64,000 nucleotides of DNA from Rhodoglobus sp. (lineage in GTDB: Bacteria; Actinomycetota; Actinomycetes; Actinomycetales; Microbacteriaceae). How positions within the stretch are numbered: position 1 is the first letter of the stretch; each line of letters starts with the position of its first letter. The notes beneath the pieces are model-generated. The model was given only the letters and a program-made list of their open reading frames with translations. It was not told where the DNA came from and did no database searches. Shown here piece by piece: positions 1-64,000 of this stretch. Position numbers and translations under genes: made by a program. The stretch spans positions 1 through 64,000 of the forward strand of contig JAODAQ010000016.1 of NCBI GenBank assembly GCA_025463515.1, given 5' to 3'.

Positions 1-2
1 CC

Positions 3-509
3 GCGGACGAGGCCGACCTGCTGGGTGCCGTCGCCGTGCGCAACTGGTCGGCCCGCGAGCTGCGCCGCCTGGGCCGCCGCCTACGACCAGCAGCGGGTGC
101 CGGGTGGCAGGCGCTCTCGGAGCGCGAGCAGCAGATCGCGCTCCTGGCCGCGGAGGGCTTCTCGAACCGGATGATCGGGCAGGCGCTGTTCCTCTCGGAG
201 CGCACGGTGCAGAGCCACCTGTCGCGCGCCCTCGCCGCCCTCGGGGCCTCCTCCCGCGCCGCGATCCCCGCGAGCCTCGGCCGCGGACGCGACAGCACAG
301 AGCTCGACGGCCTCACCGAGCGGCAGCAGCAGGTCGCTCTCCTCGTCGCGGAGGGCTGCTCGAACCGCACGATCGCGCAGCGCCTGGCCATCAGCGACAA
401 GACCGTGGAGAAGCACATCCAGGCGATCTTCGCCCGCTGGGGGGTCTCCTCGCGCACCGGCATCGCGAACCGCGTGCTCGCGCCGCTGCCCGAGAGCCGA
501 CCGGCGTGA
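3..509 (+). CDS. LuxR-type regulator with two tandem HTH domains (5' end outside window)
   Basis: The reading frame is open from the window edge, so the N-terminal part is missing. The visible 168 residues hold two complete LuxR/NarL-type helix-turn-helix domains in a row. The first begins LSEREQQIALLAAEGFSNR and has the recognition-helix region LSERTVQSHL; the second begins LTERQQQVALLVAEGCSNR with ISDKTVEKHI. Ordinary LuxR-family proteins carry one such C-terminal domain. The missing part is probably a large LAL/MalT-like ATPase or sensor region, but this cannot be seen. The stop overlaps the GTG start of the GH3 lipoprotein gene, so the two are translationally coupled. DNA-binding role is confident; the target is unknown. 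Confidence 0.85.
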   Translation, partial: ADEADLLGAVAVRNWSARELRRLGRRLRPAAGAGWQALSEREQQIALLAAEGFSNRMIGQALFLSERTVQSHLSRALAALGASSRAAIPASLGRGRDSTELDGLTERQQQVALLVAEGCSNRTIAQRLAISDKTVEKHIQAIFARWGVSSRTGIANRVLAPLPESRPA

Positions 510-1678
510 GGCGTGCTGCCGCCGGGATCGCGGTCGTCGCGATCCTGCTCTCCGGATGCGCGGCGGCGCCGCTTCCCGAGGTCCCGACCTTCCCCGAGTA
601 CACCGCGCCGCCGCCGCCGGATCCCGTGCAGCTGTACGCCGACGACCGGCTGAGCGCCATGACCCTCGACGGGAAGATCGCGAGCCTGCTCATGGTGCAC
701 GTCCCCGGTCTCGATCCGCAGGCGATCGGCGGCTTCGCGAGTGCCTACGGCCTGGGCGGCGTGATCCTCATGGGCGACAACATCCCCGACCCCGCGAGCA
801 CCCTCGCGGACTGGGCACCGCTGATCGCGGGGGAGCGCGGGCTGCCGGCGCTCATCGCCACCGATCAGGAGGGCGGCGTGGTGCGCCGCATCTACCCCGA
901 CGACGGTCCCTCTGCCGCCGAACTGCGCACCCTCGACCCCGCTGCCGCCCGCACCGCCTTCGCCGACCGCGGGGCGATGCTCAAGGCCGACGGCATCACC
1001 GTGAACTTCGGCATTGTGGCGGATGTCACGGGCGACCCGGACTCGTTCATCTTCGACCGCTCGATGGGCTCGACTCCGGCGGATGCGGCAGTACGGGTCT
1101 CCGAGGCGGTCGCGGGCGAGCTCGGCACCGTGTACTCGACTCTCAAGCACTTCCCGGGCCACGGCGTTGCCCCGGGGGACTCGCACTCGAGCATCCCGGC
1201 CACCGGCATGAGCCTCGACGACTGGCGGGCCGGCCACGAGGAGCCGTTCGCCGCGGGCATCGACGCTGGCGCCGAGTTCGTGATGTTCGGCCACCTCGAG
1301 TTCGACGCGGTCGACCCGGTGCCCGCGACGCTCTCGCCGATGTGGCACGAGCTGCTGCGTGACGAGCTCGGCTTCGACGGCATCGCGATCACCGACGACA
1401 TGAACATGCTGGAGCACACCGGGCGCCCCGAGTACGCCGACCCGGTGCACAACGCCGTGCTCGCGGTGGCCGCGGGCAACACGATGCTGCTCTACGTGCA
1501 GGGGGTGGATGTCGCTGCGGTGGTCGCGGGCATCCACGCCGCGGTCGACGCCGGCACGATCGAGCCCTCGACGATCGACGATGCGGCGCGGCGGCTGCTC
1601 GTGCTGCGACGGACCCTGTCGGGCGAGACCGGGCCGTTCGTGCACTGCTTCGACGCCTGCCTGGCGATCATCGACTAG
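506..1678 (+). CDS. Glycoside hydrolase family 3 lipoprotein (beta-N-acetylglucosaminidase/NagZ-like)
   Basis: The 390-residue product starts with a short signal peptide ending in a lipobox (LLSGC), so it is probably a membrane-anchored extracellular lipoprotein. The GH3 barrel follows. The NagZ-type motif KHFPGHG plus DSH near residues 214-224 carries the presumed acid/base His, and ITDDMNM near residue 297 carries the presumed nucleophile Asp. Single-domain GH3 enzymes of this kind release N-acetylglucosamine from peptidoglycan or chitin fragments; the exact substrate is inferred. GTG 506 is chosen because the signal peptide begins there and it forms a GTGA overlap with the upstream regulator stop. 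It ends 6 bp from the convergent HTH_42 gene. Confidence 0.88.
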   Translation: MRRAAAGIAVVAILLSGCAAAPLPEVPTFPEYTAPPPPDPVQLYADDRLSAMTLDGKIASLLMVHVPGLDPQAIGGFASAYGLGGVILMGDNIPDPASTLADWAPLIAGERGLPALIATDQEGGVVRRIYPDDGPSAAELRTLDPAAARTAFADRGAMLKADGITVNFGIVADVTGDPDSFIFDRSMGSTPADAAVRVSEAVAGELGTVYSTLKHFPGHGVAPGDSHSSIPATGMSLDDWRAGHEEPFAAGIDAGAEFVMFGHLEFDAVDPVPATLSPMWHELLRDELGFDGIAITDDMNMLEHTGRPEYADPVHNAVLAVAAGNTMLLYVQGVDVAAVVAGIHAAVDAGTIEPSTIDDAARRLLVLRRTLSGETGPFVHCFDACLAIID

Positions 1679-1684
1679 TCGCGG

Positions 1685-2770
1685 CTACTCGTCGCGCTCT
1701 CGGAGCTCGACGGGCTTGCCGATGAACTCGCCGTAGCGCCGGAGCGCCCGCTCGAGACCCGCGCGCCCCTTCTTCGTCATGCTCCTGAACTCCGACAGCT
1801 CGACCGTGGCCTTCTTCGCACTCTCGATGCGCTTCCACGTGCCGACGACCTCGCCGTCGACGACGACGGTCGGCAGGAACATCCCGTTGTTGCCCGGCAC
1901 GATCCGCGGCGCGTACTCGGCCGCGAGGGCGGGGGAGCGGTCCTGGTAGCCCAGCATGTACTCGTCGAAGCCGGGCAGGGCGTAGACGCCGGATGCCGCG
2001 GCCTCCAGCCCGGCCGCGAGGTAGTGGCCGACCCCGTCGAAGTCCCGCCGCTCGAGCCCCTCGGCCGCCGCGATGCCCTTCCGCGCATCCCCGAGGGTGA
2101 TGCTCGCCCACCACGCGAAGTCGCGCTCCGTCGCGGGTCCGTGGCTGCGGAAGTAGCGCGTCGCGAGCTCAGCGAGCGCCTCGTCCCCGCTCAGTGCGCG
2201 GTGGCTCGTGACCCACTCCTCGAACAGGGCGAACGTGGGCTGCTTGGCGTCGGGCGGCCCGAACACGATGAGCTTCGCGTGCGCCAGGTTCCAGAGGAGG
2301 TGGTAGCCCCGCTGGCCGGTGGTGGGGATGCCGCGCTCCTCCCATGCGGAGAGCAGAGCATCCCGCCGCACCGCGCTGCCGCCGCGCATCAGCGCCGCCG
2401 CGATGTTGCCAGCGCCCGCGAGCTGCTCGTCGGTGATCTCGAGGTCGCGCCGTCGTTTCGCCGCCCACGTCGCCTGGCGCACGGCGGCGATGTCGAGCAT
2501 CCAGCCGAGGTCTTCCGGAGCGACGATGTGCAGGGTGCCGCGCATCGGCCAGGAGCGGACGATCTCGCCAGCGCCGAGGGCCCGCTCGACGTCGGCGTCG
2601 GTGCAGCCGGGCAGCCGGAGGCCGATGGCCCAGCGCGCACCGGGGAGGTCTTGAGACTGCAGTGCGAGCATCCAGCGCGCCACGTCGGCGGGGGTGCGGA
2701 GGTGGCCGGGAGCAGCGATTCGCTGGGCTGAGAGTCTGAGCGCGGTGAGTTCGCGCCGGGCTGGGATCAC
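1685..2770 (-). CDS. Winged-helix DNA-binding domain-containing protein (HTH_42, AlkZ/YcaQ-like)
   Basis: The 361-residue product matches the HTH_42 (PF06224) family, which includes AlkZ and YcaQ DNA glycosylases that unhook alkylated or crosslinked bases. Visible family features are the N-terminal LRLSAQRIA segment, the LALQSQDLPGARWAIGLR block with a QxQ-like motif as in AlkZ, and MRGTLHIVAPEDLGWML. The C-terminal part contains GTWKR and YGEFIGKP. The open frame extends upstream to 2935, but that extension has no family character. GTG 2770 is preferred because the family alignment begins there and a CATACT hexamer lies exactly 6 nt upstream, suggesting a leaderless transcript. Glycosylase activity is inferred from family membership. 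Confidence 0.82.
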   Translation of the reverse strand: MIPARRELTALRLSAQRIAAPGHLRTPADVARWMLALQSQDLPGARWAIGLRLPGCTDADVERALGAGEIVRSWPMRGTLHIVAPEDLGWMLDIAAVRQATWAAKRRRDLEITDEQLAGAGNIAAALMRGGSAVRRDALLSAWEERGIPTTGQRGYHLLWNLAHAKLIVFGPPDAKQPTFALFEEWVTSHRALSGDEALAELATRYFRSHGPATERDFAWWASITLGDARKGIAAAEGLERRDFDGVGHYLAAGLEAAASGVYALPGFDEYMLGYQDRSPALAAEYAPRIVPGNNGMFLPTVVVDGEVVGTWKRIESAKKATVELSEFRSMTKKGRAGLERALRRYGEFIGKPVELRERDE

Positions 2771-2776
2771 GCTCTC

Positions 2777-2782
2777 AGTATG
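2777..2782 (-). promoter_or_regulatory. Candidate -10 element for leaderless HTH_42 gene
   Basis: CATACT on the minus strand, separated by 6 nt from the GTG start at 2770. No Shine-Dalgarno sequence is present in the gap. This is the same geometry as other start sites in the window. Confidence 0.45.
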
Positions 2783-3207
2783 GCGCTGACCCCCGTCGGC
2801 CACTGCTGCTGGTGATCGGGTAAGCGAATCACCAACGTGCAGGGCACAACGTGGTCTCAGGCTGTGCTGCGGGCTTCTTCGGGTGAAACCCCGGGCCCGT
2901 CGGGTACGGATCCGTGTCCCCATCCGGTCCTCCATTAGGAGGACTAAATGAGCAGCGAGGAAAAAGTATCAGCGCGCCGATATACCGTCAAGCGGCAATC
3001 TCTCCCCCGAATAGGGGTGGATTCGGCGAATGAGAGCGCTCCCAACCCGGAATGGCTACGAAATGCGTACCGCGCGCTACGGATTCCCTCCGTTTTGCGC
3101 TTGACGAACTGCGGAATCCGTTGGTGCCCAATTTCGGGGGCACGGCGGGGATCACCCGCCTATCACCCGCCCGCGCGCGGTGCATCGGGCGCCATGCGGC
3201 CGCCGGG

Positions 3208-3346
3208 GCAGCAGCGTCGCGCGGGAACCCGCGTCGGCAGCCCAGCGTCCTGCGGAACCCGGCGTCGGCAGCCCAGCGTCCCGCCGGACCCCGCGCGGGC
3301 AGCCTAGCGTCCCGCGGGACCCGCGCGGGCAGACCTCAGCGTCGCC
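3208..3346. repeat. GC-rich tandem repeat, about 30-31 bp period, four full units plus a partial
   Basis: Units begin at 3208, 3237, 3268 and 3299 (29, 31, 31 and 30 bp), each with the form GCAGCCCAGCGTCC..G..ACCC.GCG.G, followed by a partial unit from 3329. Units differ by a few substitutions. There are no unique spacers, so this is not CRISPR. Function unknown. Confidence 0.8.
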
Positions 3347-3413
3347 CATGCGGACGTTTCGGCGCCATGCTGCTGCCGCGGGGCCCGCATGGCGCCGAAA
3401 CCTCCGCATGGGC
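3344..3413. repeat. Long inverted repeat (27-bp arms, 16-nt loop)
   Basis: The arm at 3344-3370 (GCCCATGCGGACGTTTCGGC and on) and the arm at 3387-3413 are reverse complements with one mismatch in 27. It abuts the tandem repeat on its left and a second inverted repeat on its right. No T-run follows, so a standard intrinsic terminator is not obvious. Confidence 0.85.
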
Positions 3414-3432
3414 GCGCCAGGCCCCTGCGCGC

Positions 3433-3516
3433 AACGAAAACGCAGGAGATTCCCGCCGAACCGGTCACTTCGAACGCAAAGGGCGGCCGGATGCTCGAAT
3501 CTCCTGCGTTTTCGTT
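3433..3516. repeat. Inverted repeat family B, copy 1 (AACGAAAACGCAGGAGATTC arms)
   Basis: The perfect 20-bp arm AACGAAAACGCAGGAGATTC at 3433-3452 is repeated inverted at 3497-3516 with a 44-nt loop. The same arm sequence with nearly the same loop length recurs at 50338-50416, 47 kb away. It lies just past the 3' end of the GH15 gene. Confidence 0.9.
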
Positions 3517-3555
3517 CGGACAGGCCGCGCACCACGCCGCGCGCCGCCGCCGCGC

Positions 3556-5334
3556 TCAGCTCGCGGAGGCCGCCGCGATCGCGTCGGCCGCCCGCACGAG
3601 CGCGAGGTGGCTCAGCGCCTGCGGAGTGTTGCCGGCCTGCCGCCCGCCTGCCACGTCGTACTCCTCGCTCAGCAGCCCGACGTCGTTGGAGAAGCCGCAC
3701 AGCCGGTCCATGAGTGCGATCGCGTCAGGGAGGCGGCCCGACCGGGCGTACTGCTCGACGAGCCAGAACGAGCACGCCAGGAAAGCGTTCTCGCCGGCCG
3801 GGAGGCCGTCCACCCCCGACTCGGTGCGGTAGCGCAGCAGGAGGCCGCCCTCGAGCAGCTCCTGCTCGATCGCGGCGACCGTGCCGAGCATCCGGGGGTC
3901 GTCGGCGGGCAGAAAGCCGACCTGCGAGAGCTGCAACAGGGAGGCGTCCACGCCCGAGCCGCCGTAGTACTGCGTGTAGGTGTTGCGCGCCTTGTCGAAC
4001 CCGCGGTTCTCGATGTCGTCGCGCATCTCCTCGCGGAGCTGCCGCCAGCGCTCGACGGGACCCTCGAGCCCGAACTCCTCGACGGCGCGCACCGCGCAGT
4101 CGACGGCAGCCCACAGCATCACCCGCGAGTGGGTGAACTCGCGCTCCGGGCCTCGGATCTCCCAGATGCCGTTGTCGGGCCGACGCCAGTTCTCCTCGAC
4201 GAAGGTCATGAGCGCGCGCTGCACCGGCCACGAGAAGTCGGCCTCGTCGCCCCCGCGGCGACGCGCCTCCTGCAGCGCGAGCATCACGTGTCCGAATCCG
4301 TCGCCTTGGAACTGCGTGTAGGCGCCGTTGCCGATGCGCACCGGCGAGGCGCCCTGGTAGCCCGGCAGCGACGCGAGCTCCCACTCGTCGAGCCGGCGCT
4401 CGCCGGAGAGCCCGTACATGATCTGCACGTCGTCGGGGTCGCCGGCGATAGCCCGCAGCAGCCAATTCCGCCACGCGTCCGCCTCGCCCACGTAGCCGTG
4501 GTTGAGCAGGACGTGCAGGGTGAGGGAGGCATCCCGCAGCCACACGTAGCGGTAGTCCCAGTTGCGCTGCCCGCCGAACTCCTCGGGCAGGCTCGTGGTC
4601 GCGGCGGCGACGATGCCGCCGGTGTCCTCGTGGGTCAGCGCGCGCAGCACCAGCAGCGATCGGCGCACCTCCTCGGCGTAGACGGGCGAGCCGGCCGAGG
4701 CGGACGCCCACTGCCGCCACCACTTCTCGGTGCTCTTGATCCGCTTCTCCACGGAGAGGGGCGCGGGTGCCTCGCGATGGGCCGGGTACCAGGTGAGCGT
4801 GAGGCCGACCGTCTCGCCCGGGTGCACCCGGAAGTCCGCGACGTGGGAGTGCCCCTGCGCGGTGAGCTCCGGCCCGCGGACCACGATCGCATCCGGCCCG
4901 GCGATCGCGATGAGCGCGTGCTCGCCCTTCTCGGGCACCTGCCGGATCCACGGCAGCGCGTCCGCGTACCCGAACCGCACGCGCAGGTCGACGTGCAGGT
5001 CGACCCAGCCGCTCACCCCGCGCACCTGCCGGATCACGTCGGCGCGGCGGTCGCCGTGCGGCATGAGGTCGACGACCTCGACCACGCCCGTGGCGGTGGT
5101 CCAGGTGGTGACGAGGATGAAGGTGTCCTCGAGGTAGCGCCGCGTGCTGGTTGCGGCGGGGTCGCTCGGGGCGAGCATCCAGCGCCCGTGCTCCTCGTCG
5201 CCGAGCAGCGCGCCGAAGGTCGACGCCGAGTCGAACCGCGGCAGGCACAGCCAGTCGATGCTGCCGTCCTTCCCGACCAGCGCGCCGGTGTGGCAGTCGC
5301 CGATGATGGCGTAGTCCTCGATCGGCAGGGCCAC
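3556..5334 (-). CDS. Glycoside hydrolase family 15 protein (glucoamylase/trehalase-type)
   Basis: The 592-residue product has the actinobacterial GH15 layout. The N-terminal beta-sandwich begins MALPIEDYAIIGDCHTGALVG with DGSIDWLCLPRFDS. The alpha/alpha-barrel follows, with RNWDYRYVWLRDASLT at about residues 257-272 and further motifs such as ENAFLACSFWLVEQYA. Members hydrolyse alpha-glucosidic bonds; several actinobacterial homologues are trehalases, but the substrate here is not determined. The start is GTG 5334 with a GGAGGAG Shine-Dalgarno sequence inside the end of the upstream App1 gene, so it is the last gene of a three-gene operon with SRAP and App1. No signal peptide is seen, so it is probably cytoplasmic. 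Confidence 0.9.
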   Translation of the reverse strand: MALPIEDYAIIGDCHTGALVGKDGSIDWLCLPRFDSASTFGALLGDEEHGRWMLAPSDPAATSTRRYLEDTFILVTTWTTATGVVEVVDLMPHGDRRADVIRQVRGVSGWVDLHVDLRVRFGYADALPWIRQVPEKGEHALIAIAGPDAIVVRGPELTAQGHSHVADFRVHPGETVGLTLTWYPAHREAPAPLSVEKRIKSTEKWWRQWASASAGSPVYAEEVRRSLLVLRALTHEDTGGIVAAATTSLPEEFGGQRNWDYRYVWLRDASLTLHVLLNHGYVGEADAWRNWLLRAIAGDPDDVQIMYGLSGERRLDEWELASLPGYQGASPVRIGNGAYTQFQGDGFGHVMLALQEARRRGGDEADFSWPVQRALMTFVEENWRRPDNGIWEIRGPEREFTHSRVMLWAAVDCAVRAVEEFGLEGPVERWRQLREEMRDDIENRGFDKARNTYTQYYGGSGVDASLLQLSQVGFLPADDPRMLGTVAAIEQELLEGGLLLRYRTESGVDGLPAGENAFLACSFWLVEQYARSGRLPDAIALMDRLCGFSNDVGLLSEEYDVAGGRQAGNTPQALSHLALVRAADAIAAASAS

Positions 5335-5336
5335 GG

Positions 5337-6362
5337 CTACTCCTCCATGAGATCGGCGGCGACGAGCGCTCTGGCGAGCTCCGCGCCGTTCTGGCCGTAG
5401 AACCAGCGCACTGTCGACTCCTCCTCGCGGAGTGCCGCCTTGGTGCGCCCACCGGCGAGCACGGCCTCACCTGTCGACAGCTGGCGGATCGCGACGGCCG
5501 CCACGTTGTCCGGATGCGCGGCGGCGAACTCCCCGTAGAGCGCCTCGTCGTGCTGGCCGTCGTCGCCGAAGAGCAGCCACCTCAGGTCGGGGAACTCCTC
5601 CGCCAGCCGCGCGAGGTTCGAGCGCTTGTGCTCCTGCCCGCTGCGGAACCACCGGTCGTGCGTGGGCCCCCAGTCGGTGAGCAGCAGCGCGCCCGGCGGG
5701 TAGAGGTTGCGGTCGAGGAAGCGCGTGAGCGTCGGCGCGACGTTCCACGCCCCCGTCGAGAGGTACACGACGGGCGAGGCCGGATGCTCGCGCCGCAGCC
5801 GCTCGTACAGCACCGCCATGCCGGCCACCGGGGTGCGCGCGTGCTCGTCGAGCACGAAGGTGTTCCACGCCGCGAGGAAGGGCCGGGGGAGCGCGGTCAC
5901 CATCACGGTGTCGTCGACGTCGGAGACGATCCCGAACCGAGTGGCGGGGTCGACGATGAACACGGGCGCCGTCACCGGCTCCGTCCCCTCGCTGCGCAGG
6001 GTGATCGTGTGCCAGCCGGGGTCGAGCTCGGTCTCGATGCGGACGTCCACGACGCCGCCGCGGTTGGGCGACACCCGCTGCTCGACGCCGCCGGCCATGA
6101 CCATCACGTCGGCATCGGCGACGGGGATGCTGAAGAAGCTGCGCCAGCCGCGCACCTTGTCGGCCCGCTGGCGGGCGGCGCCGTCCGCGCGGGCGAGGAC
6201 CACGCGGCAGAGCACGCGGGTCCAGCCCGGCGCGCCGTAGCCCGTGTAGGGCACGATCGTGGTCACGAGGCCGCGCTTGCGACCGCGGCGCTCGCGCCAG
6301 CGGTGGAAGGCGTCCTCGATCCGGGCCGCCCGGTGCATGATCTGCGCTGCGGGTTCGGCCAT
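5337..6362 (-). CDS. App1-family phosphatase domain protein (DUF2183)
   Basis: The product is about 341 residues with the App1 (phosphatidate phosphatase APP1) catalytic domain. The central segment FGIVSDVDDTVMVTALPRP carries the HAD-type DxDxT motif, and STGAWN plus LLTDWGP are further family blocks. The N-terminal half is a beta-rich region. Eukaryotic App1 dephosphorylates phosphatidate; the bacterial substrate is not established. Starts are ambiguous: GTG at 6365 is followed directly by ATG at 6362, and ATG is preferred. It lies 10 bp from the SRAP stop and 3 bp before the GH15 start, consistent with one transcript. Confidence 0.87.
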   Translation of the reverse strand: MAEPAAQIMHRAARIEDAFHRWRERRGRKRGLVTTIVPYTGYGAPGWTRVLCRVVLARADGAARQRADKVRGWRSFFSIPVADADVMVMAGGVEQRVSPNRGGVVDVRIETELDPGWHTITLRSEGTEPVTAPVFIVDPATRFGIVSDVDDTVMVTALPRPFLAAWNTFVLDEHARTPVAGMAVLYERLRREHPASPVVYLSTGAWNVAPTLTRFLDRNLYPPGALLLTDWGPTHDRWFRSGQEHKRSNLARLAEEFPDLRWLLFGDDGQHDEALYGEFAAAHPDNVAAVAIRQLSTGEAVLAGGRTKAALREEESTVRWFYGQNGAELARALVAADLMEE

Positions 6363-6371
6363 CACCCCAGC

Positions 6372-7112
6372 CTAGGCGGGCGGCTCTGTGCCGATCGGCT
6401 GCATGAGCGCTGGCGAGTTGTTGCGCACGTTGCCCACAGCGCGATCGACGACGTGGAACTCCACGCGCTCCGCCATCTCCTCGCCGCCATGCGAGATCTC
6501 GGCCAGCAGGTCCTCCTCGCCCTCGGTGTGCGGGTCGAGCCACTCGTCGAGGAGCTCGGAGGAGAGGAAGACGGGCATCCGGTCGTGGATGCCGGCGAGC
6601 GCGCCCGTGGCCTCGCGCGTGAGCACCGAGGTGGAGAGCAGCCACTTGTCGGGCGAGTCGTCGGCCTCGGCGGGGTTGCGCCACCACTCGTAGAGCCCGG
6701 CGAACACGAAGAGCTCGCCCTCCGGGAGGTGGATGAAGTGCGGCGTCTTGACGTCGTCGACCGTCTTCCACTCGTAGTACCCGGTGGCGGGGACGATCGC
6801 GCGGCGCTTCTTCACCGCGTTCTTGAAGTGCGCCTTCTCCGCCGCCGACTCGATGCGCGCGTTGAAGGCGGTGACACCGACCTTCACGTCTTTCGCCCAC
6901 GGCGGCACGAGGCCCCAGCGCGCGCCCTCGAGCCTTCGGACGGGCTCGTCGTCGGGATCGGCATCCTTCGGGATCGTGTCGAGCACGATCGGAACCCGGT
7001 CCGTCGGGGCGATATTGAACGAGGGCTCAGGCAGGTCGTCGGCACTGCGATCGACGTCGAACATGTCCACCAGGTCGCTCGCGGCGCCTGCGACTACGAA
7101 TCGTCCACACAT
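6372..7112 (-). CDS. SOS response-associated peptidase (SRAP/YedK/HMCES family)
   Basis: The 246-residue product begins MCGRF, placing the catalytic Cys at position 2 after Met removal, as required for the thiazolidine crosslink to abasic sites in single-stranded DNA. Other family residues are visible: SFNIAPT (Asn), FNARIES (Arg and Glu), GYYEW (catalytic Glu) and AGIHDRMPV (His). The protein is expected to shield abasic sites at stalled forks. It is first in an operon with App1 and GH15 genes and is divergent from the TetR gene. No LexA box was identified by eye. Confidence 0.93.
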   Translation of the reverse strand: MCGRFVVAGAASDLVDMFDVDRSADDLPEPSFNIAPTDRVPIVLDTIPKDADPDDEPVRRLEGARWGLVPPWAKDVKVGVTAFNARIESAAEKAHFKNAVKKRRAIVPATGYYEWKTVDDVKTPHFIHLPEGELFVFAGLYEWWRNPAEADDSPDKWLLSTSVLTREATGALAGIHDRMPVFLSSELLDEWLDPHTEGEEDLLAEISHGGEEMAERVEFHVVDRAVGNVRNNSPALMQPIGTEPPA

Positions 7113-7220
7113 AATCAGGAATTCTCTCAGGTACCTATGACGTTAATGCGGCGCTCCCAGAACGGGGTCACGGTAAGATTCAGGGCGCGAGTCAAGCGCG
7201 TAATGAAACCAGGAGGGGTT

Positions 7221-7871
7221 ATGGCTGCCCAGGAGATCGTCGAGAGCATTCCCGATTCCCGCGCGAGCCTGCGCAATGAGCCCGTTCAGGCGCGCAGCGC
7301 GGCTCGACTCACGGCTCTTCTCGACGCGGCAGCGGCCATCGTCGACGAGATCGGCTACGAGCGCCTCACGACCGCCATGGTCGCCGAGCGCGCCGGTGCG
7401 TCGATCGGCACCGTCTACCGCTACTTCCCGGACCGCATCGCGGTGCTGCAGGCCCTCTCCGCCCGCAACCTCGAGCGCGTGCTCGACAAGGCGACCAGCG
7501 CCATCCACGACCAGCGCCAGCAGACGTGGGCGGCGGCACTCGGGGCATCCTTCGACGTCCTCGTCGACGCGTTCAGGAGCGAGCCCGGATTCCGCGGCCT
7601 CCGTGTCGGCGATGTGCTCGACATCCGTCCCGCAACGCACGACCGCACGTTCAACTCGGTCGTAGCGGACGGCCTGCTCGAAGCCCTCATCGAGCGCTTC
7701 GGGTTCAAGGAGACGCCAGAGCTCCACTTCCACTTCGAGACGGCGATCGAGATCTCCGACGCGCTCGCCACCCGCGCGTTCGCCCGTGACCCCCGGGGGG
7801 ACGCGGCCTTCCTCGACACGAGCCGCGACGTCGTGACCGAGCTCCTCACGCCGCACTTCGGCCGCCCCTAA
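7221..7871 (+). CDS. TetR family transcriptional regulator
   Basis: The 216-residue product has a typical TetR N-terminal DNA-binding domain at about residues 20-70: SAARLTALLDAAAAIVDEIG, LTTAMVAERAGASIGTVYRYF, then PDRIAVLQAL. The C-terminal ligand domain has no recognisable specificity. The start ATG 7221 has a strong AGGAGG 6 nt upstream; the longer open frame upstream is a shadow of the SRAP gene. It is divergent from SRAP and 120-160 bp upstream of the osmoprotectant transporter, so either neighbour could be its target; this is inference. Confidence 0.9.
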   Translation: MAAQEIVESIPDSRASLRNEPVQARSAARLTALLDAAAAIVDEIGYERLTTAMVAERAGASIGTVYRYFPDRIAVLQALSARNLERVLDKATSAIHDQRQQTWAAALGASFDVLVDAFRSEPGFRGLRVGDVLDIRPATHDRTFNSVVADGLLEALIERFGFKETPELHFHFETAIEISDALATRAFARDPRGDAAFLDTSRDVVTELLTPHFGRP

Positions 7872-8033
7872 GGGGATCGGCCCGGCCCACCGCACGGGCC
7901 AAGTGCGGTCGCAGTGTAACGCCGCGACACAAAGGCGCAACCGGGTATGACAGTGGCTCCGAATACTGTTTAGCTGGTTATCATCTGGCAAGTGTCGATC
8001 CGCGTTCTGGCGCGAGGAATGAGCCCTCTTTTC

Positions 8034-8854
<821 letters not shown>

Positions 8855-8858
<4 letters not shown>

Positions 8859-9544
8859 ACTGGCTCCTGGACAACTTCGACCTCATCGGGAGGCTGACGC
8901 TCGAGCACCTCCAGCTCTCGATCCCGCCGATCATCCTCGGCTTCGTGATCTCGATCCCTCTCGGGTGGCTCGCGTACCGCTACAAGCTCACGCGCGGGCT
9001 CCTGCTCACGATCGCCGGGCTGCTGTACACGATCCCGTCCCTCGCACTGCTCCCGATCCTGCCCACCATCCTGGGCATCAGCTTCCTGAGCTCGCTCAAC
9101 CTCACCATCGCCCTGACGATCTACGCCGTCGCGATCATGGCGAGGTCCATCGCGGATGCGCTCGCCTCCGTCGACCCCGCGGTCAGGCAGGCGGCCACCG
9201 CCATGGGCTACGGCGGGTGGCGCCGATTCTGGGCGGTGGAGTTCCCGCTCGCCGGCCCGGTGATCCTCGCCGGCCTGCGCGTCACGGCCGTGAGCACGAT
9301 CAGCCTCGTCACCGTGGGCATCCTGATCGGTGTGGAGAGCCTGGGCTACCTGTTCACCAACGGGTTCCAGCGCCGCATCATCCCCGAGATCCTCACCGGT
9401 ATCGTCCTCGTCGTCGCGATCGCCCTGATCGTCGACTTCGTCCTCGCGCGGGTGGGCCGGCTGCTCATGCCGTGGGCGCCGCGCGGGGCGCAGCGCCGTC
9501 TCGCCGCCGTCTCCGGAGACACGGTTCAGGGGGCCGACGCATGA
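8855..9544 (+). CDS. Osmoprotectant ABC transporter permease 1 (OpuCB-like)
   Basis: The 229-residue membrane protein has about six predicted transmembrane helices of the BPD_transp_1 type, including LLLTIAGLLYTIPSLALLPIL. The cytoplasmic coupling motif lies in DPAVRQAATAMGYGGWRRFW with EFPLAGPVILAGLRV. The GTG start at 8855 overlaps the ATPase stop. The downstream permease starts at 9541, overlapping its end. It should form a heterodimeric channel with that permease for import of betaine-type solutes in response to osmotic stress (family knowledge). Confidence 0.9.
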
Positions 9545-10275
9545 ACCTCCTCGCCGACGCCCTCGCCTGGATCTTCTCGCCCGACCGCCTGAGCGGCTCG
9601 TCGCCCCTGCCCCTGGCGATCGTGCAGCACCTGTTCTACACGTTCCTCGCGGTGCTGATCGCTGCTGCCATCGCGATCCCGCTCGGCTACTACATCGGCC
9701 ACACCGGTCGAGGCCGCAACATCGCGATCGGCGTCTCGGGCGCGGCGCGGGCGATCCCGTCGTTCGGCCTCATCCTGCTGCTCATCCTCGTCATCGGCGT
9801 CACGCAGAAGCCGCTCGCGGCGACCATCGCGTTCGTGCTGCTGGGCATCCCGTCGATCCTCGCCGGCGCCTACGCGGGCCTCGAGGCCGTCGACCGCCGC
9901 GTGATCGACGCGGCGCGGGCCGTCGGCATGACCGAGTGGCAGATCCTGTTCAAGGTCGAGATACCGCTCGGGCTCCCACTGCTCATCGGCGGCATCCGGG
10001 CCGGCGCGCTGCAGATCGTCGCGACGGTGGTGCTCGCCGCGTACGCGACCCTCGGCGGCGTTGGCACGTACATCATCAAGGGCATCGCCACCCGCCGCTT
10101 CGACGAGATCCTCGGCGCCGCGATCGTGATCGTCGCCCTGGCTCTCGTGCTCGACGGGCTCTTCGCCCTGCTCCAGCACGTCGTCGTCCCCCGCGGTGTG
10201 ACCGCCGGGCGGCCCAAGGAACTCCGCACGTCGTCATCCCGACGCCGCGCGGTGGTGGAATCTCCCACCGGATAA
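9541..10275 (+). CDS. Osmoprotectant ABC transporter permease 2 (OpuCD-like)
   Basis: The 244-residue multi-pass protein has BPD_transp_1 features: TFLAVLIAAAIAIPLGYYIGH, AARAIPSFGLILLLILVIG and the coupling segment DAARAVGMTEWQILFKVEIPLGLPLL. ATG 9541 overlaps the stop of permease 1 (ATGA). The open frame extends upstream, but that part is a shadow of the preceding genes. It lies 14 bp upstream of the binding-protein gene and completes the membrane domain of the importer. Confidence 0.9.
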   Translation: MNLLADALAWIFSPDRLSGSSPLPLAIVQHLFYTFLAVLIAAAIAIPLGYYIGHTGRGRNIAIGVSGAARAIPSFGLILLLILVIGVTQKPLAATIAFVLLGIPSILAGAYAGLEAVDRRVIDAARAVGMTEWQILFKVEIPLGLPLLIGGIRAGALQIVATVVLAAYATLGGVGTYIIKGIATRRFDEILGAAIVIVALALVLDGLFALLQHVVVPRGVTAGRPKELRTSSSRRRAVVESPTG

Positions 10276-10289
10276 CAAAGGAAAAACGC

Positions 10290-11204
10290 ATGTTCACAGC
10301 AAGGAACAAGGGCCGGCTCGCACTTGGTGCAGTCGTGGTCGGGGCGGCATTGGCCCTGTCAGGGTGCGCATCAGGTGACCCGTTGGACTCGGGCACCGAC
10401 GAGACGGCGAGCAGCGAGACGATCACGATCGGCTCGCAGGCCTACTACTCCAACGAGATCATCGCGGAGATCTACGCCCAGGCACTGGAGAACGCCGGAT
10501 TCACCGTCGAGCGCGATTTCAACATCGGCCAGCGCGACGCCTACCTGCCTTCCCTCGAGAACGGTGATGTCGACCTGTTCCCCGAGTACACCGGCAACCT
10601 GCTCCAGTTCTACAGCCCCGACACGAAGGCCACGACGTCCGATGACGTCTACGCCGAGCTGAAGGACGCCCTGCCTGACGGCCTGACCGTGCTCGACCAG
10701 TCCAGCGCGACCGACCAGGACTCGTACAACGTGACCAAGGACTTCGCCGACGCGAACAACCTGAAGTCGCTCGAGGACCTCGCGGCCGTCACGACTCCGC
10801 TCACCCTCGGCGGCAACGCCGAGCTCGAGGAGCGCCCGTACGGCCCCCAGGGCCTGCTCTCCGTGTACGGCGCGACCGTGGGCTTCTCCGCCACGGGTGA
10901 CACGACCGTCGAGGACCTCCTCGCCGGCACGATCAACATCGCCAACGTCTACAGCGCAGACCCGCGCATCCAGACCGAGAACCTCGTGACGCTCGCCGAC
11001 CCCAAGGGCCTGTTCCTTGCGTCGAACGTCGTGCCTCTCGTGAACGCCGACATCGCCGACTCCATCGCGGACGTCATCAACGCGGTCCAGGCCAAGCTCA
11101 CCCCCGAGGGCCTCGTCGCCCTCAACGTCGAGTCGACGGTCGACCAGAAGTCGCCCGAGGACATCGCCAAGAAGTGGCTCGAGGACAACGACCTCCTCAA
11201 GTAG
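10290..11204 (+). CDS. Osmoprotectant ABC transporter substrate-binding lipoprotein (OpuAC/ProX family)
   Basis: The 304-residue product has a lipoprotein signal peptide ending ALALSGCASG, so the mature protein is tethered outside the membrane. The mature part matches the OpuAC fold: ETITIGSQAYYSNEIIAEIYAQ, then NGDVDLFPEYTGNLLQFY, and a C-terminal LTPEGLVALNVESTVDQKSPED. It binds quaternary ammonium solutes in an aromatic cage in characterised homologues; the exact ligand here is unknown. ATG 10290 has an AAAGGAAAA ribosome-binding stretch just upstream. The gene is last in the operon and is followed by a strong terminator. Confidence 0.92.
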   Translation: MFTARNKGRLALGAVVVGAALALSGCASGDPLDSGTDETASSETITIGSQAYYSNEIIAEIYAQALENAGFTVERDFNIGQRDAYLPSLENGDVDLFPEYTGNLLQFYSPDTKATTSDDVYAELKDALPDGLTVLDQSSATDQDSYNVTKDFADANNLKSLEDLAAVTTPLTLGGNAELEERPYGPQGLLSVYGATVGFSATGDTTVEDLLAGTINIANVYSADPRIQTENLVTLADPKGLFLASNVVPLVNADIADSIADVINAVQAKLTPEGLVALNVESTVDQKSPEDIAKKWLEDNDLLK

Positions 11205-11218
11205 CACCTGAGTGACAG

Positions 11219-11251
11219 GAGGGGCGGGTGCGCGAGCATCCGCCCCTCTTT
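11219..11251 (+). terminator. Intrinsic terminator of the osmoprotectant operon
   Basis: The perfect stem GAGGGGCGG (11219-11227) / CCGCCCCTC (11240-11248) with a 12-nt loop is followed by TTT. It sits 15 bp past the binding-protein stop. Confidence 0.85.
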
Positions 11252-11289
11252 CGTGCCCGGGCGCGGGACTGTTCCGCTGCCGGCTGCTC

Positions 11290-11351
11290 GCGCTACAGGT
11301 TCTGCGCCGCGCTACCCGTATTTCTGTAGCGCGGCACAGAAGATGTAGCGC
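11290..11351. repeat. Inverted repeat family E (26-bp arms, 10-nt loop)
   Basis: GCGCTACAGGTTCTGCGCCG and on at 11290-11315 is repeated inverted at 11326-11351 with 3 mismatches in 26. It lies between the osmoprotectant terminator and the convergent dedA gene. Only one copy was seen in this window. Confidence 0.8.
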
Positions 11352-11375
11352 AACGGCAGAGCGCCCCCGCCGGGC

Positions 11376-12110
11376 TCAGTCCGGCTCGATGGTGCCCGGG
11401 TCGCCGTCGCCGGGCGTGGCCATGTGGCGCCGCTCTGCTCGCTCGATGACCTTCTTCACGACGATCACGCCGACGAGGAACACGGCGACGATGCCGACGA
11501 AGATGTAGCCGGCGTAGTGCAGCCGGTCGAGCAGCGCCTCGAAGCTGCCTGCCGCGAAGGTGCCGACCGAGACGTATGCGAAACTCCAGATCGCGCAGGC
11601 GGGGAGCGTCCAGGCGATGAACTTGCGGTAGCTCATGGTGCTCATCCCGACGGTGACCGGGATGAGCGAGTGCAGGAACGGCAGGAAGCGCGACACGAAG
11701 ATCGCGATGCCGCCCCGGCGGTCGAGGTAGTTCTCGGCGCGGACCCACCATGCCTCGCCGATCCGCCTGCCCAGTCGCGAGGCGCGCAGGCGAGGGCCGA
11801 AGAACCGCCCGAGCAGGAACCCGATGCTCTCGCCGCACAGGGCGCCGACGATCACGGTGAACGCGAGCGCGAAGTACTGCGGGATGCTGTCGACAGCGGT
11901 CGCGGCAACGATGACGATCGTGTCGCCGGGTACGACGAGGCCGACGAGCAGAGAGGTCTCGAGAAGGATGCCGAGGCCCGCGAGCGCGGTGCGGAGGACC
12001 GGATCCACCGACTGAACGATCCCGAGGATCCAGCCGAGCGCGCCGCTGAGCAGCTCGCCGAACCACTCGACGGGGTTGGTCGCGGCGGCGGCGAGGAGGA
12101 GCTCGTGCAT
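11376..12110 (-). CDS. DedA family membrane protein
   Basis: The 244-residue multi-pass protein has DedA (SNARE-associated/VTT) features: LLETSLLVGLVVPGDTIVIVA near residue 50, GESIGFLLGRFFG, and FVSRFLPFLHSLIPVTVGM with YRKFIAWT. DedA proteins act in membrane lipid homeostasis, probably as lipid carrier flippases. A C-terminal tail KKVIERAERRHM is charged and cytoplasmic. The ATG at 12110 has no Shine-Dalgarno but TAGGCT lies exactly 6 nt upstream, suggesting a leaderless mRNA. The gene is convergent with the osmoprotectant operon. Confidence 0.9.
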   Translation of the reverse strand: MHELLLAAAATNPVEWFGELLSGALGWILGIVQSVDPVLRTALAGLGILLETSLLVGLVVPGDTIVIVAATAVDSIPQYFALAFTVIVGALCGESIGFLLGRFFGPRLRASRLGRRIGEAWWVRAENYLDRRGGIAIFVSRFLPFLHSLIPVTVGMSTMSYRKFIAWTLPACAIWSFAYVSVGTFAAGSFEALLDRLHYAGYIFVGIVAVFLVGVIVVKKVIERAERRHMATPGDGDPGTIEPD

Positions 12111-12116
12111 CCTTCG

Positions 12117-12122
12117 AGCCTA
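12117..12122 (-). promoter_or_regulatory. Candidate -10 (TAGGCT) for leaderless dedA
   Basis: TAGGCT on the minus strand with CGAAGG between it and the ATG at 12110, which would place the transcription start at or next to the start codon. Confidence 0.55.
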
Positions 12123-12160
12123 CGGTCCGACGGCCCGGCAGTCTCGGGGGTTATCCCGAG

Positions 12161-12925
12161 TTACCGCCGGAGGGCGTCCAGCCGGGCGCGCCACTGGGCG
12201 AGGCGTCCCGGTTTCTCGGCGAGCTCCGGCCCGTCGACCCACTTCGTGACGATCCGGATACCGTGCAGGGCGCTGAGCGCCCACAGCTCGGTGCCGTCCA
12301 GCTCGGCGGGGGTGACGGCTTCCTCGTGGGTGTCGATCCCGAGCGCGCGCGCGAGGGTAAGGACGCTGCGCGCGGTCACGCTGTCCACCCGGTCGAACGC
12401 CGCAGGCGGACCGCACAGGATCTCGCCGCGCCACCAGAGGAGCGCGGAGTACGCACCCTCGACGACGTAGCCGTCCTCGGTGAGGATGACCGCCTCGTCC
12501 GCGCCCTGCGCCTGCACGGCCGTACGGATCCGCAGCATTGCGGAGAGGTCGGGGCCCTTCACTGTCGGCTCGGTGCGCGGGTCGGGCCCCGTCCAGGAGG
12601 CGAGGACCGCGGAGCGGGCGCGCTCAGGGGCAGACCTGAGCCGGAACGCCAGGCGGCGCGGCTCGTGCAGCTCGACGCGCGGGAACCACTCTCCCTCGGA
12701 CGGGACCGCCGCGACCGCGGCATCCCAGAATTCCTCGCCGTCGGGAACTGACGACAGGAAGCGCTCGCGATGCAGGCCGAGCGCCAAGACGCGGCCGTCG
12801 ACGACGAGCCAGGAGTCCGCGGCGACGATCCGGCTCTCGGTCATGTCGCAGTACTCGAGCGCCTCGAGCCCGCCCTCGTGCCACCGGGCAATACTCTCCA
12901 CACGAACAGGCGACTCGGCACTCAT
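12161..12925 (-). CDS. pabC: Aminodeoxychorismate lyase / class IV aminotransferase (PabC-like)
   Basis: The 254-residue product matches fold-type IV PLP enzymes. The C-terminal half has LTEDGYVVEGAYSALLWWRGEILCGPPAAFDRVDSVTARSVLTL, corresponding to the E-x-x-x-x-N/S and G-ITR-type phosphate-binding blocks; VVEGAYS replaces the commoner EGSxSN. It should release pyruvate from aminodeoxychorismate to give 4-aminobenzoate for folate. The role is supported mainly by its position, divergent and only 11 bp from pabB. A branched-chain or D-amino-acid aminotransferase is the alternative. TAACCT lies 6 nt before its ATG. Confidence 0.8.
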   Translation of the reverse strand: MSAESPVRVESIARWHEGGLEALEYCDMTESRIVAADSWLVVDGRVLALGLHRERFLSSVPDGEEFWDAAVAAVPSEGEWFPRVELHEPRRLAFRLRSAPERARSAVLASWTGPDPRTEPTVKGPDLSAMLRIRTAVQAQGADEAVILTEDGYVVEGAYSALLWWRGEILCGPPAAFDRVDSVTARSVLTLARALGIDTHEEAVTPAELDGTELWALSALHGIRIVTKWVDGPELAEKPGRLAQWRARLDALRR

Positions 12926-12937
12926 AGGCTTAGGTTA
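12925..12937. promoter_or_regulatory. Divergent back-to-back leaderless start region of pabC and pabB
   Basis: The two ATG codons (12925 minus, 12937 plus) are 11 bp apart. On the plus strand TAGGCT (12925-12930) is followed by 6 nt and ATG. On the minus strand TAACCT (complement of 12932-12937) is followed by 6 nt and ATG. Each -10 hexamer touches the first base of the opposite start codon, so both promoters must extend into the opposite gene. No room exists for a Shine-Dalgarno leader on either side. Confidence 0.65.
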
Positions 12938-14382
12938 TGCGCCCCCGGCTCCTCGCGGCTTCCTTAGGCCGTTGGGTAGACCCCGCGGTCGCGTACGCGG
13001 CGATCTGCGGCGACTCGGATGCCGCGTTCTGGCTCGACAGCGGACCGAGCGCGACCACCGGCATGAGCTACCTCGGGCTCGCCGCCGAGGTCGTCACTGA
13101 CTTCGACGGCCCGGTGCTGGACTGGCTGCAGGGCGAACTGCGCTCGCAGGACGTCGACACGACGGCTGCCCCGCCCGGGTTCGCCCTCGGCTGGGTCGGG
13201 TGGCTCGGCTACGAGTTGCGGGCCGAGACGATGAGCGTCTCCGTGGCGCGGGAGTCCCGATATCCGCTCGCGGCCTGGCTGCGCGTGGACCGGGCGCTCG
13301 CGTTCGACCACGCCCGGCGCGAGGTCACGCTGCTGGCGCTCGACGACATCGACGGATGGCGCCAATCGGTGGTCGAGCTTGTCTCCTCGCCGGTCGAGCC
13401 GGTCGAGGCCCACACCCCGCCGGATCTCGACTCCGCTCCATCACCGGCGGCGGCGACCTGGGCCTACCCCGACGCCCAGTACCTCGACATGATCCGCGCC
13501 TGCCAGGCCGCGATCGTGGAGGGCGACGCCTACCAGCTGTGCCTCACCACCGAGGTGTCGGTCGATGTGAGCCCAGATCCGCTCGCGGCCTACCTCGCGC
13601 TGCGCGCGTCCAGCCCGACCCACCACGGCGCCCTGCTGCGCGTGGGGGAGGTCTCGCTGCTGAGCTCGTCGCCGGAGCAGTTCCTCGCGGTCTCGCCCGA
13701 CGGGATCGTGCAGACCAGCCCCATCAAGGGAACCCGCCCGCGCGGCGCGACGGAGGCCGGCGACTGGAAGCTCCGCGCGGAGCTGCAGTCGAGCGACAAG
13801 GAGCGCGCCGAGAACGTCATGATCGTCGACCTCATGCGCAACGACATCGCGCGGGTCTCCAAACCCGGCACGGTCGGTGTCACGAGCCTGCTCGCGGTCG
13901 AGAGCTACGCGCAGGTGCACCAGCTGGTGAGCACCGTGCGCGGCGAGCTGGCCGCCGGCCTCGACGGCATCGACGCGATCCGGGCCTGCTTCCCGGCGGG
14001 CTCGATGACGGGGGCGCCGAAGCAGTCCGCCACGCAGATCCTCGACGGGCTCGAGCAGCGGGCGCGCGGCATCTACGCCGGCGCGTTCGGCTACGTGGGG
14101 CTCGACGGCGCGGTCGACCTGGCCATGGTCATCCGGTCGATCGTCATGGATGCCGCGGGCTCGACAGTCGGCACCGGGGGAGGGATCACGGCCCTGTCGG
14201 TTCCGGAAGAGGAGCTCGCCGAGGCGAAGCTGAAGGCGGCGGCGCTGCTCGCAGTGCTCGGCGTGCAGCCAGACGGCGTTTCGAGGTCTTCGGCGACGAT
14301 CACCGGTAACCTTGACGGGGTCGTTCGCGCAGGAGCGGACCGACTTTCGATCAACGGTGATCGGCCCTCCGCACAGCAATGA
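12937..14382 (+). CDS. pabB: Aminodeoxychorismate synthase component I
   Basis: The 481-residue product belongs to the chorismate-binding family (TrpE/PabB/MenF). The C-terminal catalytic domain shows EGDAYQLCLTTEVSV, PIKGTRPRGATE at about residues 263-274, ENVMIVDLMRNDIARVSKPG and ACFPAGSMTGAPKQSATQILD, all typical of PabB. It converts chorismate plus ammonia (from a glutaminase partner, not seen here) into aminodeoxychorismate for folate. Anthranilate synthase is the alternative, but absence of trp genes and the divergent pabC favour PabB. Start is the leaderless-type ATG at 12937. It ends 12 bp before leuS. Confidence 0.9.
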   Translation: MRPRLLAASLGRWVDPAVAYAAICGDSDAAFWLDSGPSATTGMSYLGLAAEVVTDFDGPVLDWLQGELRSQDVDTTAAPPGFALGWVGWLGYELRAETMSVSVARESRYPLAAWLRVDRALAFDHARREVTLLALDDIDGWRQSVVELVSSPVEPVEAHTPPDLDSAPSPAAATWAYPDAQYLDMIRACQAAIVEGDAYQLCLTTEVSVDVSPDPLAAYLALRASSPTHHGALLRVGEVSLLSSSPEQFLAVSPDGIVQTSPIKGTRPRGATEAGDWKLRAELQSSDKERAENVMIVDLMRNDIARVSKPGTVGVTSLLAVESYAQVHQLVSTVRGELAAGLDGIDAIRACFPAGSMTGAPKQSATQILDGLEQRARGIYAGAFGYVGLDGAVDLAMVIRSIVMDAAGSTVGTGGGITALSVPEEELAEAKLKAAALLAVLGVQPDGVSRSSATITGNLDGVVRAGADRLSINGDRPSAQQ

Positions 14383-14394
14383 ATTGAGACCCCT

Positions 14395-17001
14395 GTGACC
14401 GACACCACCGCCAGCGCCTCCCATGAGCACGGCGAGCGCGGCGAGCGCGACGACACCCACGGCTACGACATCGATGCGATCCAGGCGAAGTGGAAGCCGA
14501 TCTGGGACGAGATGAAGCCGTGGGCCACCGACGACCCGGCCGACAAGCGCCCCCGCAAGTACATCCTCGACATGTTCCCGTACCCCTCGGGCGACCTGCA
14601 CATGGGCCACGCGGAGGCCTACGCCTTCGGCGACATCGCCGCGCGCTACTGGCGCCAGCGCGGCTTCAACGTGCTGCACCCGATCGGCTGGGACTCGTTC
14701 GGCCTGCCCGCTGAGAACGCGGCGATTGAGCGCGGCGTGAACCCCGTCGGCTGGACCTACGACAACATCGCGCAGCAGAAGGCGAGCATGGAGCGCTACG
14801 GCGTCTCGTTCGACTGGAGCCGGGTGCTGCACACGAGCGACCCCGAGTACTACAAGTGGAACCAGTGGCTGTTCCTGAAGCTGTACGAGAAGGGCCTCGC
14901 GTACCGCAAGGAGAGCTGGGTCAACTGGGACCCGAAGGACCAGACCGTCCTGGCGAACGAGCAGGTGCTGCCGGATGGCACGTCCGAGCGCTCGGGCGCC
15001 GTGGTCGTGAAGAAGAAGCTCACCCAGTGGTACTTCAAGATCACGGAGTACGCGGACCGCCTGCTCGACGACCTCAACCAGCTCGAGGGCTCGTGGCCCG
15101 CGAAGGTGCTGTCGATGCAGCGCAACTGGATCGGCCGCTCGATCGGCGCCGACGTCGACTTCGAGATCGAGGGCCGCACCGAGCGGGTCACGGTCTTCAC
15201 GACCCGCCCCGACACGCTCTACGGCGTGACGTTCATGGTCGTCGCCCCCGACTCCGACCTCGCGGCCGAGCTCGCCGCGGGCTCGACCCCCGAGGTGCAG
15301 GCGTCGTTCACGGCGTACCTCGAGCAGGCGCAGAAGAACACCGAGATCGAGCGCCAGGATGCCACGCGCGAGAAGACCGGCGTTCCGCTCGGCAGGTTCG
15401 CGCTCAACCCGGTGACGGGGGAGCGCATCCCGATCTGGACAGCGGACTACGTGCTGGCCGACTACGGCCACGGCGCGGTCATGGCCGTGCCGGCGCACGA
15501 CCAGCGCGACCTCGATTTCGCGCGGAAGTTCGACCTGCCCGTGCGCGTGGTCCTCGATGTCAACGCGCCAGTTACCGGCGCGATCCCGGTCCTGGACCTC
15601 GACGAGAACGGCCAGGCGATCCTGCCCGACGACCTGCCCCCGCTCGACCCGGCGTCGACGGGCATCGCCCTCGTCGGCGACGGCCGGATGATCAACTCGG
15701 GCCTGCTCGACGGGCTGAGCAAGAACAACGCGATCAAGAAGGTCATCGAGCAGCTCGAAGCCGCAGGGACCGGCCGCGCCGCCAAGACCTACCGCCTGCG
15801 CGACTGGCTGATCAGCAGGCAGCGCTTCTGGGGCACGCCGATCCCGATCATCCACGGTGCCGATGGCGAGCTCATCCCGGTTCCCGAGGACCAGCTGCCG
15901 GTCGTCCTGCCCTCCACCGAGGGCCTCGACCTGAAGCCCCGCGGCGAGTCCCCGCTCGCGGCCGCCACCGACTGGGTGAACGTGCCCGACCCGCGCGACG
16001 GCAGCCCCGCCAAGCGCGACGCCGACACGATGGACACCTTCGTGGACAGCTCGTGGTACTTCTTGCGATTCATCTCGCCGAACGACGAGGGCAAGGCGTT
16101 CGACATCTCCGAGGTGGACAAGTGGCTGCCCGTCGACCAGTACGTCGGCGGCGTCGAGCACGCGATCCTCCACCTGCTGTACGCGCGCTTCATCACGAAG
16201 GTGCTCTTCGACCTCGGCTACGTGAGCTTCACCGAGCCGTTCAGCGCACTGCTGAACCAGGGCATGGTGCTCTCCGAGGGCAAGAAGATGTCCAAGCGCA
16301 GCCGCAAGAGCACGACGTTCACGGGCGAGGTCGACGCCTACGGGGCGGATGCCCTCCGCCTCACCCTCGCGTTCGCGGGCCCGCCCGCCGACAACATCAA
16401 CTGGGAGGACGTCTCGCCGACGGCCTCGGCCAAGTTCCTCGCGCGCGCCTTCCGCCTCGCGTCGGACGTCACGAGCGCCCCCGAGATCGAGTGGAAGACG
16501 GGCGACCAGTCCCTCCGCAGGCAGACGCACCGCTTCCTCGCAGACGGACCCGGCCTCGCCGAGTCTCTCAAGTTCAACGTGCTCGTCGCGCGCATTATGG
16601 AGCTCGTCAATGTGACCCGCAAGGTCATCGACTCGGGTGCCGGCGGCGGCGACGCCGCGGTGCGCGAGGCCGTCGAGGTCATCACCATCGCGCTGAGCCT
16701 CTTCGCGCCGTTCACGGCAGAGGAGATGTGGGAGAAGCTGGGCTACCAGCCGACCGTCGCCCTCGCCGGCTGGCGCAAGGCCGACCCGACGCTCCTCGTC
16801 GAGGAGTCGGTGACGGCGATCGTGCAGGTCGACGGCAAGGTGCGCGACAAACTCGAGGTCGGCCCCAAGATCTCCACCGAGGAGCTCGAGAAGCTGGCCC
16901 GGGCCTCCGCCGCGGTCACTCGTGCCATCGGCGACCGCGAGATCGTGAACGTCATCGTGCGCGCCCCGCGCCTCGTCAACATCGCGACCAAGCCCGCCTA
17001 G
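14395..17001 (+). CDS. leuS: Leucyl-tRNA synthetase
   Basis: The 868-residue product is a full-length bacterial-type LeuRS. The HIGH-type signature is [15 protein letters not shown] at about residues 62-76. The CP1 editing domain is visible at [20 protein letters not shown] follows in [15 protein letters not shown] near residue 630, and the anticodon-binding and C-terminal domains follow. It charges tRNA-Leu and deacylates mischarged tRNA. An extension of about 25 polar residues precedes the conserved [14 protein letters not shown]. The GTG at 14395 follows pabB closely, so cotranscription is possible. A strong hairpin terminator lies just downstream. Confidence 0.97.
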
Positions 17002-17012
17002 TTCGACGGATG

Positions 17013-17046
17013 CCCGCTCCCCGAGCCTCTCGACGGGAGCGGGTTT
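17013..17046 (+). terminator. Intrinsic terminator of leuS
   Basis: CCCGCTCCC (17013-17021) pairs with GGGAGCGGG (17035-17043), followed by TTT. It begins 12 bp past the leuS stop. Confidence 0.8.
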
Positions 17047-17047
17047 C

Positions 17048-17059
17048 TAGTCTCGGCGA
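17048..17059 (+). promoter_or_regulatory. Candidate -10 (TAGTCT) for leaderless comEA
   Basis: TAGTCT at 17048-17053 followed by 6 nt and the GTG start at 17060. It begins immediately after the leuS terminator. Confidence 0.55.
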
Positions 17060-17629
17060 GTGGATGTTCCCCTCTCGCCCCGCGTGAAAGCCGGCGGCGT
17101 CGTGGTGCTCGTGCTCGTGGGGCTCGGCTGCGCCGTGCTCGTGTCCGCACTGGGGGACCACGGCGGGGACGCGCGGGTGGTCCAGCCGACGGCGACGGCT
17201 GCCGCGGCATCCGGCTCTGAGATCTACGTGCACATCCTCGGTGCTGTCGCCCGCCCCGGTCTGTACGAACTGCGGGACGGCGACCGTGCAGTCGATGCCG
17301 TCGCTGCGGCCGGGGGCTTCCTCGACACGGCTGACCAGTCGCAACTCAACCTCGCCCGCCTGCTCGTCGACGGGGAGCAGATCGTGGTGCCGGTGGTCGG
17401 TGAGACTCCCGCTGCGGTGCCCGGCACGACCACAGGCGGGCTGGTGAACCTCAACACCGCGGATGCCGCGACGCTCGAGACTCTGCCGCGCGTCGGGCCC
17501 GCGATGGCCGCGCGGATCATCGAGTGGCGCGAGGCGAACGGCGCCTTCACCGCGGTCGACGACCTGCTGGGCGTGACCGGCATCGGGGACAAGACGTTCG
17601 AGGGGCTCCGGGATCTCGTGACGGTATGA
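17060..17629 (+). CDS. comEA: ComEA family DNA-binding competence protein
   Basis: The 189-residue product has one N-terminal transmembrane helix (about residues 10-31), an SLBB-type domain (IYVHILGAVARPGLYELRDG, DAVAAAGGF, LNLARLLVDGEQIVVP) and a C-terminal double helix-hairpin-helix domain (GLVNLNTADAATLETLPRVG, AARIIEWREANGAFTAVDDLLGVTGIG). This is the standard ComEA layout: a membrane-anchored receptor that binds incoming double-stranded DNA. The GTG start overlaps nothing upstream and has a leaderless-type promoter. Its stop overlaps the comEC start, so the pair is coupled. Whether the organism is naturally competent is unknown. Confidence 0.92.
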   Translation: MDVPLSPRVKAGGVVVLVLVGLGCAVLVSALGDHGGDARVVQPTATAAAASGSEIYVHILGAVARPGLYELRDGDRAVDAVAAAGGFLDTADQSQLNLARLLVDGEQIVVPVVGETPAAVPGTTTGGLVNLNTADAATLETLPRVGPAMAARIIEWREANGAFTAVDDLLGVTGIGDKTFEGLRDLVTV

Positions 17630-19845
17630 CGCGCCCGGACCTGCGGCTGGCGATTCCCGCGGTGGCCGGCTGGATCGCAACGGCAGTGGTGATCGGCGTT
17701 CCAGCAGCGGCGCTTCCGGTCGCCCTCGGCGGATGGCTCGTGGCTGGGGTACTCGCGGTGCTGCGGCCGCGCATCGCCCTCGTGCTTCTCGCGGTGGGGC
17801 TGTGCTGCACCTCGGTGGCGATGCACCAGGGGAGTAGACAACCCGAATCACTGCTCGAAGCAGCTACTGCGCATCGCAGTGTTTCCGTGGTGCTGAGCGC
17901 CACACAGACAGTGCTGCCGGGCAGTGATTCATTCGAAGCAGACCTTGTCGAGGCCGACGGCGAGGGGATGTCTGTGCCGGTGCTCGTGTTCGGGGGCGCC
18001 CCGGTGGAGCGGCTGGGAATCGGAGGGCGGTTGGCGTTCACGGGCTCTCTCGCAACGACGGAGCCCGGTGACGACCGGGCGTTCCTGCTCTTTCCCGACG
18101 GCGTGCCCGAGGTGGTGGGCGCGCCGCCCTGGCAGCTGGAGTGGGCGAACGGGCTGCGTGCACGGTTCCTCGCGGCGGCGACCGCGCTCCCGGGCGAGGG
18201 AGGCGACCTGCTCGCCGGGCTCGCCATTGGCGACACGAGCGCCGTCGGTCCTGAGCTCGACGCGGCGATGACGGCGTCGTCCCTCACCCATCTGACCGCG
18301 GTGTCGGGAGCGAACTGCGCGGTGGTGATCGGGCTCGTCATGCTGGCCGGTGCGGCGCTCGGCGTGCCGCGCGGCGTGCGGATCGCGGCATCCGGCGCTG
18401 TCCTCGTCGCGTTCGTCGTCCTCGTGACACCGGAGCCGAGCGTGCTGCGGGCGGCCGTGATGGCCGCGCTCGTGCTTGCGGCCCTCGCCAGCGGGCGGCC
18501 GCTGCAGGGGCTGCCGATCCTGGCCCTCGCGACGATCGGGCTGCTCGTGGCAGACCCGTGGCTCGCCCGCAGCTTCGGGTTCGTGCTGTCGGTGCTCGCG
18601 ACCGCGGGGCTGCTGCTCTTCGCCTCGCCGATCGCGCGCGCCTTGGAGCGCTGGCTGCCGCGGTGGCTCGCCCTCGTGATCGCGGTGCCCTTGGCCGCGC
18701 AGCTCTCCTGCCAGCCCGTGATCATCATGCTCAATGCGTCGATCCCGACGTACGGCGTCGTCGCGAACATGCTTGCCGAGCCCGCGGCCCCCGTCGCGAC
18801 AGTCGTGGGCCTTGCGGCGTGCGTCGCGCTCGTACTCGTGCCGCCGGTGGGCGAGCTGCTGTGCGCGGTCGCGTGGCTGCCGTCCGCCTGGATTGCGGCG
18901 GTGGCGAGGCTTTTCGCGGGCGCTCCGTTCGCCCAGCTCCCGTGGCCAGCAGACCTGCCCGGGGTGCTACTCGCCATCGCGGCGAGTGCGCTCGCGATCT
19001 TCGCCCTCCGGTGGCGCTGGGCTCGTGCTGGGCTGCTCGTCGCCGTGGTCCTGTACGCGGGCGCCGCCGGAGGGTTGCGGGTCGCTCAGCAGTGGGGGCG
19101 GCCCGGCGACTGGGAGATCGCGGGGTGCGAGATCGGCCAGGGCGACGCGTTCCTCGTGCGCAGCGGCGACCAGACGATGCTCGTCGACACGGGCCCCGAC
19201 CCCGAGCGGCTGCGCGAGTGCCTCTCCGACCTCGGGATCGAGCGCCTCGACCTCGTGGTGCTCACCCACTGGGACCTCGACCACATCGGCGGGGTCGAGG
19301 CGGTCGTCGGGCGCGCGGACCGAGTTCTGGTGGGCCCTGCCGATGGCGACTCCGCGCAGCTGGTCGCCCGCCTCCTCGGGGGCGGCGCGGTCGTCGAGCG
19401 CGCCCACGAGGGGGTGTCCGGCGTTCTCGGCGCGCTCGAGTGGGAGGTGCTGTGGCCGCCGCCACGCCTGGTCGGAGTCGAGCCAGGCAACGAGGCGAGC
19501 CTCGTGGTGAGGGTCGACTGCGCGGCCGGATGCCTCAGCGCCCTCTTCCTCGGAGACCTCGGCGAGGGCGCCCAGAGCCGCCTGCCGCCCGTGGGGCACG
19601 TCGACGTGGTGAAGGTCGCGCACCACGGCTCGTCCGACCAGTCCGAGGGGCTGTACCTCGCGCTGGGCGCCACGGTCGGGCTCATCGGCGTCGGCGCGGA
19701 CAACGGGTACGGGCATCCCACGCAGCGACTGCTCGACATCCTGGCGAGCGCGGGAACCGTCCCGGTGCGCACCGATGACGACGGCCTCATCCTGGTGTCG
19801 CCGGGGGAGCAGGACGGCGCCGTGAGTGTCTGGACCGAGCGGTAG
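17626..19845 (+). CDS. comEC: ComEC/Rec2 family DNA uptake channel protein
   Basis: The 739-residue protein has N-terminal transmembrane helices and then a short OB-like region. The competence domain follows (LLAGLAIGDTSAVGPELDAAMTASSLTHLTAVSGANCAV, then several helices). A C-terminal metallo-beta-lactamase domain has VVLTHWDLDHIGGVE near residue 545 and KVAHHGSSDQSEG. All three ComEC parts are present. It translocates single-stranded DNA across the membrane in competent bacteria. ATG 17626 overlaps the comEA stop. Its own TAG stop lies inside the hexamer proposed as the holA -10 element. Confidence 0.93.
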   Translation: MTRPDLRLAIPAVAGWIATAVVIGVPAAALPVALGGWLVAGVLAVLRPRIALVLLAVGLCCTSVAMHQGSRQPESLLEAATAHRSVSVVLSATQTVLPGSDSFEADLVEADGEGMSVPVLVFGGAPVERLGIGGRLAFTGSLATTEPGDDRAFLLFPDGVPEVVGAPPWQLEWANGLRARFLAAATALPGEGGDLLAGLAIGDTSAVGPELDAAMTASSLTHLTAVSGANCAVVIGLVMLAGAALGVPRGVRIAASGAVLVAFVVLVTPEPSVLRAAVMAALVLAALASGRPLQGLPILALATIGLLVADPWLARSFGFVLSVLATAGLLLFASPIARALERWLPRWLALVIAVPLAAQLSCQPVIIMLNASIPTYGVVANMLAEPAAPVATVVGLAACVALVLVPPVGELLCAVAWLPSAWIAAVARLFAGAPFAQLPWPADLPGVLLAIAASALAIFALRWRWARAGLLVAVVLYAGAAGGLRVAQQWGRPGDWEIAGCEIGQGDAFLVRSGDQTMLVDTGPDPERLRECLSDLGIERLDLVVLTHWDLDHIGGVEAVVGRADRVLVGPADGDSAQLVARLLGGGAVVERAHEGVSGVLGALEWEVLWPPPRLVGVEPGNEASLVVRVDCAAGCLSALFLGDLGEGAQSRLPPVGHVDVVKVAHHGSSDQSEGLYLALGATVGLIGVGADNGYGHPTQRLLDILASAGTVPVRTDDDGLILVSPGEQDGAVSVWTER

Positions 19846-19854
19846 CGTTGACCC
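19843..19854 (+). promoter_or_regulatory. Candidate -10 (TAGCGT) for leaderless holA, overlapping the comEC stop codon
   Basis: TAGCGT at 19843-19848 includes the comEC stop TAG (19843-19845) and is followed by 6 nt and the holA ATG at 19855. holA is therefore probably transcribed independently of comEC. Confidence 0.55.
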
Positions 19855-20850
19855 ATGGCCACCGCAGCGAAGATCCCCCAGCTCGCGTGGAACAAGGTTC
19901 GGCCCGCGCCCGTCGTGCTCGTCAGCGGCACGGAATCGTTCCTCGCCGATCGCGCGATCCGCTCCCTGCGCGACCTGCTGAAGGCGGAGGACCCGAGCCT
20001 CGAGATCCACGACCTCGAGGCCGACCAGTACGCGCCCGGCGAGCTCATCACGCTCGCCAGCCCCTCGCTGTTCAACGAGCCGCGTCTTATCCGCGTGGTG
20101 AACGTCGAGAAGTGCACTGACGCGTTCATCACCGAGACGATCAAGTACCTCGAGAACCCGGCAGACGACACCTACGTCGTACTGCGGCACAACGGGGGAG
20201 TGCGCGGCAAGAAGCTCCTTGACGCGATCCGCGGGGGCGCCGGTGGCGGCATCGAGATCGCGTGCCTCGAGCTCAAGAAAGACCAGGAGAAGAGCGAGTT
20301 CGCCGCTGCGGAATTCTCCGCCGCCGGGCGACGGGTGACCGGCGGTGCGATCCGCGCGCTGGTCTCCGCCTTCGCCGACGACCTGGCCGAGCTCGCCTCG
20401 GCCTGCCAGCAGCTGCTCGCCGACGACTCCGACGAGATCACCGAGGTGACGGTCGAGCGCTACTACTCGGGCCGGGTCGAGACCAATGCGTTCAAGGTTG
20501 CGGATGCCGCGATCGCCGGCCGGCGCGGAGAGGCGCTCATCCTGCTGCGGCACGCGCTGTCGTCGGGCGCTGATCCGGTGCCGATCCTCGCGGCCTTCGC
20601 GGCCAAGGTGCGCACGATGGCCAAGGTCATGGGCACCAACGCGCCCGCCGGCCAGCTGGCGTCGAAGTTCGGCATGGCGCCCTGGCAGGTCGACCGGGCC
20701 CGCAAAGACCTGCACGGCTGGACCGAGGAGGGCCTCGGCCGCACCATCGAGACCATTGCCGACACGGATGCCCAGATCAAGGGCCTCGGCCGCGACCCGG
20801 TGTACGCGCTCGAGCGCATGATCGGCATCGTCGCCAACCGCGGTTCCTGA
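19855..20850 (+). CDS. holA: DNA polymerase III subunit delta
   Basis: The 331-residue product matches HolA. It begins with the clamp-loader N-terminal region PVVLVSGTESFLADRAIRSL. It continues with YLENPADDTYVVLRHNGG, the central VTGGAIRALVSAFADDLAELASACQQL and the C-terminal GSDPVPILAAFA-like and APWQVDRARKDL segments. The delta subunit opens the beta sliding clamp as part of the clamp-loader complex. The position after comEC and before rpsT is a widespread bacterial gene order. The start is ATG 19855, with a leaderless-type promoter. Confidence 0.94.
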   Translation: MATAAKIPQLAWNKVRPAPVVLVSGTESFLADRAIRSLRDLLKAEDPSLEIHDLEADQYAPGELITLASPSLFNEPRLIRVVNVEKCTDAFITETIKYLENPADDTYVVLRHNGGVRGKKLLDAIRGGAGGGIEIACLELKKDQEKSEFAAAEFSAAGRRVTGGAIRALVSAFADDLAELASACQQLLADDSDEITEVTVERYYSGRVETNAFKVADAAIAGRRGEALILLRHALSSGADPVPILAAFAAKVRTMAKVMGTNAPAGQLASKFGMAPWQVDRARKDLHGWTEEGLGRTIETIADTDAQIKGLGRDPVYALERMIGIVANRGS

Positions 20851-20853
20851 GCC

Positions 20854-20929
20854 GGTTGAGTAGGGCGCTCTAGCGCCCGTATCGAAACCCGATCTGGTTT
20901 CGATACGGCCCTAGCGGGCCTACTCAACC
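20854..20929. repeat. Inverted repeat family A, double copy (GGTTGAGTAG...GTATCGAAACC)
   Basis: GGTTGAGTAG...GTATCGAAACC at 20854-20889 is followed by an inverted copy GGTTTCGATACGG...CTACTCAACC at 20896-20929, with 6 nt between them. It forms a very long hairpin between the convergent holA and rpsT genes. A single copy of the same element is at 50276-50307. Confidence 0.88.
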
Positions 20930-20941
20930 CGCCCCTAACGA

Positions 20942-20971
20942 CGAAAGCCCCCGCCGAGGCGAGGGCTTTCG
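20942..20971 (-). terminator. Intrinsic terminator of rpsT
   Basis: CGAAAGCCC (20942-20950) pairs with GGGCTTTCG (20963-20971), just past the rpsT stop on the minus strand. Confidence 0.7.
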
Positions 20972-20982
20972 GAAAGAGCTGG

Positions 20983-21243
20983 TTACAGCGACGCGACCTG
21001 CTTGGCGATGGACGACTTGCGGTTCGCGGCCTGGTTCTTGTGGATGACGCCCTTGGACGCGGCCTTGTCGAGCTTCTTCGCGGCGGTGGCGAGAGCGGTC
21101 GTGGCGGTGGCCTTGTCGCCAGCGGCGATGGCCTCGCGGGTCGCGCGAACGGCGGTCTTGACCTCGCTCTTGACGGCCTTGTTGCGGTCCTGCGACTTCT
21201 TGTTGGTCAGGATGCGCTTGATCTGCGACTTGATGTTTGCCAC
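20983..21243 (-). CDS. rpsT: 30S ribosomal protein S20
   Basis: The 86-residue lysine- and alanine-rich protein begins (M)[20 protein letters not shown] and contains [17 protein letters not shown] and [20 protein letters not shown], matching bacterial S20 over its whole length. It binds 16S rRNA during 30S assembly. The start is GTG 21243, with a GAAAAGG Shine-Dalgarno sequence about 8 nt upstream. The frame extends upstream to 21339, but the extra residues are not part of S20. It is convergent with holA and divergent from the aminotransferase gene. Confidence 0.97.
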
Positions 21244-21370
21244 GTGGCTGTACCTTTTCGTTGATGGGGATGTCTGGAGCGGGATGAGATCCCGCAGTCG
21301 CGGCGTTCGATAAACGGCGCGCAAGCCAACAGGCAACATTACCGTGTTTCGGCTCCGGCCGCCACCTCAG

Positions 21371-21382
21371 TAGCCTGAGTCT
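21371..21382 (+). promoter_or_regulatory. Candidate -10 (TAGCCT) for leaderless aminotransferase gene
   Basis: TAGCCT at 21371-21376 followed by 6 nt and GTG at 21383. Confidence 0.5.
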
Positions 21383-22521
21383 GTGCCCCGCCTAGCGTCC
21401 CACATCCTGACCGTTCCCGGGAGCGGCATCCGTCGCATCCATGAGATCGCGATCCGCCTCGACGACGTGATCTCCCTGGCCGTGGGCGAGCCGGATGTCG
21501 CGGTGGCCCCGCACATCGCTGCGGCGGCGAAGCGCGCCTGGGACGACGACGACACGAACTACACCGCGAACGGCGGCATTCCGGCGCTCCGACAGGCGAT
21601 CGTGGAGAAGCTCGCGCGCGACAACCGGGTGCACGTCGACACCGAGCAGGTCTGGGTGACGATCGGCGCGACCCAGGCGCTGCACCAGCGATGGCCATCA
21701 CCCTCGACCCGGGCGACGAGGTGCTGCTGCCCGATCCCGGGTACACGACGTTCACCATGAACGCCCGGATGCTGGACGCCGTCCCCGTGCCGTACCCCCT
21801 CCACCCCGGGGCGGGCTTCCTCCCGGATGTCACGGAGCTCGAGCGGCTCGTCACCCCGCGCACGCGCGTGCTGATCCTCAATTCGCCGTCGAACCCGCTC
21901 GGCACGGTTATCCCCGAGGCGCTGCAGCGGGAGCTGCTCGCGTTCGCGGAGCGGCACGACCTCTGGATCATCAGCGACGAGGTCTACGAGGCCTTCACCT
22001 GGGGCGAGCCGCACGTGAGCATCGCGAGCCTCGACGAAAGCGACCGGGTGTTCTCCGTGTTCTCGCTGTCGAAGACCTACGCGATGACGGGCATCCGTAT
22101 CGGCTACCTCGTCACCCCGGTGGGAATGGCCGACACCATGCGCACGGTGCAGGAGGCGTCGATCAGCTGCGCTCCGCAGCCGGGGCAGTATGCGGCGCTG
22201 GCGGCGATCGAGGGTCCGCAGGACGCGGTGGCCGCCGCCCGCGAGCACTACCGCGAGAACCTCGCGGCCGCGACCGCGCTGCTCGAGAGCCGGGGCATCC
22301 GGTACCTCGTGCCCGGAGGCACGTTCTACCTCTGGATCGACCTGGGCCACGCCACGGGCGGCGACGTCGCGGGCTGGGCGGAGGGGTTCCTGCTCGAGAG
22401 GCGCGTGTCGATCGCGCCGGGCAGCGCATTCGGGCGCTCCGGCGAGGGCTGGATCCGGGTGAACCTCGCCACGAGCCAGGCCGAACTGCTCGAGGGACTC
22501 GGACGGCTTCCCGCCCCGTAG
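21383..22521 (+). pseudogene. PLP-dependent aminotransferase class I/II, disrupted by a one-base frameshift
   Basis: The N-terminal part (21383 on) reads VISLAVGEPDVAVAPHIAAA and TNYTANGGIPALRQAI, up to GATQALHQ at 21688. The rest continues in another frame from about 21691 with MAITLDPGDEVLLPDPGYTT. Next come LILNSPSNPLGTV, ISDEVYEAFTWGE and the PLP lysine block FSLSKTYAMTGIRIGYL. Adding one G to CACCAGCGATG (21683-21693) would give CAC CAG GCG ATG and restore a 379-residue aminotransferase. The two halves are otherwise intact with normal codon use, so the lesion is recent or a sequence error. Substrate unknown; aspartate-aminotransferase-like. Confidence 0.88.
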
Positions 22522-22562
22522 TTTCGGGGGTTACCCCGATGTCGTCGGCCCCGCCCGGTTCC

Positions 22563-22574
22563 TAGGCTCGAAGC
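22563..22574 (+). promoter_or_regulatory. Candidate -10 (TAGGCT) for leaderless DUF4190 gene
   Basis: TAGGCT at 22563-22568 followed by 6 nt and ATG at 22575. Confidence 0.55.
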
Positions 22575-22895
22575 ATGACAACCACAGCGCCTGACACCAC
22601 CACTACCACCGCGCCCGTCGCTCCCGCCTCCATCACGGACGACAAGGCCTTCAGCATCGCGAGCCTCGTGCTCGGCATCGGCTCGATCGTCATGGGCTTC
22701 CAGCCCATCGTCGCGGCCGCGGGCCTCGTGCTCGGCATCATGGCCCTCCGCCGCGAGAGCACCGGCCGCGCCATGGCCATCGCCGGCATCATCACGAGCT
22801 CGGTCTCGCTCGCCGGCATCGTGATCGGCGCCGCAGCCTTCGCAGCCTTCCTCCCGTTCCTCGCGGTCGCGGGCTTCTGGGGCTTCGGCTGGTAG
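22575..22895 (+). CDS. Small membrane protein, DUF4190-like
   Basis: The 106-residue product has a Thr/Pro-rich N-terminus (about residues 1-20) and then two hydrophobic hairpins: AFSIASLVLGIGSIVMGFQPIVAAAGLVLGIMALRRE and MAIAGIITSSVSLAGIVIGAAAF, ending in a glycine/aromatic tail. The LGI(G/M)AL-RRE-x-x-GRAMAIAGI pattern is typical of DUF4190 proteins of unknown function. The start is the leaderless-type ATG. It is convergent with the MerR gene across a perfect hairpin. Confidence 0.85.
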   Translation: MTTTAPDTTTTTAPVAPASITDDKAFSIASLVLGIGSIVMGFQPIVAAAGLVLGIMALRRESTGRAMAIAGIITSSVSLAGIVIGAAAFAAFLPFLAVAGFWGFGW

Positions 22896-22899
22896 TCGG

Positions 22900-22932
22900 C
22901 CGGATGCCGCGGCTCGAGGCCGCGGCATCCGG
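22900..22932. terminator. Bidirectional hairpin between convergent genes
   Basis: A perfect 14-bp stem CCGGATGCCGCGGC (22900-22913) / GCCGCGGCATCCGG (22919-22932) with a 5-nt loop lies between the DUF4190 and MerR stops. There is no T-run, so termination is inferred from position. Confidence 0.6.
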
Positions 22933-22940
22933 ACCGTCCC

Positions 22941-23765
22941 TCAGCCCGCCGCAGGGGCGAACGGCCACGACACCGTCATGACCGTCTCCTCGTCGGCCCA
23001 GGGCAGCACGTGCCAGGTCTCACGGGGCGGACCGGCCGTGCGGTGCCCGCTGCGCTCCACCCACTCGCACGCCGTGTCGTACGCGGCGAGGATCGCGGGG
23101 AAGTCGGTCTCCGCCCCCGCGACGGTTACTCGCGCCGTGCTCGCGGACCCCAGCCGATAGCTCCGGGCGCTCCCCGCAGGCCCGGTGAGGCCGTCCACGG
23201 GCAGGCACACTTCGAGCGGGCCGCTGCTCTCCTCGTTGACGGGCGCGTGGAAGATGCCGAACGGGTCTCCCGTGACGGTGAGGCCGCGTTCGGCGGCCAG
23301 TGCTTCGAGCCTCTCGAGCGCCTCGCGGATCGTCGTGTCGAGCTTGTCGACGACGGGATAGGCGAGCTCGGAGAGCACGGGCTCGTCGGTCGCGGGCGCG
23401 GTGGTGATGTCTTGCATGGGTTCCTCCGTGAGATAGCGGCGGGCACGGTCCAGCACGGTCGCGCTCGCGATCGTCGCCGAGTGCAGCGCGTCCGCGAAGG
23501 CGTCGATGCGGGCCAGTGCCTCGCCCGATGAAGAGCACTCGATGACTCCGGCGACGGTGTCGAGCGGCATCCCCGCGGCCCTCAGCAGCGAGATCAGCCG
23601 GCCGGTCGCCGCCTGGTCTTGCGAGTAGAGGCGGTAGCCGTTCGCCGGGTCGACCCGCGCGGGCCTGAGCAGCCCGCGCTCGTCGTAGAGGCGCAGCGCC
23701 TTCTGGCTGAGCAGGGTGACCTCGGCGAAGCTGCCGATCGTCATCATCGTCGGTTCGGTGTTCAT
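22941..23765 (-). CDS. MerR family regulator with C-terminal effector-binding domain
   Basis: The 274-residue product has a MerR N-terminal wHTH (MTIGSFAEVTLLSQKALRLYDERGLLRPARVDPANGYRLYSQDQ, about residues 8-52), a dimerisation helix, and a GyrI/BltR-like C-terminal domain (about 120-270) with GDPFGIFHAPVNEE and CEWVERSGHRTAGPPRETW. Such proteins bind small hydrophobic ligands and often activate drug efflux genes; no efflux gene is adjacent. ATG 23765 is the family start; the open frame extends to 23852 without homology. CACGAT lies 7 nt before the ATG. It is divergent from lepA. Confidence 0.9.
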   Translation of the reverse strand: MNTEPTMMTIGSFAEVTLLSQKALRLYDERGLLRPARVDPANGYRLYSQDQAATGRLISLLRAAGMPLDTVAGVIECSSSGEALARIDAFADALHSATIASATVLDRARRYLTEEPMQDITTAPATDEPVLSELAYPVVDKLDTTIREALERLEALAAERGLTVTGDPFGIFHAPVNEESSGPLEVCLPVDGLTGPAGSARSYRLGSASTARVTVAGAETDFPAILAAYDTACEWVERSGHRTAGPPRETWHVLPWADEETVMTVSWPFAPAAG

Positions 23766-23852
23766 AGGGCCCATCGTGCGCCTTCCCCTTCGGGCAGGGT
23801 CAAGCGCACCCTGCGTGCGGAGCGATCCTGACCGTATGGGACAATTGCACAA

Positions 23853-25598
23853 ATGTCACCGCGCGCAACGACGGCCCTGCAGCCTGCCTCGACCGACCCC
23901 GCGTTCATTCGCAACTTCTGCATCATCGCGCACATCGACCACGGCAAGTCGACCCTCGCAGACCGCATGCTCGGCATCACCGGCGTCGTCTCCGACCGCG
24001 ACATGCGCGCGCAGTACCTCGACCGCATGGACATCGAGCGCGAGCGCGGCATCACGATCAAGAGCCAGGCCGTGCGCATGCCCTGGTCCGACGGCTCGCA
24101 GACCTACGCGCTCAACATGATCGACACCCCCGGGCACGTCGACTTCACCTACGAGGTCTCGCGCTCGCTCGCGGCCTGCGAGGGCGCGATCCTGCTCGTC
24201 GACGCGGCGCAGGGCATCGAGGCCCAGACTCTGGCGAACCTCTACCTCGCCCTCGAGAACGACCTCACGATCATCCCCGTGCTCAACAAGATCGACCTTC
24301 CGGCGGCCGACCCCGAGAAGTACGCCAAGGAGCTGGCGAGCCTGATCGGCGGCAGGCCCGAGGACGTGCTGCGCGTGAGCGGCAAGACCGGCGTTGGCGT
24401 GCCCGAGCTGCTCGACCGCGTGGTCGAGCTCATCCCGGCACCCAAGGGCGACCCGGATGCCCCGTCCCGCGCGATGATCTTCGACTCCGTGTACGACTCC
24501 TACCGCGGCGTCATCACGTACGTGCGAATGATCGACGGAAAGCTCACCGCCCGCGAGCGCATCCAGATGATGTCGACGAAGGCCGTGCACGAGCTGCTGG
24601 AGATCGGCGTCTCCAACCCCGAGCCCACGCCCACCAAGGGCCTCGGCGTCGGCGAGGTCGGCTATCTGATCACGGGCGTGAAGGACGTGCGGCAGTCGAA
24701 GGTCGGCGACACGGTCACCAACGCCCAGAAGCCCTCGACGAAGGCACTGCCGGGCTACACCGACCCGAAGCCCATGGTGTTCTCGGGCCTGTACCCGATC
24801 GACGGCAGCGACTACCCCGTGCTGCGCGAGGCCCTCGACAAGCTCAAGCTCTCGGATGCGTCGCTCAACTACGAGCCCGAGACATCCGTCGCCCTCGGTT
24901 TCGGGTTCCGCTGCGGCTTCCTCGGCCTCCTGCACCTCGAGATCGTCACGGAGCGCCTCGAGCGCGAGTTCGGCCTCGACCTCATCTCGACCGCGCCCTC
25001 GGTGACCTACGAGGTCACCACCGAGGACAAGAAGCAGTACACGGTCACGAACCCGTCGGAGTTCCCGTCGGGCACGAAGATCGCCAGTGTCACAGAGCCG
25101 ATGGTTCGCGCGGGCATTCTCGCCCCCAAGGACTACGTCGGCACGATCATGGAGCTGTGCCAGTCGCGCCGCGGCACCCTCATCGGCATGGACTACCTCG
25201 GCGAAGACCGGGTGGAGATCAAGTACAACATTCCGCTCGGCGAGATCGTCTTCGACTTCTTCGACCAGCTGAAGAGCAAGACCGCGGGCTACGCGAGCCT
25301 CGACTACGAGCCCTCCGGCGACCAGGAGGCCGACCTCGTGAAGGTCGACATCCTGCTGCAGGGCGAGGCCGTCGATGCGTTCAGCGCGATCGTGCACCGC
25401 GACAAGGCCTACGCCTACGGCGTGCTCATGACCGAGCGCCTCAAGAAGCTCATTCCGCGCCAGCAGTTCGAGGTGCCCATCCAGGCGGCGATCGGCGCGC
25501 GCATCATCGCCCGCGAGAGCATCTCCGCGATGCGCAAGGACGTGCTTGCCAAGTGCTACGGCGGTGACATCACCCGCAAGCGCAAGCTCCTCGAGTAG
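23853..25598 (+). CDS. lepA: Elongation factor 4 (LepA), truncated by an in-frame amber codon
   Basis: The 581-residue product has the LepA GTPase domain ([16 protein letters not shown] near residue 25, [18 protein letters not shown]), domains II and III, the EF-G-like V domain and the start of the LepA-specific C-terminal domain. EF4 is a ribosome-associated GTPase that can back-translocate stalled ribosomes. The frame stops at TAG 25596-25598 directly after [12 protein letters not shown]. In LepA proteins a Lys normally follows here, then QKEGKKRMK. The expected tail is encoded in the same frame after the stop (see 25599-25709). The start is ATG 23853, with GACAAT 7 nt upstream. Confidence 0.95.
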
Positions 25599-25709
25599 CA
25601 GAAGGAGGGCAAGAAGCGCATGAAGATGGTGGGCCGCGTGGAGGTTCCGCAGGAGGCGTTCGTTGCTGCGCTCACCGGCGATGTCGAGGCCGCGAAGAAG
25701 GTCAAGTAG
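25599..25709 (+). other. Conserved lepA C-terminal codons downstream of the amber codon
   Basis: In frame with lepA, after TAG 25596-25598, this stretch encodes [20 protein letters not shown] and a further 16 residues, then a TAG stop at 25707-25709. The first part is the canonical LepA C-terminus. The stretch has no start of its own and normal coding bias. A single A-to-T change (AAG to TAG) explains the break. It could be a true mutation, a readthrough site or a sequence error. Confidence 0.9.
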
Positions 25710-25720
25710 GACCCGGCCGG

Positions 25721-26215
25721 ATGCCCGAGCTCACGTACACCGCGGTCGGCGCGACGCGCGACCTGCAGCACGTGCCCAAGGGCTTCCGCCCGCTCGAGCG
25801 CCGCTCGGTGATCGGCCACGGGGATGAGGCGTTCACCGCGGCCAGGCGCCGGATCATGAACTGGGGCCTCCAGACCGGCAGCGGCATGGCCGTCGAGGGG
25901 CTCAAGGAGGCCGAGGCGGGCGACGAGGTGCGCCTCACCATCCCCTTCGGGCCGCTGCGGGTGCACGCCCCGGCGAGGGTCGTCTACGTCGTCGACGAGC
26001 CGCGAGTGGCGGGCTTCGCGTACGGCACTCTGCCCGGGCATCCGGAGTGCGGCGAGGAGGCCTTCCTCGTCGAGCAGGATGCCGACGGGAGCGTGAGCAC
26101 GGTCATCCGGGCGTTCTCGCACCCCGCCACCTGGTTCTGGTGGCTCGGCGCGCCCGTGCTGAGGCTCGCGCAGGAGCTGTACACCCGCCGCTACCTGAAA
26201 GTGCTCCAGCCGTGA
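25721..26215 (+). CDS. DUF1990 family protein, copy 1
   Basis: The 164-residue product belongs to DUF1990: TYTAVGATRDL, then GFRPLERRSVIGHGDEAFTAARRRIMNWGLQTGSGM, RVVYVVDEPRVAGFAYGTLPGHPECGEEAF and IRAFSHPATWFWWLGAPVLRLAQELYTRRYLKVL. It has no signal peptide. The family function is unknown; the fold is probably START-like, with a cavity. The gene starts 11 bp after the lepA tail, and its stop touches the start of a paralogous second copy. Confidence 0.88.
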   Translation: MPELTYTAVGATRDLQHVPKGFRPLERRSVIGHGDEAFTAARRRIMNWGLQTGSGMAVEGLKEAEAGDEVRLTIPFGPLRVHAPARVVYVVDEPRVAGFAYGTLPGHPECGEEAFLVEQDADGSVSTVIRAFSHPATWFWWLGAPVLRLAQELYTRRYLKVLQP

Positions 26216-26784
26216 TGGATGCCGCGGCGCTCGCCACCGCGCCCGTGACGTACGGCGCGGTGGGCGCCAGCCAGGCGCCGGACCTGCTCGCGTTCCCGCC
26301 CGGCGGATTCCGCCCGCTCGAGCGCCGCGCGCGGATCGGCCACGGCGAGGCCCGCTGGCGGTACGCGACGATGCAGGTGCTGAGCTGGGGAGTTAAGCGG
26401 CGGTCCGGATTCCACGTCGATCCGATCGCGGCGGAGGCCGGCTCGCGGAACGAGCGGGTGTTCTCACCGGACGGCTTCGAGCTCGTGCATCCCGGCGACA
26501 CCGCGATGCTGCGGTTCGGGCCGCTGCTGGAGCCAGTGCGCGTGGTGTTCGTGATCGACGAGCCCGACCGGCAGGGCTTCGGCTACGGCACGCTCGAGGG
26601 CCACCCGCTGCGGGGCGAGGAGAGCTTCGTCGTCGAGCACCGGGACGACGACTCGGTGTGGCTCGTGGTGCGCTCGTTCTCCCGGCCGAGCACGCGCCTG
26701 TGGACGATCCTGAGCCCTGCTGTCCGCGTGGCGCAGGAGATCCTCACGCGCCGGTACCTCTCGGCGCTGGCCGGCCGGATCTAG
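26215..26784 (+). CDS. DUF1990 family protein, copy 2
   Basis: The 189-residue paralogue of the preceding gene shares GFRPLERRARIGHGEARWRYATMQVLSWGVKRRSGF, VVFVIDEPDRQGFGYGTLEGHPLRGEESF and VRSFSRPSTRLWTILSPAVRVAQEILTRRYLSAL. It has an insertion of about 20 residues (SRNERVFSPDGFELVHPGD region) relative to copy 1. ATG 26215 overlaps the copy 1 stop (TGATG). Its TAG stop overlaps the stop of the convergent epimerase gene. The pair arose by tandem duplication and has diverged considerably. Confidence 0.87.
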   Translation: MDAAALATAPVTYGAVGASQAPDLLAFPPGGFRPLERRARIGHGEARWRYATMQVLSWGVKRRSGFHVDPIAAEAGSRNERVFSPDGFELVHPGDTAMLRFGPLLEPVRVVFVIDEPDRQGFGYGTLEGHPLRGEESFVVEHRDDDSVWLVVRSFSRPSTRLWTILSPAVRVAQEILTRRYLSALAGRI

Positions 26785-27611
26785 TCGCGCCAGCTGTGCC
26801 GCGGCTCGTAGCCGAGCATCCGGCGCGCCTTGGCGATCGAGAGCATCGTGTCGTGCTCGCCGAGGTCGCCGCGGATCTCGACGCCCGGGAACACCGCCTC
26901 GACCAGCGACGCGTTCGCGCGCGACATGACCGTGTCCGCGGCGGCGATGATGAACGCCTCGAAACCGGGCTTGGCCGTCGCGAGCGCGCGGCTCACCGCC
27001 TGGGCGCCGTCGCGCGCGTCGATGTAGCCCCAGAGGTTCCACTTGCGCCGCAGGGGGTCCGCGTCGAATGACGGGAACTCGGCGTAGTCCTCGGGCGCCA
27101 TCACGTTGGAGAAGCGCAGCGCGGTGATGCTGAGTGCGGCATCCCAGCGCACGAAGGTCTTCGCCATGTCCTCCTCGAGGCGCTTGACCATCGAGTACAC
27201 AGACTCCGGCCGCGTGTCGTATTCCTCGTCGACCGGGATGTACGGCGGCGGGGTGTCGAAGGGCAGGCCAAGCACGGTCTCGCTCGAGGCGTAGACAATG
27301 CGCCGGATGCCCGCCCGCTTGGCCCCCTGGAACACGTTGAACGTGGTGAGCATGTTGTTGCGGAAGGTCTCGGCGTCCGGGACGATGCCGGGCGCGGGGA
27401 TCGCGGCGAGGTGGACTATCGCATCCAGGCCCTCGTGGCGGTCCTGCACGCCGAGCAGGGCGTCGACGGTCTGCCCGTAGTCGCTGAGGTCGACCCTGGT
27501 GCCGCCGGGAGACGCCACACGATCGAGCACCAGGACCTCGTTGCCCTCGTCGCGCAGCGCCTGCACGACGGCGCGGCCGAGCTTGCCGCTTCCTCCCGTG
27601 ACCGCGATCAC
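26781..27611 (-). CDS. NAD(P)-dependent epimerase/dehydratase (extended SDR)
   Basis: The 276-residue product begins with the nucleotide-binding motif VTGGSGKLGRAVVQAL. It has DAIVHLAAIPAP, YASSETVLG and the catalytic YSMVK motif at about residues 145-149. The C-terminal substrate domain contains WGYIDARDGAQAV. It acts on a nucleotide sugar or similar hydroxy compound; the substrate is unknown. The GTG at 27611 overlaps the stop of the upstream HAD gene (GTGA), so both are on one transcript. It converges with DUF1990 copy 2 with a 4-bp overlap. Confidence 0.88.
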   Translation of the reverse strand: MIAVTGGSGKLGRAVVQALRDEGNEVLVLDRVASPGGTRVDLSDYGQTVDALLGVQDRHEGLDAIVHLAAIPAPGIVPDAETFRNNMLTTFNVFQGAKRAGIRRIVYASSETVLGLPFDTPPPYIPVDEEYDTRPESVYSMVKRLEEDMAKTFVRWDAALSITALRFSNVMAPEDYAEFPSFDADPLRRKWNLWGYIDARDGAQAVSRALATAKPGFEAFIIAAADTVMSRANASLVEAVFPGVEIRGDLGEHDTMLSIAKARRMLGYEPRHSWRD

Positions 27612-28345
27612 TCTGCGCTCAGTTCGACATCGGGGTTCTCGCCGAACTCCTCGAGCCCCGGGTCTTCCGAGGCAGGCGTCGCGGCCCGCTCGATGGCCCC
27701 GAGCACAGAGGCGAGGCCGGACTCCAGGTCGTCCACGACGACGAGCGCGCTCGTCGGCAGCAGCTGCTCGGCCGAGTAGATACCGGTCGCGACCGCGATG
27801 AACGGGATGCCCGCCGAGTCGGCCGCGAGCCCGTCGTTGGGGGTGTCGCCGATGATCACGGCGTCGTGGCCGGCGAGTGCCGAGCGCGCGCCCGCCGTGA
27901 GGTGGTGGCGCGTGGGGGACTCGTGGCCGAAGTAGGAGTGCTCCCAGTCGAAGTCCTCGGGGTCGAAGCCCGCGGCGAGCAGCTTGTAGCGGGCCCGGTT
28001 CGGGCCGTTGCCGGTGAGGAGGGCATTGGTCCAGCCGCGCTCGGCGACCGCCGCGACTGCGGCCTCGGCACCCGCGCACGCGTCTCGCACGTGCCCGCGC
28101 TCGTGCTGCTCGCGCGAGAGCACGTCGAGCTGGTACAGCACGTCGCCGAGCCGCCCCTGGTCGAGGCCGTTGACCTCGAGGATGGCCAGCAGCAGCTGCC
28201 CCTCGGTCATGCCGTGCGGGTCCTCCACGGGCTCCGTCGGCCGGACGCCCGTGACCTGCTCGATCGAGTCGAGGTAGAGGGCGCCCGCGCTGGGGGTGTT
28301 GTAGATCAGGGTCCCGTCGATGTCCCACAGGATGTACGTGCTCAT
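27608..28345 (-). CDS. HAD family hydrolase (phosphatase)
   Basis: The 245-residue product has HAD motif I WDIDGTLIYNTPSAG at residues 7-21, an alpha-helical cap, motif II LLTGNGPN and motif IV region VIIGDTPNDGLAADSAGIPFIAVATG. This is a phosphoglycolate-phosphatase-like C1-cap enzyme. The substrate is unknown; coupling with a sugar epimerase gene suggests a sugar phosphate, which is inference. The ATG at 28345 is directly preceded by GGAGGT, too close for a normal Shine-Dalgarno, while CACGAT lies 6 nt upstream. It is divergent from the DDN-like gene. Confidence 0.88.
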   Translation of the reverse strand: MSTYILWDIDGTLIYNTPSAGALYLDSIEQVTGVRPTEPVEDPHGMTEGQLLLAILEVNGLDQGRLGDVLYQLDVLSREQHERGHVRDACAGAEAAVAAVAERGWTNALLTGNGPNRARYKLLAAGFDPEDFDWEHSYFGHESPTRHHLTAGARSALAGHDAVIIGDTPNDGLAADSAGIPFIAVATGIYSAEQLLPTSALVVVDDLESGLASVLGAIERAATPASEDPGLEEFGENPDVELSAE

Positions 28346-28377
28346 ACCTCCATCGTGACAGATGGGAGAATCAACCT

Positions 28378-28848
28378 ATGAATCGCACAGGACGCGCCCT
28401 CACCGCGGCGATCTCCCGCAGCCCCGCGCGCCACCTTCTGAAGCGGTTCGTTCCCCAGACCGACCGCTTCCTCTTCCGCGTGACCGGCGGGCGGTGGAAG
28501 CTCAGTGCTCCCGCGATGCCGTCGCTCATGCTGTTCAGCACGGGAGCGAAGTCCGGTGCGCGGCGCGAGTCGCCCCTCATCTGCTTCCCGCAGCCCGACA
28601 GCACCTGGTTCATCGTCGGGAGCAACTTCGGCCTCGAGACCCACCCGGCCTGGACCTGGAACCTCATTGCGAACCCGGATGCGGAGGTGCACTACCGCCG
28701 CAGGCTCTGGCCGGTGCGCGCGACACTGCTGACGCAGGACGAGGCAGACGAGCTGTGGCCGGCCCTCGAGGCGGAATGGCCGAACTACCGCGACTACGAG
28801 AAGACCGCGAAACGGGACATCCGCGTCTTCCACCTGGTGCCGCGCTAG
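28378..28848 (+). CDS. Nitroreductase family deazaflavin-dependent oxidoreductase (DDN-like)
   Basis: The 156-residue product matches the F420-dependent DDN family: MLFSTGAKSGARRESPLICF, WFIVGSNFGLETHPAWTWNLIANPDAEV and the C-terminal YEKTAKRDIRVFHLVPR. These split-barrel enzymes use coenzyme F420, which is limited largely to actinobacteria, and reduce quinones or nitro compounds. The start is ATG 28378 with GAGAAT 6 nt upstream and no Shine-Dalgarno. The TAG stop overlaps the GTG start of hemW (TAGTG). Confidence 0.9.
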   Translation: MNRTGRALTAAISRSPARHLLKRFVPQTDRFLFRVTGGRWKLSAPAMPSLMLFSTGAKSGARRESPLICFPQPDSTWFIVGSNFGLETHPAWTWNLIANPDAEVHYRRRLWPVRATLLTQDEADELWPALEAEWPNYRDYEKTAKRDIRVFHLVPR

Positions 28849-30074
28849 TGCCCAGCGCACTGCCGATCGCCGATCCCGCCCCGCTCGACGGACTTCTCCC
28901 GCACACCGTCGCCGAGGGTGCCGCGTCGCGCAACTTCGGCGTGTACCTGCACGTGCCGTTCTGCCGGGTGCGCTGCGGCTACTGCGACTTCAACACGTAC
29001 ACGAGCGAGGAGCTGCGCGGGGCGAAGCGCAGCGACTACGCGTCGCAGGCGATCGCCGAGGTCGCTCTCGCCAAGGCCGTCATGGCCGAGGCCGGGATGC
29101 CCGCCCGCCCGGTCTCGACGGTATTCTTCGGCGGCGGAACCCCGACGCTGCTGCCCTCGTCCGACCTCACCGCGATGCTGCACTCGGTCGTGGACACGTG
29201 GGGCCTCGCGCCGGGCGCCGAGGTCACGACCGAGGCGAACCCGGACTCGGTCGACCTCGACTACCTGCTGGCCCTTCGCGAGGCCGGCTTCACGCGGGTG
29301 AGCTTCGGCATGCAGTCCGCGGTGCCGCACGTGCTGGCAACGCTCGAGCGCACCCACGACCCGTCCCGCATCCCGCTCGTCGTCCAGTGGGCGCGCGAAG
29401 CCGGGCTCCAGGTGAGCCTCGACCTCATCTACGGCACGCCGGGGGAGTCGCTCGCCGATTGGGAGGCCTCTCTCGACCAGGCCCTCGCACAGCGCCCCGA
29501 CCACATCTCGGCGTACGCGCTCATCATCGAGGACGGCACGAAGCTCGCCGCCCAGATCCGCCGCGGCGAGGTCGCGATGCCCGACGACGACGTGCAGGCC
29601 GACATGTACGAGCGCGCGGAGCAGAAGCTGCGCGGCGCAGGCTTCGAGTGGTACGAAGTCTCGAACTGGGCGCGCAGCCCCGAGTTCCAGAGCGACCACA
29701 ACCTCGGGTACTGGGTGGGCCACGACTGGTGGGGAGTCGGTCCCGGTGCGCACAGCCATCTCGGCGGCGTGCGCTGGTGGAACGTCAAGCACCCGGCGGC
29801 CTACGCGGACCGGATGGCGGCGGGCCACAGTCCGGCGGCCGGGCGCGAGACGCTCGACGCCGAGACGCGCAGGGTCGAGTCGGTCCTGCTGCGGACGCGG
29901 GTGCGGGAGGGGTTCCCGATCGGCGAGCTCGCGGCATCCGGCCGGACCGCGGTCGCGGGCCTCATCGCCGACGAGCTCGTGGATGCCCGGGCCGCCCTTG
30001 CGGGCCGCATCGAGCTCACCCTGCGCGGGCGGCTGCTTGCCGACGCCGTAGTGCGCCGCCTGCTCGAGGACTGA
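28848..30074 (+). CDS. hemW: HemW, radical SAM coproporphyrinogen III oxidase-like heme chaperone
   Basis: The 408-residue product has the radical SAM cluster motif in HVPFCRVRCGYCDFNTYT (CxxxCxxC near residues 37-44). It also has STVFFGGGTPTLLP, VTTEANPDSVD, VSFGMQSAVPHVLATLERTHDPSR, SLDLIYGTPGES and a C-terminal HemN domain with WWGVGPGAHSHLGGVRWWN. HemW binds and transfers heme and is often misnamed HemN. GTG 28848 overlaps the DDN stop; the frame is open further upstream but that part is shadow. A hairpin follows the stop. Confidence 0.93.
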   Translation: MPSALPIADPAPLDGLLPHTVAEGAASRNFGVYLHVPFCRVRCGYCDFNTYTSEELRGAKRSDYASQAIAEVALAKAVMAEAGMPARPVSTVFFGGGTPTLLPSSDLTAMLHSVVDTWGLAPGAEVTTEANPDSVDLDYLLALREAGFTRVSFGMQSAVPHVLATLERTHDPSRIPLVVQWAREAGLQVSLDLIYGTPGESLADWEASLDQALAQRPDHISAYALIIEDGTKLAAQIRRGEVAMPDDDVQADMYERAEQKLRGAGFEWYEVSNWARSPEFQSDHNLGYWVGHDWWGVGPGAHSHLGGVRWWNVKHPAAYADRMAAGHSPAAGRETLDAETRRVESVLLRTRVREGFPIGELAASGRTAVAGLIADELVDARAALAGRIELTLRGRLLADAVVRRLLED

Positions 30075-30079
30075 ACGAC

Positions 30080-30115
30080 GAACGGCCCCCGGAGCCGGAG
30101 CTCCGAGGGCCGTTC
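30080..30115. terminator. Bidirectional hairpin terminator between hemW and a DUF4870 gene
   Basis: GAACGGCCCCCGGAGC (30080-30095) pairs with GCTCCGAGGGCCGTTC (30100-30115) with one mismatch and a 4-nt loop. It lies between convergent stops. Confidence 0.8.
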
Positions 30116-30126
30116 GCGACGTTCGA

Positions 30127-30522
30127 CTACTTGATGAGGCGCAGGGCGAACGGGTAGCGGTACGAGCCGCCGGCGTTGACCTTCTGGAAGCCCTGGATCG
30201 ACCAGATGAGGGAGATGACCCACACGGCGAGCGGGAGGAGCCAGCTGATGAGGCCCCAGAAACCGAGGGTCACAGCCGTGAGGATCGCGTTGACGATGAA
30301 GACCGCGACCTGGGCGATGGCGACGGTGATCTGGAAGTTCAGCGCCTCCTTGGCCTCGACGTTGGTGACGGCGCCGCGGTCTTTGAAGACCAGCCAGATG
30401 ATGAGGGACGGCAGGAAACCGAGGATGCCACCCAGATGAGCGAACGACGCCCACTGCTTGTCCTCGGCGGGGGTCAGTGGAGCGGCAGCCACCGGGGCGG
30501 GCTGCGGAGTTGCGTCAGTCAT
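30127..30522 (-). CDS. DUF4870 domain membrane protein
   Basis: The 131-residue product has a Pro/Ala-rich N-terminus and then the DUF4870/Tic20-like pattern EDKQWASFAHLGGILGFLPSLIIWLVFKDRGAVTNVEAKEALNFQITVAI, with further helices and a final YRYPFALRLIK. There are about three membrane segments. Function unknown. ATG 30522 has a GAAAGG ribosome-binding sequence 9 nt upstream, one of the clear Shine-Dalgarno starts here. Confidence 0.88.
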   Translation of the reverse strand: MTDATPQPAPVAAAPLTPAEDKQWASFAHLGGILGFLPSLIIWLVFKDRGAVTNVEAKEALNFQITVAIAQVAVFIVNAILTAVTLGFWGLISWLLPLAVWVISLIWSIQGFQKVNAGGSYRYPFALRLIK

Positions 30523-30609
30523 GTGTTCGTTGCCTTTCAGGTGAACGAGGTGTACTGACACAAGGTAGTGCCTTGCAACTCGCGCGTGCAACGGTTTGGT
30601 TACGGTGCG

Positions 30610-31293
30610 TCACAGCCCGGCGACGAGCGACATCGACAGCACGATGCTCGCGAGAATGACCGCCCCGACGACGACTTCGGCGTACCCGATCGCCAGACCG
30701 GCCGTTGCCGTTCCCCAGCCCGCCTCGCCGGTGCGCCGGATGCGGGCGCGGGCGAGGTGCCCGAACACGATACCGAGCACGCCGCCGACGACGCCGAACC
30801 ACAGCGCCAGGGTCGCGAGCGGTGTCGGCTGGTCGTCGTCTTCATCGTCCTTGTCCAGCACCGCGAGCAGTTCACGACGGCGGGCCGCGACCCCGGAGCC
30901 GACGAACGGGATCGACCAGGGGTAGCGCCACGAGCCCGTGCGCCACATCCGGATGCCCGCCCACACTGCCACCACTGCGCCGATCGCCCACGGCACGAGC
31001 AAAATCCAGGCGAGCAGGCCCACGACGGCGAACGCGCCGGCGCTGAAGGCGAGGGAGGAGAAGACGAAATCGGCGACCACGACCGCCACGAGCAGCACGC
31101 CGAGGGTGAGCTGCCAGTTGAGGGCGAGCCGGGCCTCCTCGGCTGTGCGCTCGTCGTGGTCGCGGAGCAGCAGGTACATTGCGGCGGCGGGTGCTACGCC
31201 GAACAGGCCCGCGGCGTGCGCGACGGTACCGAGGATGCGGGCCTCGCTCGTTGCGGACGGAGTCGCCTGGAGCGCGGGATGGGCGAGGGCCAT
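30610..31293 (-). CDS. DUF4870/DUF4190-type membrane protein
   Basis: The 227-residue product looks like a fusion of two membrane modules. The N-terminal half (SEARILGTVAHAAGLFGVAPAAAMYLLLRDHDERTAEEARLALNWQLTLG) follows the DUF4870 pattern. The C-terminal half (LATLALWFGVVGGVLGIVFGHLARARIRRTGEAGWGTATAGLAIGYAEVVVG) follows the DUF4190 pattern. An acidic linker, LDKDDEDDDQP, separates them. Both modules also occur as single proteins in this window (30127 and 22575). ATG 31293 is chosen over the longer frame because TACGGT lies 7 nt upstream. Function unknown. Confidence 0.82.
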   Translation of the reverse strand: MALAHPALQATPSATSEARILGTVAHAAGLFGVAPAAAMYLLLRDHDERTAEEARLALNWQLTLGVLLVAVVVADFVFSSLAFSAGAFAVVGLLAWILLVPWAIGAVVAVWAGIRMWRTGSWRYPWSIPFVGSGVAARRRELLAVLDKDDEDDDQPTPLATLALWFGVVGGVLGIVFGHLARARIRRTGEAGWGTATAGLAIGYAEVVVGAVILASIVLSMSLVAGL

Positions 31294-31349
31294 AGGGCAC
31301 ACCGTACCGGCGCGCGCTCCGCCGGAAGGCGCTGCGGGGCGTGTCACGG

Positions 31350-31381
31350 TACAATTGGCAGTCAGTGTGAATGAGTGCTAA
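31350..31381 (+). promoter_or_regulatory. hrcA promoter with degenerate CIRCE operator
   Basis: TACAAT (31350-31355) is a good -10. It overlaps TTGGCAGTC (31355-31363), N9, GAGTGCTAA (31373-31381), which matches the CIRCE consensus TTAGCACTC-N9-GAGTGCTAA at 16 of 18 positions with exact spacing. HrcA would bind here and repress its own operon. Confidence 0.8.
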
Positions 31382-31403
31382 TCCACGGGAGGCGGGTGTC
31401 GGC

Positions 31404-32426
31404 ATGGTGTCAGAACGCGGCCTCGAAGTGCTCCGGGTGATCGTGCAGGACTACGTGGCGTCCCGCGAGCCCGTCGGCTCCAAGTCGATCGTCGACCGGC
31501 ACTCCTTCGGCGTCTCCGCAGCGACCATCCGCAACGACATGGCGCTCCTCGAGGACGAGGAGCTCATCACCGCTCCGCACACCTCCTCCGGCCGGGTACC
31601 GACCGACAAGGGCTACCGCGTCTTCGTCGACCAGCTCGCCGACCTCCGCCCGTTGAGCTCGGCCCAGCGCCAGGCCATCGAGTCGTTCCTCGGCCACTCC
31701 GCCGACCTCGACGACGTGCTCGCCCGCACCGTTCGGCTGCTCTCGCAGCTCACGCACCAGGTCGCCGTCGTGCAGTACCCCTCTCTCGCCACGTCGCGCG
31801 TGCGGCACATCGAGCTCGTCACGCTCGCGCCGACGCGCCTCATGACCGTGCTCATCACCGACTCCGGTCGCGTCGAACAGCGGCAGTTCGACCTCGCGAC
31901 CCCCATCGACGACGCGCTGGCGGGCGACCTGCGCGCGAAGCTCAACGCGGCGCTGGGCGGCCTCGGCCTCGGAGACGCCGCCGCGCGACTGGGCACCCTC
32001 ACCGACGAGTTCGCGGCCGAGCGCCGCCCCGTGGTCGCGCAGGTCGTGGCATCCCTCTCGGAGCAGGTGCTCGCGGGCCGGCAGGACAAGCTTCTGCTCG
32101 CTGGCACGGCGAACCTCGCCCGCACGGAGGAGGACTTCACGGGGAGTATCTTCCCCGTGCTCGAGGCGATCGAGGAGCAGGTGACCCTCCTGCGCCTGTT
32201 CGGCGAGATGGAGGTCGACCTCGGCGGCGTCTCGGCGCGCATCGGACGGGAGAACGCGACATTCGGGCTCGGGGAGACGTCAGTCGTCTCGAGCGGGTAT
32301 TCGTCGTCGGGGGGAAGCGTGGCGCGACTCGGGGTGTTGGGCCCTACGCGCATGGACTATTCGAACAACATGGCCGCGGTGCGGGCGGTAGCGCGCTACC
32401 TCTCGCGACTGCTCGGTGAGGAATAA
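31404..32426 (+). CDS. hrcA: Heat-inducible transcription repressor HrcA
   Basis: The 340-residue product begins [55 protein letters not shown], the HrcA wHTH, followed by [20 protein letters not shown] and the GAF-like effector domain with [10 protein letters not shown] and [12 protein letters not shown]. It represses heat-shock genes by binding CIRCE and is itself stabilised by GroEL. ATG 31404 has GGAGG about 11 nt upstream and lies 22 bp after the CIRCE element; an in-frame ATG at 31371 lies inside the operator and is less likely. dnaJ follows 7 bp downstream. Confidence 0.95.
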
Positions 32427-32433
32427 CTTAGAA

Positions 32434-33534
32434 GTGGCAGATCACTACGAGGCGCTCGGCATCGACCGGAGCGCCACACCCGACGAGATCAAGAAGGCGT
32501 ACCGCAGGCTCGCCCGCGAGCTGCACCCGGACGTGAACCCGAGTGCTGATGCCTCTGAGCGGTTCAAGACGGTGACGCACGCGTACGACGTGCTGAGCGA
32601 TCCGCAGCAGCGCCAGCAGTACGACCTCGGCCCGCAGCCCGGCTTCGGCGGGGGAGCGAACTTCGGCTTCGGCGACATCTTCGAGACGTTCTTCGGCGGC
32701 GGCGGGCGGCAGTCCGGGCCGAGGTCGCGGCGGGAGCGCGGGCAGGACGCGCTCGTGCGTGTCGAGCTCGACCTCGACGAGGTCATCTTCGGCACGAAGC
32801 GCGACCTCGAGGTGAACACTGCCGTGCTGTGCGAGACCTGCCAGGGCTCGTGCTGCGTGCCCGGCACCTCGCCCGTCATGTGCGACATCTGCCAGGGCAC
32901 CGGCCAGATCCAGCGCACGATGCGCAGCCTCCTCGGCAACGTCATGACGTCGAACCCGTGCGGCACGTGCCGCGGCTACGGCACGATCATCCAGAACCCC
33001 TGCGTCACGTGCGCCGGCCAGGGCCGCGTCCGCGCGACCCGCAGCATCCCGGTCGACATCCCCGCGGGCGTCGAGACGGGCCTGCGCCTGCAGATGCCCG
33101 GGCAGGGCGAGGTCGGGCCCGCCGGCGGTCCCAACGGCGACCTGTTCCTCGAGATGAAGGTTCGCCACCACGAGACGTTCAGCCGCAACGGCGACGACCT
33201 GCTCGCCACCATCGAGGTGCAGATGACGGACGCCATCCTCGGGACCAAGACCACCCTCAAGGGCCTCGACGGCGACGTGTCCGTCGAGATCAAGCCCGGC
33301 ACGCAGAGCGCCGAGGTCATCACGGTCAAGGACCGCGGCATCACGCACCTGCGCGGCAGCGGCCGCGGCGACCTCAAGATCGGCGTGCAGGTCATGACCC
33401 CCACGAAGCTCAACGGCAAGGAGCAGGAGCTCATCAAGCAGCTCGCGGGTGCCCGGAAGCAGCAGGAGCCGCACTTCGCGCACTTCCAGCAGGGGCTGTT
33501 CACGAAGCTCCGCGACCGGTTCCTGGGCTTCTAG
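32434..33534 (+). CDS. dnaJ: Chaperone protein DnaJ
   Basis: The 366-residue product has the J domain with HPD motif ([11 protein letters not shown], about residues 25-35), a Gly/Phe-rich linker, four zinc-binding CxxC modules, and the C-terminal substrate-binding domains with [14 protein letters not shown]. The modules are CETC, CDIC, CGTC and CVTC; the first is followed by QGSCC instead of the usual GxGxxxG. It stimulates DnaK ATPase. It is the second gene of the hrcA operon, the DnaJ2-type arrangement in actinobacteria. GTG 32434 is the J-domain start. Confidence 0.95.
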
Positions 33535-33838
33535 CAGTCCCGCCACTCCCCCTCGCCCTAGTGGCGCTTCAGGACCTCCTGCGCCCCACCTCTCGACAAC
33601 TCAGGACTTCGCGCCGAAAATCGGCCCCGCGCGGCCTTCAGCGGCCCGGATTCAGACCGGAGTCCTGAATTGCCAACGGGTGCGCGCCCTCGATCATTGG
33701 CGCCAGACCGGCCTCCGCCTCCGCGTTGGCAACTCAGGACCGTGATCGGCTTTCTCGCCGCGGCGGCCGCATCTCGCGCTCCCGAGCGGATCGAGTCCTG
33801 AGTTGCCGAAAGGCAGCGCCGCTCCGGGGTGGCAGAGT
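33535..33838. repeat. Intergenic region with two inverted repeats of family C (GGCAACTCAGGACT-type arms)
   Basis: Four related arms alternate in orientation: ACAACTCAGGACT near 33596-33608, AGTCCTGAATTGCC at 33661-33674, GGCAACTCAGGAC at 33728-33740 and GTCCTGAGTTGCC at 33795-33807. They form two successive hairpin units with loops of about 50 nt. The same arms occur perfectly at 58983-59072. The gap lies between dnaJ and rsmE, so these may separate transcription units. No gene is seen here. Confidence 0.85.
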
Positions 33839-33844
33839 ATGGGG

Positions 33845-34573
33845 GTGGCGCACTTCTACATCTCCGAGGAGCTCGAGACCGCGGCCGTGGGCGACCGGGT
33901 CGCGATCGCCGGCCCCGAGGCGCGCCACGCGGTGACCGTGAGCCGCCTCGCGGTGGGGGAGACGGTCTCGATCGGCAACGGCGCGGGCCTCGTCGTCACG
34001 GGAGCGGTGGTCACCGCTGAGCACACTGAGCTCGCGATCACGGTCGCCTCAGTCGAGGAGGAGCCCCGCCGCACCCCGGCGGTATTCCTCGCCCAGGCCC
34101 TCGCGAAGGGGGATCGCGACGAGCTCGCGGTACAGGCTGCCACCGAGCTCGGCGTCGACGGCGTCATCCCGTGGACCGCCGCGCGCAGCATCTCCCGCTG
34201 GGAGGGCGCGAAGATCGCCAAGGGCCGCGACCGCTGGACGGCCGTGGTGCGCGAGGCGAGCAAGCAGTCGATGCGCTCCTGGATCCCCGACGTGCTCGAC
34301 CTCGTCTCGACCAAGCAGCTCGTCCGCCTCGCCGAGGGCGCCAGGATGCTCGTCCTCGAGCCCACCGCCGAGCTCACGCTCGGCGCGCTCGAGACCGGCG
34401 GCGAAGACCTCATCCTCGTCGTCGGCCCGGAGGGCGGCATCGCCCCGCAGGAGCTCGACGCCCTCGCGGCGGCGGGCGCCTCCATCGTGCGCCTCGGCGA
34501 CGAGGTGCTCCGTACCTCCACCGCGGGGCCTGCGGCGCTCGCCGTGCTCAACGTGAAGCTCGGCCGCTGGTAG
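33845..34573 (+). CDS. rsmE: 16S rRNA (uracil(1498)-N(3))-methyltransferase
   Basis: The product of about 242 residues has an N-terminal PUA-like domain beginning (M)AHFYISEELE and a SPOUT methyltransferase domain with the knot motifs LILVVGPEGGIAPQELDAL and VRLGDEVLRTSTAGPAAL. It methylates U1498 in 16S rRNA near the decoding site. GTG 33845 is preferred over ATG 33839: AHFY is the usual N-terminus, and CAGAGT lies exactly 6 nt upstream, as in other leaderless starts here. The genes before and after belong to the conserved hrcA-era block. Confidence 0.92.
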   Translation: MAHFYISEELETAAVGDRVAIAGPEARHAVTVSRLAVGETVSIGNGAGLVVTGAVVTAEHTELAITVASVEEEPRRTPAVFLAQALAKGDRDELAVQAATELGVDGVIPWTAARSISRWEGAKIAKGRDRWTAVVREASKQSMRSWIPDVLDLVSTKQLVRLAEGARMLVLEPTAELTLGALETGGEDLILVVGPEGGIAPQELDALAAAGASIVRLGDEVLRTSTAGPAALAVLNVKLGRW

Positions 34574-34616
34574 CGAACGGCGACGATCTCGAGAAGCTCG
34601 ATCGCCCCAGCCCGCT

Positions 34617-34628
34617 TAAGCTGTACGC
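34617..34628 (+). promoter_or_regulatory. Candidate -10 (TAAGCT) for leaderless HIT gene
   Basis: TAAGCT at 34617-34622 followed by 6 nt and the ATG at 34629. Confidence 0.55.
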
Positions 34629-34982
34629 ATGACTTCTGCAACCCCGTCGATCTTCACGCGCATCGTCGCGCGCGAGATCCCCGCGGAGATCGTGTTCGAG
34701 AACGAGCGGATCATCGCCTTCAAGGACATCGCGCCGCAGGCTCCCGTGCACGTCCTCGTCGTCCCCAAGACGGAGGCGTACGAGAACGTCGCGCAGCTCG
34801 CCGCGGGCGACCCCGCCCTTCTGGCCGAGGTCGTCGCGGTTGCGCAGCAGCTCGCCTCCGAGCACTCCACCGGCGAGTTCCGCCTCGTCTTCAACAGCGG
34901 CCCCAGCGCGGGCCAGACCGTCTTCCACGTGCACGCGCACGTGCTCAGCGGCCCGATCACGGAAGGCTCCCTTGGCTTCTAG
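34629..34982 (+). CDS. HIT (histidine triad) family nucleotide-binding protein
   Basis: The 117-residue product has IFTRIVAREIPAEIVFENERIIAFKDIAPQAPVHVLVVPK and the triad QTVFHVHAHVLSG near the C-terminus (HxHxHxx). It is an HinT-type purine nucleotide phosphoramidase. It has its own leaderless-type start, although it lies inside the rsmE-phoH block. Its end overlaps the TTG start of the phoH gene by 11 bp. Confidence 0.93.
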   Translation: MTSATPSIFTRIVAREIPAEIVFENERIIAFKDIAPQAPVHVLVVPKTEAYENVAQLAAGDPALLAEVVAVAQQLASEHSTGEFRLVFNSGPSAGQTVFHVHAHVLSGPITEGSLGF

Positions 34983-35982
34983 CGACAGCACGGCTCCCGA
35001 GAACGTCGACCACGTCGACCTGGAAGTCGACGGCGTAGCCATGGTCAGGCTCCTCGGAGCACAGGACAGGCTGCTCGCCACTATCGAGAAGCAGTACCCT
35101 CTCGTCGATGTCCACGTGCGGGGCAACCACGTCACGCTCAGCGGCGACCCCGTGCAGGTACAGGCGGCGAAAGTACTGATCGAGGAGCTCATCCACATGG
35201 TTCGCGACGGCGTCGACCTCGGCCCGACCGAGGTGCGGTCGTCCGCGCGCATCCTCGACGCGAAGTCGGGCAGTCCGGCCGAGCTGCTCAGCCAGGCGAT
35301 CCTCACGGCCCGCGGGAAGAGCATCCGGCCCAAGACGCTCGGGCAGAAGGAGTACGTCGACGCGATCGACGAGAACACGATCGTCTTCGGCATCGGCCCC
35401 GCAGGCACCGGCAAGACCTACCTCGCGATGGCGAAGGCCGTGCAGGCGCTGCAGCGCAAGGAGGTCGAGCGGATCATCCTGAGCCGACCGGCCATCGAGG
35501 CGGGCGAGCGGCTGGGATTCCTCCCCGGATCGCTCACGGACAAGATCGACCCCTACCTCCGGCCGCTCTACGACGCCCTCAACGAGATGATGGACCCGGA
35601 CCTCGTGCCCAAGCTGCTCGCCTCTGGCACCGTCGAGGTCGCGCCGCTCGCGTACATGCGCGGCCGCACGCTCAACAACGCGTTCGTGGTTCTGGATGAG
35701 GCGCAGAACACCACTCCAGAGCAGATGAAGATGTTCCTCACCCGGCTCGGGTTCGGCTCGAAGATGGTCATCACGGGCGACGTCACCCAGATCGACCTGC
35801 CGGCCGGGGCATCCGGGCTGCAGTTGGTCACCCGCGTACTCGACGACATCGACGACATCCACTTCGCGCGCCTCACGAGCGCGGATGTCGTGCGGCACAA
35901 CCTCGTGGGCCAGATCGTCGACGCGTACACGAAGTACGACGCCGAATTGCAGCTCGAGAAGTACGAACGGGGCCGTAAGTGA
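34972..35982 (+). CDS. PhoH-like ATPase
   Basis: The product of about 336 residues has an N-terminal KH-like segment and a PhoH P-loop ATPase domain. Walker A is FGIGPAGTGKTYLAMAKAVQAL near residue 142. ERIILSRPAIEAGERLGFLPGSL follows, then Walker B FVVLDEAQNTTPEQMKMFLTRLG and ITGDVTQIDLP. It is a putative RNA helicase or NTPase that often works with YbeY, encoded next. The start is TTG 34972, with GGAAGG 5 nt upstream; ATG 35041 is an alternative that would remove part of the N-terminal domain. The ybeY GTG overlaps its stop. Confidence 0.92.
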   Translation: MASSDSTAPENVDHVDLEVDGVAMVRLLGAQDRLLATIEKQYPLVDVHVRGNHVTLSGDPVQVQAAKVLIEELIHMVRDGVDLGPTEVRSSARILDAKSGSPAELLSQAILTARGKSIRPKTLGQKEYVDAIDENTIVFGIGPAGTGKTYLAMAKAVQALQRKEVERIILSRPAIEAGERLGFLPGSLTDKIDPYLRPLYDALNEMMDPDLVPKLLASGTVEVAPLAYMRGRTLNNAFVVLDEAQNTTPEQMKMFLTRLGFGSKMVITGDVTQIDLPAGASGLQLVTRVLDDIDDIHFARLTSADVVRHNLVGQIVDAYTKYDAELQLEKYERGRK

Positions 35983-36440
35983 GCATCGAGATCAACAACG
36001 AGTCGGGCGTGGATGTCGACGCCGAGGCCGTCCAGCGCCTCGCGATCTACGCCCTCGACCAGATGCACGTGCATCCGGACGCCGAGCTCGCGATCGTCTT
36101 CGTCGACGAGGCAGCGATGGAGCAGCTGCACGTGCAGTGGATGGACGAGCCCGGCCCCACGGACGTGCTGAGCTTCCCGATGGACGAGCTTCGCCCCGGC
36201 AGCGAGGACGCGCTGACCCCCGCGGGCCTGCTCGGCGACATCGTCGTGTGCCCGCAGGTCGCGATCGCGCAGGCCCAGTCCGCCGGCCACAGCCCGCTCG
36301 AGGAGATGCTGCTCCTCACCACCCACGGCATCCTGCACCTGCTCGGCTTCGACCACGCGGAGCCCGAGGAGGAGAAGGAGATGTTCGGCATCCAGCGCGA
36401 CATCCTCGTCGGCTTCGCCCTGGCCGAGCGACGACGGTAG
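35979..36440 (+). CDS. ybeY: Endoribonuclease YbeY (rRNA maturation)
   Basis: The 153-residue product has the zinc-binding HGILHLLGFDHAEPEEEKEMF motif (three His) and TDVLSFPMDE. YbeY is a metal-dependent RNase in 16S rRNA 3' maturation and 70S quality control. The GTG start overlaps the phoH stop. The CNNM-family gene starts 4 bp after its stop. Confidence 0.95.
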   Translation: MSIEINNESGVDVDAEAVQRLAIYALDQMHVHPDAELAIVFVDEAAMEQLHVQWMDEPGPTDVLSFPMDELRPGSEDALTPAGLLGDIVVCPQVAIAQAQSAGHSPLEEMLLLTTHGILHLLGFDHAEPEEEKEMFGIQRDILVGFALAERRR

Positions 36441-36444
36441 CCGC

Positions 36445-37740
36445 ATGGTCGGCATCTTCATCAGCGTCGCGGTGCTGCTCGTCGTCTTCGGCGGCCTGCT
36501 CGCCGCCGCCGATGCCGCCCTCGGGGTGCTGAGCCGCACGGACCTCGCCGAGATCGCCGCGCACAGCCGCTCGCGAAGGTCGCTGCTCGCGATCGCCGCC
36601 GACCCCGGCGCCCACATCAACGCGCTCAACTTCATGCGCATCGTCGCCGAGACGACCGCGGCCGTGCTCATCACCCTCGCCCTCGCATCCGTGTTCGCGG
36701 ATTGGTGGTGGACACTCCTCGCGAGCGCCCTCATCATGACGGGCGCGTCGTTCGTGCTCGTGGGCTCGAGCCCGCGCAGCGTGGGCCGGGCGAACGCGCG
36801 GGCGGTCATGCGGTTCGCGGCACCGATCGTGCGCAGCATCCGTGTCGTCCTCGGCCCGATCGCCGCAGCGCTCGTCGCCCTCGGCAATCGCGTGACGCCC
36901 GGCCGCCCGCCGAGCGCGACGTTCTCCAGTGAGGAGCAGCTGCTCAGCATGGTCGACGAGGCCACGGAGCTCGAGGTGCTCGAGGAGGACGACCGCGAGC
37001 TCAGCCACTCGATCTTCGAGTTCAACGACACCGTCGTGCGCGAGGTGATGATCCCGCGAACGGACATGGTCACGATCGACGCCGAGGCGACGATGGGCGC
37101 CTCCATGGGCCTGTTCCTGAGCAAGGGCATCTCCCGGATGCCCGTGATCGGCGACAACATCGATGAGGTACTCGGGGTGCTGTACCTGCGCGACGTCGCC
37201 CGCGTCGTCTACGAGCAGACCCTCGACGCCGGCACCCTGACCGCCGCGCAGCTCGCCCGCCCCGCCCTCTTCGCGCCCGAGTCGCAGAAGGCCGACAGCC
37301 TGCTGCGCCAGATGCAGCTCGAGTCGAACCACCTCGCGATGGTCGTCGACGAGTACGGCGGCATCGCGGGCCTCGCCACCCTGGAGGACCTCATCGAGGA
37401 GCTCGTGGGCGAGATCTCCGACGAGTACGACCACGAGGTGCCCGAGGTAGAGCAGCTCGGGGAGGGCCGCTACCGGGTCAGTGCGCGGCTCGCGATCGAC
37501 GAGCTCGGCGACCTGTTCGGCCTCGAGCTCGAGGACGACGAGGTCGACTCCGTGGGCGGCCTCATCACGAAGGTGCTCGGGCACCTGCCCACCGCGGGCG
37601 CGTCGGCCGAGTTCTCCGGCCTCATCCTCACCGCCGACCGCACCGAGGGCCGCCGCAAGCGGCTCAGCACAGTGCTCGTCGAGCGCGACTCGGCACTCAT
37701 CGACGCGCAGGACGCGTTCAACAGCAAGGACACCGAATGA
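36445..37740 (+). CDS. Hemolysin C/CorC-type CNNM transporter family protein
   Basis: The 431-residue product has an N-terminal DUF21 (CNNM) membrane domain of about four helices (residues 1-140). Two CBS domains follow (VMIPRTDMVTIDAEATM, then MAMVVDEYGGIAGLATLEDLIEELVGEISDEYD) and a C-terminal CorC_HlyC domain with YRVSARLAIDEL and TKVLGHLP. Family members move Mg2+ or related divalent cations or control their balance. The gene lies between ybeY and era, a usual position. Its stop overlaps the era start (ATGA). Confidence 0.92.
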   Translation: MVGIFISVAVLLVVFGGLLAAADAALGVLSRTDLAEIAAHSRSRRSLLAIAADPGAHINALNFMRIVAETTAAVLITLALASVFADWWWTLLASALIMTGASFVLVGSSPRSVGRANARAVMRFAAPIVRSIRVVLGPIAAALVALGNRVTPGRPPSATFSSEEQLLSMVDEATELEVLEEDDRELSHSIFEFNDTVVREVMIPRTDMVTIDAEATMGASMGLFLSKGISRMPVIGDNIDEVLGVLYLRDVARVVYEQTLDAGTLTAAQLARPALFAPESQKADSLLRQMQLESNHLAMVVDEYGGIAGLATLEDLIEELVGEISDEYDHEVPEVEQLGEGRYRVSARLAIDELGDLFGLELEDDEVDSVGGLITKVLGHLPTAGASAEFSGLILTADRTEGRRKRLSTVLVERDSALIDAQDAFNSKDTE

Positions 37741-38624
37741 CTTTCAGAGCAGGCTTCGTCTCGTTCGTCGGGCGGCCCAATGTGGGCAAGTCCACGCTGA
37801 CCAATGCGCTGGTGGGGGAGAAGGTGGCGATCACCTCCTCGAAGCCGCAGACCACGCGCCGCGCCATCCGGGGCATCGTGCACCTGGCGGGCGGGCAGCT
37901 CATCATCGTCGACACCCCCGGGATGCACCGGCCGCGCACCCTGCTGGGCGAGCGCCTCAACAGCATCGTGCAGGACACGCTCGCCGAGGTCGACGTGATC
38001 GGCCTCTGCCTGCCGGCGAACGAGAAGATCGGGCCCGGCGACCGGTACATCAACGAGCAGCTGGACTCCTTCCCGCGGGCGAAGAAGGTCGCGATCGTCA
38101 CCAAGATCGACGCGTCATCCCGCCCGGGCGTTGCCGAGCAGCTGCAGGCGGTGTCCGAGCTGCGCGACTGGGACGCGATCATCCCGATCTCGTCCTTCGA
38201 CAAGGTGCAGCTCGACATCCTCGGCACCGAGCTCGTGAAGCTCATGCCGCTCTCCGAGGCCCTGTACCCGGATGACGCGACAACCGACGAGACGACTGAA
38301 TCGCGGGTCTCGGAGCTCATCCGCGAGGCCGTGCTCGAGGGCGTGATGGACGAGCTGCCGCACTCGATCGCCGTCACGATCGACGACATGATCGAGAGCG
38401 AGTCGAAAGACCTGCTCGAGATCTACGCCAACCTCTTCGTGGAGCGCGACAGCCAGAAGGGCATTATCATCGGCCACCAGGGCCAGCGGCTGCAGGATGT
38501 CGGCGCCCGCGCCCGCGTCGAGATCGAGAAGCTGCTGGGCCGCAAGGTGTTCCTCTCCCTGCGCGTGAAGGTCGCGAGGGAGTGGCAGCGCGACGCGAAG
38601 CAGCTGGGGCGCCTGGGGTTCTAG
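37737..38624 (+). CDS. era: GTPase Era
   Basis: The 295-residue product has G1 GRPNVGKSTLTNAL, G3 DTPGMHRP, G4 TKID and a C-terminal KH domain with ERDSQKGIIIGHQGQRLQDVGARARVEIEKLLGRKVFLSLRVKV. Era binds the 3' end of 16S rRNA during 30S assembly. The ATG overlaps the stop of the CNNM gene. It is the last gene of the conserved block; an inverted repeat of family D begins 5 bp past its stop. Confidence 0.96.
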   Translation: MTFRAGFVSFVGRPNVGKSTLTNALVGEKVAITSSKPQTTRRAIRGIVHLAGGQLIIVDTPGMHRPRTLLGERLNSIVQDTLAEVDVIGLCLPANEKIGPGDRYINEQLDSFPRAKKVAIVTKIDASSRPGVAEQLQAVSELRDWDAIIPISSFDKVQLDILGTELVKLMPLSEALYPDDATTDETTESRVSELIREAVLEGVMDELPHSIAVTIDDMIESESKDLLEIYANLFVERDSQKGIIIGHQGQRLQDVGARARVEIEKLLGRKVFLSLRVKVAREWQRDAKQLGRLGF

Positions 38625-38628
38625 CCGT

Positions 38629-38681
38629 GAGAAGCCACTTGCTACCCGCACAGGGGACGCCTCGGTAACAGGTGGCTTCTC
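38629..38681. repeat. Inverted repeat family D (18-bp arms)
   Basis: GAGAAGCCACTTGCTACC (38629-38646) and GGTAACAGGTGGCTTCTC (38664-38681) are inverted with 2 mismatches and a 17-nt loop. It starts 5 bp past the era stop. No second copy was seen in the window. Confidence 0.82.
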
Positions 38682-38746
38682 GAACGGTTTTCAACGGGAA
38701 CCGCGAGAAGGGATGCTCCGGGCCGGCGCCTCGCGAAGCTGGGAAC

Positions 38747-39676
38747 ATGACGCTCCCGCCGCAGCTCTCAGCTGTACCTTTCACCGTGGAGGAGGCGCGC
38801 GAGGCGGGAGTGCCCTATGCGCGACTGCGGCGACCCGACCTCTCTGCTCCCTTCCGCGGTGTTCGGAGCGCGGTCGCGCCCGTGACCATGCTGGATCGCT
38901 CGCGCGCCTTCGCACCGAGGCTGCGCGCGGGCCAGGCATTCTGCGGGCTCTCGGCGGCCGCGCTCTGGGGCATGTGGCTCCCTGCGCACAGTGACGAGTG
39001 CGACATCGAGGTGCTGGCCATTCATCCCGCTCGCGCGCCTCGGATGCGCGGGGTACGCGGTCATCATGCGATCGAAGCGTCCTTGGCGCTTCTCGAGGCG
39101 ACTCCGGTCACGGCGGCCGCTGAGACGTGGTGCGCGCTCGCGGAGGTGCTCGCCCTCGATGACCTCGTCGCAGCAGGCGACAGCCTCGTTCGACGGAAAG
39201 GGCCGAGATGCACGATGGACGATCTCGTTACGGCGGTTCTAAAGGGTCGGGGTCGGCGGGCGATGTCTCTTGCGCGACGGGCGCTGCCCCTGGTCCGGGC
39301 ACGATGCGACTCCCCGAAGGAAACGGCCTTGAGGCTGCTCCTTGCCCGCGCCGGTCTGCCCGAACCCGAGGTGAATGCGCTGGTCTCGGAGGCGGGCGAG
39401 CGCGAGCGCTTCGGGGATCTGGTATTCCGGGAGTGGCGCGTCATCGCGGAGTACGACGGCGGTCATCACCGCACGAGTGCGCGGCAGTTCGCCGCGGACG
39501 TGCGCCGCTTGGAGGAGCTCGCGAGAGCGGGATGGACGGTCATCCGTGTTTTCGCCCCGGACTTTGACGACCCCGCTGGCGTCGTGAGGCGCGTCGAGAC
39601 GGCTCTTCATGATCGCGGATGGCGCCGAAACGCCCCGAAAAGCCATCTGTTGCGCGCGTCTCCCAGGTCACGGTAA
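38747..39676 (+). CDS. DUF559 endonuclease-like domain protein with AbiEi-like N-terminus
   Basis: The 309-residue product has two parts. The N-terminal 180 residues resemble AbiEi-type antitoxin/HTH proteins (FTVEEAREAGVPYARLRRPDL, then FCGLSAAALWGMWLP). The C-terminal part is DUF559 (VSR/PD-(D/E)xK-like): LVFREWRVIAEYDGGHHRTSARQFAADVRRLEELARAGWTVIRVF. This combination is frequent in actinobacteria and has no established function; no AbiEii toxin gene is adjacent. ATG 38747 has GAAGCT 6 nt upstream. Codon use is less biased than in the era block, which may indicate acquired DNA. Confidence 0.8.
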   Translation: MTLPPQLSAVPFTVEEAREAGVPYARLRRPDLSAPFRGVRSAVAPVTMLDRSRAFAPRLRAGQAFCGLSAAALWGMWLPAHSDECDIEVLAIHPARAPRMRGVRGHHAIEASLALLEATPVTAAAETWCALAEVLALDDLVAAGDSLVRRKGPRCTMDDLVTAVLKGRGRRAMSLARRALPLVRARCDSPKETALRLLLARAGLPEPEVNALVSEAGERERFGDLVFREWRVIAEYDGGHHRTSARQFAADVRRLEELARAGWTVIRVFAPDFDDPAGVVRRVETALHDRGWRRNAPKSHLLRASPRSR

Positions 39677-39757
39677 CAACTGGAATCTCGGGAGGGTCCT
39701 CGTACATCTGACGGATGATTTCGGACGGCAGACGCCTCGTAGGCCTGGAGAGCCGCA

Positions 39758-39770
39758 TACGGTTGACTCC
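39758..39770 (+). promoter_or_regulatory. Candidate -10 (TACGGT) for the histidine kinase gene
   Basis: TACGGT at 39758-39763 followed by 7 nt and ATG at 39771. Confidence 0.45.
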
Positions 39771-40889
39771 ATGTTCCGCCGCCTGACCCCGACCCAGCTC
39801 ACGGTCGACATCGGCGTGGCGGTGCTGTGCCTCTTGGTGCGCAACAGCATGTCGTTCGAGAACCTCGCGATGTGGTTCGTGGTCGTGCTCATGGCGGCGG
39901 CCCTCGCGATCCGCCGGCTCAGCCCGGGGCTCGCGCTCGTGGTGGCGTGGGTCGGCGCGGTGGTGCAGATGGTCTCGATGCTGCCGCCGGATGCGTCGAA
40001 CGTGGCGATCCTCGCCGTGCTGTTCGCGACCGCGCGGTACGGCGGCCGCATCGTCCGCTGGACCGGTCTTGCCTCGGCCCTGAGCGGCGCGGTCATCGCC
40101 AGCGCGTACACCGTACTCGTCACCACCATCTTCGGCGCCACGGTCGACTTCCCGCTCTTCTTCCGCGCGTTCGCGGTGAGCCTGCTCGGTGCGGTCGCGG
40201 TTCTCGGCCTCAGCTGGACGCTCGGCCTCCTCTGGCGCACGTGGGACACCGCGCGCCAGATCCGGCGCGACAAGCTCGCCGCTGAGCAGTCGATGATCGT
40301 CGAGCAGGAGCGCAACCGCATCGCGCGCGACATGCACGACGTCGTCGCGCACTCGTTGGCGGTCGTGATCGCGCAGGCCGACGGCGCCCGGTACGCGGGC
40401 GACAAGGACACCACGGATGCCGCGCTCACCACGATCGCGTCGACAGCCCGGGAGGCGCTCGCCGATGTGCGGCTGCTGCTCGGCCAGCTCCGCCACAGCC
40501 AGGAGGAGGGGCCGCAGCCCGCGCTAGCGGACCTCGACCGCCTGGTCGGGCAGCTGCGCGCCTCCGGACTCGTGGTGGCCGTCGAGCGCCGCGGCACGCC
40601 GCTGCAGCTCGCCGCCGGGCGCGATCTCGCGCTCTACCGCATCGTGCAGGAGGCGCTCACGAACGCGCTGCGCCACGGCGACACGGACGAGGAGGCGGTC
40701 GTGCTCATCGAGTGGGGGCCGGATGCCGCATCCCTCACAGTCTCGAACGCGCTCAAGCTCCCGGCGCGCGAGCCTCGCCCCGGCCACGGCCTCGCGGGCA
40801 TGCGCGAGCGCGCGCTCCTCGTCGGCGGGACGCTCGAGGCCGGCGCTCAGAACGACCACTGGGTCGTGTCGGCAAGGATCCCGGCGTGA
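39771..40889 (+). CDS. NarL-type sensor histidine kinase (HisKA_3)
   Basis: The 372-residue product has four to five N-terminal transmembrane helices (about residues 10-150), a HisKA_3 dimerisation domain with the phospho-acceptor His in RNRIARDMHDVVAHSLAVV (about residue 189), and a HATPase_c domain with YRIVQEALTNALRHG and GHGLAGMRERALLVGG. It lacks a large extracellular sensor, so it may sense membrane or cell-wall stress like LiaS/DesK types. Its stop overlaps the start of the cognate response regulator. An ABC pair follows and is the likely target. Confidence 0.92.
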   Translation: MFRRLTPTQLTVDIGVAVLCLLVRNSMSFENLAMWFVVVLMAAALAIRRLSPGLALVVAWVGAVVQMVSMLPPDASNVAILAVLFATARYGGRIVRWTGLASALSGAVIASAYTVLVTTIFGATVDFPLFFRAFAVSLLGAVAVLGLSWTLGLLWRTWDTARQIRRDKLAAEQSMIVEQERNRIARDMHDVVAHSLAVVIAQADGARYAGDKDTTDAALTTIASTAREALADVRLLLGQLRHSQEEGPQPALADLDRLVGQLRASGLVVAVERRGTPLQLAAGRDLALYRIVQEALTNALRHGDTDEEAVVLIEWGPDAASLTVSNALKLPAREPRPGHGLAGMRERALLVGGTLEAGAQNDHWVVSARIPA

Positions 40890-41524
40890 TCCGGGTCGCG
40901 CTGGTCGACGACCAGGCACTGTTCCGCGCGGGCATCCGGATGCTCGTGTCGTCGCAGCCCGACCTCGAGTTCGTGGGGGAGGCCGGTGACGGCTCCGCGG
41001 GCGTCGCGATGGCGGCGGAGACCAAGCCCGACGTGATCCTGATGGACATCCGGATGCCGGTCATGGACGGCATCGAGGCGACCAAGCTGATCGTGGCATC
41101 CGGCCCGAAGCCGCCGCGCATCGTGGTGCTCACGACCTTCGACCTCGACGAGGCCGCCGCGCGGGCGATCCGCGGGGGCGCGAGCGGGTTCATCCTCAAG
41201 GACGCCGACCCCGAGCTGCTGCTCGCCGCGATCAGGGCCGTGCACTCGGGCAGCTCGGTGATCGCGGCATCCGCGACCCGGGAGCTGTTCGAGCACTTCG
41301 GCGAGCAGTCGTCGACCGAGCCCGCCGCCTTCGCGACCCTCACGGCGCGCGAGCGCGAGATCTTCCTGCTCGCGGCCCGGGGCCTCAGCAACTCCGAGAT
41401 CGCGAAGACCGAGTTCCTCAGCGAGGCGACGGTCAAGACGCATATCAGCCGCGTCCTCGGCAAGCTCGGCCTGCGCGACCGCGTCCAGCTCGTCGTGTAC
41501 GCCTACGAGAACAGGCTCGCGTAG
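40886..41524 (+). CDS. NarL/LuxR-type response regulator
   Basis: The 212-residue product has a receiver domain beginning IRVALVDDQALFRAGIRML with the phospho-acceptor Asp in VILMDIRMPVMDG (about residue 53). The C-terminal LuxR HTH is TAREREIFLLAARGLSNSEIAKTEFLSEATVKTHISRVLGKLGLRDRVQ. GTG 40886 overlaps the kinase stop. It should control the ABC genes starting 73 bp downstream; no binding site was identified. Confidence 0.93.
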   Translation: MIRVALVDDQALFRAGIRMLVSSQPDLEFVGEAGDGSAGVAMAAETKPDVILMDIRMPVMDGIEATKLIVASGPKPPRIVVLTTFDLDEAAARAIRGGASGFILKDADPELLLAAIRAVHSGSSVIAASATRELFEHFGEQSSTEPAAFATLTAREREIFLLAARGLSNSEIAKTEFLSEATVKTHISRVLGKLGLRDRVQLVVYAYENRLA

Positions 41525-41585
41525 GTCATCCCTCCGATGTAGGGAGCCGCGACGTGCGGCCGATTCGGCCCGGATGCCGCGTCCC

Positions 41586-41597
41586 TAGCGTTGGAGT
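41586..41597 (+). promoter_or_regulatory. Candidate -10 (TAGCGT) for leaderless ABC ATPase gene
   Basis: TAGCGT at 41586-41591 followed by 6 nt and the ATG at 41598. Confidence 0.55.
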
Positions 41598-42371
41598 ATG
41601 ACCACTCCAGACAGCATCACCCCCGACTCCCTCGGCCTCGTCGCCCGGGTCGCCCAGCTCACGAAGTCCTACGGTGCCGGATCGACCACGGTCACTGCCC
41701 TCGACGACGTGTCGATCGGCATCCGCAAGGGCGAGTTCACCGCGATCATGGGGCCGAGCGGCTCCGGCAAGTCCACGCTCATGCACATCATGGCCGGACT
41801 CGACACCGCGACGACCGGCCGCGTGTGGATCGGCAACACCGAGATCACGGGCCTCGAGGACACCGAGCTCACGATGATCCGCCGCCGACGGGTGGGATTC
41901 GTGTTCCAGTCGTTCAACCTGGTGCCGACGCTCGACATCGAGGGGAACATCCTGCTCCCGTTCGAGCTGGACGGCCGCAAGCCGACGACCGCCGAGCGCG
42001 CCTGGATCGACGAGCTCATCGGCTCCCTCGGCCTCGGCGACCGGCTGCGCCACCGCCCGTACGAGCTCTCCGGCGGGCAGCAGCAGCGCGTCGCGATCGC
42101 CCGCGCGCTGGGCTCGCGCCCGCAGCTCGTGTTCGCGGACGAGCCGACCGGCAACCTCGACTCGCGCACGAGCCGCGAGGTGCTGTCACTCCTCGCGGCG
42201 GCGGCGTCGACGTACGGCCAGAGCATCGCGATGGTCACCCACGACCCGGTGGCGGCGAGCTTCGCCGACCGCATCCTCTTCCTCGCCGACGGCAAGCTCG
42301 TCGAAGACCGCGGCCGCTCGACGGCCGCCGAGATCAGCAGCTACATGCTGGGCATGGAGACTGTCGCATGA
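41598..42371 (+). CDS. ABC transporter ATP-binding protein (MacB/LolD type)
   Basis: The 257-residue ATPase has Walker A GPSGSGKSTLMHIMAGLD, the MacB-type FVFQSFNLVPTLDIEGNILLPFELDG, signature YELSGGQQQRVAIARALG and Walker B LVFADEPTGNLDS. It pairs with the FtsX-like permease encoded next, which overlaps its stop. Such pairs are mechanotransmission exporters or lipoprotein/antimicrobial peptide systems and are often controlled by the adjacent two-component system, as here. Confidence 0.92.
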   Translation: MTTPDSITPDSLGLVARVAQLTKSYGAGSTTVTALDDVSIGIRKGEFTAIMGPSGSGKSTLMHIMAGLDTATTGRVWIGNTEITGLEDTELTMIRRRRVGFVFQSFNLVPTLDIEGNILLPFELDGRKPTTAERAWIDELIGSLGLGDRLRHRPYELSGGQQQRVAIARALGSRPQLVFADEPTGNLDSRTSREVLSLLAAAASTYGQSIAMVTHDPVAASFADRILFLADGKLVEDRGRSTAAEISSYMLGMETVA

Positions 42372-43768
42372 ACCGCTTCGTGATCCGCGAGCACGGCTCG
42401 AGCATCCTGGTCAGCGCCCTGAGCGCCGCGTTCGGCGTCTCGCTCCTGCAGGTGACCGGCAATCTCGCGGTGCTCCTGGCCGCCGACGACGTGACGGGCT
42501 CCAGCAAGACTGTCGCGCTGATGCTCGGCATCGTCGCGATCGTCTTCATCGTCATCTCCACCTACGTCGGGGCGATCGTCACGGCGAACACCTTCGCGAC
42601 GATCATCGCCGGGCGCACGCGCAGCATCGCCCTCATGCGGCTGATCGGCTCGACTGCGGCGGCCCAGCGCCGCGCGGTCGCCAAGGAGGGCCTCCTCGTC
42701 GGTGTGATCGGCGTCGTCATCGGGGCCGTGGTGGGAACTCTCACCACCCTGGTGACGGTGCTCGTCGCGGTCGGGACGAAGTTCATCCCCGACCTGCCGT
42801 ACACGTACTTCGAGCCCGTGCTCCTGGTGCCCGTCGTGGGCGTCATCCTCACCACCTGGATCGCGTCATGGGTCGGCTCGCGGCGCGTGCTGCTGGTCTC
42901 ACCGATGCAGGCCACCGGCGCCGCGCAAGAGGCCAGCCGCGAGGAGGCCGCGGGGCACCGCGGGCGCAACGCGGCGGCCATCGCCCTGTTCGTCATCGGC
43001 GTCGCCCTGCTCGCCCTCGGCATCGTGGTGGGCTTCATCAACCCGGCCGGCGTGCTCATCGGCGTCGTCGGCGGGGTGGTGTCGTTCAGCGGCCTCATCC
43101 TCGGGGCCCAACTGGTCATGCCGCCCGCCCTCCGGTTCGTGGGCAGGCTGCTCGGCTCGAGCCCCTCCGCCCGCCTCGCGGCCGAGAACGCCGTCCGCTA
43201 CCCCGAGCGCAGCTCGCGCACCACCATCGGCCTCGTGATCGGCGTCACCCTCGTGACGACGTTCGCCGTCGCGGTCGGCAGCTTCCAGCGGATCATCGAG
43301 GAGGCCCAGCGCGCCCAGCCAGAGATCTACCAGGGCACCGACCAGACGCTGCTCGTCGTGGTCACGATCTTCTCGGTGCTCATCGGCTTCAGCGCCCTCA
43401 TCGCCGCGGTGGGCATGGTGAACAACCTGTCGCTGAGCGTGCTGCAGCGCACCCGCGAGCTCGGCCTGCTGCGTGCACTCGGATTCACCGCCCGCCAGTT
43501 GCGCGCGATGATCCGGGCGGAGGCCGCCCAGCTGACGATCGCGGCGATCCTCGTGGGCCTCGTGCTCGGCATCTTCTACGGCTGGGCGGGCGCCCAGTCG
43601 CTGCTGGGCACCATCAACGGAGCGCCCGGGCTCGTGGTGCCGGTAGTGCCCCTGTGGCTGCTCGCGGTCGTGGCGGTCTCGGCAGCCGTGCTGACCGTGG
43701 TCGCCTCTGTAGCGCCCACCCGCCGGGCGACTTGCATCGCCCCGGTCGTCGCCCTCGCGGTCGACTGA
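42368..43768 (+). CDS. FtsX-like ABC transporter permease
   Basis: The 466-residue membrane protein has two FtsX modules. The first is IVFIVISTYVGAIVTANTFATIIAGRTRSIALMRLIGSTAAAQRRAVAKEG. The C-terminal one is VVTIFSVLIGFSALIAAVGMVNNLSLSVLQRTRELGLLRALGFTARQLRAMIRAEA, ending VASVAPTRRATCIAPVVALAVD. There are about eight predicted helices. Unlike classical MacB it has no large periplasmic domain between the first two helices. ATG 42368 overlaps the ATPase stop. The pair forms a complete exporter with unknown cargo. Confidence 0.9.
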   Translation: MNRFVIREHGSSILVSALSAAFGVSLLQVTGNLAVLLAADDVTGSSKTVALMLGIVAIVFIVISTYVGAIVTANTFATIIAGRTRSIALMRLIGSTAAAQRRAVAKEGLLVGVIGVVIGAVVGTLTTLVTVLVAVGTKFIPDLPYTYFEPVLLVPVVGVILTTWIASWVGSRRVLLVSPMQATGAAQEASREEAAGHRGRNAAAIALFVIGVALLALGIVVGFINPAGVLIGVVGGVVSFSGLILGAQLVMPPALRFVGRLLGSSPSARLAAENAVRYPERSSRTTIGLVIGVTLVTTFAVAVGSFQRIIEEAQRAQPEIYQGTDQTLLVVVTIFSVLIGFSALIAAVGMVNNLSLSVLQRTRELGLLRALGFTARQLRAMIRAEAAQLTIAAILVGLVLGIFYGWAGAQSLLGTINGAPGLVVPVVPLWLLAVVAVSAAVLTVVASVAPTRRATCIAPVVALAVD

Positions 43769-43785
43769 GCTCATCGGGCCCGCCG

Positions 43786-43798
43786 TAGACTCGTGCGC
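43786..43798 (+). promoter_or_regulatory. Candidate -10 (TAGACT) for the AfsR-like regulator gene
   Basis: TAGACT at 43786-43791 with 7 nt to GTG 43799. This geometry favours GTG 43799 over the in-frame GTG at 43793. Confidence 0.5.
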
Positions 43799-46594
43799 GT
43801 GCGTATCGGGTTCTTCGGCGGGCTTGGTGTCGATGACGGCACGGTCGCGGGCACCATGCAGCGCGCGCTGCTGTTCCGGCTCGCGATCGACGCGGGAACC
43901 GTCGTCAGCATCCGCAGCCTGGTCGAAGACCTGTGGCCGGATGCCCCGCCCGAGAACTCCCGCGCAGCCCTGCAGTCAATAGTCTCGCGGCTCCGCGCGC
44001 AACTGCCGTCCGGCGTCATCGCCTCGGAGTCCGGCGGCTACCGCCTCGCGGTCGCCCGCGACGACGTGGACGTGCTCGCGTTCCAGGACCTCGTGGCCGC
44101 TGCCTCCGCCGAGGGCGACCCCGCGCTCGCCACGAGGGCGCTGGCCGAGTGGAGCGGCGAGCCGTGGCATCCGGAGGGCTTCGAGTGGTTCGAGGCCGAG
44201 CTGCTCGCCGACCGCGCCAGGGCCCTCGAACTCGGCGGCGCGGTGCTGCCGCCGGTGCACGAGCTGCCCGCGGCGCTCACCGACCTGATCGGGCGGGAGG
44301 CCGACCTCGCGCTCGTGCGGTCGCAGCTCGCCGCCAACCGGGTCGTGACCATCATCGGCCCGGGCGGCGCGGGCAAGACCAGCCTCGCGCTCGCCGTCGC
44401 CCGGCAGCGCGAGCACGCGCTGTTCGTGGAGCTCGCGCCGGTCACCGACGGCGAGGTGTGGCCGGCGGTCCTCGGCGCGTCCGGCCGAGACCTGCGACTC
44501 GGCGAGGCGCCCACCGCTATCGGGACGGAGGAGCGCGTGATCGGCGCCCTCGGCGGCCGCGACCTGCTGCTCGTCCTCGACAACTGCGAGCACCTCGTCG
44601 CGGAGGCAGCGCACCTGGTCGCCGAGCTGTTGCGCGCCCTCCCGCGACTGCGAGTGCTCGCCACCAGCCGCGAGCCGCTCGGCGTGGTGGGGGAGGCCTT
44701 CGTCGCGATCGGAGCGCTCGACCGTGCCGATGCCCTCGAGCTGTTCGAGCGGCGCACGGTCGCCGCGCGCGGCCACGGCCTCGATGACGACGAGCGCCGC
44801 CTCGCCTCGGTGGTCTGCGACCGGCTCGACCGCCTCGCGCTCGCGATCGAGCTCGCCGCCGCCCGCCTGCGCACGATGACCCTGCAGGAGCTCTCCTCCG
44901 GCCTCGACGACCGGTTCACACTGCTTGCGAGCGGACCGCGCTCCGCGCTGCCGCGGCACCAGACGCTGTGGTCGCTCATCGACTGGAGCTGGGAGCTGCT
45001 CGACGACGACGAGCGGCACGCGCTCTGCGCCCTCTCTGTCTTCCCGGCGGGGGTCGCCGTGAATGCGGGGCTCGCCGGCCAGCTCGAGAAGCGGCCGGAC
45101 ATCTTCGACCTGCTCGTCGACAGGTCGCTCGTGCAGCGCGTGCAGGGCCGTTTTCGCACGCTCGAGACGATCCGCGAGTTCGGGATCGAGCGGCTCGCTC
45201 AGGACGGGCAGCTCGAGAGCGCGCGCGAGCACCAGGCGCGGTTCATGGCCGAGGCCGCGATCGCGCACGACGCGATGCTGCGAAGCGCGCGCATTCATGA
45301 GGCGATCGCCTGGTTCGACGCCGAGGAGGACAACATGATCGCGGCCCTGCGCTACGCCGTGGACGTGCCGCTTCCGTCGATCGCGGTGCAGCTGGCCGCG
45401 GCATCCGGCTGGTACTGGACCGTGCGCGACCGCCACCTGGACGCGATCTCGTGGTTCGACCAGGTACTGCCGCTGATCGGCGACGACGAGAGCGACGCGG
45501 CCAAGATCGTCACGCTCATGGGCCACCTCAGCCGCGCGTTCACCGGCGACACCGCGTGGAACGACCCGAGTGTGCAGGAGCAGCGGTCGCGCGACGCCCT
45601 CGCGGTCTCCGAGATCGAGCCGGTGGGCGCGGGCGGGCACGAGCTGCTCCAGGTGCTCGCACCGCTGCTTCTCGCCTTCGGCGCGACGCTCGGCAACGAG
45701 TCGTGGCCGTACCTCGTGGACATCCCCAACGGCGACGAGCTCGGCCTCGATGAGTGGCCGACCGCGATCCTGCACGTTATGCGCGCCGCCCTCGCGGAGA
45801 ACCGCGGCGACATCGAGATGGAGGGCGAGGCCTCGGCCAGGGCACTCGAGATGTTCGAGAAGATCGGCGACCAGTGGGGGCTGGCGCTCGCGCGCCAGAT
45901 CCGCTCGGAGTGGCTGAGCCTCAGCGGCCGCCTCGAGGAGGCACTCGCGATGACCGACCAGTCCTCGGCAGGCATGCGCGACATCACGTCTGCACAGGAC
46001 GCCCTGCAGCAGCAGGGCCTCTCGCTCACCCTCCTGCTGCGCCTTGGTCGCGAGGAGGAGGCCCAGCTGCGCGTGCAGGAGATGCTCGACGCGGCCTTCG
46101 CGGACGGCGGATCGCGGCTCATCGTGCAGGCGCGGACCCTTGCCGCGACGGTGGCACTCGCGCGCGACGACCTGGACACTGCCCGCTCGCACCTCGCCCA
46201 CGTCGACGAGCTCACCCCGGACTGGCCGGCGATCTACCCGCAGCTTCTCGCGTCCATCGAGCTCACGCGCGGGTGCATCCTGCTGCGGGAGGGGCGGCTC
46301 GAGGAGTCGCTCGCAGCGATGCGGGCGAGCGGCGAGGTGGCCCTCGCGAGCGGCGACCACCCGATCATCGCGCAGGTCGCGCTCGGCTTCGGCGAGCTCG
46401 CCGTGGCCCGCGGCGAGCTGGATGAGGCGTTCCGCGCGCTCGAGCTGGCCGCCGCGATCCGCGGGGTGCTCGAGTCGGCAGACCCTCGCGTCGCTGCGAT
46501 CCTCGCGGCCATCGGTGACGACAGGAAACGGGAGCTCGCCGAAGCGAGCCCCCGTCCCGTCGCAGTCGAAGGACTGCGCGAGCTTCTCAGCTAG
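43799..46594 (+). CDS. AfsR/SARP-like transcriptional regulator with NB-ARC-type ATPase and TPR-like repeats
   Basis: The product of about 931 residues has an OmpR-type wHTH domain (about 1-85: LVEDLWPDAPPENSRAALQSIVSRLRAQLP, then GGYRLAV). A shortened BTAD-like linker follows (about 90-145), then a STAND/NB-ARC ATPase with LIGREADLALVRSQL and Walker A GPGGAGKTS (about residue 187). Further ATPase blocks are LLLVLDNCEHLVAEAA and ATSREPLGV. A long helical repeat region occupies the C-terminal half. AfsR-type proteins activate secondary metabolism or export genes. It converges on the DrrAB-like genes with a 4-bp stop overlap. The target is unknown. Confidence 0.88.
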   Translation: MRIGFFGGLGVDDGTVAGTMQRALLFRLAIDAGTVVSIRSLVEDLWPDAPPENSRAALQSIVSRLRAQLPSGVIASESGGYRLAVARDDVDVLAFQDLVAAASAEGDPALATRALAEWSGEPWHPEGFEWFEAELLADRARALELGGAVLPPVHELPAALTDLIGREADLALVRSQLAANRVVTIIGPGGAGKTSLALAVARQREHALFVELAPVTDGEVWPAVLGASGRDLRLGEAPTAIGTEERVIGALGGRDLLLVLDNCEHLVAEAAHLVAELLRALPRLRVLATSREPLGVVGEAFVAIGALDRADALELFERRTVAARGHGLDDDERRLASVVCDRLDRLALAIELAAARLRTMTLQELSSGLDDRFTLLASGPRSALPRHQTLWSLIDWSWELLDDDERHALCALSVFPAGVAVNAGLAGQLEKRPDIFDLLVDRSLVQRVQGRFRTLETIREFGIERLAQDGQLESAREHQARFMAEAAIAHDAMLRSARIHEAIAWFDAEEDNMIAALRYAVDVPLPSIAVQLAAASGWYWTVRDRHLDAISWFDQVLPLIGDDESDAAKIVTLMGHLSRAFTGDTAWNDPSVQEQRSRDALAVSEIEPVGAGGHELLQVLAPLLLAFGATLGNESWPYLVDIPNGDELGLDEWPTAILHVMRAALAENRGDIEMEGEASARALEMFEKIGDQWGLALARQIRSEWLSLSGRLEEALAMTDQSSAGMRDITSAQDALQQQGLSLTLLLRLGREEEAQLRVQEMLDAAFADGGSRLIVQARTLAATVALARDDLDTARSHLAHVDELTPDWPAIYPQLLASIELTRGCILLREGRLEESLAAMRASGEVALASGDHPIIAQVALGFGELAVARGELDEAFRALELAAAIRGVLESADPRVAAILAAIGDDRKRELAEASPRPVAVEGLRELLS

Positions 46595-47361
46595 ATCTTC
46601 TTGCGGTACGCCCAGGTGGCGAGCGGGAAGAAGACCGCGACGAGTACGACGCACGACGCGAGCACCCACAGCACCTCGTGCCCGAGGTTGCCGCCCGGCG
46701 CCATGTAGTCGGCTCCGGAGATCAGCCCGCGCATCGCCTCGATGAGGTGGGTCACCGGGTTGATCGAGACCCAGCCCTGGAGCCAGGTCGGCAGCGTGTC
46801 CGCGGGGACGAACGTCGACGAGCCGAACGTGAGCGGGAACACGATCAGGAACGAGATGCCCTGGACCGCGCCGGAGCTGCGCGCGAGCATCCCGATCAGC
46901 ACGGACACCCAGCACAGGCTCACCGCGAACAGGATCAGCAGCCCGACGCCCGCGAGCACCGAGTACCACTCGGTGTGGAAGCGGAAGCCGATGATCGCGC
47001 CGAAGCCGATCGTGACCGCGATGGCGATGACGTGGCGCACGATGTCGCCGCCGACGGCGCCGAGCAGGGGAGCCGAGCGCGAGATGGGCAGCGACCGGAA
47101 CCTGTCGAACACGCCCTTCTGGATGTCGGTGTTGAGGTTCACGCCGATGGTGAGCGAGGTGAACATGATCGTCTGCACGATGATGCCGGGCAGCACGAAG
47201 GGCAGGTACTTCTCCGTGTCGCCGGCGACCGCGCCGCCGAAGATGAACACGAACAGCACGGTCATGATGATCGGCTGCAGGGTCACGTCGATGAACTGCT
47301 CCGGATTGCGGAACATCTTGGTCACGCTGCGCTTGGCGAGGATGAGCGAGTCGCGGATCAT
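46591..47361 (-). CDS. ABC-2 type transporter permease (DrrB-like)
   Basis: The 256-residue product has six predicted helices and typical DrrB features: SVTKMFRNPEQFIDVTLQPIIMTVLFVFIFGGAV, DIQKGVFDRFRSLPISRSAPLLGAVGGD and FLIVFPLTFGSSTFVPADTLPTWLQGWVSINPVTHLIEAMRGL. With the ATPase encoded upstream it forms a daunorubicin-resistance-type drug exporter. ATG 47361 overlaps the ATPase stop (ATGA). The stop is shared in a CTAG with the convergent AfsR-like gene. Confidence 0.92.
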   Translation of the reverse strand: MIRDSLILAKRSVTKMFRNPEQFIDVTLQPIIMTVLFVFIFGGAVAGDTEKYLPFVLPGIIVQTIMFTSLTIGVNLNTDIQKGVFDRFRSLPISRSAPLLGAVGGDIVRHVIAIAVTIGFGAIIGFRFHTEWYSVLAGVGLLILFAVSLCWVSVLIGMLARSSGAVQGISFLIVFPLTFGSSTFVPADTLPTWLQGWVSINPVTHLIEAMRGLISGADYMAPGGNLGHEVLWVLASCVVLVAVFFPLATWAYRKKI

Positions 47362-48317
47362 GCTGCCACCTCCTTGCCGTCGGTGTTCTCGGTATGCCCG
47401 GTGAGGGAGTAGAAGACCTCGTCGAGGCTGGGGAGCCGCAGCGAGAGCTCGGTCACGGCGATCTTCTCCGCGGCGAGCCTGCCCACCACGGTGGTGAGCG
47501 CGTCGTCGCCGAGCACGGGCACCGAGACGAGGTCGGGGGCCGGATGCTCCGGCTCGCGCGTTCCGACGGAGGCGAGCATCGCGGTCACGCGGTCGACGTC
47601 CGAGAGCAGTACGGGCCGCACCTCGAGGGTCTGCCCGCCTACCTGCCGCTTGAGGCCCTGGGGCGTGTCGTGGGCGATCACCCTGCCGTGGTCGATCACG
47701 GTGATCTCGTTCGCGAGCGCGTCGGCCTCCTCGAGGTACTGCGTCGTGAGGAGCACGGTGGTGCCCTGCTTGACGAGCACGCGGATCATTCCCCACACGT
47801 CATCGCGCTTGGCCGGGTCGAGGCCCGTGGTGGGCTCGTCGAGGTACACCACCTGCGGGCGCCCGATGAGCGACGCCGCGAGGTCGAGGCGCCGCCGCAT
47901 CCCGCCGGAGTAGGTCTTGGTCAGGCGGCCCGCGGCGTCCGACAGGTCGAACTCCTCGAGCAGCTCCTTGGCACGGGCCTTCGCCTGAACCGTGGAGAGG
48001 TCGAGCAGCTGCCCGATCATCACGAGGTTCTGGGTGCCGGTGAGGTCTTCGTCAACGCTCGCGTACTGCCCGGTGAGGCCGATCGTGCGGCGGACGTTCT
48101 TGGAGTCGTGGACGACGTCGAAGCCCGCGATGGTCGCGGTTCCGCTGTCGGGCCGGAGGAGGGTGGCGAGGATGCGCACTGCCGTGGTCTTGCCCGCGCC
48201 GTTCGGCCCGAGCACACCGAGGACGGTGCCCTGCTCGACTTCGAGGTCGATGCCGGCCAGCGCCTGCGTCTTTCCGAATCGTTTGGTGAGGCCGTGGGCC
48301 TCGATGATCTTGGTCAT
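47358..48317 (-). CDS. ABC transporter ATP-binding protein, daunorubicin resistance (DrrA) type
   Basis: The 319-residue ATPase has Walker A GPNGAGKTTAVRIL, signature YSGGMRRRLDLAASLIG, Walker B VVYLDEPTTGLDPAKRDDVW and switch His region LLTTQYLEEADALANEI. The DrrA-type C-terminal domain ends LRLPSLDEVFYSLTGHTEN. It should power efflux of a hydrophobic compound through the neighbouring permease. The ATG at 48317 has CACACT 6 nt upstream and no Shine-Dalgarno. It is divergent from the leuA leader. Confidence 0.93.
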   Translation of the reverse strand: MTKIIEAHGLTKRFGKTQALAGIDLEVEQGTVLGVLGPNGAGKTTAVRILATLLRPDSGTATIAGFDVVHDSKNVRRTIGLTGQYASVDEDLTGTQNLVMIGQLLDLSTVQAKARAKELLEEFDLSDAAGRLTKTYSGGMRRRLDLAASLIGRPQVVYLDEPTTGLDPAKRDDVWGMIRVLVKQGTTVLLTTQYLEEADALANEITVIDHGRVIAHDTPQGLKRQVGGQTLEVRPVLLSDVDRVTAMLASVGTREPEHPAPDLVSVPVLGDDALTTVVGRLAAEKIAVTELSLRLPSLDEVFYSLTGHTENTDGKEVAA

Positions 48318-48375
48318 GGTCTGAGTGTGGGCATCCCCGCTGTCGCGGTGCTGTCAGGCGCTGTCAGCCGCGTGC

Positions 48376-48387
48376 TACCCTGAAACC
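48376..48387 (+). promoter_or_regulatory. Candidate -10 (TACCCT) for the leuA leader transcript
   Basis: TACCCT at 48376-48381 followed by 6 nt and the GTG of the leader peptide at 48388, so the leader ORF would be at the very 5' end of the mRNA. Confidence 0.55.
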
Positions 48388-48429
48388 GTGTTCGGTCTGC
48401 TCCTCCTGAGCTGCCGCGACGAGTCCTAA
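48388..48429 (+). CDS. leuL: leuA leader peptide
   Basis: A 13-codon ORF encodes VFGLLLLSCRDES with four consecutive leucine codons (CTG CTC CTC CTG), 88 bp upstream of leuA. Four adjacent leucines directly before a leucine-biosynthesis gene mark it as a sensor ORF for translation-controlled attenuation: shortage of Leu-tRNA would stall the ribosome on these codons. Its last codons and stop lie in or beside the 5' arm of a perfect 12-bp hairpin. Leader peptides of this type are known upstream of leuA in actinobacteria. Confidence 0.85.
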   Translation: MFGLLLLSCRDES

Positions 48430-48452
48430 CCCCAGGCCTCACTCGTCGCGGC
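48413..48452 (+). promoter_or_regulatory. leuA attenuator hairpin
   Basis: GCCGCGACGAGT (48413-48424) pairs perfectly with ACTCGTCGCGGC (48441-48452), with a 16-nt loop. The 5' arm overlaps the end of the leader peptide ORF. No T-run follows, so control may act through Rho or through later folding of the 65-nt stretch before leuA. Confidence 0.75.
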
Positions 48453-48466
48453 CTGTGCTGACCTAA

Positions 48467-50307
<1,841 letters not shown>

Positions 50308-50337
50308 ACCCCCGCCGGGCATCCCGTCGCCTCTGCC

Positions 50338-50416
50338 GAAAACGCAGGAGATTCGGGATGCCCGTGCGCGCGCCGTGATGCCGCGGGGCGTTCTGGCGCG
50401 AATCTCCTGCGTTTTC
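50338..50416. repeat. Inverted repeat family B, copy 2
   Basis: GAAAACGCAGGAGATTCG (50338-50355) is perfectly inverted at 50399-50416 with a 43-nt loop. Arms match copy 1 at 3433-3516 while loop sequences differ. It lies between the convergent leuA and oxidoreductase genes. Confidence 0.9.
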
Positions 50417-50428
50417 AGCGGGGCGCGG

Positions 50429-51367
50429 TCACGGCACGAGCACGAGCTTGCCGCGCACCGTCCCCGCGGACATGTGCCGCAGGGCGGCCGCTGCCTCGTC
50501 GAGCCGGTACGTGCGCTCCACGATCGGGACCACGGTTGCCGCGGCGAGGTGGTCGGCGACCTCCTGCAGGGCGGCGGGGGTCGTGCGTGCGACGAAAGTC
50601 ACGAACTTCTGGCGGGAGAAGGGCGCGACGACGAGCTGGCGCTGCATGCCGCCCAGGATCGCACCGCCGCCCTCGCCGCCCACGAACACGAGCGTGCCGG
50701 TCGGGGAGAGCAGTGCCCGGAGTTCTCGCACCGGCCGGCGTCCGCCGACGTCGAGGATCACGTCGTACGTTCCGATGAGCGGCTCGGTGCGGTAGTCGAT
50801 GGCGCTCGTGGCGCCGAGGGATGCGGCGAACGCCGGGTCGCTCGTCGCAGCCGTGACGTGCGCGCCCAGAGAGCGTGCGACCTGCACGGCGAGATGCCCC
50901 ACGCCGCCGCCCGCGCCGAGCACCAGTACGCGCGTGCCGGTGGTGGCGCGGCCGCGGAGCGCGTCGAACGCGGTGATCATCGAGGTCGGCGCCGCGGCCG
51001 CCTCCTCCCAGCCCGCGTTCGCGGGCTTGGGCACGAGGTGGCGCTCCGCCGCGACCGCGAGTTCGGCGAACGATCCGCGCACGACGCCGAAGACCTCGTC
51101 GCCGGGGCTGAAGCGCGTCACGCCTTCACCGACGGACTCGACGACGCCCGCGGCATCCATGCCCAGCCCGGGGTCCCGCGGTCGGCGCACGCCGAAGGCG
51201 AGTCGGGCGAGGCGGGGCAGCCCGGTCATGATGTGCCACGCGCCGCGGTCGACGCCGGCCGCTCTGACGCGCACGAGCACCTCGCCGGGCCCGGCCACGG
51301 GATCGGGCAGGTCGGCGAACTCGAGTACCGACTCGTCGCCGTACGTGTAGCGGACTATGGCTTTCAT
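50429..51367 (-). CDS. NAD(P)-dependent quinone oxidoreductase-like alcohol dehydrogenase (MDR, zinc-less)
   Basis: The 312-residue product has a GroES-like N-terminal domain (MKAIVRYTYGDESVLEFADLPDPVAGPGEVLVRVRAAGVDRG, GMDAAGVVESVG) and a Rossmann domain with [19 protein letters not shown]. The catalytic zinc ligands and structural Cys cluster of true alcohol dehydrogenases are absent, so it is closer to quinone reductases. ATG 51367 overlaps the stop of the XRE regulator gene by 4 bp, making it the last gene of a three-gene operon. Substrate unknown. Confidence 0.9.
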   Translation of the reverse strand: MKAIVRYTYGDESVLEFADLPDPVAGPGEVLVRVRAAGVDRGAWHIMTGLPRLARLAFGVRRPRDPGLGMDAAGVVESVGEGVTRFSPGDEVFGVVRGSFAELAVAAERHLVPKPANAGWEEAAAAPTSMITAFDALRGRATTGTRVLVLGAGGGVGHLAVQVARSLGAHVTAATSDPAFAASLGATSAIDYRTEPLIGTYDVILDVGGRRPVRELRALLSPTGTLVFVGGEGGGAILGGMQRQLVVAPFSRQKFVTFVARTTPAALQEVADHLAAATVVPIVERTYRLDEAAAALRHMSAGTVRGKLVLVP

Positions 51368-51591
51368 GAGGGGTCTCCATCCGGGTACTGGAACACGTCG
51401 TCGAGCGGGACCCTGAAGACGCGGGCGATCTGGAACGCCATCTCGAGCGAGGGAGAGTAGCGCCCCTGCTCGATCGCGATGACGGTCTGGCGGGTGACGC
51501 CGATCCGGTCCGCCAGGTCGGCCTGGGTCATCTCGCCGTGGTTGAACCGCAGCGCGCGGATCGCGTTGGTGACGCTCGTGGGCTTCACCAT
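51364..51591 (-). CDS. XRE family transcriptional regulator (small, YozG-like)
   Basis: The 75-residue product is a single HTH_3 domain: FNHGEMTQADLADRIGVTRQTVIAIEQGRYSPSLEMAFQIARVF, then the common tail VPLDDVFQYPDGD. ATG 51591 lies inside the end of the upstream membrane-protein gene and the stop overlaps the oxidoreductase gene, so all three are coupled. Small XRE proteins of this type are often encoded next to a DUF2178-like membrane protein and control their own operon; an inverted repeat at the operon promoter fits this. Confidence 0.92.
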   Translation of the reverse strand: MVKPTSVTNAIRALRFNHGEMTQADLADRIGVTRQTVIAIEQGRYSPSLEMAFQIARVFRVPLDDVFQYPDGDPS

Positions 51592-52010
51592 GCGCCGACG
51601 ATCCCCTTGCGGTAGGCGACGATCTTCGCGACCGAGGCGGCGACCGCCGAGAGGATGAACGCGAGGAAGAGCACGTTGGCGATCCAGAACCAGTCCCACT
51701 CGAACAGGGCCATGACCATGGCCACGAGGGCGCCGGCCACGAGGAATCCGTGCCCGACGGTCTCGCCGAAGCGGTAGAACTCGCGGTCGCGCTGATCCTT
51801 CTTGTGGTGGGGCGACGTCATGCCCACCCCGATGTGGATGACGATGGACGCGACTATCGACCCCCCGATCGTCCAGAGCATGGTGGGCACGTACGGGGTC
51901 TCGGCGAGCGGCACCGCGACGGCCTGGCTGAGCGTGATGCTCGCGTAGACGGCGAGGGCCGCGATCGCGAGCAGTCCCATGACCCAGGCGCTCTTCTCTT
52001 CGTATGACAC
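51585..52010 (-). CDS. Four-helix membrane protein paired with the XRE regulator
   Basis: The 141-residue product has four hydrophobic segments (about 8-30, 43-64, 88-106 and 112-132) and a central cytoplasmic stretch HHKKDQRDREFYRFGE. The pairing with a small XRE regulator resembles DUF2178/DUF3796-type regulator-membrane protein pairs. Function unknown. The GTG at 52010 has a GGAGGAAACA ribosome-binding site and a strong upstream promoter with a near-perfect dyad. It is the first gene of the operon. Confidence 0.82.
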   Translation of the reverse strand: MSYEEKSAWVMGLLAIAALAVYASITLSQAVAVPLAETPYVPTMLWTIGGSIVASIVIHIGVGMTSPHHKKDQRDREFYRFGETVGHGFLVAGALVAMVMALFEWDWFWIANVLFLAFILSAVAASVAKIVAYRKGIVGAW

Positions 52011-52029
52011 TGTTTCCTCCGATGTAAAG

Positions 52030-52079
52030 AATGCTTGACATGCTGAATGTAAGGCAAACCGTACGTGATGTCAAACATT
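52030..52079 (-). promoter_or_regulatory. Promoter with flanking inverted repeat for the XRE operon
   Basis: On the minus strand TTGACA (52074-52069), a 17-bp spacer and TACATT (52051-52046) form a near-consensus sigma-70 promoter. AATGCTTGACAT (52030-52041) and ATGTCAAACATT (52068-52079) are inverted with one mismatch. One arm covers the -35 box and the other the transcription start region, a suitable operator arrangement for the encoded XRE protein. Confidence 0.7.
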
Positions 52080-52098
52080 GCATACATGGCTCGAGCCC

Positions 52099-52110
52099 TA
52101 GGCTGGGCCC
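52099..52110 (+). promoter_or_regulatory. Candidate -10 (TAGGCT) for leaderless D-amino-acid oxidase gene
   Basis: TAGGCT at 52099-52104 followed by 6 nt and the ATG at 52111. Confidence 0.55.
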
Positions 52111-53052
52111 ATGAGGCGCGTGACGGTGGTGGGCAGCGGGGTGATCGGGCTGAGCATCGCGCATGAGTTCGCCGCAGCGGGCGATGAGGTCACGGTCGTG
52201 GCCGACGCCGACGTGGCGCACAGCGTCTCGACCGTCGCCGCGGCCGTCTGGTTCCCGTACCTCGGTGAGGTGTCTCCGCGGGTTACCGGGTGGCTCACCC
52301 GATCGCTGGCTCGCTACCGCGCGGTGGCGCTCGACGACTCGGCCGGCGTCGACCTGCGGCTCGGCACGGTCATCGAGCGCACCGCGCACCCCGACAGGTC
52401 ATGGATGCCCGTGGTCGCCGGCGCCCGCGAGGCCGACGTGCTGCCGGCCGGGGCACTCTCCGGTGTGCGGGCAACCGTGCCCGTGATCACCACCGGGGTG
52501 TACGGAGAGTGGCTCACGGCGCGCTGCCGCGGCCTCGGCGTCCGGTTCGAGGTGCGGGCCGTGGCCTCCGTCGACGAGTTCGCGGGCGGCGCCGACCTCG
52601 TGGTGGTCGCGGGCGGCCTGCGCTCGGGCGCCCTGCTCGGAGACGACGACTCGGTCGTGCCCGTGCGCGGGCAGGTCGTGCGCCTGGAGAACCCCGGCCT
52701 CACGGAGTGGTTCATCGACGACGACAACCCCGATGGGCTCACCTACGTCGTGCCGCGCCGCGACGACATCGTGTGCGGGGGAGTCTCCGAGCTCGGCGCC
52801 ACCAGTCTCGAAGTGGATCCCGCGACGGAGCGGGCGATCCTCGAGCGCGCCACAGCGCTGGTACCGGAGCTCGCGGGGCTGCGGATCGTCTCGCGCGGCG
52901 TCGGGCTGCGGCCGGCGCGGCCCACAGTGCGGCTGGAGCGCGTCGACGGCCGAGCGGTGCCGGTGATCGCGTGCTACGGCCACGGCGGCTCCGGCGTGAC
53001 GCTCTCCTGGGGCTGCGCGGAGGCGGTTGTCGAGCTGGCTAGCGCCGTCTGA
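52111..53052 (+). CDS. FAD-dependent oxidoreductase, D-amino-acid oxidase (DAO) family
   Basis: The 313-residue product has the N-terminal dinucleotide motif VTVVGSGVIGLSIAHEFAAAG, STVAAAVWFPYL (the DAAO-type substrate/FAD segment) and the C-terminal CYGHGGSGVTLSWGCAEAVVEL that closes over FAD. PVRGQVVRLENPGL and YVVPRRDDIVCGGVSE are further DAAO blocks. It should oxidise D-amino acids to keto acids with hydrogen peroxide release. It overlaps the convergent TRIC gene by 14 bp at the 3' end. Confidence 0.9.
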   Translation: MRRVTVVGSGVIGLSIAHEFAAAGDEVTVVADADVAHSVSTVAAAVWFPYLGEVSPRVTGWLTRSLARYRAVALDDSAGVDLRLGTVIERTAHPDRSWMPVVAGAREADVLPAGALSGVRATVPVITTGVYGEWLTARCRGLGVRFEVRAVASVDEFAGGADLVVVAGGLRSGALLGDDDSVVPVRGQVVRLENPGLTEWFIDDDNPDGLTYVVPRRDDIVCGGVSELGATSLEVDPATERAILERATALVPELAGLRIVSRGVGLRPARPTVRLERVDGRAVPVIACYGHGGSGVTLSWGCAEAVVELASAV

Positions 53053-53695
53053 TCCGCGGTATCCGCTCGATGGCCCGCTGCTCGGGCAGGGTCCAGTTGA
53101 AGGCGACCGCGAGGACGCGCACGCCGAACGTCAGCGCGACGCAGATGCTCGCCGCGACGAACACCTCGACGTGCAGGTCGAGCATGATCGCGAGGCTCGT
53201 GCACCCGACCACGGCCGCGACGGCGTAGAGCGAGCCGACGTGCATGAGCGCGATCGGGCGGTTGAGCAGCAGGTCGCGCAGGATCGAGCCGCCGACCGCG
53301 GAGAGCACGCCCACGAATACCGCCGGCACCTCGGGCAGGCCCGCGGAGAGCGCTTTCGTCGTGCCGATGGCGCCGAACAGCCCGATCGTGAGCGCGTCGA
53401 GCACGGTCACGAGCGGGCCGAGCCGCGAGATCAGGCGCTCGAGCAGCATTCCGACCAGCGCGGCGCCCGTCGCGACGATCAGGTACCAGTTGCTCGTGAG
53501 CGCTGCGGGCACGCCCGAGAGCAGCACGTCGCGCAGGATGCCCCCGCCGAAGCCCGTCGCAATGCCGATGATCGCGACCCCGAGCAGGTCGAGCCGGCGG
53601 TCGCGGAACTGGGCCGCGAAGAGCGCCCCCTGCACGGAGCCGATGCCGATGGCGAGGAGGTCAGCCCAGAGGGGAATGACGAAGGTGGCGGTCAC
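53039..53695 (-). CDS. TRIC family (UPF0126/YadS) cation channel protein
   Basis: The 218-residue product has two repeats of the glycine-rich TRIC motif, TGFGGGILRDVLLSGVPAAL and SAVGGSILRDLLLNRPIAL, in about seven membrane helices. Bacterial TRIC homologues form trimeric K+-permeable channels. The start is GTG 53695, overlapping the stop of the NmrA-type gene (GTGA), so it is the distal gene of the sigma-factor cluster. Its 3' end overlaps the DAAO gene on the other strand. Confidence 0.9.
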   Translation of the reverse strand: MTATFVIPLWADLLAIGIGSVQGALFAAQFRDRRLDLLGVAIIGIATGFGGGILRDVLLSGVPAALTSNWYLIVATGAALVGMLLERLISRLGPLVTVLDALTIGLFGAIGTTKALSAGLPEVPAVFVGVLSAVGGSILRDLLLNRPIALMHVGSLYAVAAVVGCTSLAIMLDLHVEVFVAASICVALTFGVRVLAVAFNWTLPEQRAIERIPRIRRR

Positions 53696-54429
53696 CGGTC
53701 ATTCGTACCACGGGCCTCCCGCTGCGCGTACTCCGCGAAGGTTCCCGTGCCGTAGCCGGGGAGGCCCGGCATGTGGTGGCCCGCCCGCATCGCGCGCATC
53801 ATCTTGCCGCCGAGCGGGATGGTCCAGACCGGCTTGCGCGTGCCGGCCGCGCGCTGCCAGGTGTCGATGGCGCTGCGCACGGAGAGCTGCTCGGGGCCGC
53901 CGATGTCGGCGACGAGGCCCGATGGCCCCGCGTCCACGATCTCGACGAGCCGGTGCGCGACCTCCTCGACGGCGATCGGCTGGTCGGGCGCGTTGATCGA
54001 GAAGATCACCGGCAGCTTGCGCTGGGCGCGCGGGACCATCGCGACGAAGCTGTGGAACTGCGTCGCGCGCAGGATCGTGAACGGGATGCCCGAGCGCTCG
54101 ATGATCTGCTCGCACGTGAACTTGGCGCGGTAGTACGAGTAGGGCACCACGTCCACGCCCACGATCGAGATGAAGACCACGTGCGTGACTCCGGCCGCGA
54201 CGGCGGCGTCCAGGAGGAGCTGCGTCTGCGCGACATCCTTCTTGCTCGCGCTCGTGGCGAGGTGCAGCAGGGTGTCGGCCCCCACGAGCGCCTCGGCGAC
54301 CCCGGCGCCCGTCGTCAGGTCGCCGCCGGTGGAGCGGCTCAGCACGCGCACGTCGTGGCCGGAGGCGCGGAGCAGGTCGACGGTCGGGTGGCCCAGGATG
54401 CCGGTGCCGCCGGTGACGAGGATGGTCAT
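53692..54429 (-). CDS. NAD(P)H-binding SDR/NmrA-type protein (likely ECF41 target)
   Basis: The 245-residue product begins MTILVTGGTGILGHPTVDLLRASGHDVRVLSRS and has TLLHLATSASKK, HVVFISIVGVD, YYRAKFTCEQIIERSGIPFTILRATQFH and IGGPEQLSV. This is the atypical NmrA-like SDR group. It lies directly downstream of an ECF41 sigma gene; such sigma factors are usually paired with a carboxymuconolactone decarboxylase, oxidoreductase or epimerase gene, and this fits. ATG 54429 has AAGGAAC just upstream. The substrate is unknown. Confidence 0.9.
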   Translation of the reverse strand: MTILVTGGTGILGHPTVDLLRASGHDVRVLSRSTGGDLTTGAGVAEALVGADTLLHLATSASKKDVAQTQLLLDAAVAAGVTHVVFISIVGVDVVPYSYYRAKFTCEQIIERSGIPFTILRATQFHSFVAMVPRAQRKLPVIFSINAPDQPIAVEEVAHRLVEIVDAGPSGLVADIGGPEQLSVRSAIDTWQRAAGTRKPVWTIPLGGKMMRAMRAGHHMPGLPGYGTGTFAEYAQREARGTNDR

Positions 54430-54453
54430 GGTGTTCCTTTCAGGAGGGTTCAC

Positions 54454-54486
54454 CAGTTACGACTGGGCAGCCCTCAGGAATGTGAC
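54454..54486 (-). promoter_or_regulatory. Candidate ECF41-dependent promoter
   Basis: On the minus strand TGTCACA (complement of 54480-54486), inside the last codons of the sigma gene, is identical to the -35 motif described for ECF41 promoters. About 19 nt downstream CGTA approximates the CGTC -10 motif. It precedes the NmrA-type gene. Confidence 0.55.
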
Positions 54487-55349
54487 AGCGCCGCGGCGGC
54501 GAACAGCTCGAGCTTCTCCGGGTTCATCACGATCATGAGGCGACGGACGCCCTCCGGCCCGATATCGACAGTCCAGAGTGCGACCGGATGCCCGTCCCGC
54601 ATGCCCAGCATCGCGAGCTCGCCGTTCGCCTCGACCGCGGTCGTCTCGATGCCCTGCCCGAACTTCTCGAGCACGCCGAGGATGAGCTGCGCGACCCGCT
54701 CGCGGCCGTGCACGACCTTGCGCGCCGCGTTCACGACTCCGCCGCCGTCGGAGATCGACTCCGCGTCCTCGCTCAGGGCGGCCTCGAGCCCGGCGAGGTC
54801 GCCGCGCTCCGCCGCCGCGAGGAAGAGCGCCAGCAGCCGGTCCCGCTCGGCCCGGGTCACGACCACCCCGCGCTCGCGCTCGAGGTGGGTCCGCGCCCTG
54901 CTGCCCAGCTGCCGCGCGTTCGCCTCCGTCGTGTCGAGCACGTCGGCGACCTGGCGGAACGAGTAGCCGAAGGCCTCGTGCAGCACGTACGCCGCGCGCT
55001 CGGCAGGGGTCAGCCGCTCGAGCAGCAGGAGCACGGCCAGCGACATCGCCTCGGCCCGCTCAGCGCCGATGGCGGGGTCGTCCACAGTGGAGACCGGCTC
55101 GGGCAGCCACGGCCCGACGTACACCTCGCGGCGCGCCCGGGCGGAGTCCAGGGCGGTGAGCGAGAGTCGGGTGACGATCGTGGCCAGGTACGCCCCGGGC
55201 TCCTCGACATCGGAGCGGTCCGCCGACTGCCAGCGAAGCCAGGCATCCTGAACGATGTCCTCGGCCTCTGATGCGGAGCCGAGCATGCGGTAGGCGATGC
55301 CGAACATCCGGCCGCGCTGCTGCTCGAACGTCTCGACGGGGGAGTTCAC
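54474..55349 (-). CDS. sigJ: ECF41-type RNA polymerase sigma factor with SnoaL-like C-terminal domain
   Basis: The 291-residue product has sigma region 2 (RMFGIAYRMLGSASEAEDIVQDAWLRW), a linker with the ECF41 hallmark WLPEP, region 4 (LTPAERAAYVLHEAFGYSFRQVADVLDTTEANARQL) and a C-terminal SnoaL_2-like domain (about residues 170-285). That domain carries the other hallmarks, DGGG (SISDGGGVV) and NPEKL. There is no anti-sigma gene; in this group the C-terminal domain controls activity. The GTG at 55349 is 16 bp from the CAP gene stop. It lies upstream of its probable target gene. Confidence 0.94.
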   Translation of the reverse strand: MNSPVETFEQQRGRMFGIAYRMLGSASEAEDIVQDAWLRWQSADRSDVEEPGAYLATIVTRLSLTALDSARARREVYVGPWLPEPVSTVDDPAIGAERAEAMSLAVLLLLERLTPAERAAYVLHEAFGYSFRQVADVLDTTEANARQLGSRARTHLERERGVVVTRAERDRLLALFLAAAERGDLAGLEAALSEDAESISDGGGVVNAARKVVHGRERVAQLILGVLEKFGQGIETTAVEANGELAMLGMRDGHPVALWTVDIGPEGVRRLMIVMNPEKLELFAAAALSHS

Positions 55350-55365
55350 CCTCCCATTGTGCCGG

Positions 55366-56070
55366 TTAGCAGTCGTACCAGCGGGCCGCTGCGCGCGTGA
55401 ATCCGGCCGCCTCGTTCGGCACGCCGCCGTGCGTCATGGCGAACGCAATGCACGCGCCAGCACTGTCGGCGCCCGGGCGGTAGAGGGAGGCGCGGTGCGC
55501 GTCGGAGACCCACCACTTGTACGCGACCGTGGAGCCCGTGTTATCCGGCCCGCCCGCGAGGTTTCCGTCGCAGCCCACACTCGGCACGCCGTCGCTGCGC
55601 TCGCTGCCGAGGTGGCCCCAGGCGCTGAGCGGGTCTGTGCTCGGGTCCTCGGCCATCCAGAACAGGCGGTGCTCCATGCAGGAGTCCCAGGAGAAGTTGT
55701 CGAACGAGATCGGCTCGAGGCAGTTCTCGATGCGGATCGCGTTGAAAGCCGCGGCGAACTCGGCGAGGTCGTCCTGAGTGGTGCCCCCGACGCCGAGCGG
55801 CGAGGTAGTGCCGCCGACGCGGTCACTGGCGGTGCCGTCGATCGCGGCGGGGCAGGACTGCCCGGCGGCGGCATAGGCTTCGCGGCGCTCGAGCGTGCCG
55901 GAAGCGAGGCCCGCGGTGCCGACCGGAGCGTTGGTGCGATCGGTGGCCTGGGTGGGCAGCGCGTCGGCGTGGGCGGGTGCGGCAAGCCCGGGGCCGCTGC
56001 CCCCGACGAAGGGCAGGGCGAGGACGACGATCGTGATGATCGCCGTTCCCCACACCCTGAGCCTTTTCAC
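55366..56070 (-). CDS. Secreted CAP (SCP/PR1)-like protein
   Basis: The 234-residue product has a signal peptide (about residues 1-38: hydrophobic VWGTAIITIVVLALPFVGG, cleavage near AHA-D). A CAP-like domain follows with FAAAFNAIRIENCLEPISFD, SWDSCMEHRLFWMAED, WGHLGSE and KWWVSDAHRASLYRPGADSAGACIAF. Conserved Cys residues suggest disulfides outside the cell. CAP proteins have diverse, mostly unknown bacterial roles. The GTG start at 56070 is preceded by GGGGGTACC. It is upstream of sigJ on the same strand and may share its transcript. Confidence 0.75.
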   Translation of the reverse strand: MKRLRVWGTAIITIVVLALPFVGGSGPGLAAPAHADALPTQATDRTNAPVGTAGLASGTLERREAYAAAGQSCPAAIDGTASDRVGGTTSPLGVGGTTQDDLAEFAAAFNAIRIENCLEPISFDNFSWDSCMEHRLFWMAEDPSTDPLSAWGHLGSERSDGVPSVGCDGNLAGGPDNTGSTVAYKWWVSDAHRASLYRPGADSAGACIAFAMTHGGVPNEAAGFTRAAARWYDC

Positions 56071-56294
56071 GTGGTACCCCCGTACCCTGCGACCCGATCC
56101 CGAACCGGTGCCGCTCGGTCAAAGTAGGCGGATGATCGGGGCCGATCTATCCCCCCAACGGGTCAAATGGGCCCTTTCACCCGTCAACTGGGGGCGAATT
56201 ACACCGCTGTTCACACCCGTCCGGGGGCCGTTTTGGCCTCGCCTGTGCGGACCGTCGCCGCTTCTCGGACGGTGGAGGAGGGGATACTTGAGGG

Positions 56295-57023
56295 GTGCCG
56301 ACCTACCGTGACGAAGCCGTTGTGCTGCGCACCCACAAGCTGGGTGAGGCAGACCGCATTGTCACGATGCTCTCTCGGCAGCACGGCAAGATCCGCGCCG
56401 TGGCGAAGGGCGTGCGGCGCACCGGTTCGCGCTTCGGTGCACGGCTCGAGCCCATGATGGTCGCCGACATCCAGTGCTACGTCGGGCGCAGCCTCGACAT
56501 CGTGCAGCAGGCAGAGTCCCTCGGCTCCTACGGCGCGGAGATCGCCGACGACTACGCGAGCTACACCGCGGGCAGCGTCATGGTCGAGACCGCGGACAAG
56601 GTCACCGACGACGACGGCTCCCTGCAGCAGTACCTGCTGCTCGTGGGCGCACTGCGCTCCCTCTCGCGCCGCGAGCACCACCCGAGCCTGACCCTCGACT
56701 CGTACCTGCTGCGCGCGCTGTCGATCGCCGGCTGGGCGCCCAGCTTCTCCGACTGCGCAGTGACCGGCGCCCCCGGCCCGCACACGGTGTTCGTGCCCCA
56801 GCTCGGCGGCGTGGTCGCCGATGAGGTCGCCCCGCCCGGGTCGCCCCGCCTCGACCTCGACACGCTCTCCCTGCTGGGCGCGCTGCTCGAGGGCCGCTGG
56901 GAGGTCGCCGAGGCCTCCGAGGAGCGCGCGCGCCACCAGGCGAGCGGCGTCGTGGCGGCGTACACCCAGTTCCACCTCGAGCGCACGCTGCGCTCGCTCG
57001 AGCACGTGGACCGCACCGCGTGA
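56295..57023 (+). CDS. recO: DNA repair protein RecO
   Basis: The 242-residue product has the N-terminal OB fold [50 protein letters not shown] and the helical RecO domain. RecO loads RecA with RecR and anneals SSB-coated DNA. The zinc-finger region reads [31 protein letters not shown], with only one of the usual four Cys, so the zinc site appears lost. GTG 56295 has GATACT exactly 6 nt upstream and no Shine-Dalgarno. Its stop overlaps uppS. Confidence 0.93.
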
Positions 57024-57823
57024 GCCCGGTCAAGAAGACACACCGGGATGCCGTCGACTTCAAGCCCGTCGACTGGACCGGCCTGTACCCGCCCGACCTG
57101 CCGCGAGGGGCAGTCCCCGAGCACGTCGCCATCGTCATGGACGGCAACGGCCGCTGGGCCAACGGCAAGGGACTGACCCGCATCGAGGGCCACAAGGCGG
57201 GGGAGGCATCCCTGCTCGACGTCGTCGCCGGCGCCATCCAGATCGGCGTGAAGCACGTGAGCGTCTACGCGTTCTCGACGGAGAACTGGAAGCGCAGCCC
57301 GGACGAGGTCCGCTTCCTGATGGGCTTCAACCGGGACGTGCTGCACCGCCGCCGGGACCAGCTCAACGACTGGGGGGTGCGCGTGCGGTGGGCCGGCCGC
57401 AAGCCCCGGCTCTGGGCATCCGTCATCAAGGAGCTGCAGTTCGCCGAGGAGCTCACCAAGAACAACGACGTGCTGACGCTCACGATGTGCGTGAACTACG
57501 GCGGGCGCAACGAGCTCACGGATGCCGTGCAGGCGATCGCGCGCGAGGTCGCGGCCGGCCGGCTCAAGCCCTCGGGCATCAGCGAGCGGACCATCCAGTC
57601 CCACCTCTACACGCCGGAGCTCCCCGACGTCGACCTGTTCGTGCGCAGCTCCGGCGAGCAGCGCACGAGCAACTTCATGCTGTGGCAGAGTGCGTATGCG
57701 GAGATGGTCTTCCTCGACACGCTCTGGCCGGACTTCACGCGAGAGCAGCTCTGGGAGGCGATCACCATCTACGCGCAGCGCAACCGCCGTTTCGGCGGCG
57801 CAGTGGACGTGCCCACCGCATGA
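57020..57823 (+). CDS. uppS: Isoprenyl transferase (undecaprenyl/polyprenyl diphosphate synthase)
   Basis: The 267-residue product has the cis-prenyltransferase motifs [28 protein letters not shown] (catalytic Asp), [15 protein letters not shown] and [27 protein letters not shown]. It makes long-chain polyprenyl diphosphate for cell-wall carriers. GTG 57020 overlaps the recO stop, and its stop overlaps the next gene, so recO-uppS-57820 is one transcript. Confidence 0.95.
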
Positions 57824-58878
57824 CCGATTTCACGCCCCTCGCGGGCCCTGTGCAGAAGCAAGTCAGTTACGCGCCGGTCCAGGCGCGCGTCAACACCGTC
57901 TACCTCGCGGCGTTCGTCTTCATCGGTGGCGCGCTGCTGGCAGGCTTCGTCCCGGTGGCTCTCGGCTACGTGGCGTTCGCTGGGTGGAGCCCCGTGCCGT
58001 GGTACGTGGTGATGGCCATCGGGATCGCCGCGATCGCGGGCGGACTCGGCTACCTCATCGCCCTCATCGTGCGGGGCTTCCGCAAGACCCCGACCGTCGT
58101 CGACCGGCTGGAGGCCTTCGCCGCCGCGAACGGGCTCGCCTACACGGCGCAGGGCCCGGCACCGGACCTGCCGGGCGCGATCTTCCACTCCGGGCTGACC
58201 CGCTGGACCTACGGATGCCTCGCCAGCACCTCCGGCCGCTTCGTCGAGGTCGGCAACCTCGGGTACACGGTTCCCGCGGGCCGGACGACCGCCACCGAGA
58301 CCTGGGGCTTCGTCGCGATGCGGCTCGACCGGCCGCTCCCGCACATCCTGCTGGAGTCGACGGCCAACGACCAGAACTCGACCGGAGCGCTTCCCGTGAG
58401 CGTCGACCGCTCGCAGCGGCTGTCGCTCGAGGGCGACTTCGACAAGCACTTCACCCTCTACGCGCCCGCCGACTACGAGGTCGACGCGCTGTACATCTTC
58501 GCGCCCGACCTCATGGCGCTCCTCATCGACGAGGTGGGAGTGAGCCACGTCGAGATCATCGACGACTGGCTGTTCGTGTACTCGCCCGACGACTTCACGC
58601 GGCTCGATGCCGCGGGCTACGAGAAGCTGTACCGCATGATCGACCTGCTGCAGGCGAAGGCGCTGCGGCAGACTCGCGCCTACGAGGACGAGCGCGCAGC
58701 CCCGCTCACGGTCGCGGCGCCCGGTGAGCGGATGAAGCCCGGCAAGACTCAGTACGCCCGCCTCTACACTCTCTCGGCCTGGGTCGTCGGCGGGATGATC
58801 GTGCTCTTCATCGCGGGCGCTATGACCCTGTACTTCGCCTCGGGCGCGTACTGGCACGACGTCATCGCGGGGCAGTAG
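57820..58878 (+). CDS. Membrane protein of unknown function
   Basis: The 352-residue product is not recognised. It has two N-terminal membrane helices (about 26-50 and 58-86), a large soluble domain (about 90-315), and one C-terminal helix (about 320-345: [22 protein letters not shown]). The soluble part contains [58 protein letters not shown] and [16 protein letters not shown]. DFDKHFxLYxPxxYExDALYIF recalls uncharacterised actinobacterial membrane proteins. ATG 57820 overlaps the uppS stop. Its 3' end overlaps the remnant P-loop ORF on the other strand. Confidence 0.85.
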
Positions 58879-58960
58879 CGAGCTCGGCCAGCGCGCGCGA
58901 GGTCTTCCCCGCGCCGACCACGCCCGCGACCAGGATGCGGCGAGGGGGCGCGGAGGGCAT
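58862..58960 (-). pseudogene. Truncated P-loop NTPase gene (N-terminal remnant or 32-aa ORF)
   Basis: The minus-strand ORF encodes MPSAPPRRILVAGVVGAGKT followed by [12 protein letters not shown] and a TGA stop. [21 protein letters not shown] is a clear Walker A strand-loop-helix such as begins small P-loop kinases (FlaR/adenylate-kinase-like). Everything after the first helix is missing, and the ORF runs into the 3' end of the 57820 gene. TAGGAT lies exactly 6 nt before the ATG, so its leaderless promoter is still present. Confidence 0.65.
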
Positions 58961-58966
58961 CCGTCG

Positions 58967-58972
58967 ATCCTA
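58967..58972 (-). promoter_or_regulatory. Candidate -10 (TAGGAT) for the P-loop remnant
   Basis: TAGGAT on the minus strand with 6 nt to the ATG at 58960. Confidence 0.45.
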
Positions 58973-58982
58973 GCCAGCGCCG

Positions 58983-59072
58983 CTTTCGGCAATTCAGGAC
59001 TGGAGCCCTGAGTGTGGCCGAAATCGAACCGTGGAGCGCTCCCAGGCACCTGAAGTCCTGAATTGCCGAAAG
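58983..59072. repeat. Inverted repeat family C, isolated copy
   Basis: CTTTCGGCAATTCAGGACT (58983-59001) is perfectly inverted at 59054-59072 with a 52-nt loop. The same arms occur between dnaJ and rsmE (33.6-33.8 kb). Confidence 0.9.
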
Positions 59073-59113
59073 GTGCCGCCGCGGGGAATCTCGGCAGGAG
59101 GATTCGGCGGGTT

Positions 59114-59142
59114 TTGGTCACCGTGACCCTAAGTGCTATCAT
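59114..59142 (+). promoter_or_regulatory. nrtR-nad operon promoter with overlapping palindrome
   Basis: TTGGTC (59114-59119), a 17-bp spacer and TATCAT (59137-59142) form a plausible promoter. The palindrome GGTCACCGTGACC (59116-59128) overlaps the -35 box and is a candidate NrtR operator. A second GGTCAC half-site is at 59150-59155. Confidence 0.6.
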
Positions 59143-59180
59143 CAGTTCAGGTCACATTGACTCTTACTGAGGCGGCAACC

Positions 59181-59897
59181 ATGGCACGTGAAGAGCAGGG
59201 CATTGCGCTCGCGGTGTCCACCGTCATCTTCGCCCTCCGCCCGCACCCCGACACTGGCCTGAGTGCGCCGTGGATCCCGCTGGTCCGCCGCATCGCGGAC
59301 CCCTTCGGCGGGCTCTGGGCGCTTCCCGGCGGCTGGGTGGGCCAGAGCGAGAGCCTCGCGGATGCCGCGGCCCGCAACCTCCTCGAGACGACAGCCCTCG
59401 AGCCCACCTACCTCGAGCAGCTGTACGCGTTCGGCGACGTGGACCGCTCGCCCGCCGATCGCGTCGTCTCCGTCGTCTACTGGGCCCTCGTGCGCGCCGA
59501 GCAGGCGCAGCAGGCCCTCGAGGGCGAGAACGTGCGGTGGTTCGCCGCCGATGACCTGCCGCAACTGGCCTTCGACCACAACGTGATCGTCGAGTACGCG
59601 CTGTGGCGGCTGCGCACGAAGGTCGAGTACAGCCGGATCGCCCGGGCGTTTCTCGGCGAGACCTTCACCCTCACCGAGCTCCGCGAGGTGCACGAGGCGG
59701 TGCTGCAGCGGCCGCTCGACCCGGCGAACTTCCGCCGGCAGGTCGAGTCGTCCGGCACCCTCGTCCCCACCGAGGCCAAGGTCGAGGGCGGCCGCCACCG
59801 GCCGCCGCGCCTCTACCGCTACGACCATTCCATCGAGCTCGTCGACAACGGCCCGCTCAGCCACGAGAAAACAGGGAGCACCCGTGTCGTCAGTTGA
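59181..59897 (+). CDS. nrtR: NrtR-type NUDIX transcriptional regulator of NAD biosynthesis
   Basis: The 238-residue product has an N-terminal Nudix-like domain (IALAVSTVIFALRP, LWALPGGWVGQSESLADAAARNLLETTAL) and a C-terminal wHTH (about 150-230: VEYSRIARAFLGETFTLTELREVHEAVLQRPLDPANFRRQVESSGTL, then GRHRPPRLYRY). The Nudix box is degenerate (ARNLLETT in place of REExxEE), as expected for a sensor that binds rather than hydrolyses ADP-ribose. NrtR/NdnR proteins repress NAD genes, and the next genes are nadA, nadB, nadC and nadS. ATG 59181 has GAGG 8 nt upstream. Confidence 0.93.
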   Translation: MAREEQGIALAVSTVIFALRPHPDTGLSAPWIPLVRRIADPFGGLWALPGGWVGQSESLADAAARNLLETTALEPTYLEQLYAFGDVDRSPADRVVSVVYWALVRAEQAQQALEGENVRWFAADDLPQLAFDHNVIVEYALWRLRTKVEYSRIARAFLGETFTLTELREVHEAVLQRPLDPANFRRQVESSGTLVPTEAKVEGGRHRPPRLYRYDHSIELVDNGPLSHEKTGSTRVVS

Positions 59898-61140
59898 CAC
59901 CATCATCCGCAGCGCGCCCGGCGAGAGCTGTACGCCAGAACTCGCCCAGGGCCCGTGGACCTTCGACCTCGGCACGCCCGGCTACGGCCCCGGCGCGTCG
60001 ATGGGCGACGTCATCCCGACGGGCTCGCCCCGCCAGGGCCAGCTGCCCACCGAGTACCAGCAGGCGTCGAACGACGAGCTGCACGCCCGGATCCGCGCCG
60101 CCAAGGCCACGCTCGGCGACCGCGTCGTCGTGCTCGGGCACTTCTACCAGCGCGACGAGGTAGTGCAGCACGCCGACTTCCTCGGCGACTCGTTCCAGCT
60201 CGCGAACGCCGCCCAGACGGTGCCCAATGCCGAGGCGATCGTGTTCTGCGGCGTGCACTTCATGGCGGAGACGGCGGACATCCTCGCCCAGCCCGGGCAG
60301 AGCGTCATCCTGCCGAACCTCGCCGCCGGCTGCTCGATGGCCGACATGGCCGACATCGACTCGGTGGAGGAGGCGTGGGAGCAGCTCACCGAGATCTACG
60401 GCACCGAGCCGGATGCGGACGGGCGGGTGCCGATCATCCCGGTCACGTACATGAACTCCTCCGCAGCGCTCAAGGGGTTCTGCGGGCGCCACGGCGGCAT
60501 CGTGTGCACGAGCTCGAACGCGGCAACCGTGCTCGAGTGGGCCTTCGAGCGGGGGCAGCGAGTGCTGTTCTTCCCCGACCAGCACCTGGGGCGCAACACC
60601 GCGAAGGCCATGGGGGTGCCGCTCGAGCGCATGCCGATGTGGAATCCGCGCAAGCCGCTGGGCGGCAACGACGTCGCCGGGATCGAGGACGCGCGGGTGA
60701 TCCTGTGGCACGGCTTCTGCAGCGTGCACAAGCGGTTCAACGTCGCCCAGATCGAGAAGGCGCGCGCCGAGCATCCGGGCGTTCGCGTCATCGTGCACCC
60801 CGAGTGCCCCATGGAGGTCGTCGATGCGGCGGATGAAGCGGGCTCGACCGACTACATCCGCAAGGCTGTCGCTGCCGCAGCAGAGCCCACGACGTTCGCG
60901 ATCGGCACCGAGGTCAACATGGTGAACCGGCTCGCAGCGGAGTTCCCGCAGCACGAGATCTTCTGCCTCGACCCGGTGGTGTGCCCGTGCTCCACGATGT
61001 ACCGGATCCACCCCGGCTACCTCGCGTGGGTGCTCGAGGAGCTCGTCGCCGGCCGCGTGATCAACCAGATCACGGTGGCGGACGACGTCGCCGAGCCTGC
61101 TCGTATCGCCCTCGAGCGCATGCTGGCGGCCAAGCCGTGA
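59884..61140 (+). CDS. nadA: Quinolinate synthase
   Basis: The 418-residue product contains VVLGHFYQRDEVVQHADFLGDSFQLA, FCGVHFMAETADIL, VTYMNSSAALKGFCGRHGGIVCTSSNA, FFPDQHLGRNT, HPECPMEVVDAAD and DPVVCPCSTMYRI, which together supply the three 4Fe-4S cluster Cys ligands of NadA. It condenses iminoaspartate with dihydroxyacetone phosphate to quinolinate. It is the long actinobacterial form with an extra N-terminus. The GTG at 59884 overlaps the end of nrtR. Confidence 0.96.
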   Translation: MSSVDTIIRSAPGESCTPELAQGPWTFDLGTPGYGPGASMGDVIPTGSPRQGQLPTEYQQASNDELHARIRAAKATLGDRVVVLGHFYQRDEVVQHADFLGDSFQLANAAQTVPNAEAIVFCGVHFMAETADILAQPGQSVILPNLAAGCSMADMADIDSVEEAWEQLTEIYGTEPDADGRVPIIPVTYMNSSAALKGFCGRHGGIVCTSSNAATVLEWAFERGQRVLFFPDQHLGRNTAKAMGVPLERMPMWNPRKPLGGNDVAGIEDARVILWHGFCSVHKRFNVAQIEKARAEHPGVRVIVHPECPMEVVDAADEAGSTDYIRKAVAAAAEPTTFAIGTEVNMVNRLAAEFPQHEIFCLDPVVCPCSTMYRIHPGYLAWVLEELVAGRVINQITVADDVAEPARIALERMLAAKP

Positions 61141-62642
61141 GCCGCGTCGTCGTCGTGGGGACCGGCATCGCCGGCCTCATCACCGCCTACCGGGCCAGCG
61201 CCCGCCACGATGTCGTGCTCGTCACGAAGTCCGAGCTCGCCGAGAGCAACACCAAGTACGCGCAGGGCGGCATCGCGGCGGCCCTGTTCCCCGACGACAG
61301 TGTCGCGTCGCACGTCGCGGACACGCTGCGCGCGGGAGACGGCCTGTGCGACCCGGTCGCGGTCGAGGTGCTGTGCAGCGAGGGCCCCCAGCGGGTGCGC
61401 GACCTCATGGCGCTCGGCGTCGAGTTCGACCGGGTCAACGGCGAGCTCGCACGCGGTCACGAGGCCGCGCACTCCGCCCGCCGGGTGATCCATGCGGGCG
61501 GGGACGCCACGGGCCTGGCGATCGAGGTCGCGCTCCTGCGCGCCGTGAAGAAGCTCGCCGTCGAGGTGCACGAGTACACGTTCATGCGCGACCTGGTGCT
61601 CGACGAGGGCCGTGTCGTGGGCATCGAGGTGCTCAGTGCCGACGGGCCCCGCACTATCGCCGCCGATGTCGTCGTGCTCGCGAGCGGCGGCGCGGGCCAG
61701 CTCTACAGCCACACGACCAACCCGACGGTCACGACCGGCGACGGGGTCGCGGCAGCCATGCGCGCCGGTGCCGCGCTCGCCGACCTCGAGTTCTACCAGT
61801 TCCACCCCACCTCGCTCGCTGTGCCCGGCAATCCGCTCGTGTCCGAGGCCGTGCGCGGCGACGGCGCGGTGCTCCTCGACGAGCACGGCCGCCGGTTCAT
61901 GTTCGACGTGCATCCGGACGGCGAGCTCGCCCCCCGCGACGTCGTGGCCCGCGGCATCGCGCGCGCCATGGCCGCGCAGGGCGGCAGGCCCGTGCTGCTG
62001 GATGCCACCGCGCTCGGCCGCGACTACCTCGCGCAGCGCTTCCCGGGCATCACCCGCGCCTGTGAGGCGCACGGCTTCGACTGGGCCGCCGAGCCCGTGC
62101 CGGTCACGCCCGCCGCGCACTACTGGATGGGCGGAATCCGCACGGACATCGAGGGCCGCACCTCTCTGCCCGGCCTGTTCGCGGTGGGCGAGGCCGCCTC
62201 CACCGGCGTGCACGGAGCCAATCGCCTCGCCTCGAACTCGCTGCTCGAGTCACTGGTCTTCGCGTGGCGCGCGAGCGACGCGCTCGACAGCGGCGCTGCG
62301 CCCCTCGCAACCGACGCCGCACTCGCGGACGTGCTGCACGACGGCACCGAGACGTTCGAGCGCGCCGAGCTGCAGGAGCTCATGTGGGGCCTCGTGGGGC
62401 TCGAGCGCGACGCGACGGGCCTGGCGCAAGCGGCCGCGCAGCTCGCCGTGTGGCGAGCGGAGGGCGATACGGTCGAGGCCGGCGAGGACCGCAACCTGCT
62501 CGACCTCGCGCGGGTTCTCGTGCACGCCGCCCAGCGCCGGGAGGAGTCCCGCGGGGCGCACGAGCGGCTCGACTTTCCGGAGACGAACCCTGAGCTCGCG
62601 CACTCGTTCGAGCTCGTGGTCCCCGTGGCGGTGCTGGCATGA
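61137..62642 (+). CDS. nadB: L-aspartate oxidase
   Basis: The 501-residue product has the FAD motif VVVVGTGIAGLITAYRAS, KYAQGGIAAALFPDDS, HSARRVIHAGGDATG, FYQFHPTSLAVPG and HYWMGGIRTDIEGRTSLPGLFAVGEAASTGVHGANRLASNSLLESLVF, all typical of NadB and not of SdhA. It makes iminoaspartate for NadA. The GTG at 61137 overlaps the nadA stop, and nadC overlaps its own stop. Confidence 0.96.
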   Translation: MSRVVVVGTGIAGLITAYRASARHDVVLVTKSELAESNTKYAQGGIAAALFPDDSVASHVADTLRAGDGLCDPVAVEVLCSEGPQRVRDLMALGVEFDRVNGELARGHEAAHSARRVIHAGGDATGLAIEVALLRAVKKLAVEVHEYTFMRDLVLDEGRVVGIEVLSADGPRTIAADVVVLASGGAGQLYSHTTNPTVTTGDGVAAAMRAGAALADLEFYQFHPTSLAVPGNPLVSEAVRGDGAVLLDEHGRRFMFDVHPDGELAPRDVVARGIARAMAAQGGRPVLLDATALGRDYLAQRFPGITRACEAHGFDWAAEPVPVTPAAHYWMGGIRTDIEGRTSLPGLFAVGEAASTGVHGANRLASNSLLESLVFAWRASDALDSGAAPLATDAALADVLHDGTETFERAELQELMWGLVGLERDATGLAQAAAQLAVWRAEGDTVEAGEDRNLLDLARVLVHAAQRREESRGAHERLDFPETNPELAHSFELVVPVAVLA

Positions 62643-63478
62643 GCCTCGACGACGTCATCGTCCGCGCTCTCGAGGAGGACGCGCCCTGGGGCGACATCAC
62701 CTCCGAGGCGTTCCTGCCCGCGGAGTCGGTCGCGGCAGCCAGCCTCGTGGCCCGCGAGCCGGGCATCCTGAGCGGCCTCGGCGTCTTCGCGCGGGTGTTC
62801 GAGCTCGTCGACGCGTCGATCGCGGTGACGGTGCTCGCCCATGACGGGGAGCCGCTCGTTCCGGGCACCGTGCTCGCGACCGTCACGGGCCCGGCACGCT
62901 CGGTGCTGCGGGGCGAGCGCATCGCGCTCAATCTCATGCAGCGCATGTGCGGCATCGCGACGCTCACTGCCCGCTACGTCGACGCGGTGAGGGGCACGGA
63001 TGCCCGCATCGTCGACACTCGCAAGACGACGCCGGGGCTCCGGGCGCTCGAGCGACAGGCCGTGCGCGACGGCGGCGGCCACAACCACCGCTTCTCGCTC
63101 TCGGACGCGGTGCTCGCCAAAGACAACCACCTCGCGGTGCTGGCGGCGGCGGGCATCCCGCTCGGCGACGCGATTCGCGCCGCGCGCGCGAAGATCGGGC
63201 ACACCACCCACCTGGAGGTGGAGGTCGACAGGCTCGACCAGGTCGAGGAGGTCGTCTCGGCCGGAGTCGACACGATCATGCTCGACAACTTCACGCCGGA
63301 GCAGCTCCGGGCGGGCGTCGCCCTCGTCGCCGGGCGCGCGCTCGTCGAGGCGAGCGGGGGAGTGAACCTCGACACGGTCGCGGAGATCGCCCGCTGCGGC
63401 GTCGACATCATCTCGGTGGGCGCGCTCACCCACAGCGTGCGCGCGCTCGACCTCGGGCTGGACATTTCCGTCTCATGA
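62639..63478 (+). CDS. nadC: Nicotinate-nucleotide pyrophosphorylase (carboxylating)
   Basis: The 279-residue product begins SLDDVIVRALEEDAPWGDITSE and contains ERIALNLMQRMCGIATLT, DTRKTTPGLRALERQAVRDGGGHNHRFSLSDAVLAKDNHLAVL, LEVEVDRLDQ and VEASGGVNLDTVAEIARCGVDIISVGALTHSV. It converts quinolinate and PRPP to nicotinate mononucleotide. It overlaps both neighbours by 4 bp within the operon. Confidence 0.97.
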   Translation: MSLDDVIVRALEEDAPWGDITSEAFLPAESVAAASLVAREPGILSGLGVFARVFELVDASIAVTVLAHDGEPLVPGTVLATVTGPARSVLRGERIALNLMQRMCGIATLTARYVDAVRGTDARIVDTRKTTPGLRALERQAVRDGGGHNHRFSLSDAVLAKDNHLAVLAAAGIPLGDAIRAARAKIGHTTHLEVEVDRLDQVEEVVSAGVDTIMLDNFTPEQLRAGVALVAGRALVEASGGVNLDTVAEIARCGVDIISVGALTHSVRALDLGLDISVS

Positions 63479-64000
63479 TCTACCTCGACTCGGCGGCGAC
63501 GACCGCGGTGCGCCGCGAGGTGCTCGAGGCGATGTGGCCGTACCTCACCGGCGACTTCGGCAACCCGTCGAGCCACCACGAGCTGGGCGAGTCCGCGTCG
63601 AGGGCGCTGGAAGGCGCTCGCGAGACCGTCGCGGCGTGGCTCGGCTGCCGCACCTCCGAGGTCGTCTTCACGTCCGGCGGCACCGAGTCCGACAACCTCG
63701 CCATCAAGGGCATCGCGCTCGCCACTCCGCGCGGCAGGCACATCGTGACCTCGGCGATCGAGCACGAGGCGGTGCTGGAGTCGTGCAGCTACCTCGAGCG
63801 CTTCCACGGATTCGAGGTGACGGTCGTGGGCGTCGACGGCGAGGGGATGCTCGACCTCGCCGCCTACGAGGGCGCCCTGCGCCCCGACACGACGCTCGTG
63901 ACCGTCATGCTCGCGAACAACGAGGTCGGCTCCGTGCAGCCGCTCAAGCGCATCACCGAGCTGGCCCGCGCGCGCGGCATCCCGGTGCACACCGACGCGG
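63475..64000 (+). CDS. nadS: Cysteine desulfurase (NifS/NadS-like), cut by window end
   Basis: About 175 residues are visible, beginning MIYLDSAATTAVRREVLEAM, then FGNPSSHHELGESASRALEGARETVAAWLGC, VVFTSGGTESDNLAIKGIAL, SAIEHEAVLESC and MLANNEVGSVQPLKRI. This is a class I NifS/IscS-type PLP cysteine desulfurase. The PLP lysine and catalytic Cys lie beyond the edge. Overlap with nadC (ATGA) and the nrtR-nadABC context suggest it supplies sulfur for the NadA 4Fe-4S cluster, as NadS does in Corynebacterium; symbol assigned from context. Confidence 0.9.
   Translation, partial: MIYLDSAATTAVRREVLEAMWPYLTGDFGNPSSHHELGESASRALEGARETVAAWLGCRTSEVVFTSGGTESDNLAIKGIALATPRGRHIVTSAIEHEAVLESCSYLERFHGFEVTVVGVDGEGMLDLAAYEGALRPDTTLVTVMLANNEVGSVQPLKRITELARARGIPVHTDA

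Follow-up and report, generated by a model that had tools for sequence, protein, structure and literature searches.

A single-base amber codon in the conserved C-terminus of an otherwise normal lepA from a Rhodoglobus assembly

The lepA gene of the Rhodoglobus sp. window analysed here (the whole stretch of 64,000 nucleotides) is interrupted by an in-frame amber codon shortly before its native end. Very probably this codon is neither programmed nor recoded but a lone one-base lesion that turns lysine into amber in a gene that is normal elsewhere. Among the sequences compared, no other assembly has the stop, which lies one base from a lysine codon, and the lesion is of an ordinary kind. The reading frame opens with the ATG at 23853 and runs to ...TRKRKLLE, directly past which stands the TAG, as the first-pass annotation had placed it. 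The same frame then continues for exactly 36 residues, the 20 and further 16 that had been described, to a second, native TAG at 25707–25709 (Table 1).

Both sides of the stop are recognizably LepA. The portion before the stop matches TIGR01393 over profile positions 3–566 of 595, above the family cut-off of 533.9 bits, and the portion after it matches positions 568–593 (E 5.3e-9), so that the position of the stop alone is skipped. The Pfam LepA_C domain (PF06421) is divided in the same manner, with profile positions 2–80 of 107 before the stop and 82–106 beyond it; the open frame consequently contains no complete LepA_C domain. These matches agree with the earlier claim that the second TAG is the canonical LepA ending. 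Before the stop, nothing is missing from the GTPase core, the EF-G-like domains or the first part of LepA_C, all of which are highly conserved, and the G-domain motif idtpghvdf, aligned in four PDB chains, includes the DTPGH of LepA, which we take to hold the catalytic histidine (H81 in E. coli). The gene thus resembles the LepA/EF4 family in its core, its EF-G-like domains, the start of LepA_C and the tail beyond the stop, and differs from it in an open frame that reaches no further than profile position 566, its stop being found in none of the 106 other copies. No second intact lepA was found in the genome, where the three other search matches were partial and 32–40% identical.

Table 1. Coordinates of lepA, its amber codon and the other features discussed (window positions unless a contig of the same assembly is named).
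Feature	Position	Strand	Basis or remark
lepA open frame	23853–25598	+	ORF list; TIGR01393 904.9 bits, profile 3–566/595; sole lepA match in genome
In-frame amber TAG	25596–25598	+	Lys in each of the other 106 LepA sequences of the alignment
Rest of lepA frame: 36 LepA-tail residues, then native TAG	25599–25709	+	Reading frame; TIGR01393 and LepA_C matches
PLP-dependent aminotransferase, one-base gap near 21688	21374–22521	+	Alignment to four congeners
prfA (RF1) copy 1	contig C15, 1935–3002		
prfA (RF1) copy 2	contig C20, 93–1154		
Ser/Thr kinase in-frame TAG	contig C56, base 146 from end		Clustered mismatches

The site of the stop was followed through an alignment of 107 LepA sequences, comprising the present one, those of 26 genomes of the same genus and 80 actinobacterial loci (the best 80 of 589 from named records). 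The position is a lysine in 106 of the 107 and a stop only in the present assembly. At the codon level the counts are AAG 105, AAA 1 and TAG 1, in keeping with the single base change from AAG that had been proposed. Given that every other aligned sequence has lysine here, the stop is more than a chance observation. The first-pass annotation had recommended comparing lepA in sister strains, and none of the 26 congeners ends at RKRKLLE; the LepA C-terminus is present in all 27 genomes of the genus, the present one included. In a wider family sample, 248 of 249 genomes (247 besides our own) have a lepA match, and the check for stops covers 149 of these 247 (150 matches listed with our own, by our own count), four of them congeners. 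We considered whether relatives have the same stop and rejected this, as the six flagged family sequences among the 149 matches listed, and the one flagged congener (G003), were flagged only for their native ends; no stop at the site was found among the 26 congeners or the best 80 of 589 actinobacterial loci.

The tail beyond the stop has the appearance of coding sequence under selection. Over its first 29 codons, the counts of synonymous and amino-acid changes are 9 and 0 against L006 (G016), 4 and 0 against L007 (G007), 8 and 0 against L008 (G024), 9 and 1 against L009 (G021), and 8 and 1 against L010 (G020); for L009 only this tail comparison, which is in register, was used, as a gap puts the lepA core comparisons out of register. 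By lepA DNA identity the nearest of eight relatives are G007 (91.4%) and G024 (89.7%). Since the tail has diverged from these two only synonymously, it was under constraint for most of the period after these lineages separated, and the earlier description of a tail still intact past the stop holds. Across the last 517 lepA codons, the TAG is the only private change of this sequence at columns invariant in the rest of the alignment (n=107), against a mean of 0.39 such changes per sequence. The sequence comparisons are compatible with a change of recent date, and also with an organism that never underwent it. An established pseudogene was rejected, with one private change, the stop itself, at otherwise invariant columns of these 517 codons and a lesion shared by none of the 26 congeners.

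The first-pass annotation had left three explanations standing: a recent change, a codon that is read through, or a base-calling error. The first and the last survive our analysis; read-through does not fare well. A suppressor or near-cognate tRNA decoding the TAG would yield full-length LepA, or two isoforms, and this reading draws on the coding constraint retained by the tail and on the sequence context, the next codon being CAG. A stop followed by C can be a leaky context. Set against this, the genome encodes RF1, scoring above its family cut-off, and the search for a suppressor tRNA gene that the annotation had recommended came out negative: none of the 42 tRNA genes found with the RF00005 model, all typed by ARAGORN, has a CTA anticodon, in a set that is incomplete (Trp, Gly-tcc and Thr-tgt are missing). 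TAG is moreover the commonest terminal stop, with 61 cases against 41 TGA and 13 TAA among 115 scored stops, which may include some shadow frames (from 136 frames accepted on three contigs of the assembly). As the native stop of lepA is itself TAG, suppression would be costly. No stimulatory RNA fold was found in the 108 nt 3' of the stop, whose fold is weaker than that of most shuffled versions (z 1.25; 181 of the 200 shuffles matched or exceeded its stability), and the only other in-frame stop judged credible in a scan of three contigs sits in contig-end noise. On the strength of RF1, the tRNA anticodons, TAG usage and the fold we rejected recoding or suppression, and we regard read-through of the codon as very unlikely. 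The variant in which a real amber codon is partly read through, so that one gene would supply a LepA with the regulatory C-terminal sub-domain and another that lacks it, is extremely unlikely. As a separate observation, ARAGORN reported a 92-nt tRNA-Arg (ccg) at window positions 18894–18985 that is absent from the 42 RF00005 matches and is probably a false positive.

We then come to whether the isolated lesion exists in the organism. If it does not, the TAG would be a consensus error, or a base of a minor population fixed by assembling a mixed sample, in what is apparently a metagenome bin, and the living organism would have an intact lepA; to this reading we give about an even chance. The assembly, with 78 contigs totalling 3.32 Mb, a completeness of 95.39% and a contamination of 4%, lends it some credence, as do two RF1 genes that are 96% identical to each other. 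In each of three relatives the C20 copy has a single close match (94–95%) and one distant match (37–40%), and C20 is a contig of 4256 bases with a GC content of 0.675 against about 0.70. The presence of two such genes here, against one close match per relative, suggests that the bin may be of mixed origin. The TAG in the C56 kinase, which lies amid several non-conservative mismatches in a conserved stretch, resembles erroneous bases and looks like a contig-end error. A second single-base lesion, the gap in the aminotransferase gene, lies 3.9 kb from the lepA stop and was seen against G021, G017, G022 and G026 (an alignment was obtained for these four of the eight relatives); the 276-residue C-terminal piece of this protein matched aminotransferase models at no more than 216.9 bits, under the cut-off of 415 for the best-scoring model. 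Single-base nonsense and frameshift lesions occur in draft and metagenome assemblies, and the lepA stop resembles them in affecting one base, in one assembly, with intact sequence downstream and further lesions of one base elsewhere in that assembly, and differs in that it is not proven to be an error. Our search of the literature for premature stops in metagenome assemblies found no match.

Other observations weigh against an error. The contig with the lepA stop is 79 kb long, the stop is internal to it and odd changes do not cluster around it; the gap in the aminotransferase gene may mark a genuine pseudogene. Proteins on the lepA contig show 44 private changes in 7124 columns (22 genes), or 6.2 per 1000, with no contig-wide excess relative to the eight relatives (4.7–32.4 per 1000; G007 12.2, G016 10.8 and G024 4.7, the last on 1283 columns), a test that would miss a single isolated error. 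With a rate this low, a generally noisy contig is not supported as the source of the stop. Nor is the assembly consistently worse than that of G007 in automatic lesion scans, which returned 38 candidates against 13 in one scan and 12 against 17 in another; candidates other than lepA, the aminotransferase and the C56 kinase were put down, by judgement, to shadow frames or gene boundaries. Two candidates were aligned by hand, the C56 kinase and a site on contig C65 near 52,110, and the latter was rejected as a lesion because it proved to be two adjacent genes.

Alternatively, the TAG may be a real and recent nonsense mutation in the strain, which would tolerate a truncated and probably impaired LepA since lepA is dispensable under many conditions. 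We hold this to be a serious possibility, though short of probable; the division between it and an assembly error is our own inference. In its favour, the excerpted text of an E. coli study reports no obvious growth defect on deletion of lepA alone (PMC4245954), and the tail, whose divergence from G007 and G024 is purely synonymous, agrees with an event that took place long after these lineages separated. Against it, no stop occurs at this site in the 26 congeners, the best 80 of 589 loci or the family matches listed, and loss of the tail is therefore rare.

If the TAG is real, RF1 would end translation there, and the product would be a LepA of 581 residues comprising the GTPase core and the EF-G-like domains. 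It would lack 37 C-terminal residues, counting the stop position and the 36 beyond it; these belong to the C-terminal sub-domain, which regulates GTPase activity stimulated by the ribosome. Such a protein would probably be impaired. Counted on the printed alignments, the stop corresponds to position 567 in chain 3cb4_D (599 residues) and to position 576 in chain 5imq_B (610 residues), and solved LepA chains from distant bacteria can be aligned over most of what is lost. The closest experimental counterpart is the delta-G555 variant of E. coli EF4 (De Laurentiis and Wieden 2015, PMC4339808). In the excerpted text of that study, the last 44 residues, after G555, form a sub-domain whose removal left kcat on 70S ribosomes 4-fold lower and KM 10- to 100-fold higher; nucleotide binding and intrinsic GTPase activity were intact, and ribosome binding seemed reduced. 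Like delta-G555, the lepA stop removes most of this sub-domain; in contrast to it, the cut falls about 11 residues later and results from one base, not from design. Excerpts from the second E. coli study describe a LepA lacking its CTD (residues 487–594) that did not complement synthetic phenotypes (PMC4245954). Reasoning from these truncation and deletion results, we infer that truncation at this stop would probably impair LepA without killing the cell.

A different outcome, in which the shortened protein works as an adapted LepA that dispenses with the regulatory C-terminal sub-domain, could appeal to the retention of nucleotide binding and intrinsic GTPase activity by E. coli truncations, which can also form ribosome complexes according to the same excerpts (PMC4339808). 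However, the short form is common to no relative among the congeners, the 80 best loci or the family matches listed, and the lost residues are mostly alignable to the distant solved chains. The excerpted E. coli results point the same way, the 44-residue deletion having impaired ribosome-stimulated GTPase activity and seemingly ribosome binding (PMC4339808), and the CTD-less protein, a larger deletion, having failed to complement (PMC4245954). We thus find an adapted short LepA highly improbable, and return to an isolated lesion in an otherwise normal gene.

As it stands, the stop matters little beyond a warning: whoever annotates this assembly will find LepA shortened. Should the TAG be real, the strain would offer a naturally truncated EF4 with which the role of the C-terminal sub-domain could be studied.

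Elsewhere in the window, a palindromic element, GGTTGAGTAG ... CGTATCGAAACC, occurs at 20851–20932 and 50273–50307. It is also found on contig C65 of the same assembly and has many dispersed copies in G024 (tens of short matches), and it looks like a REP-type repeat.
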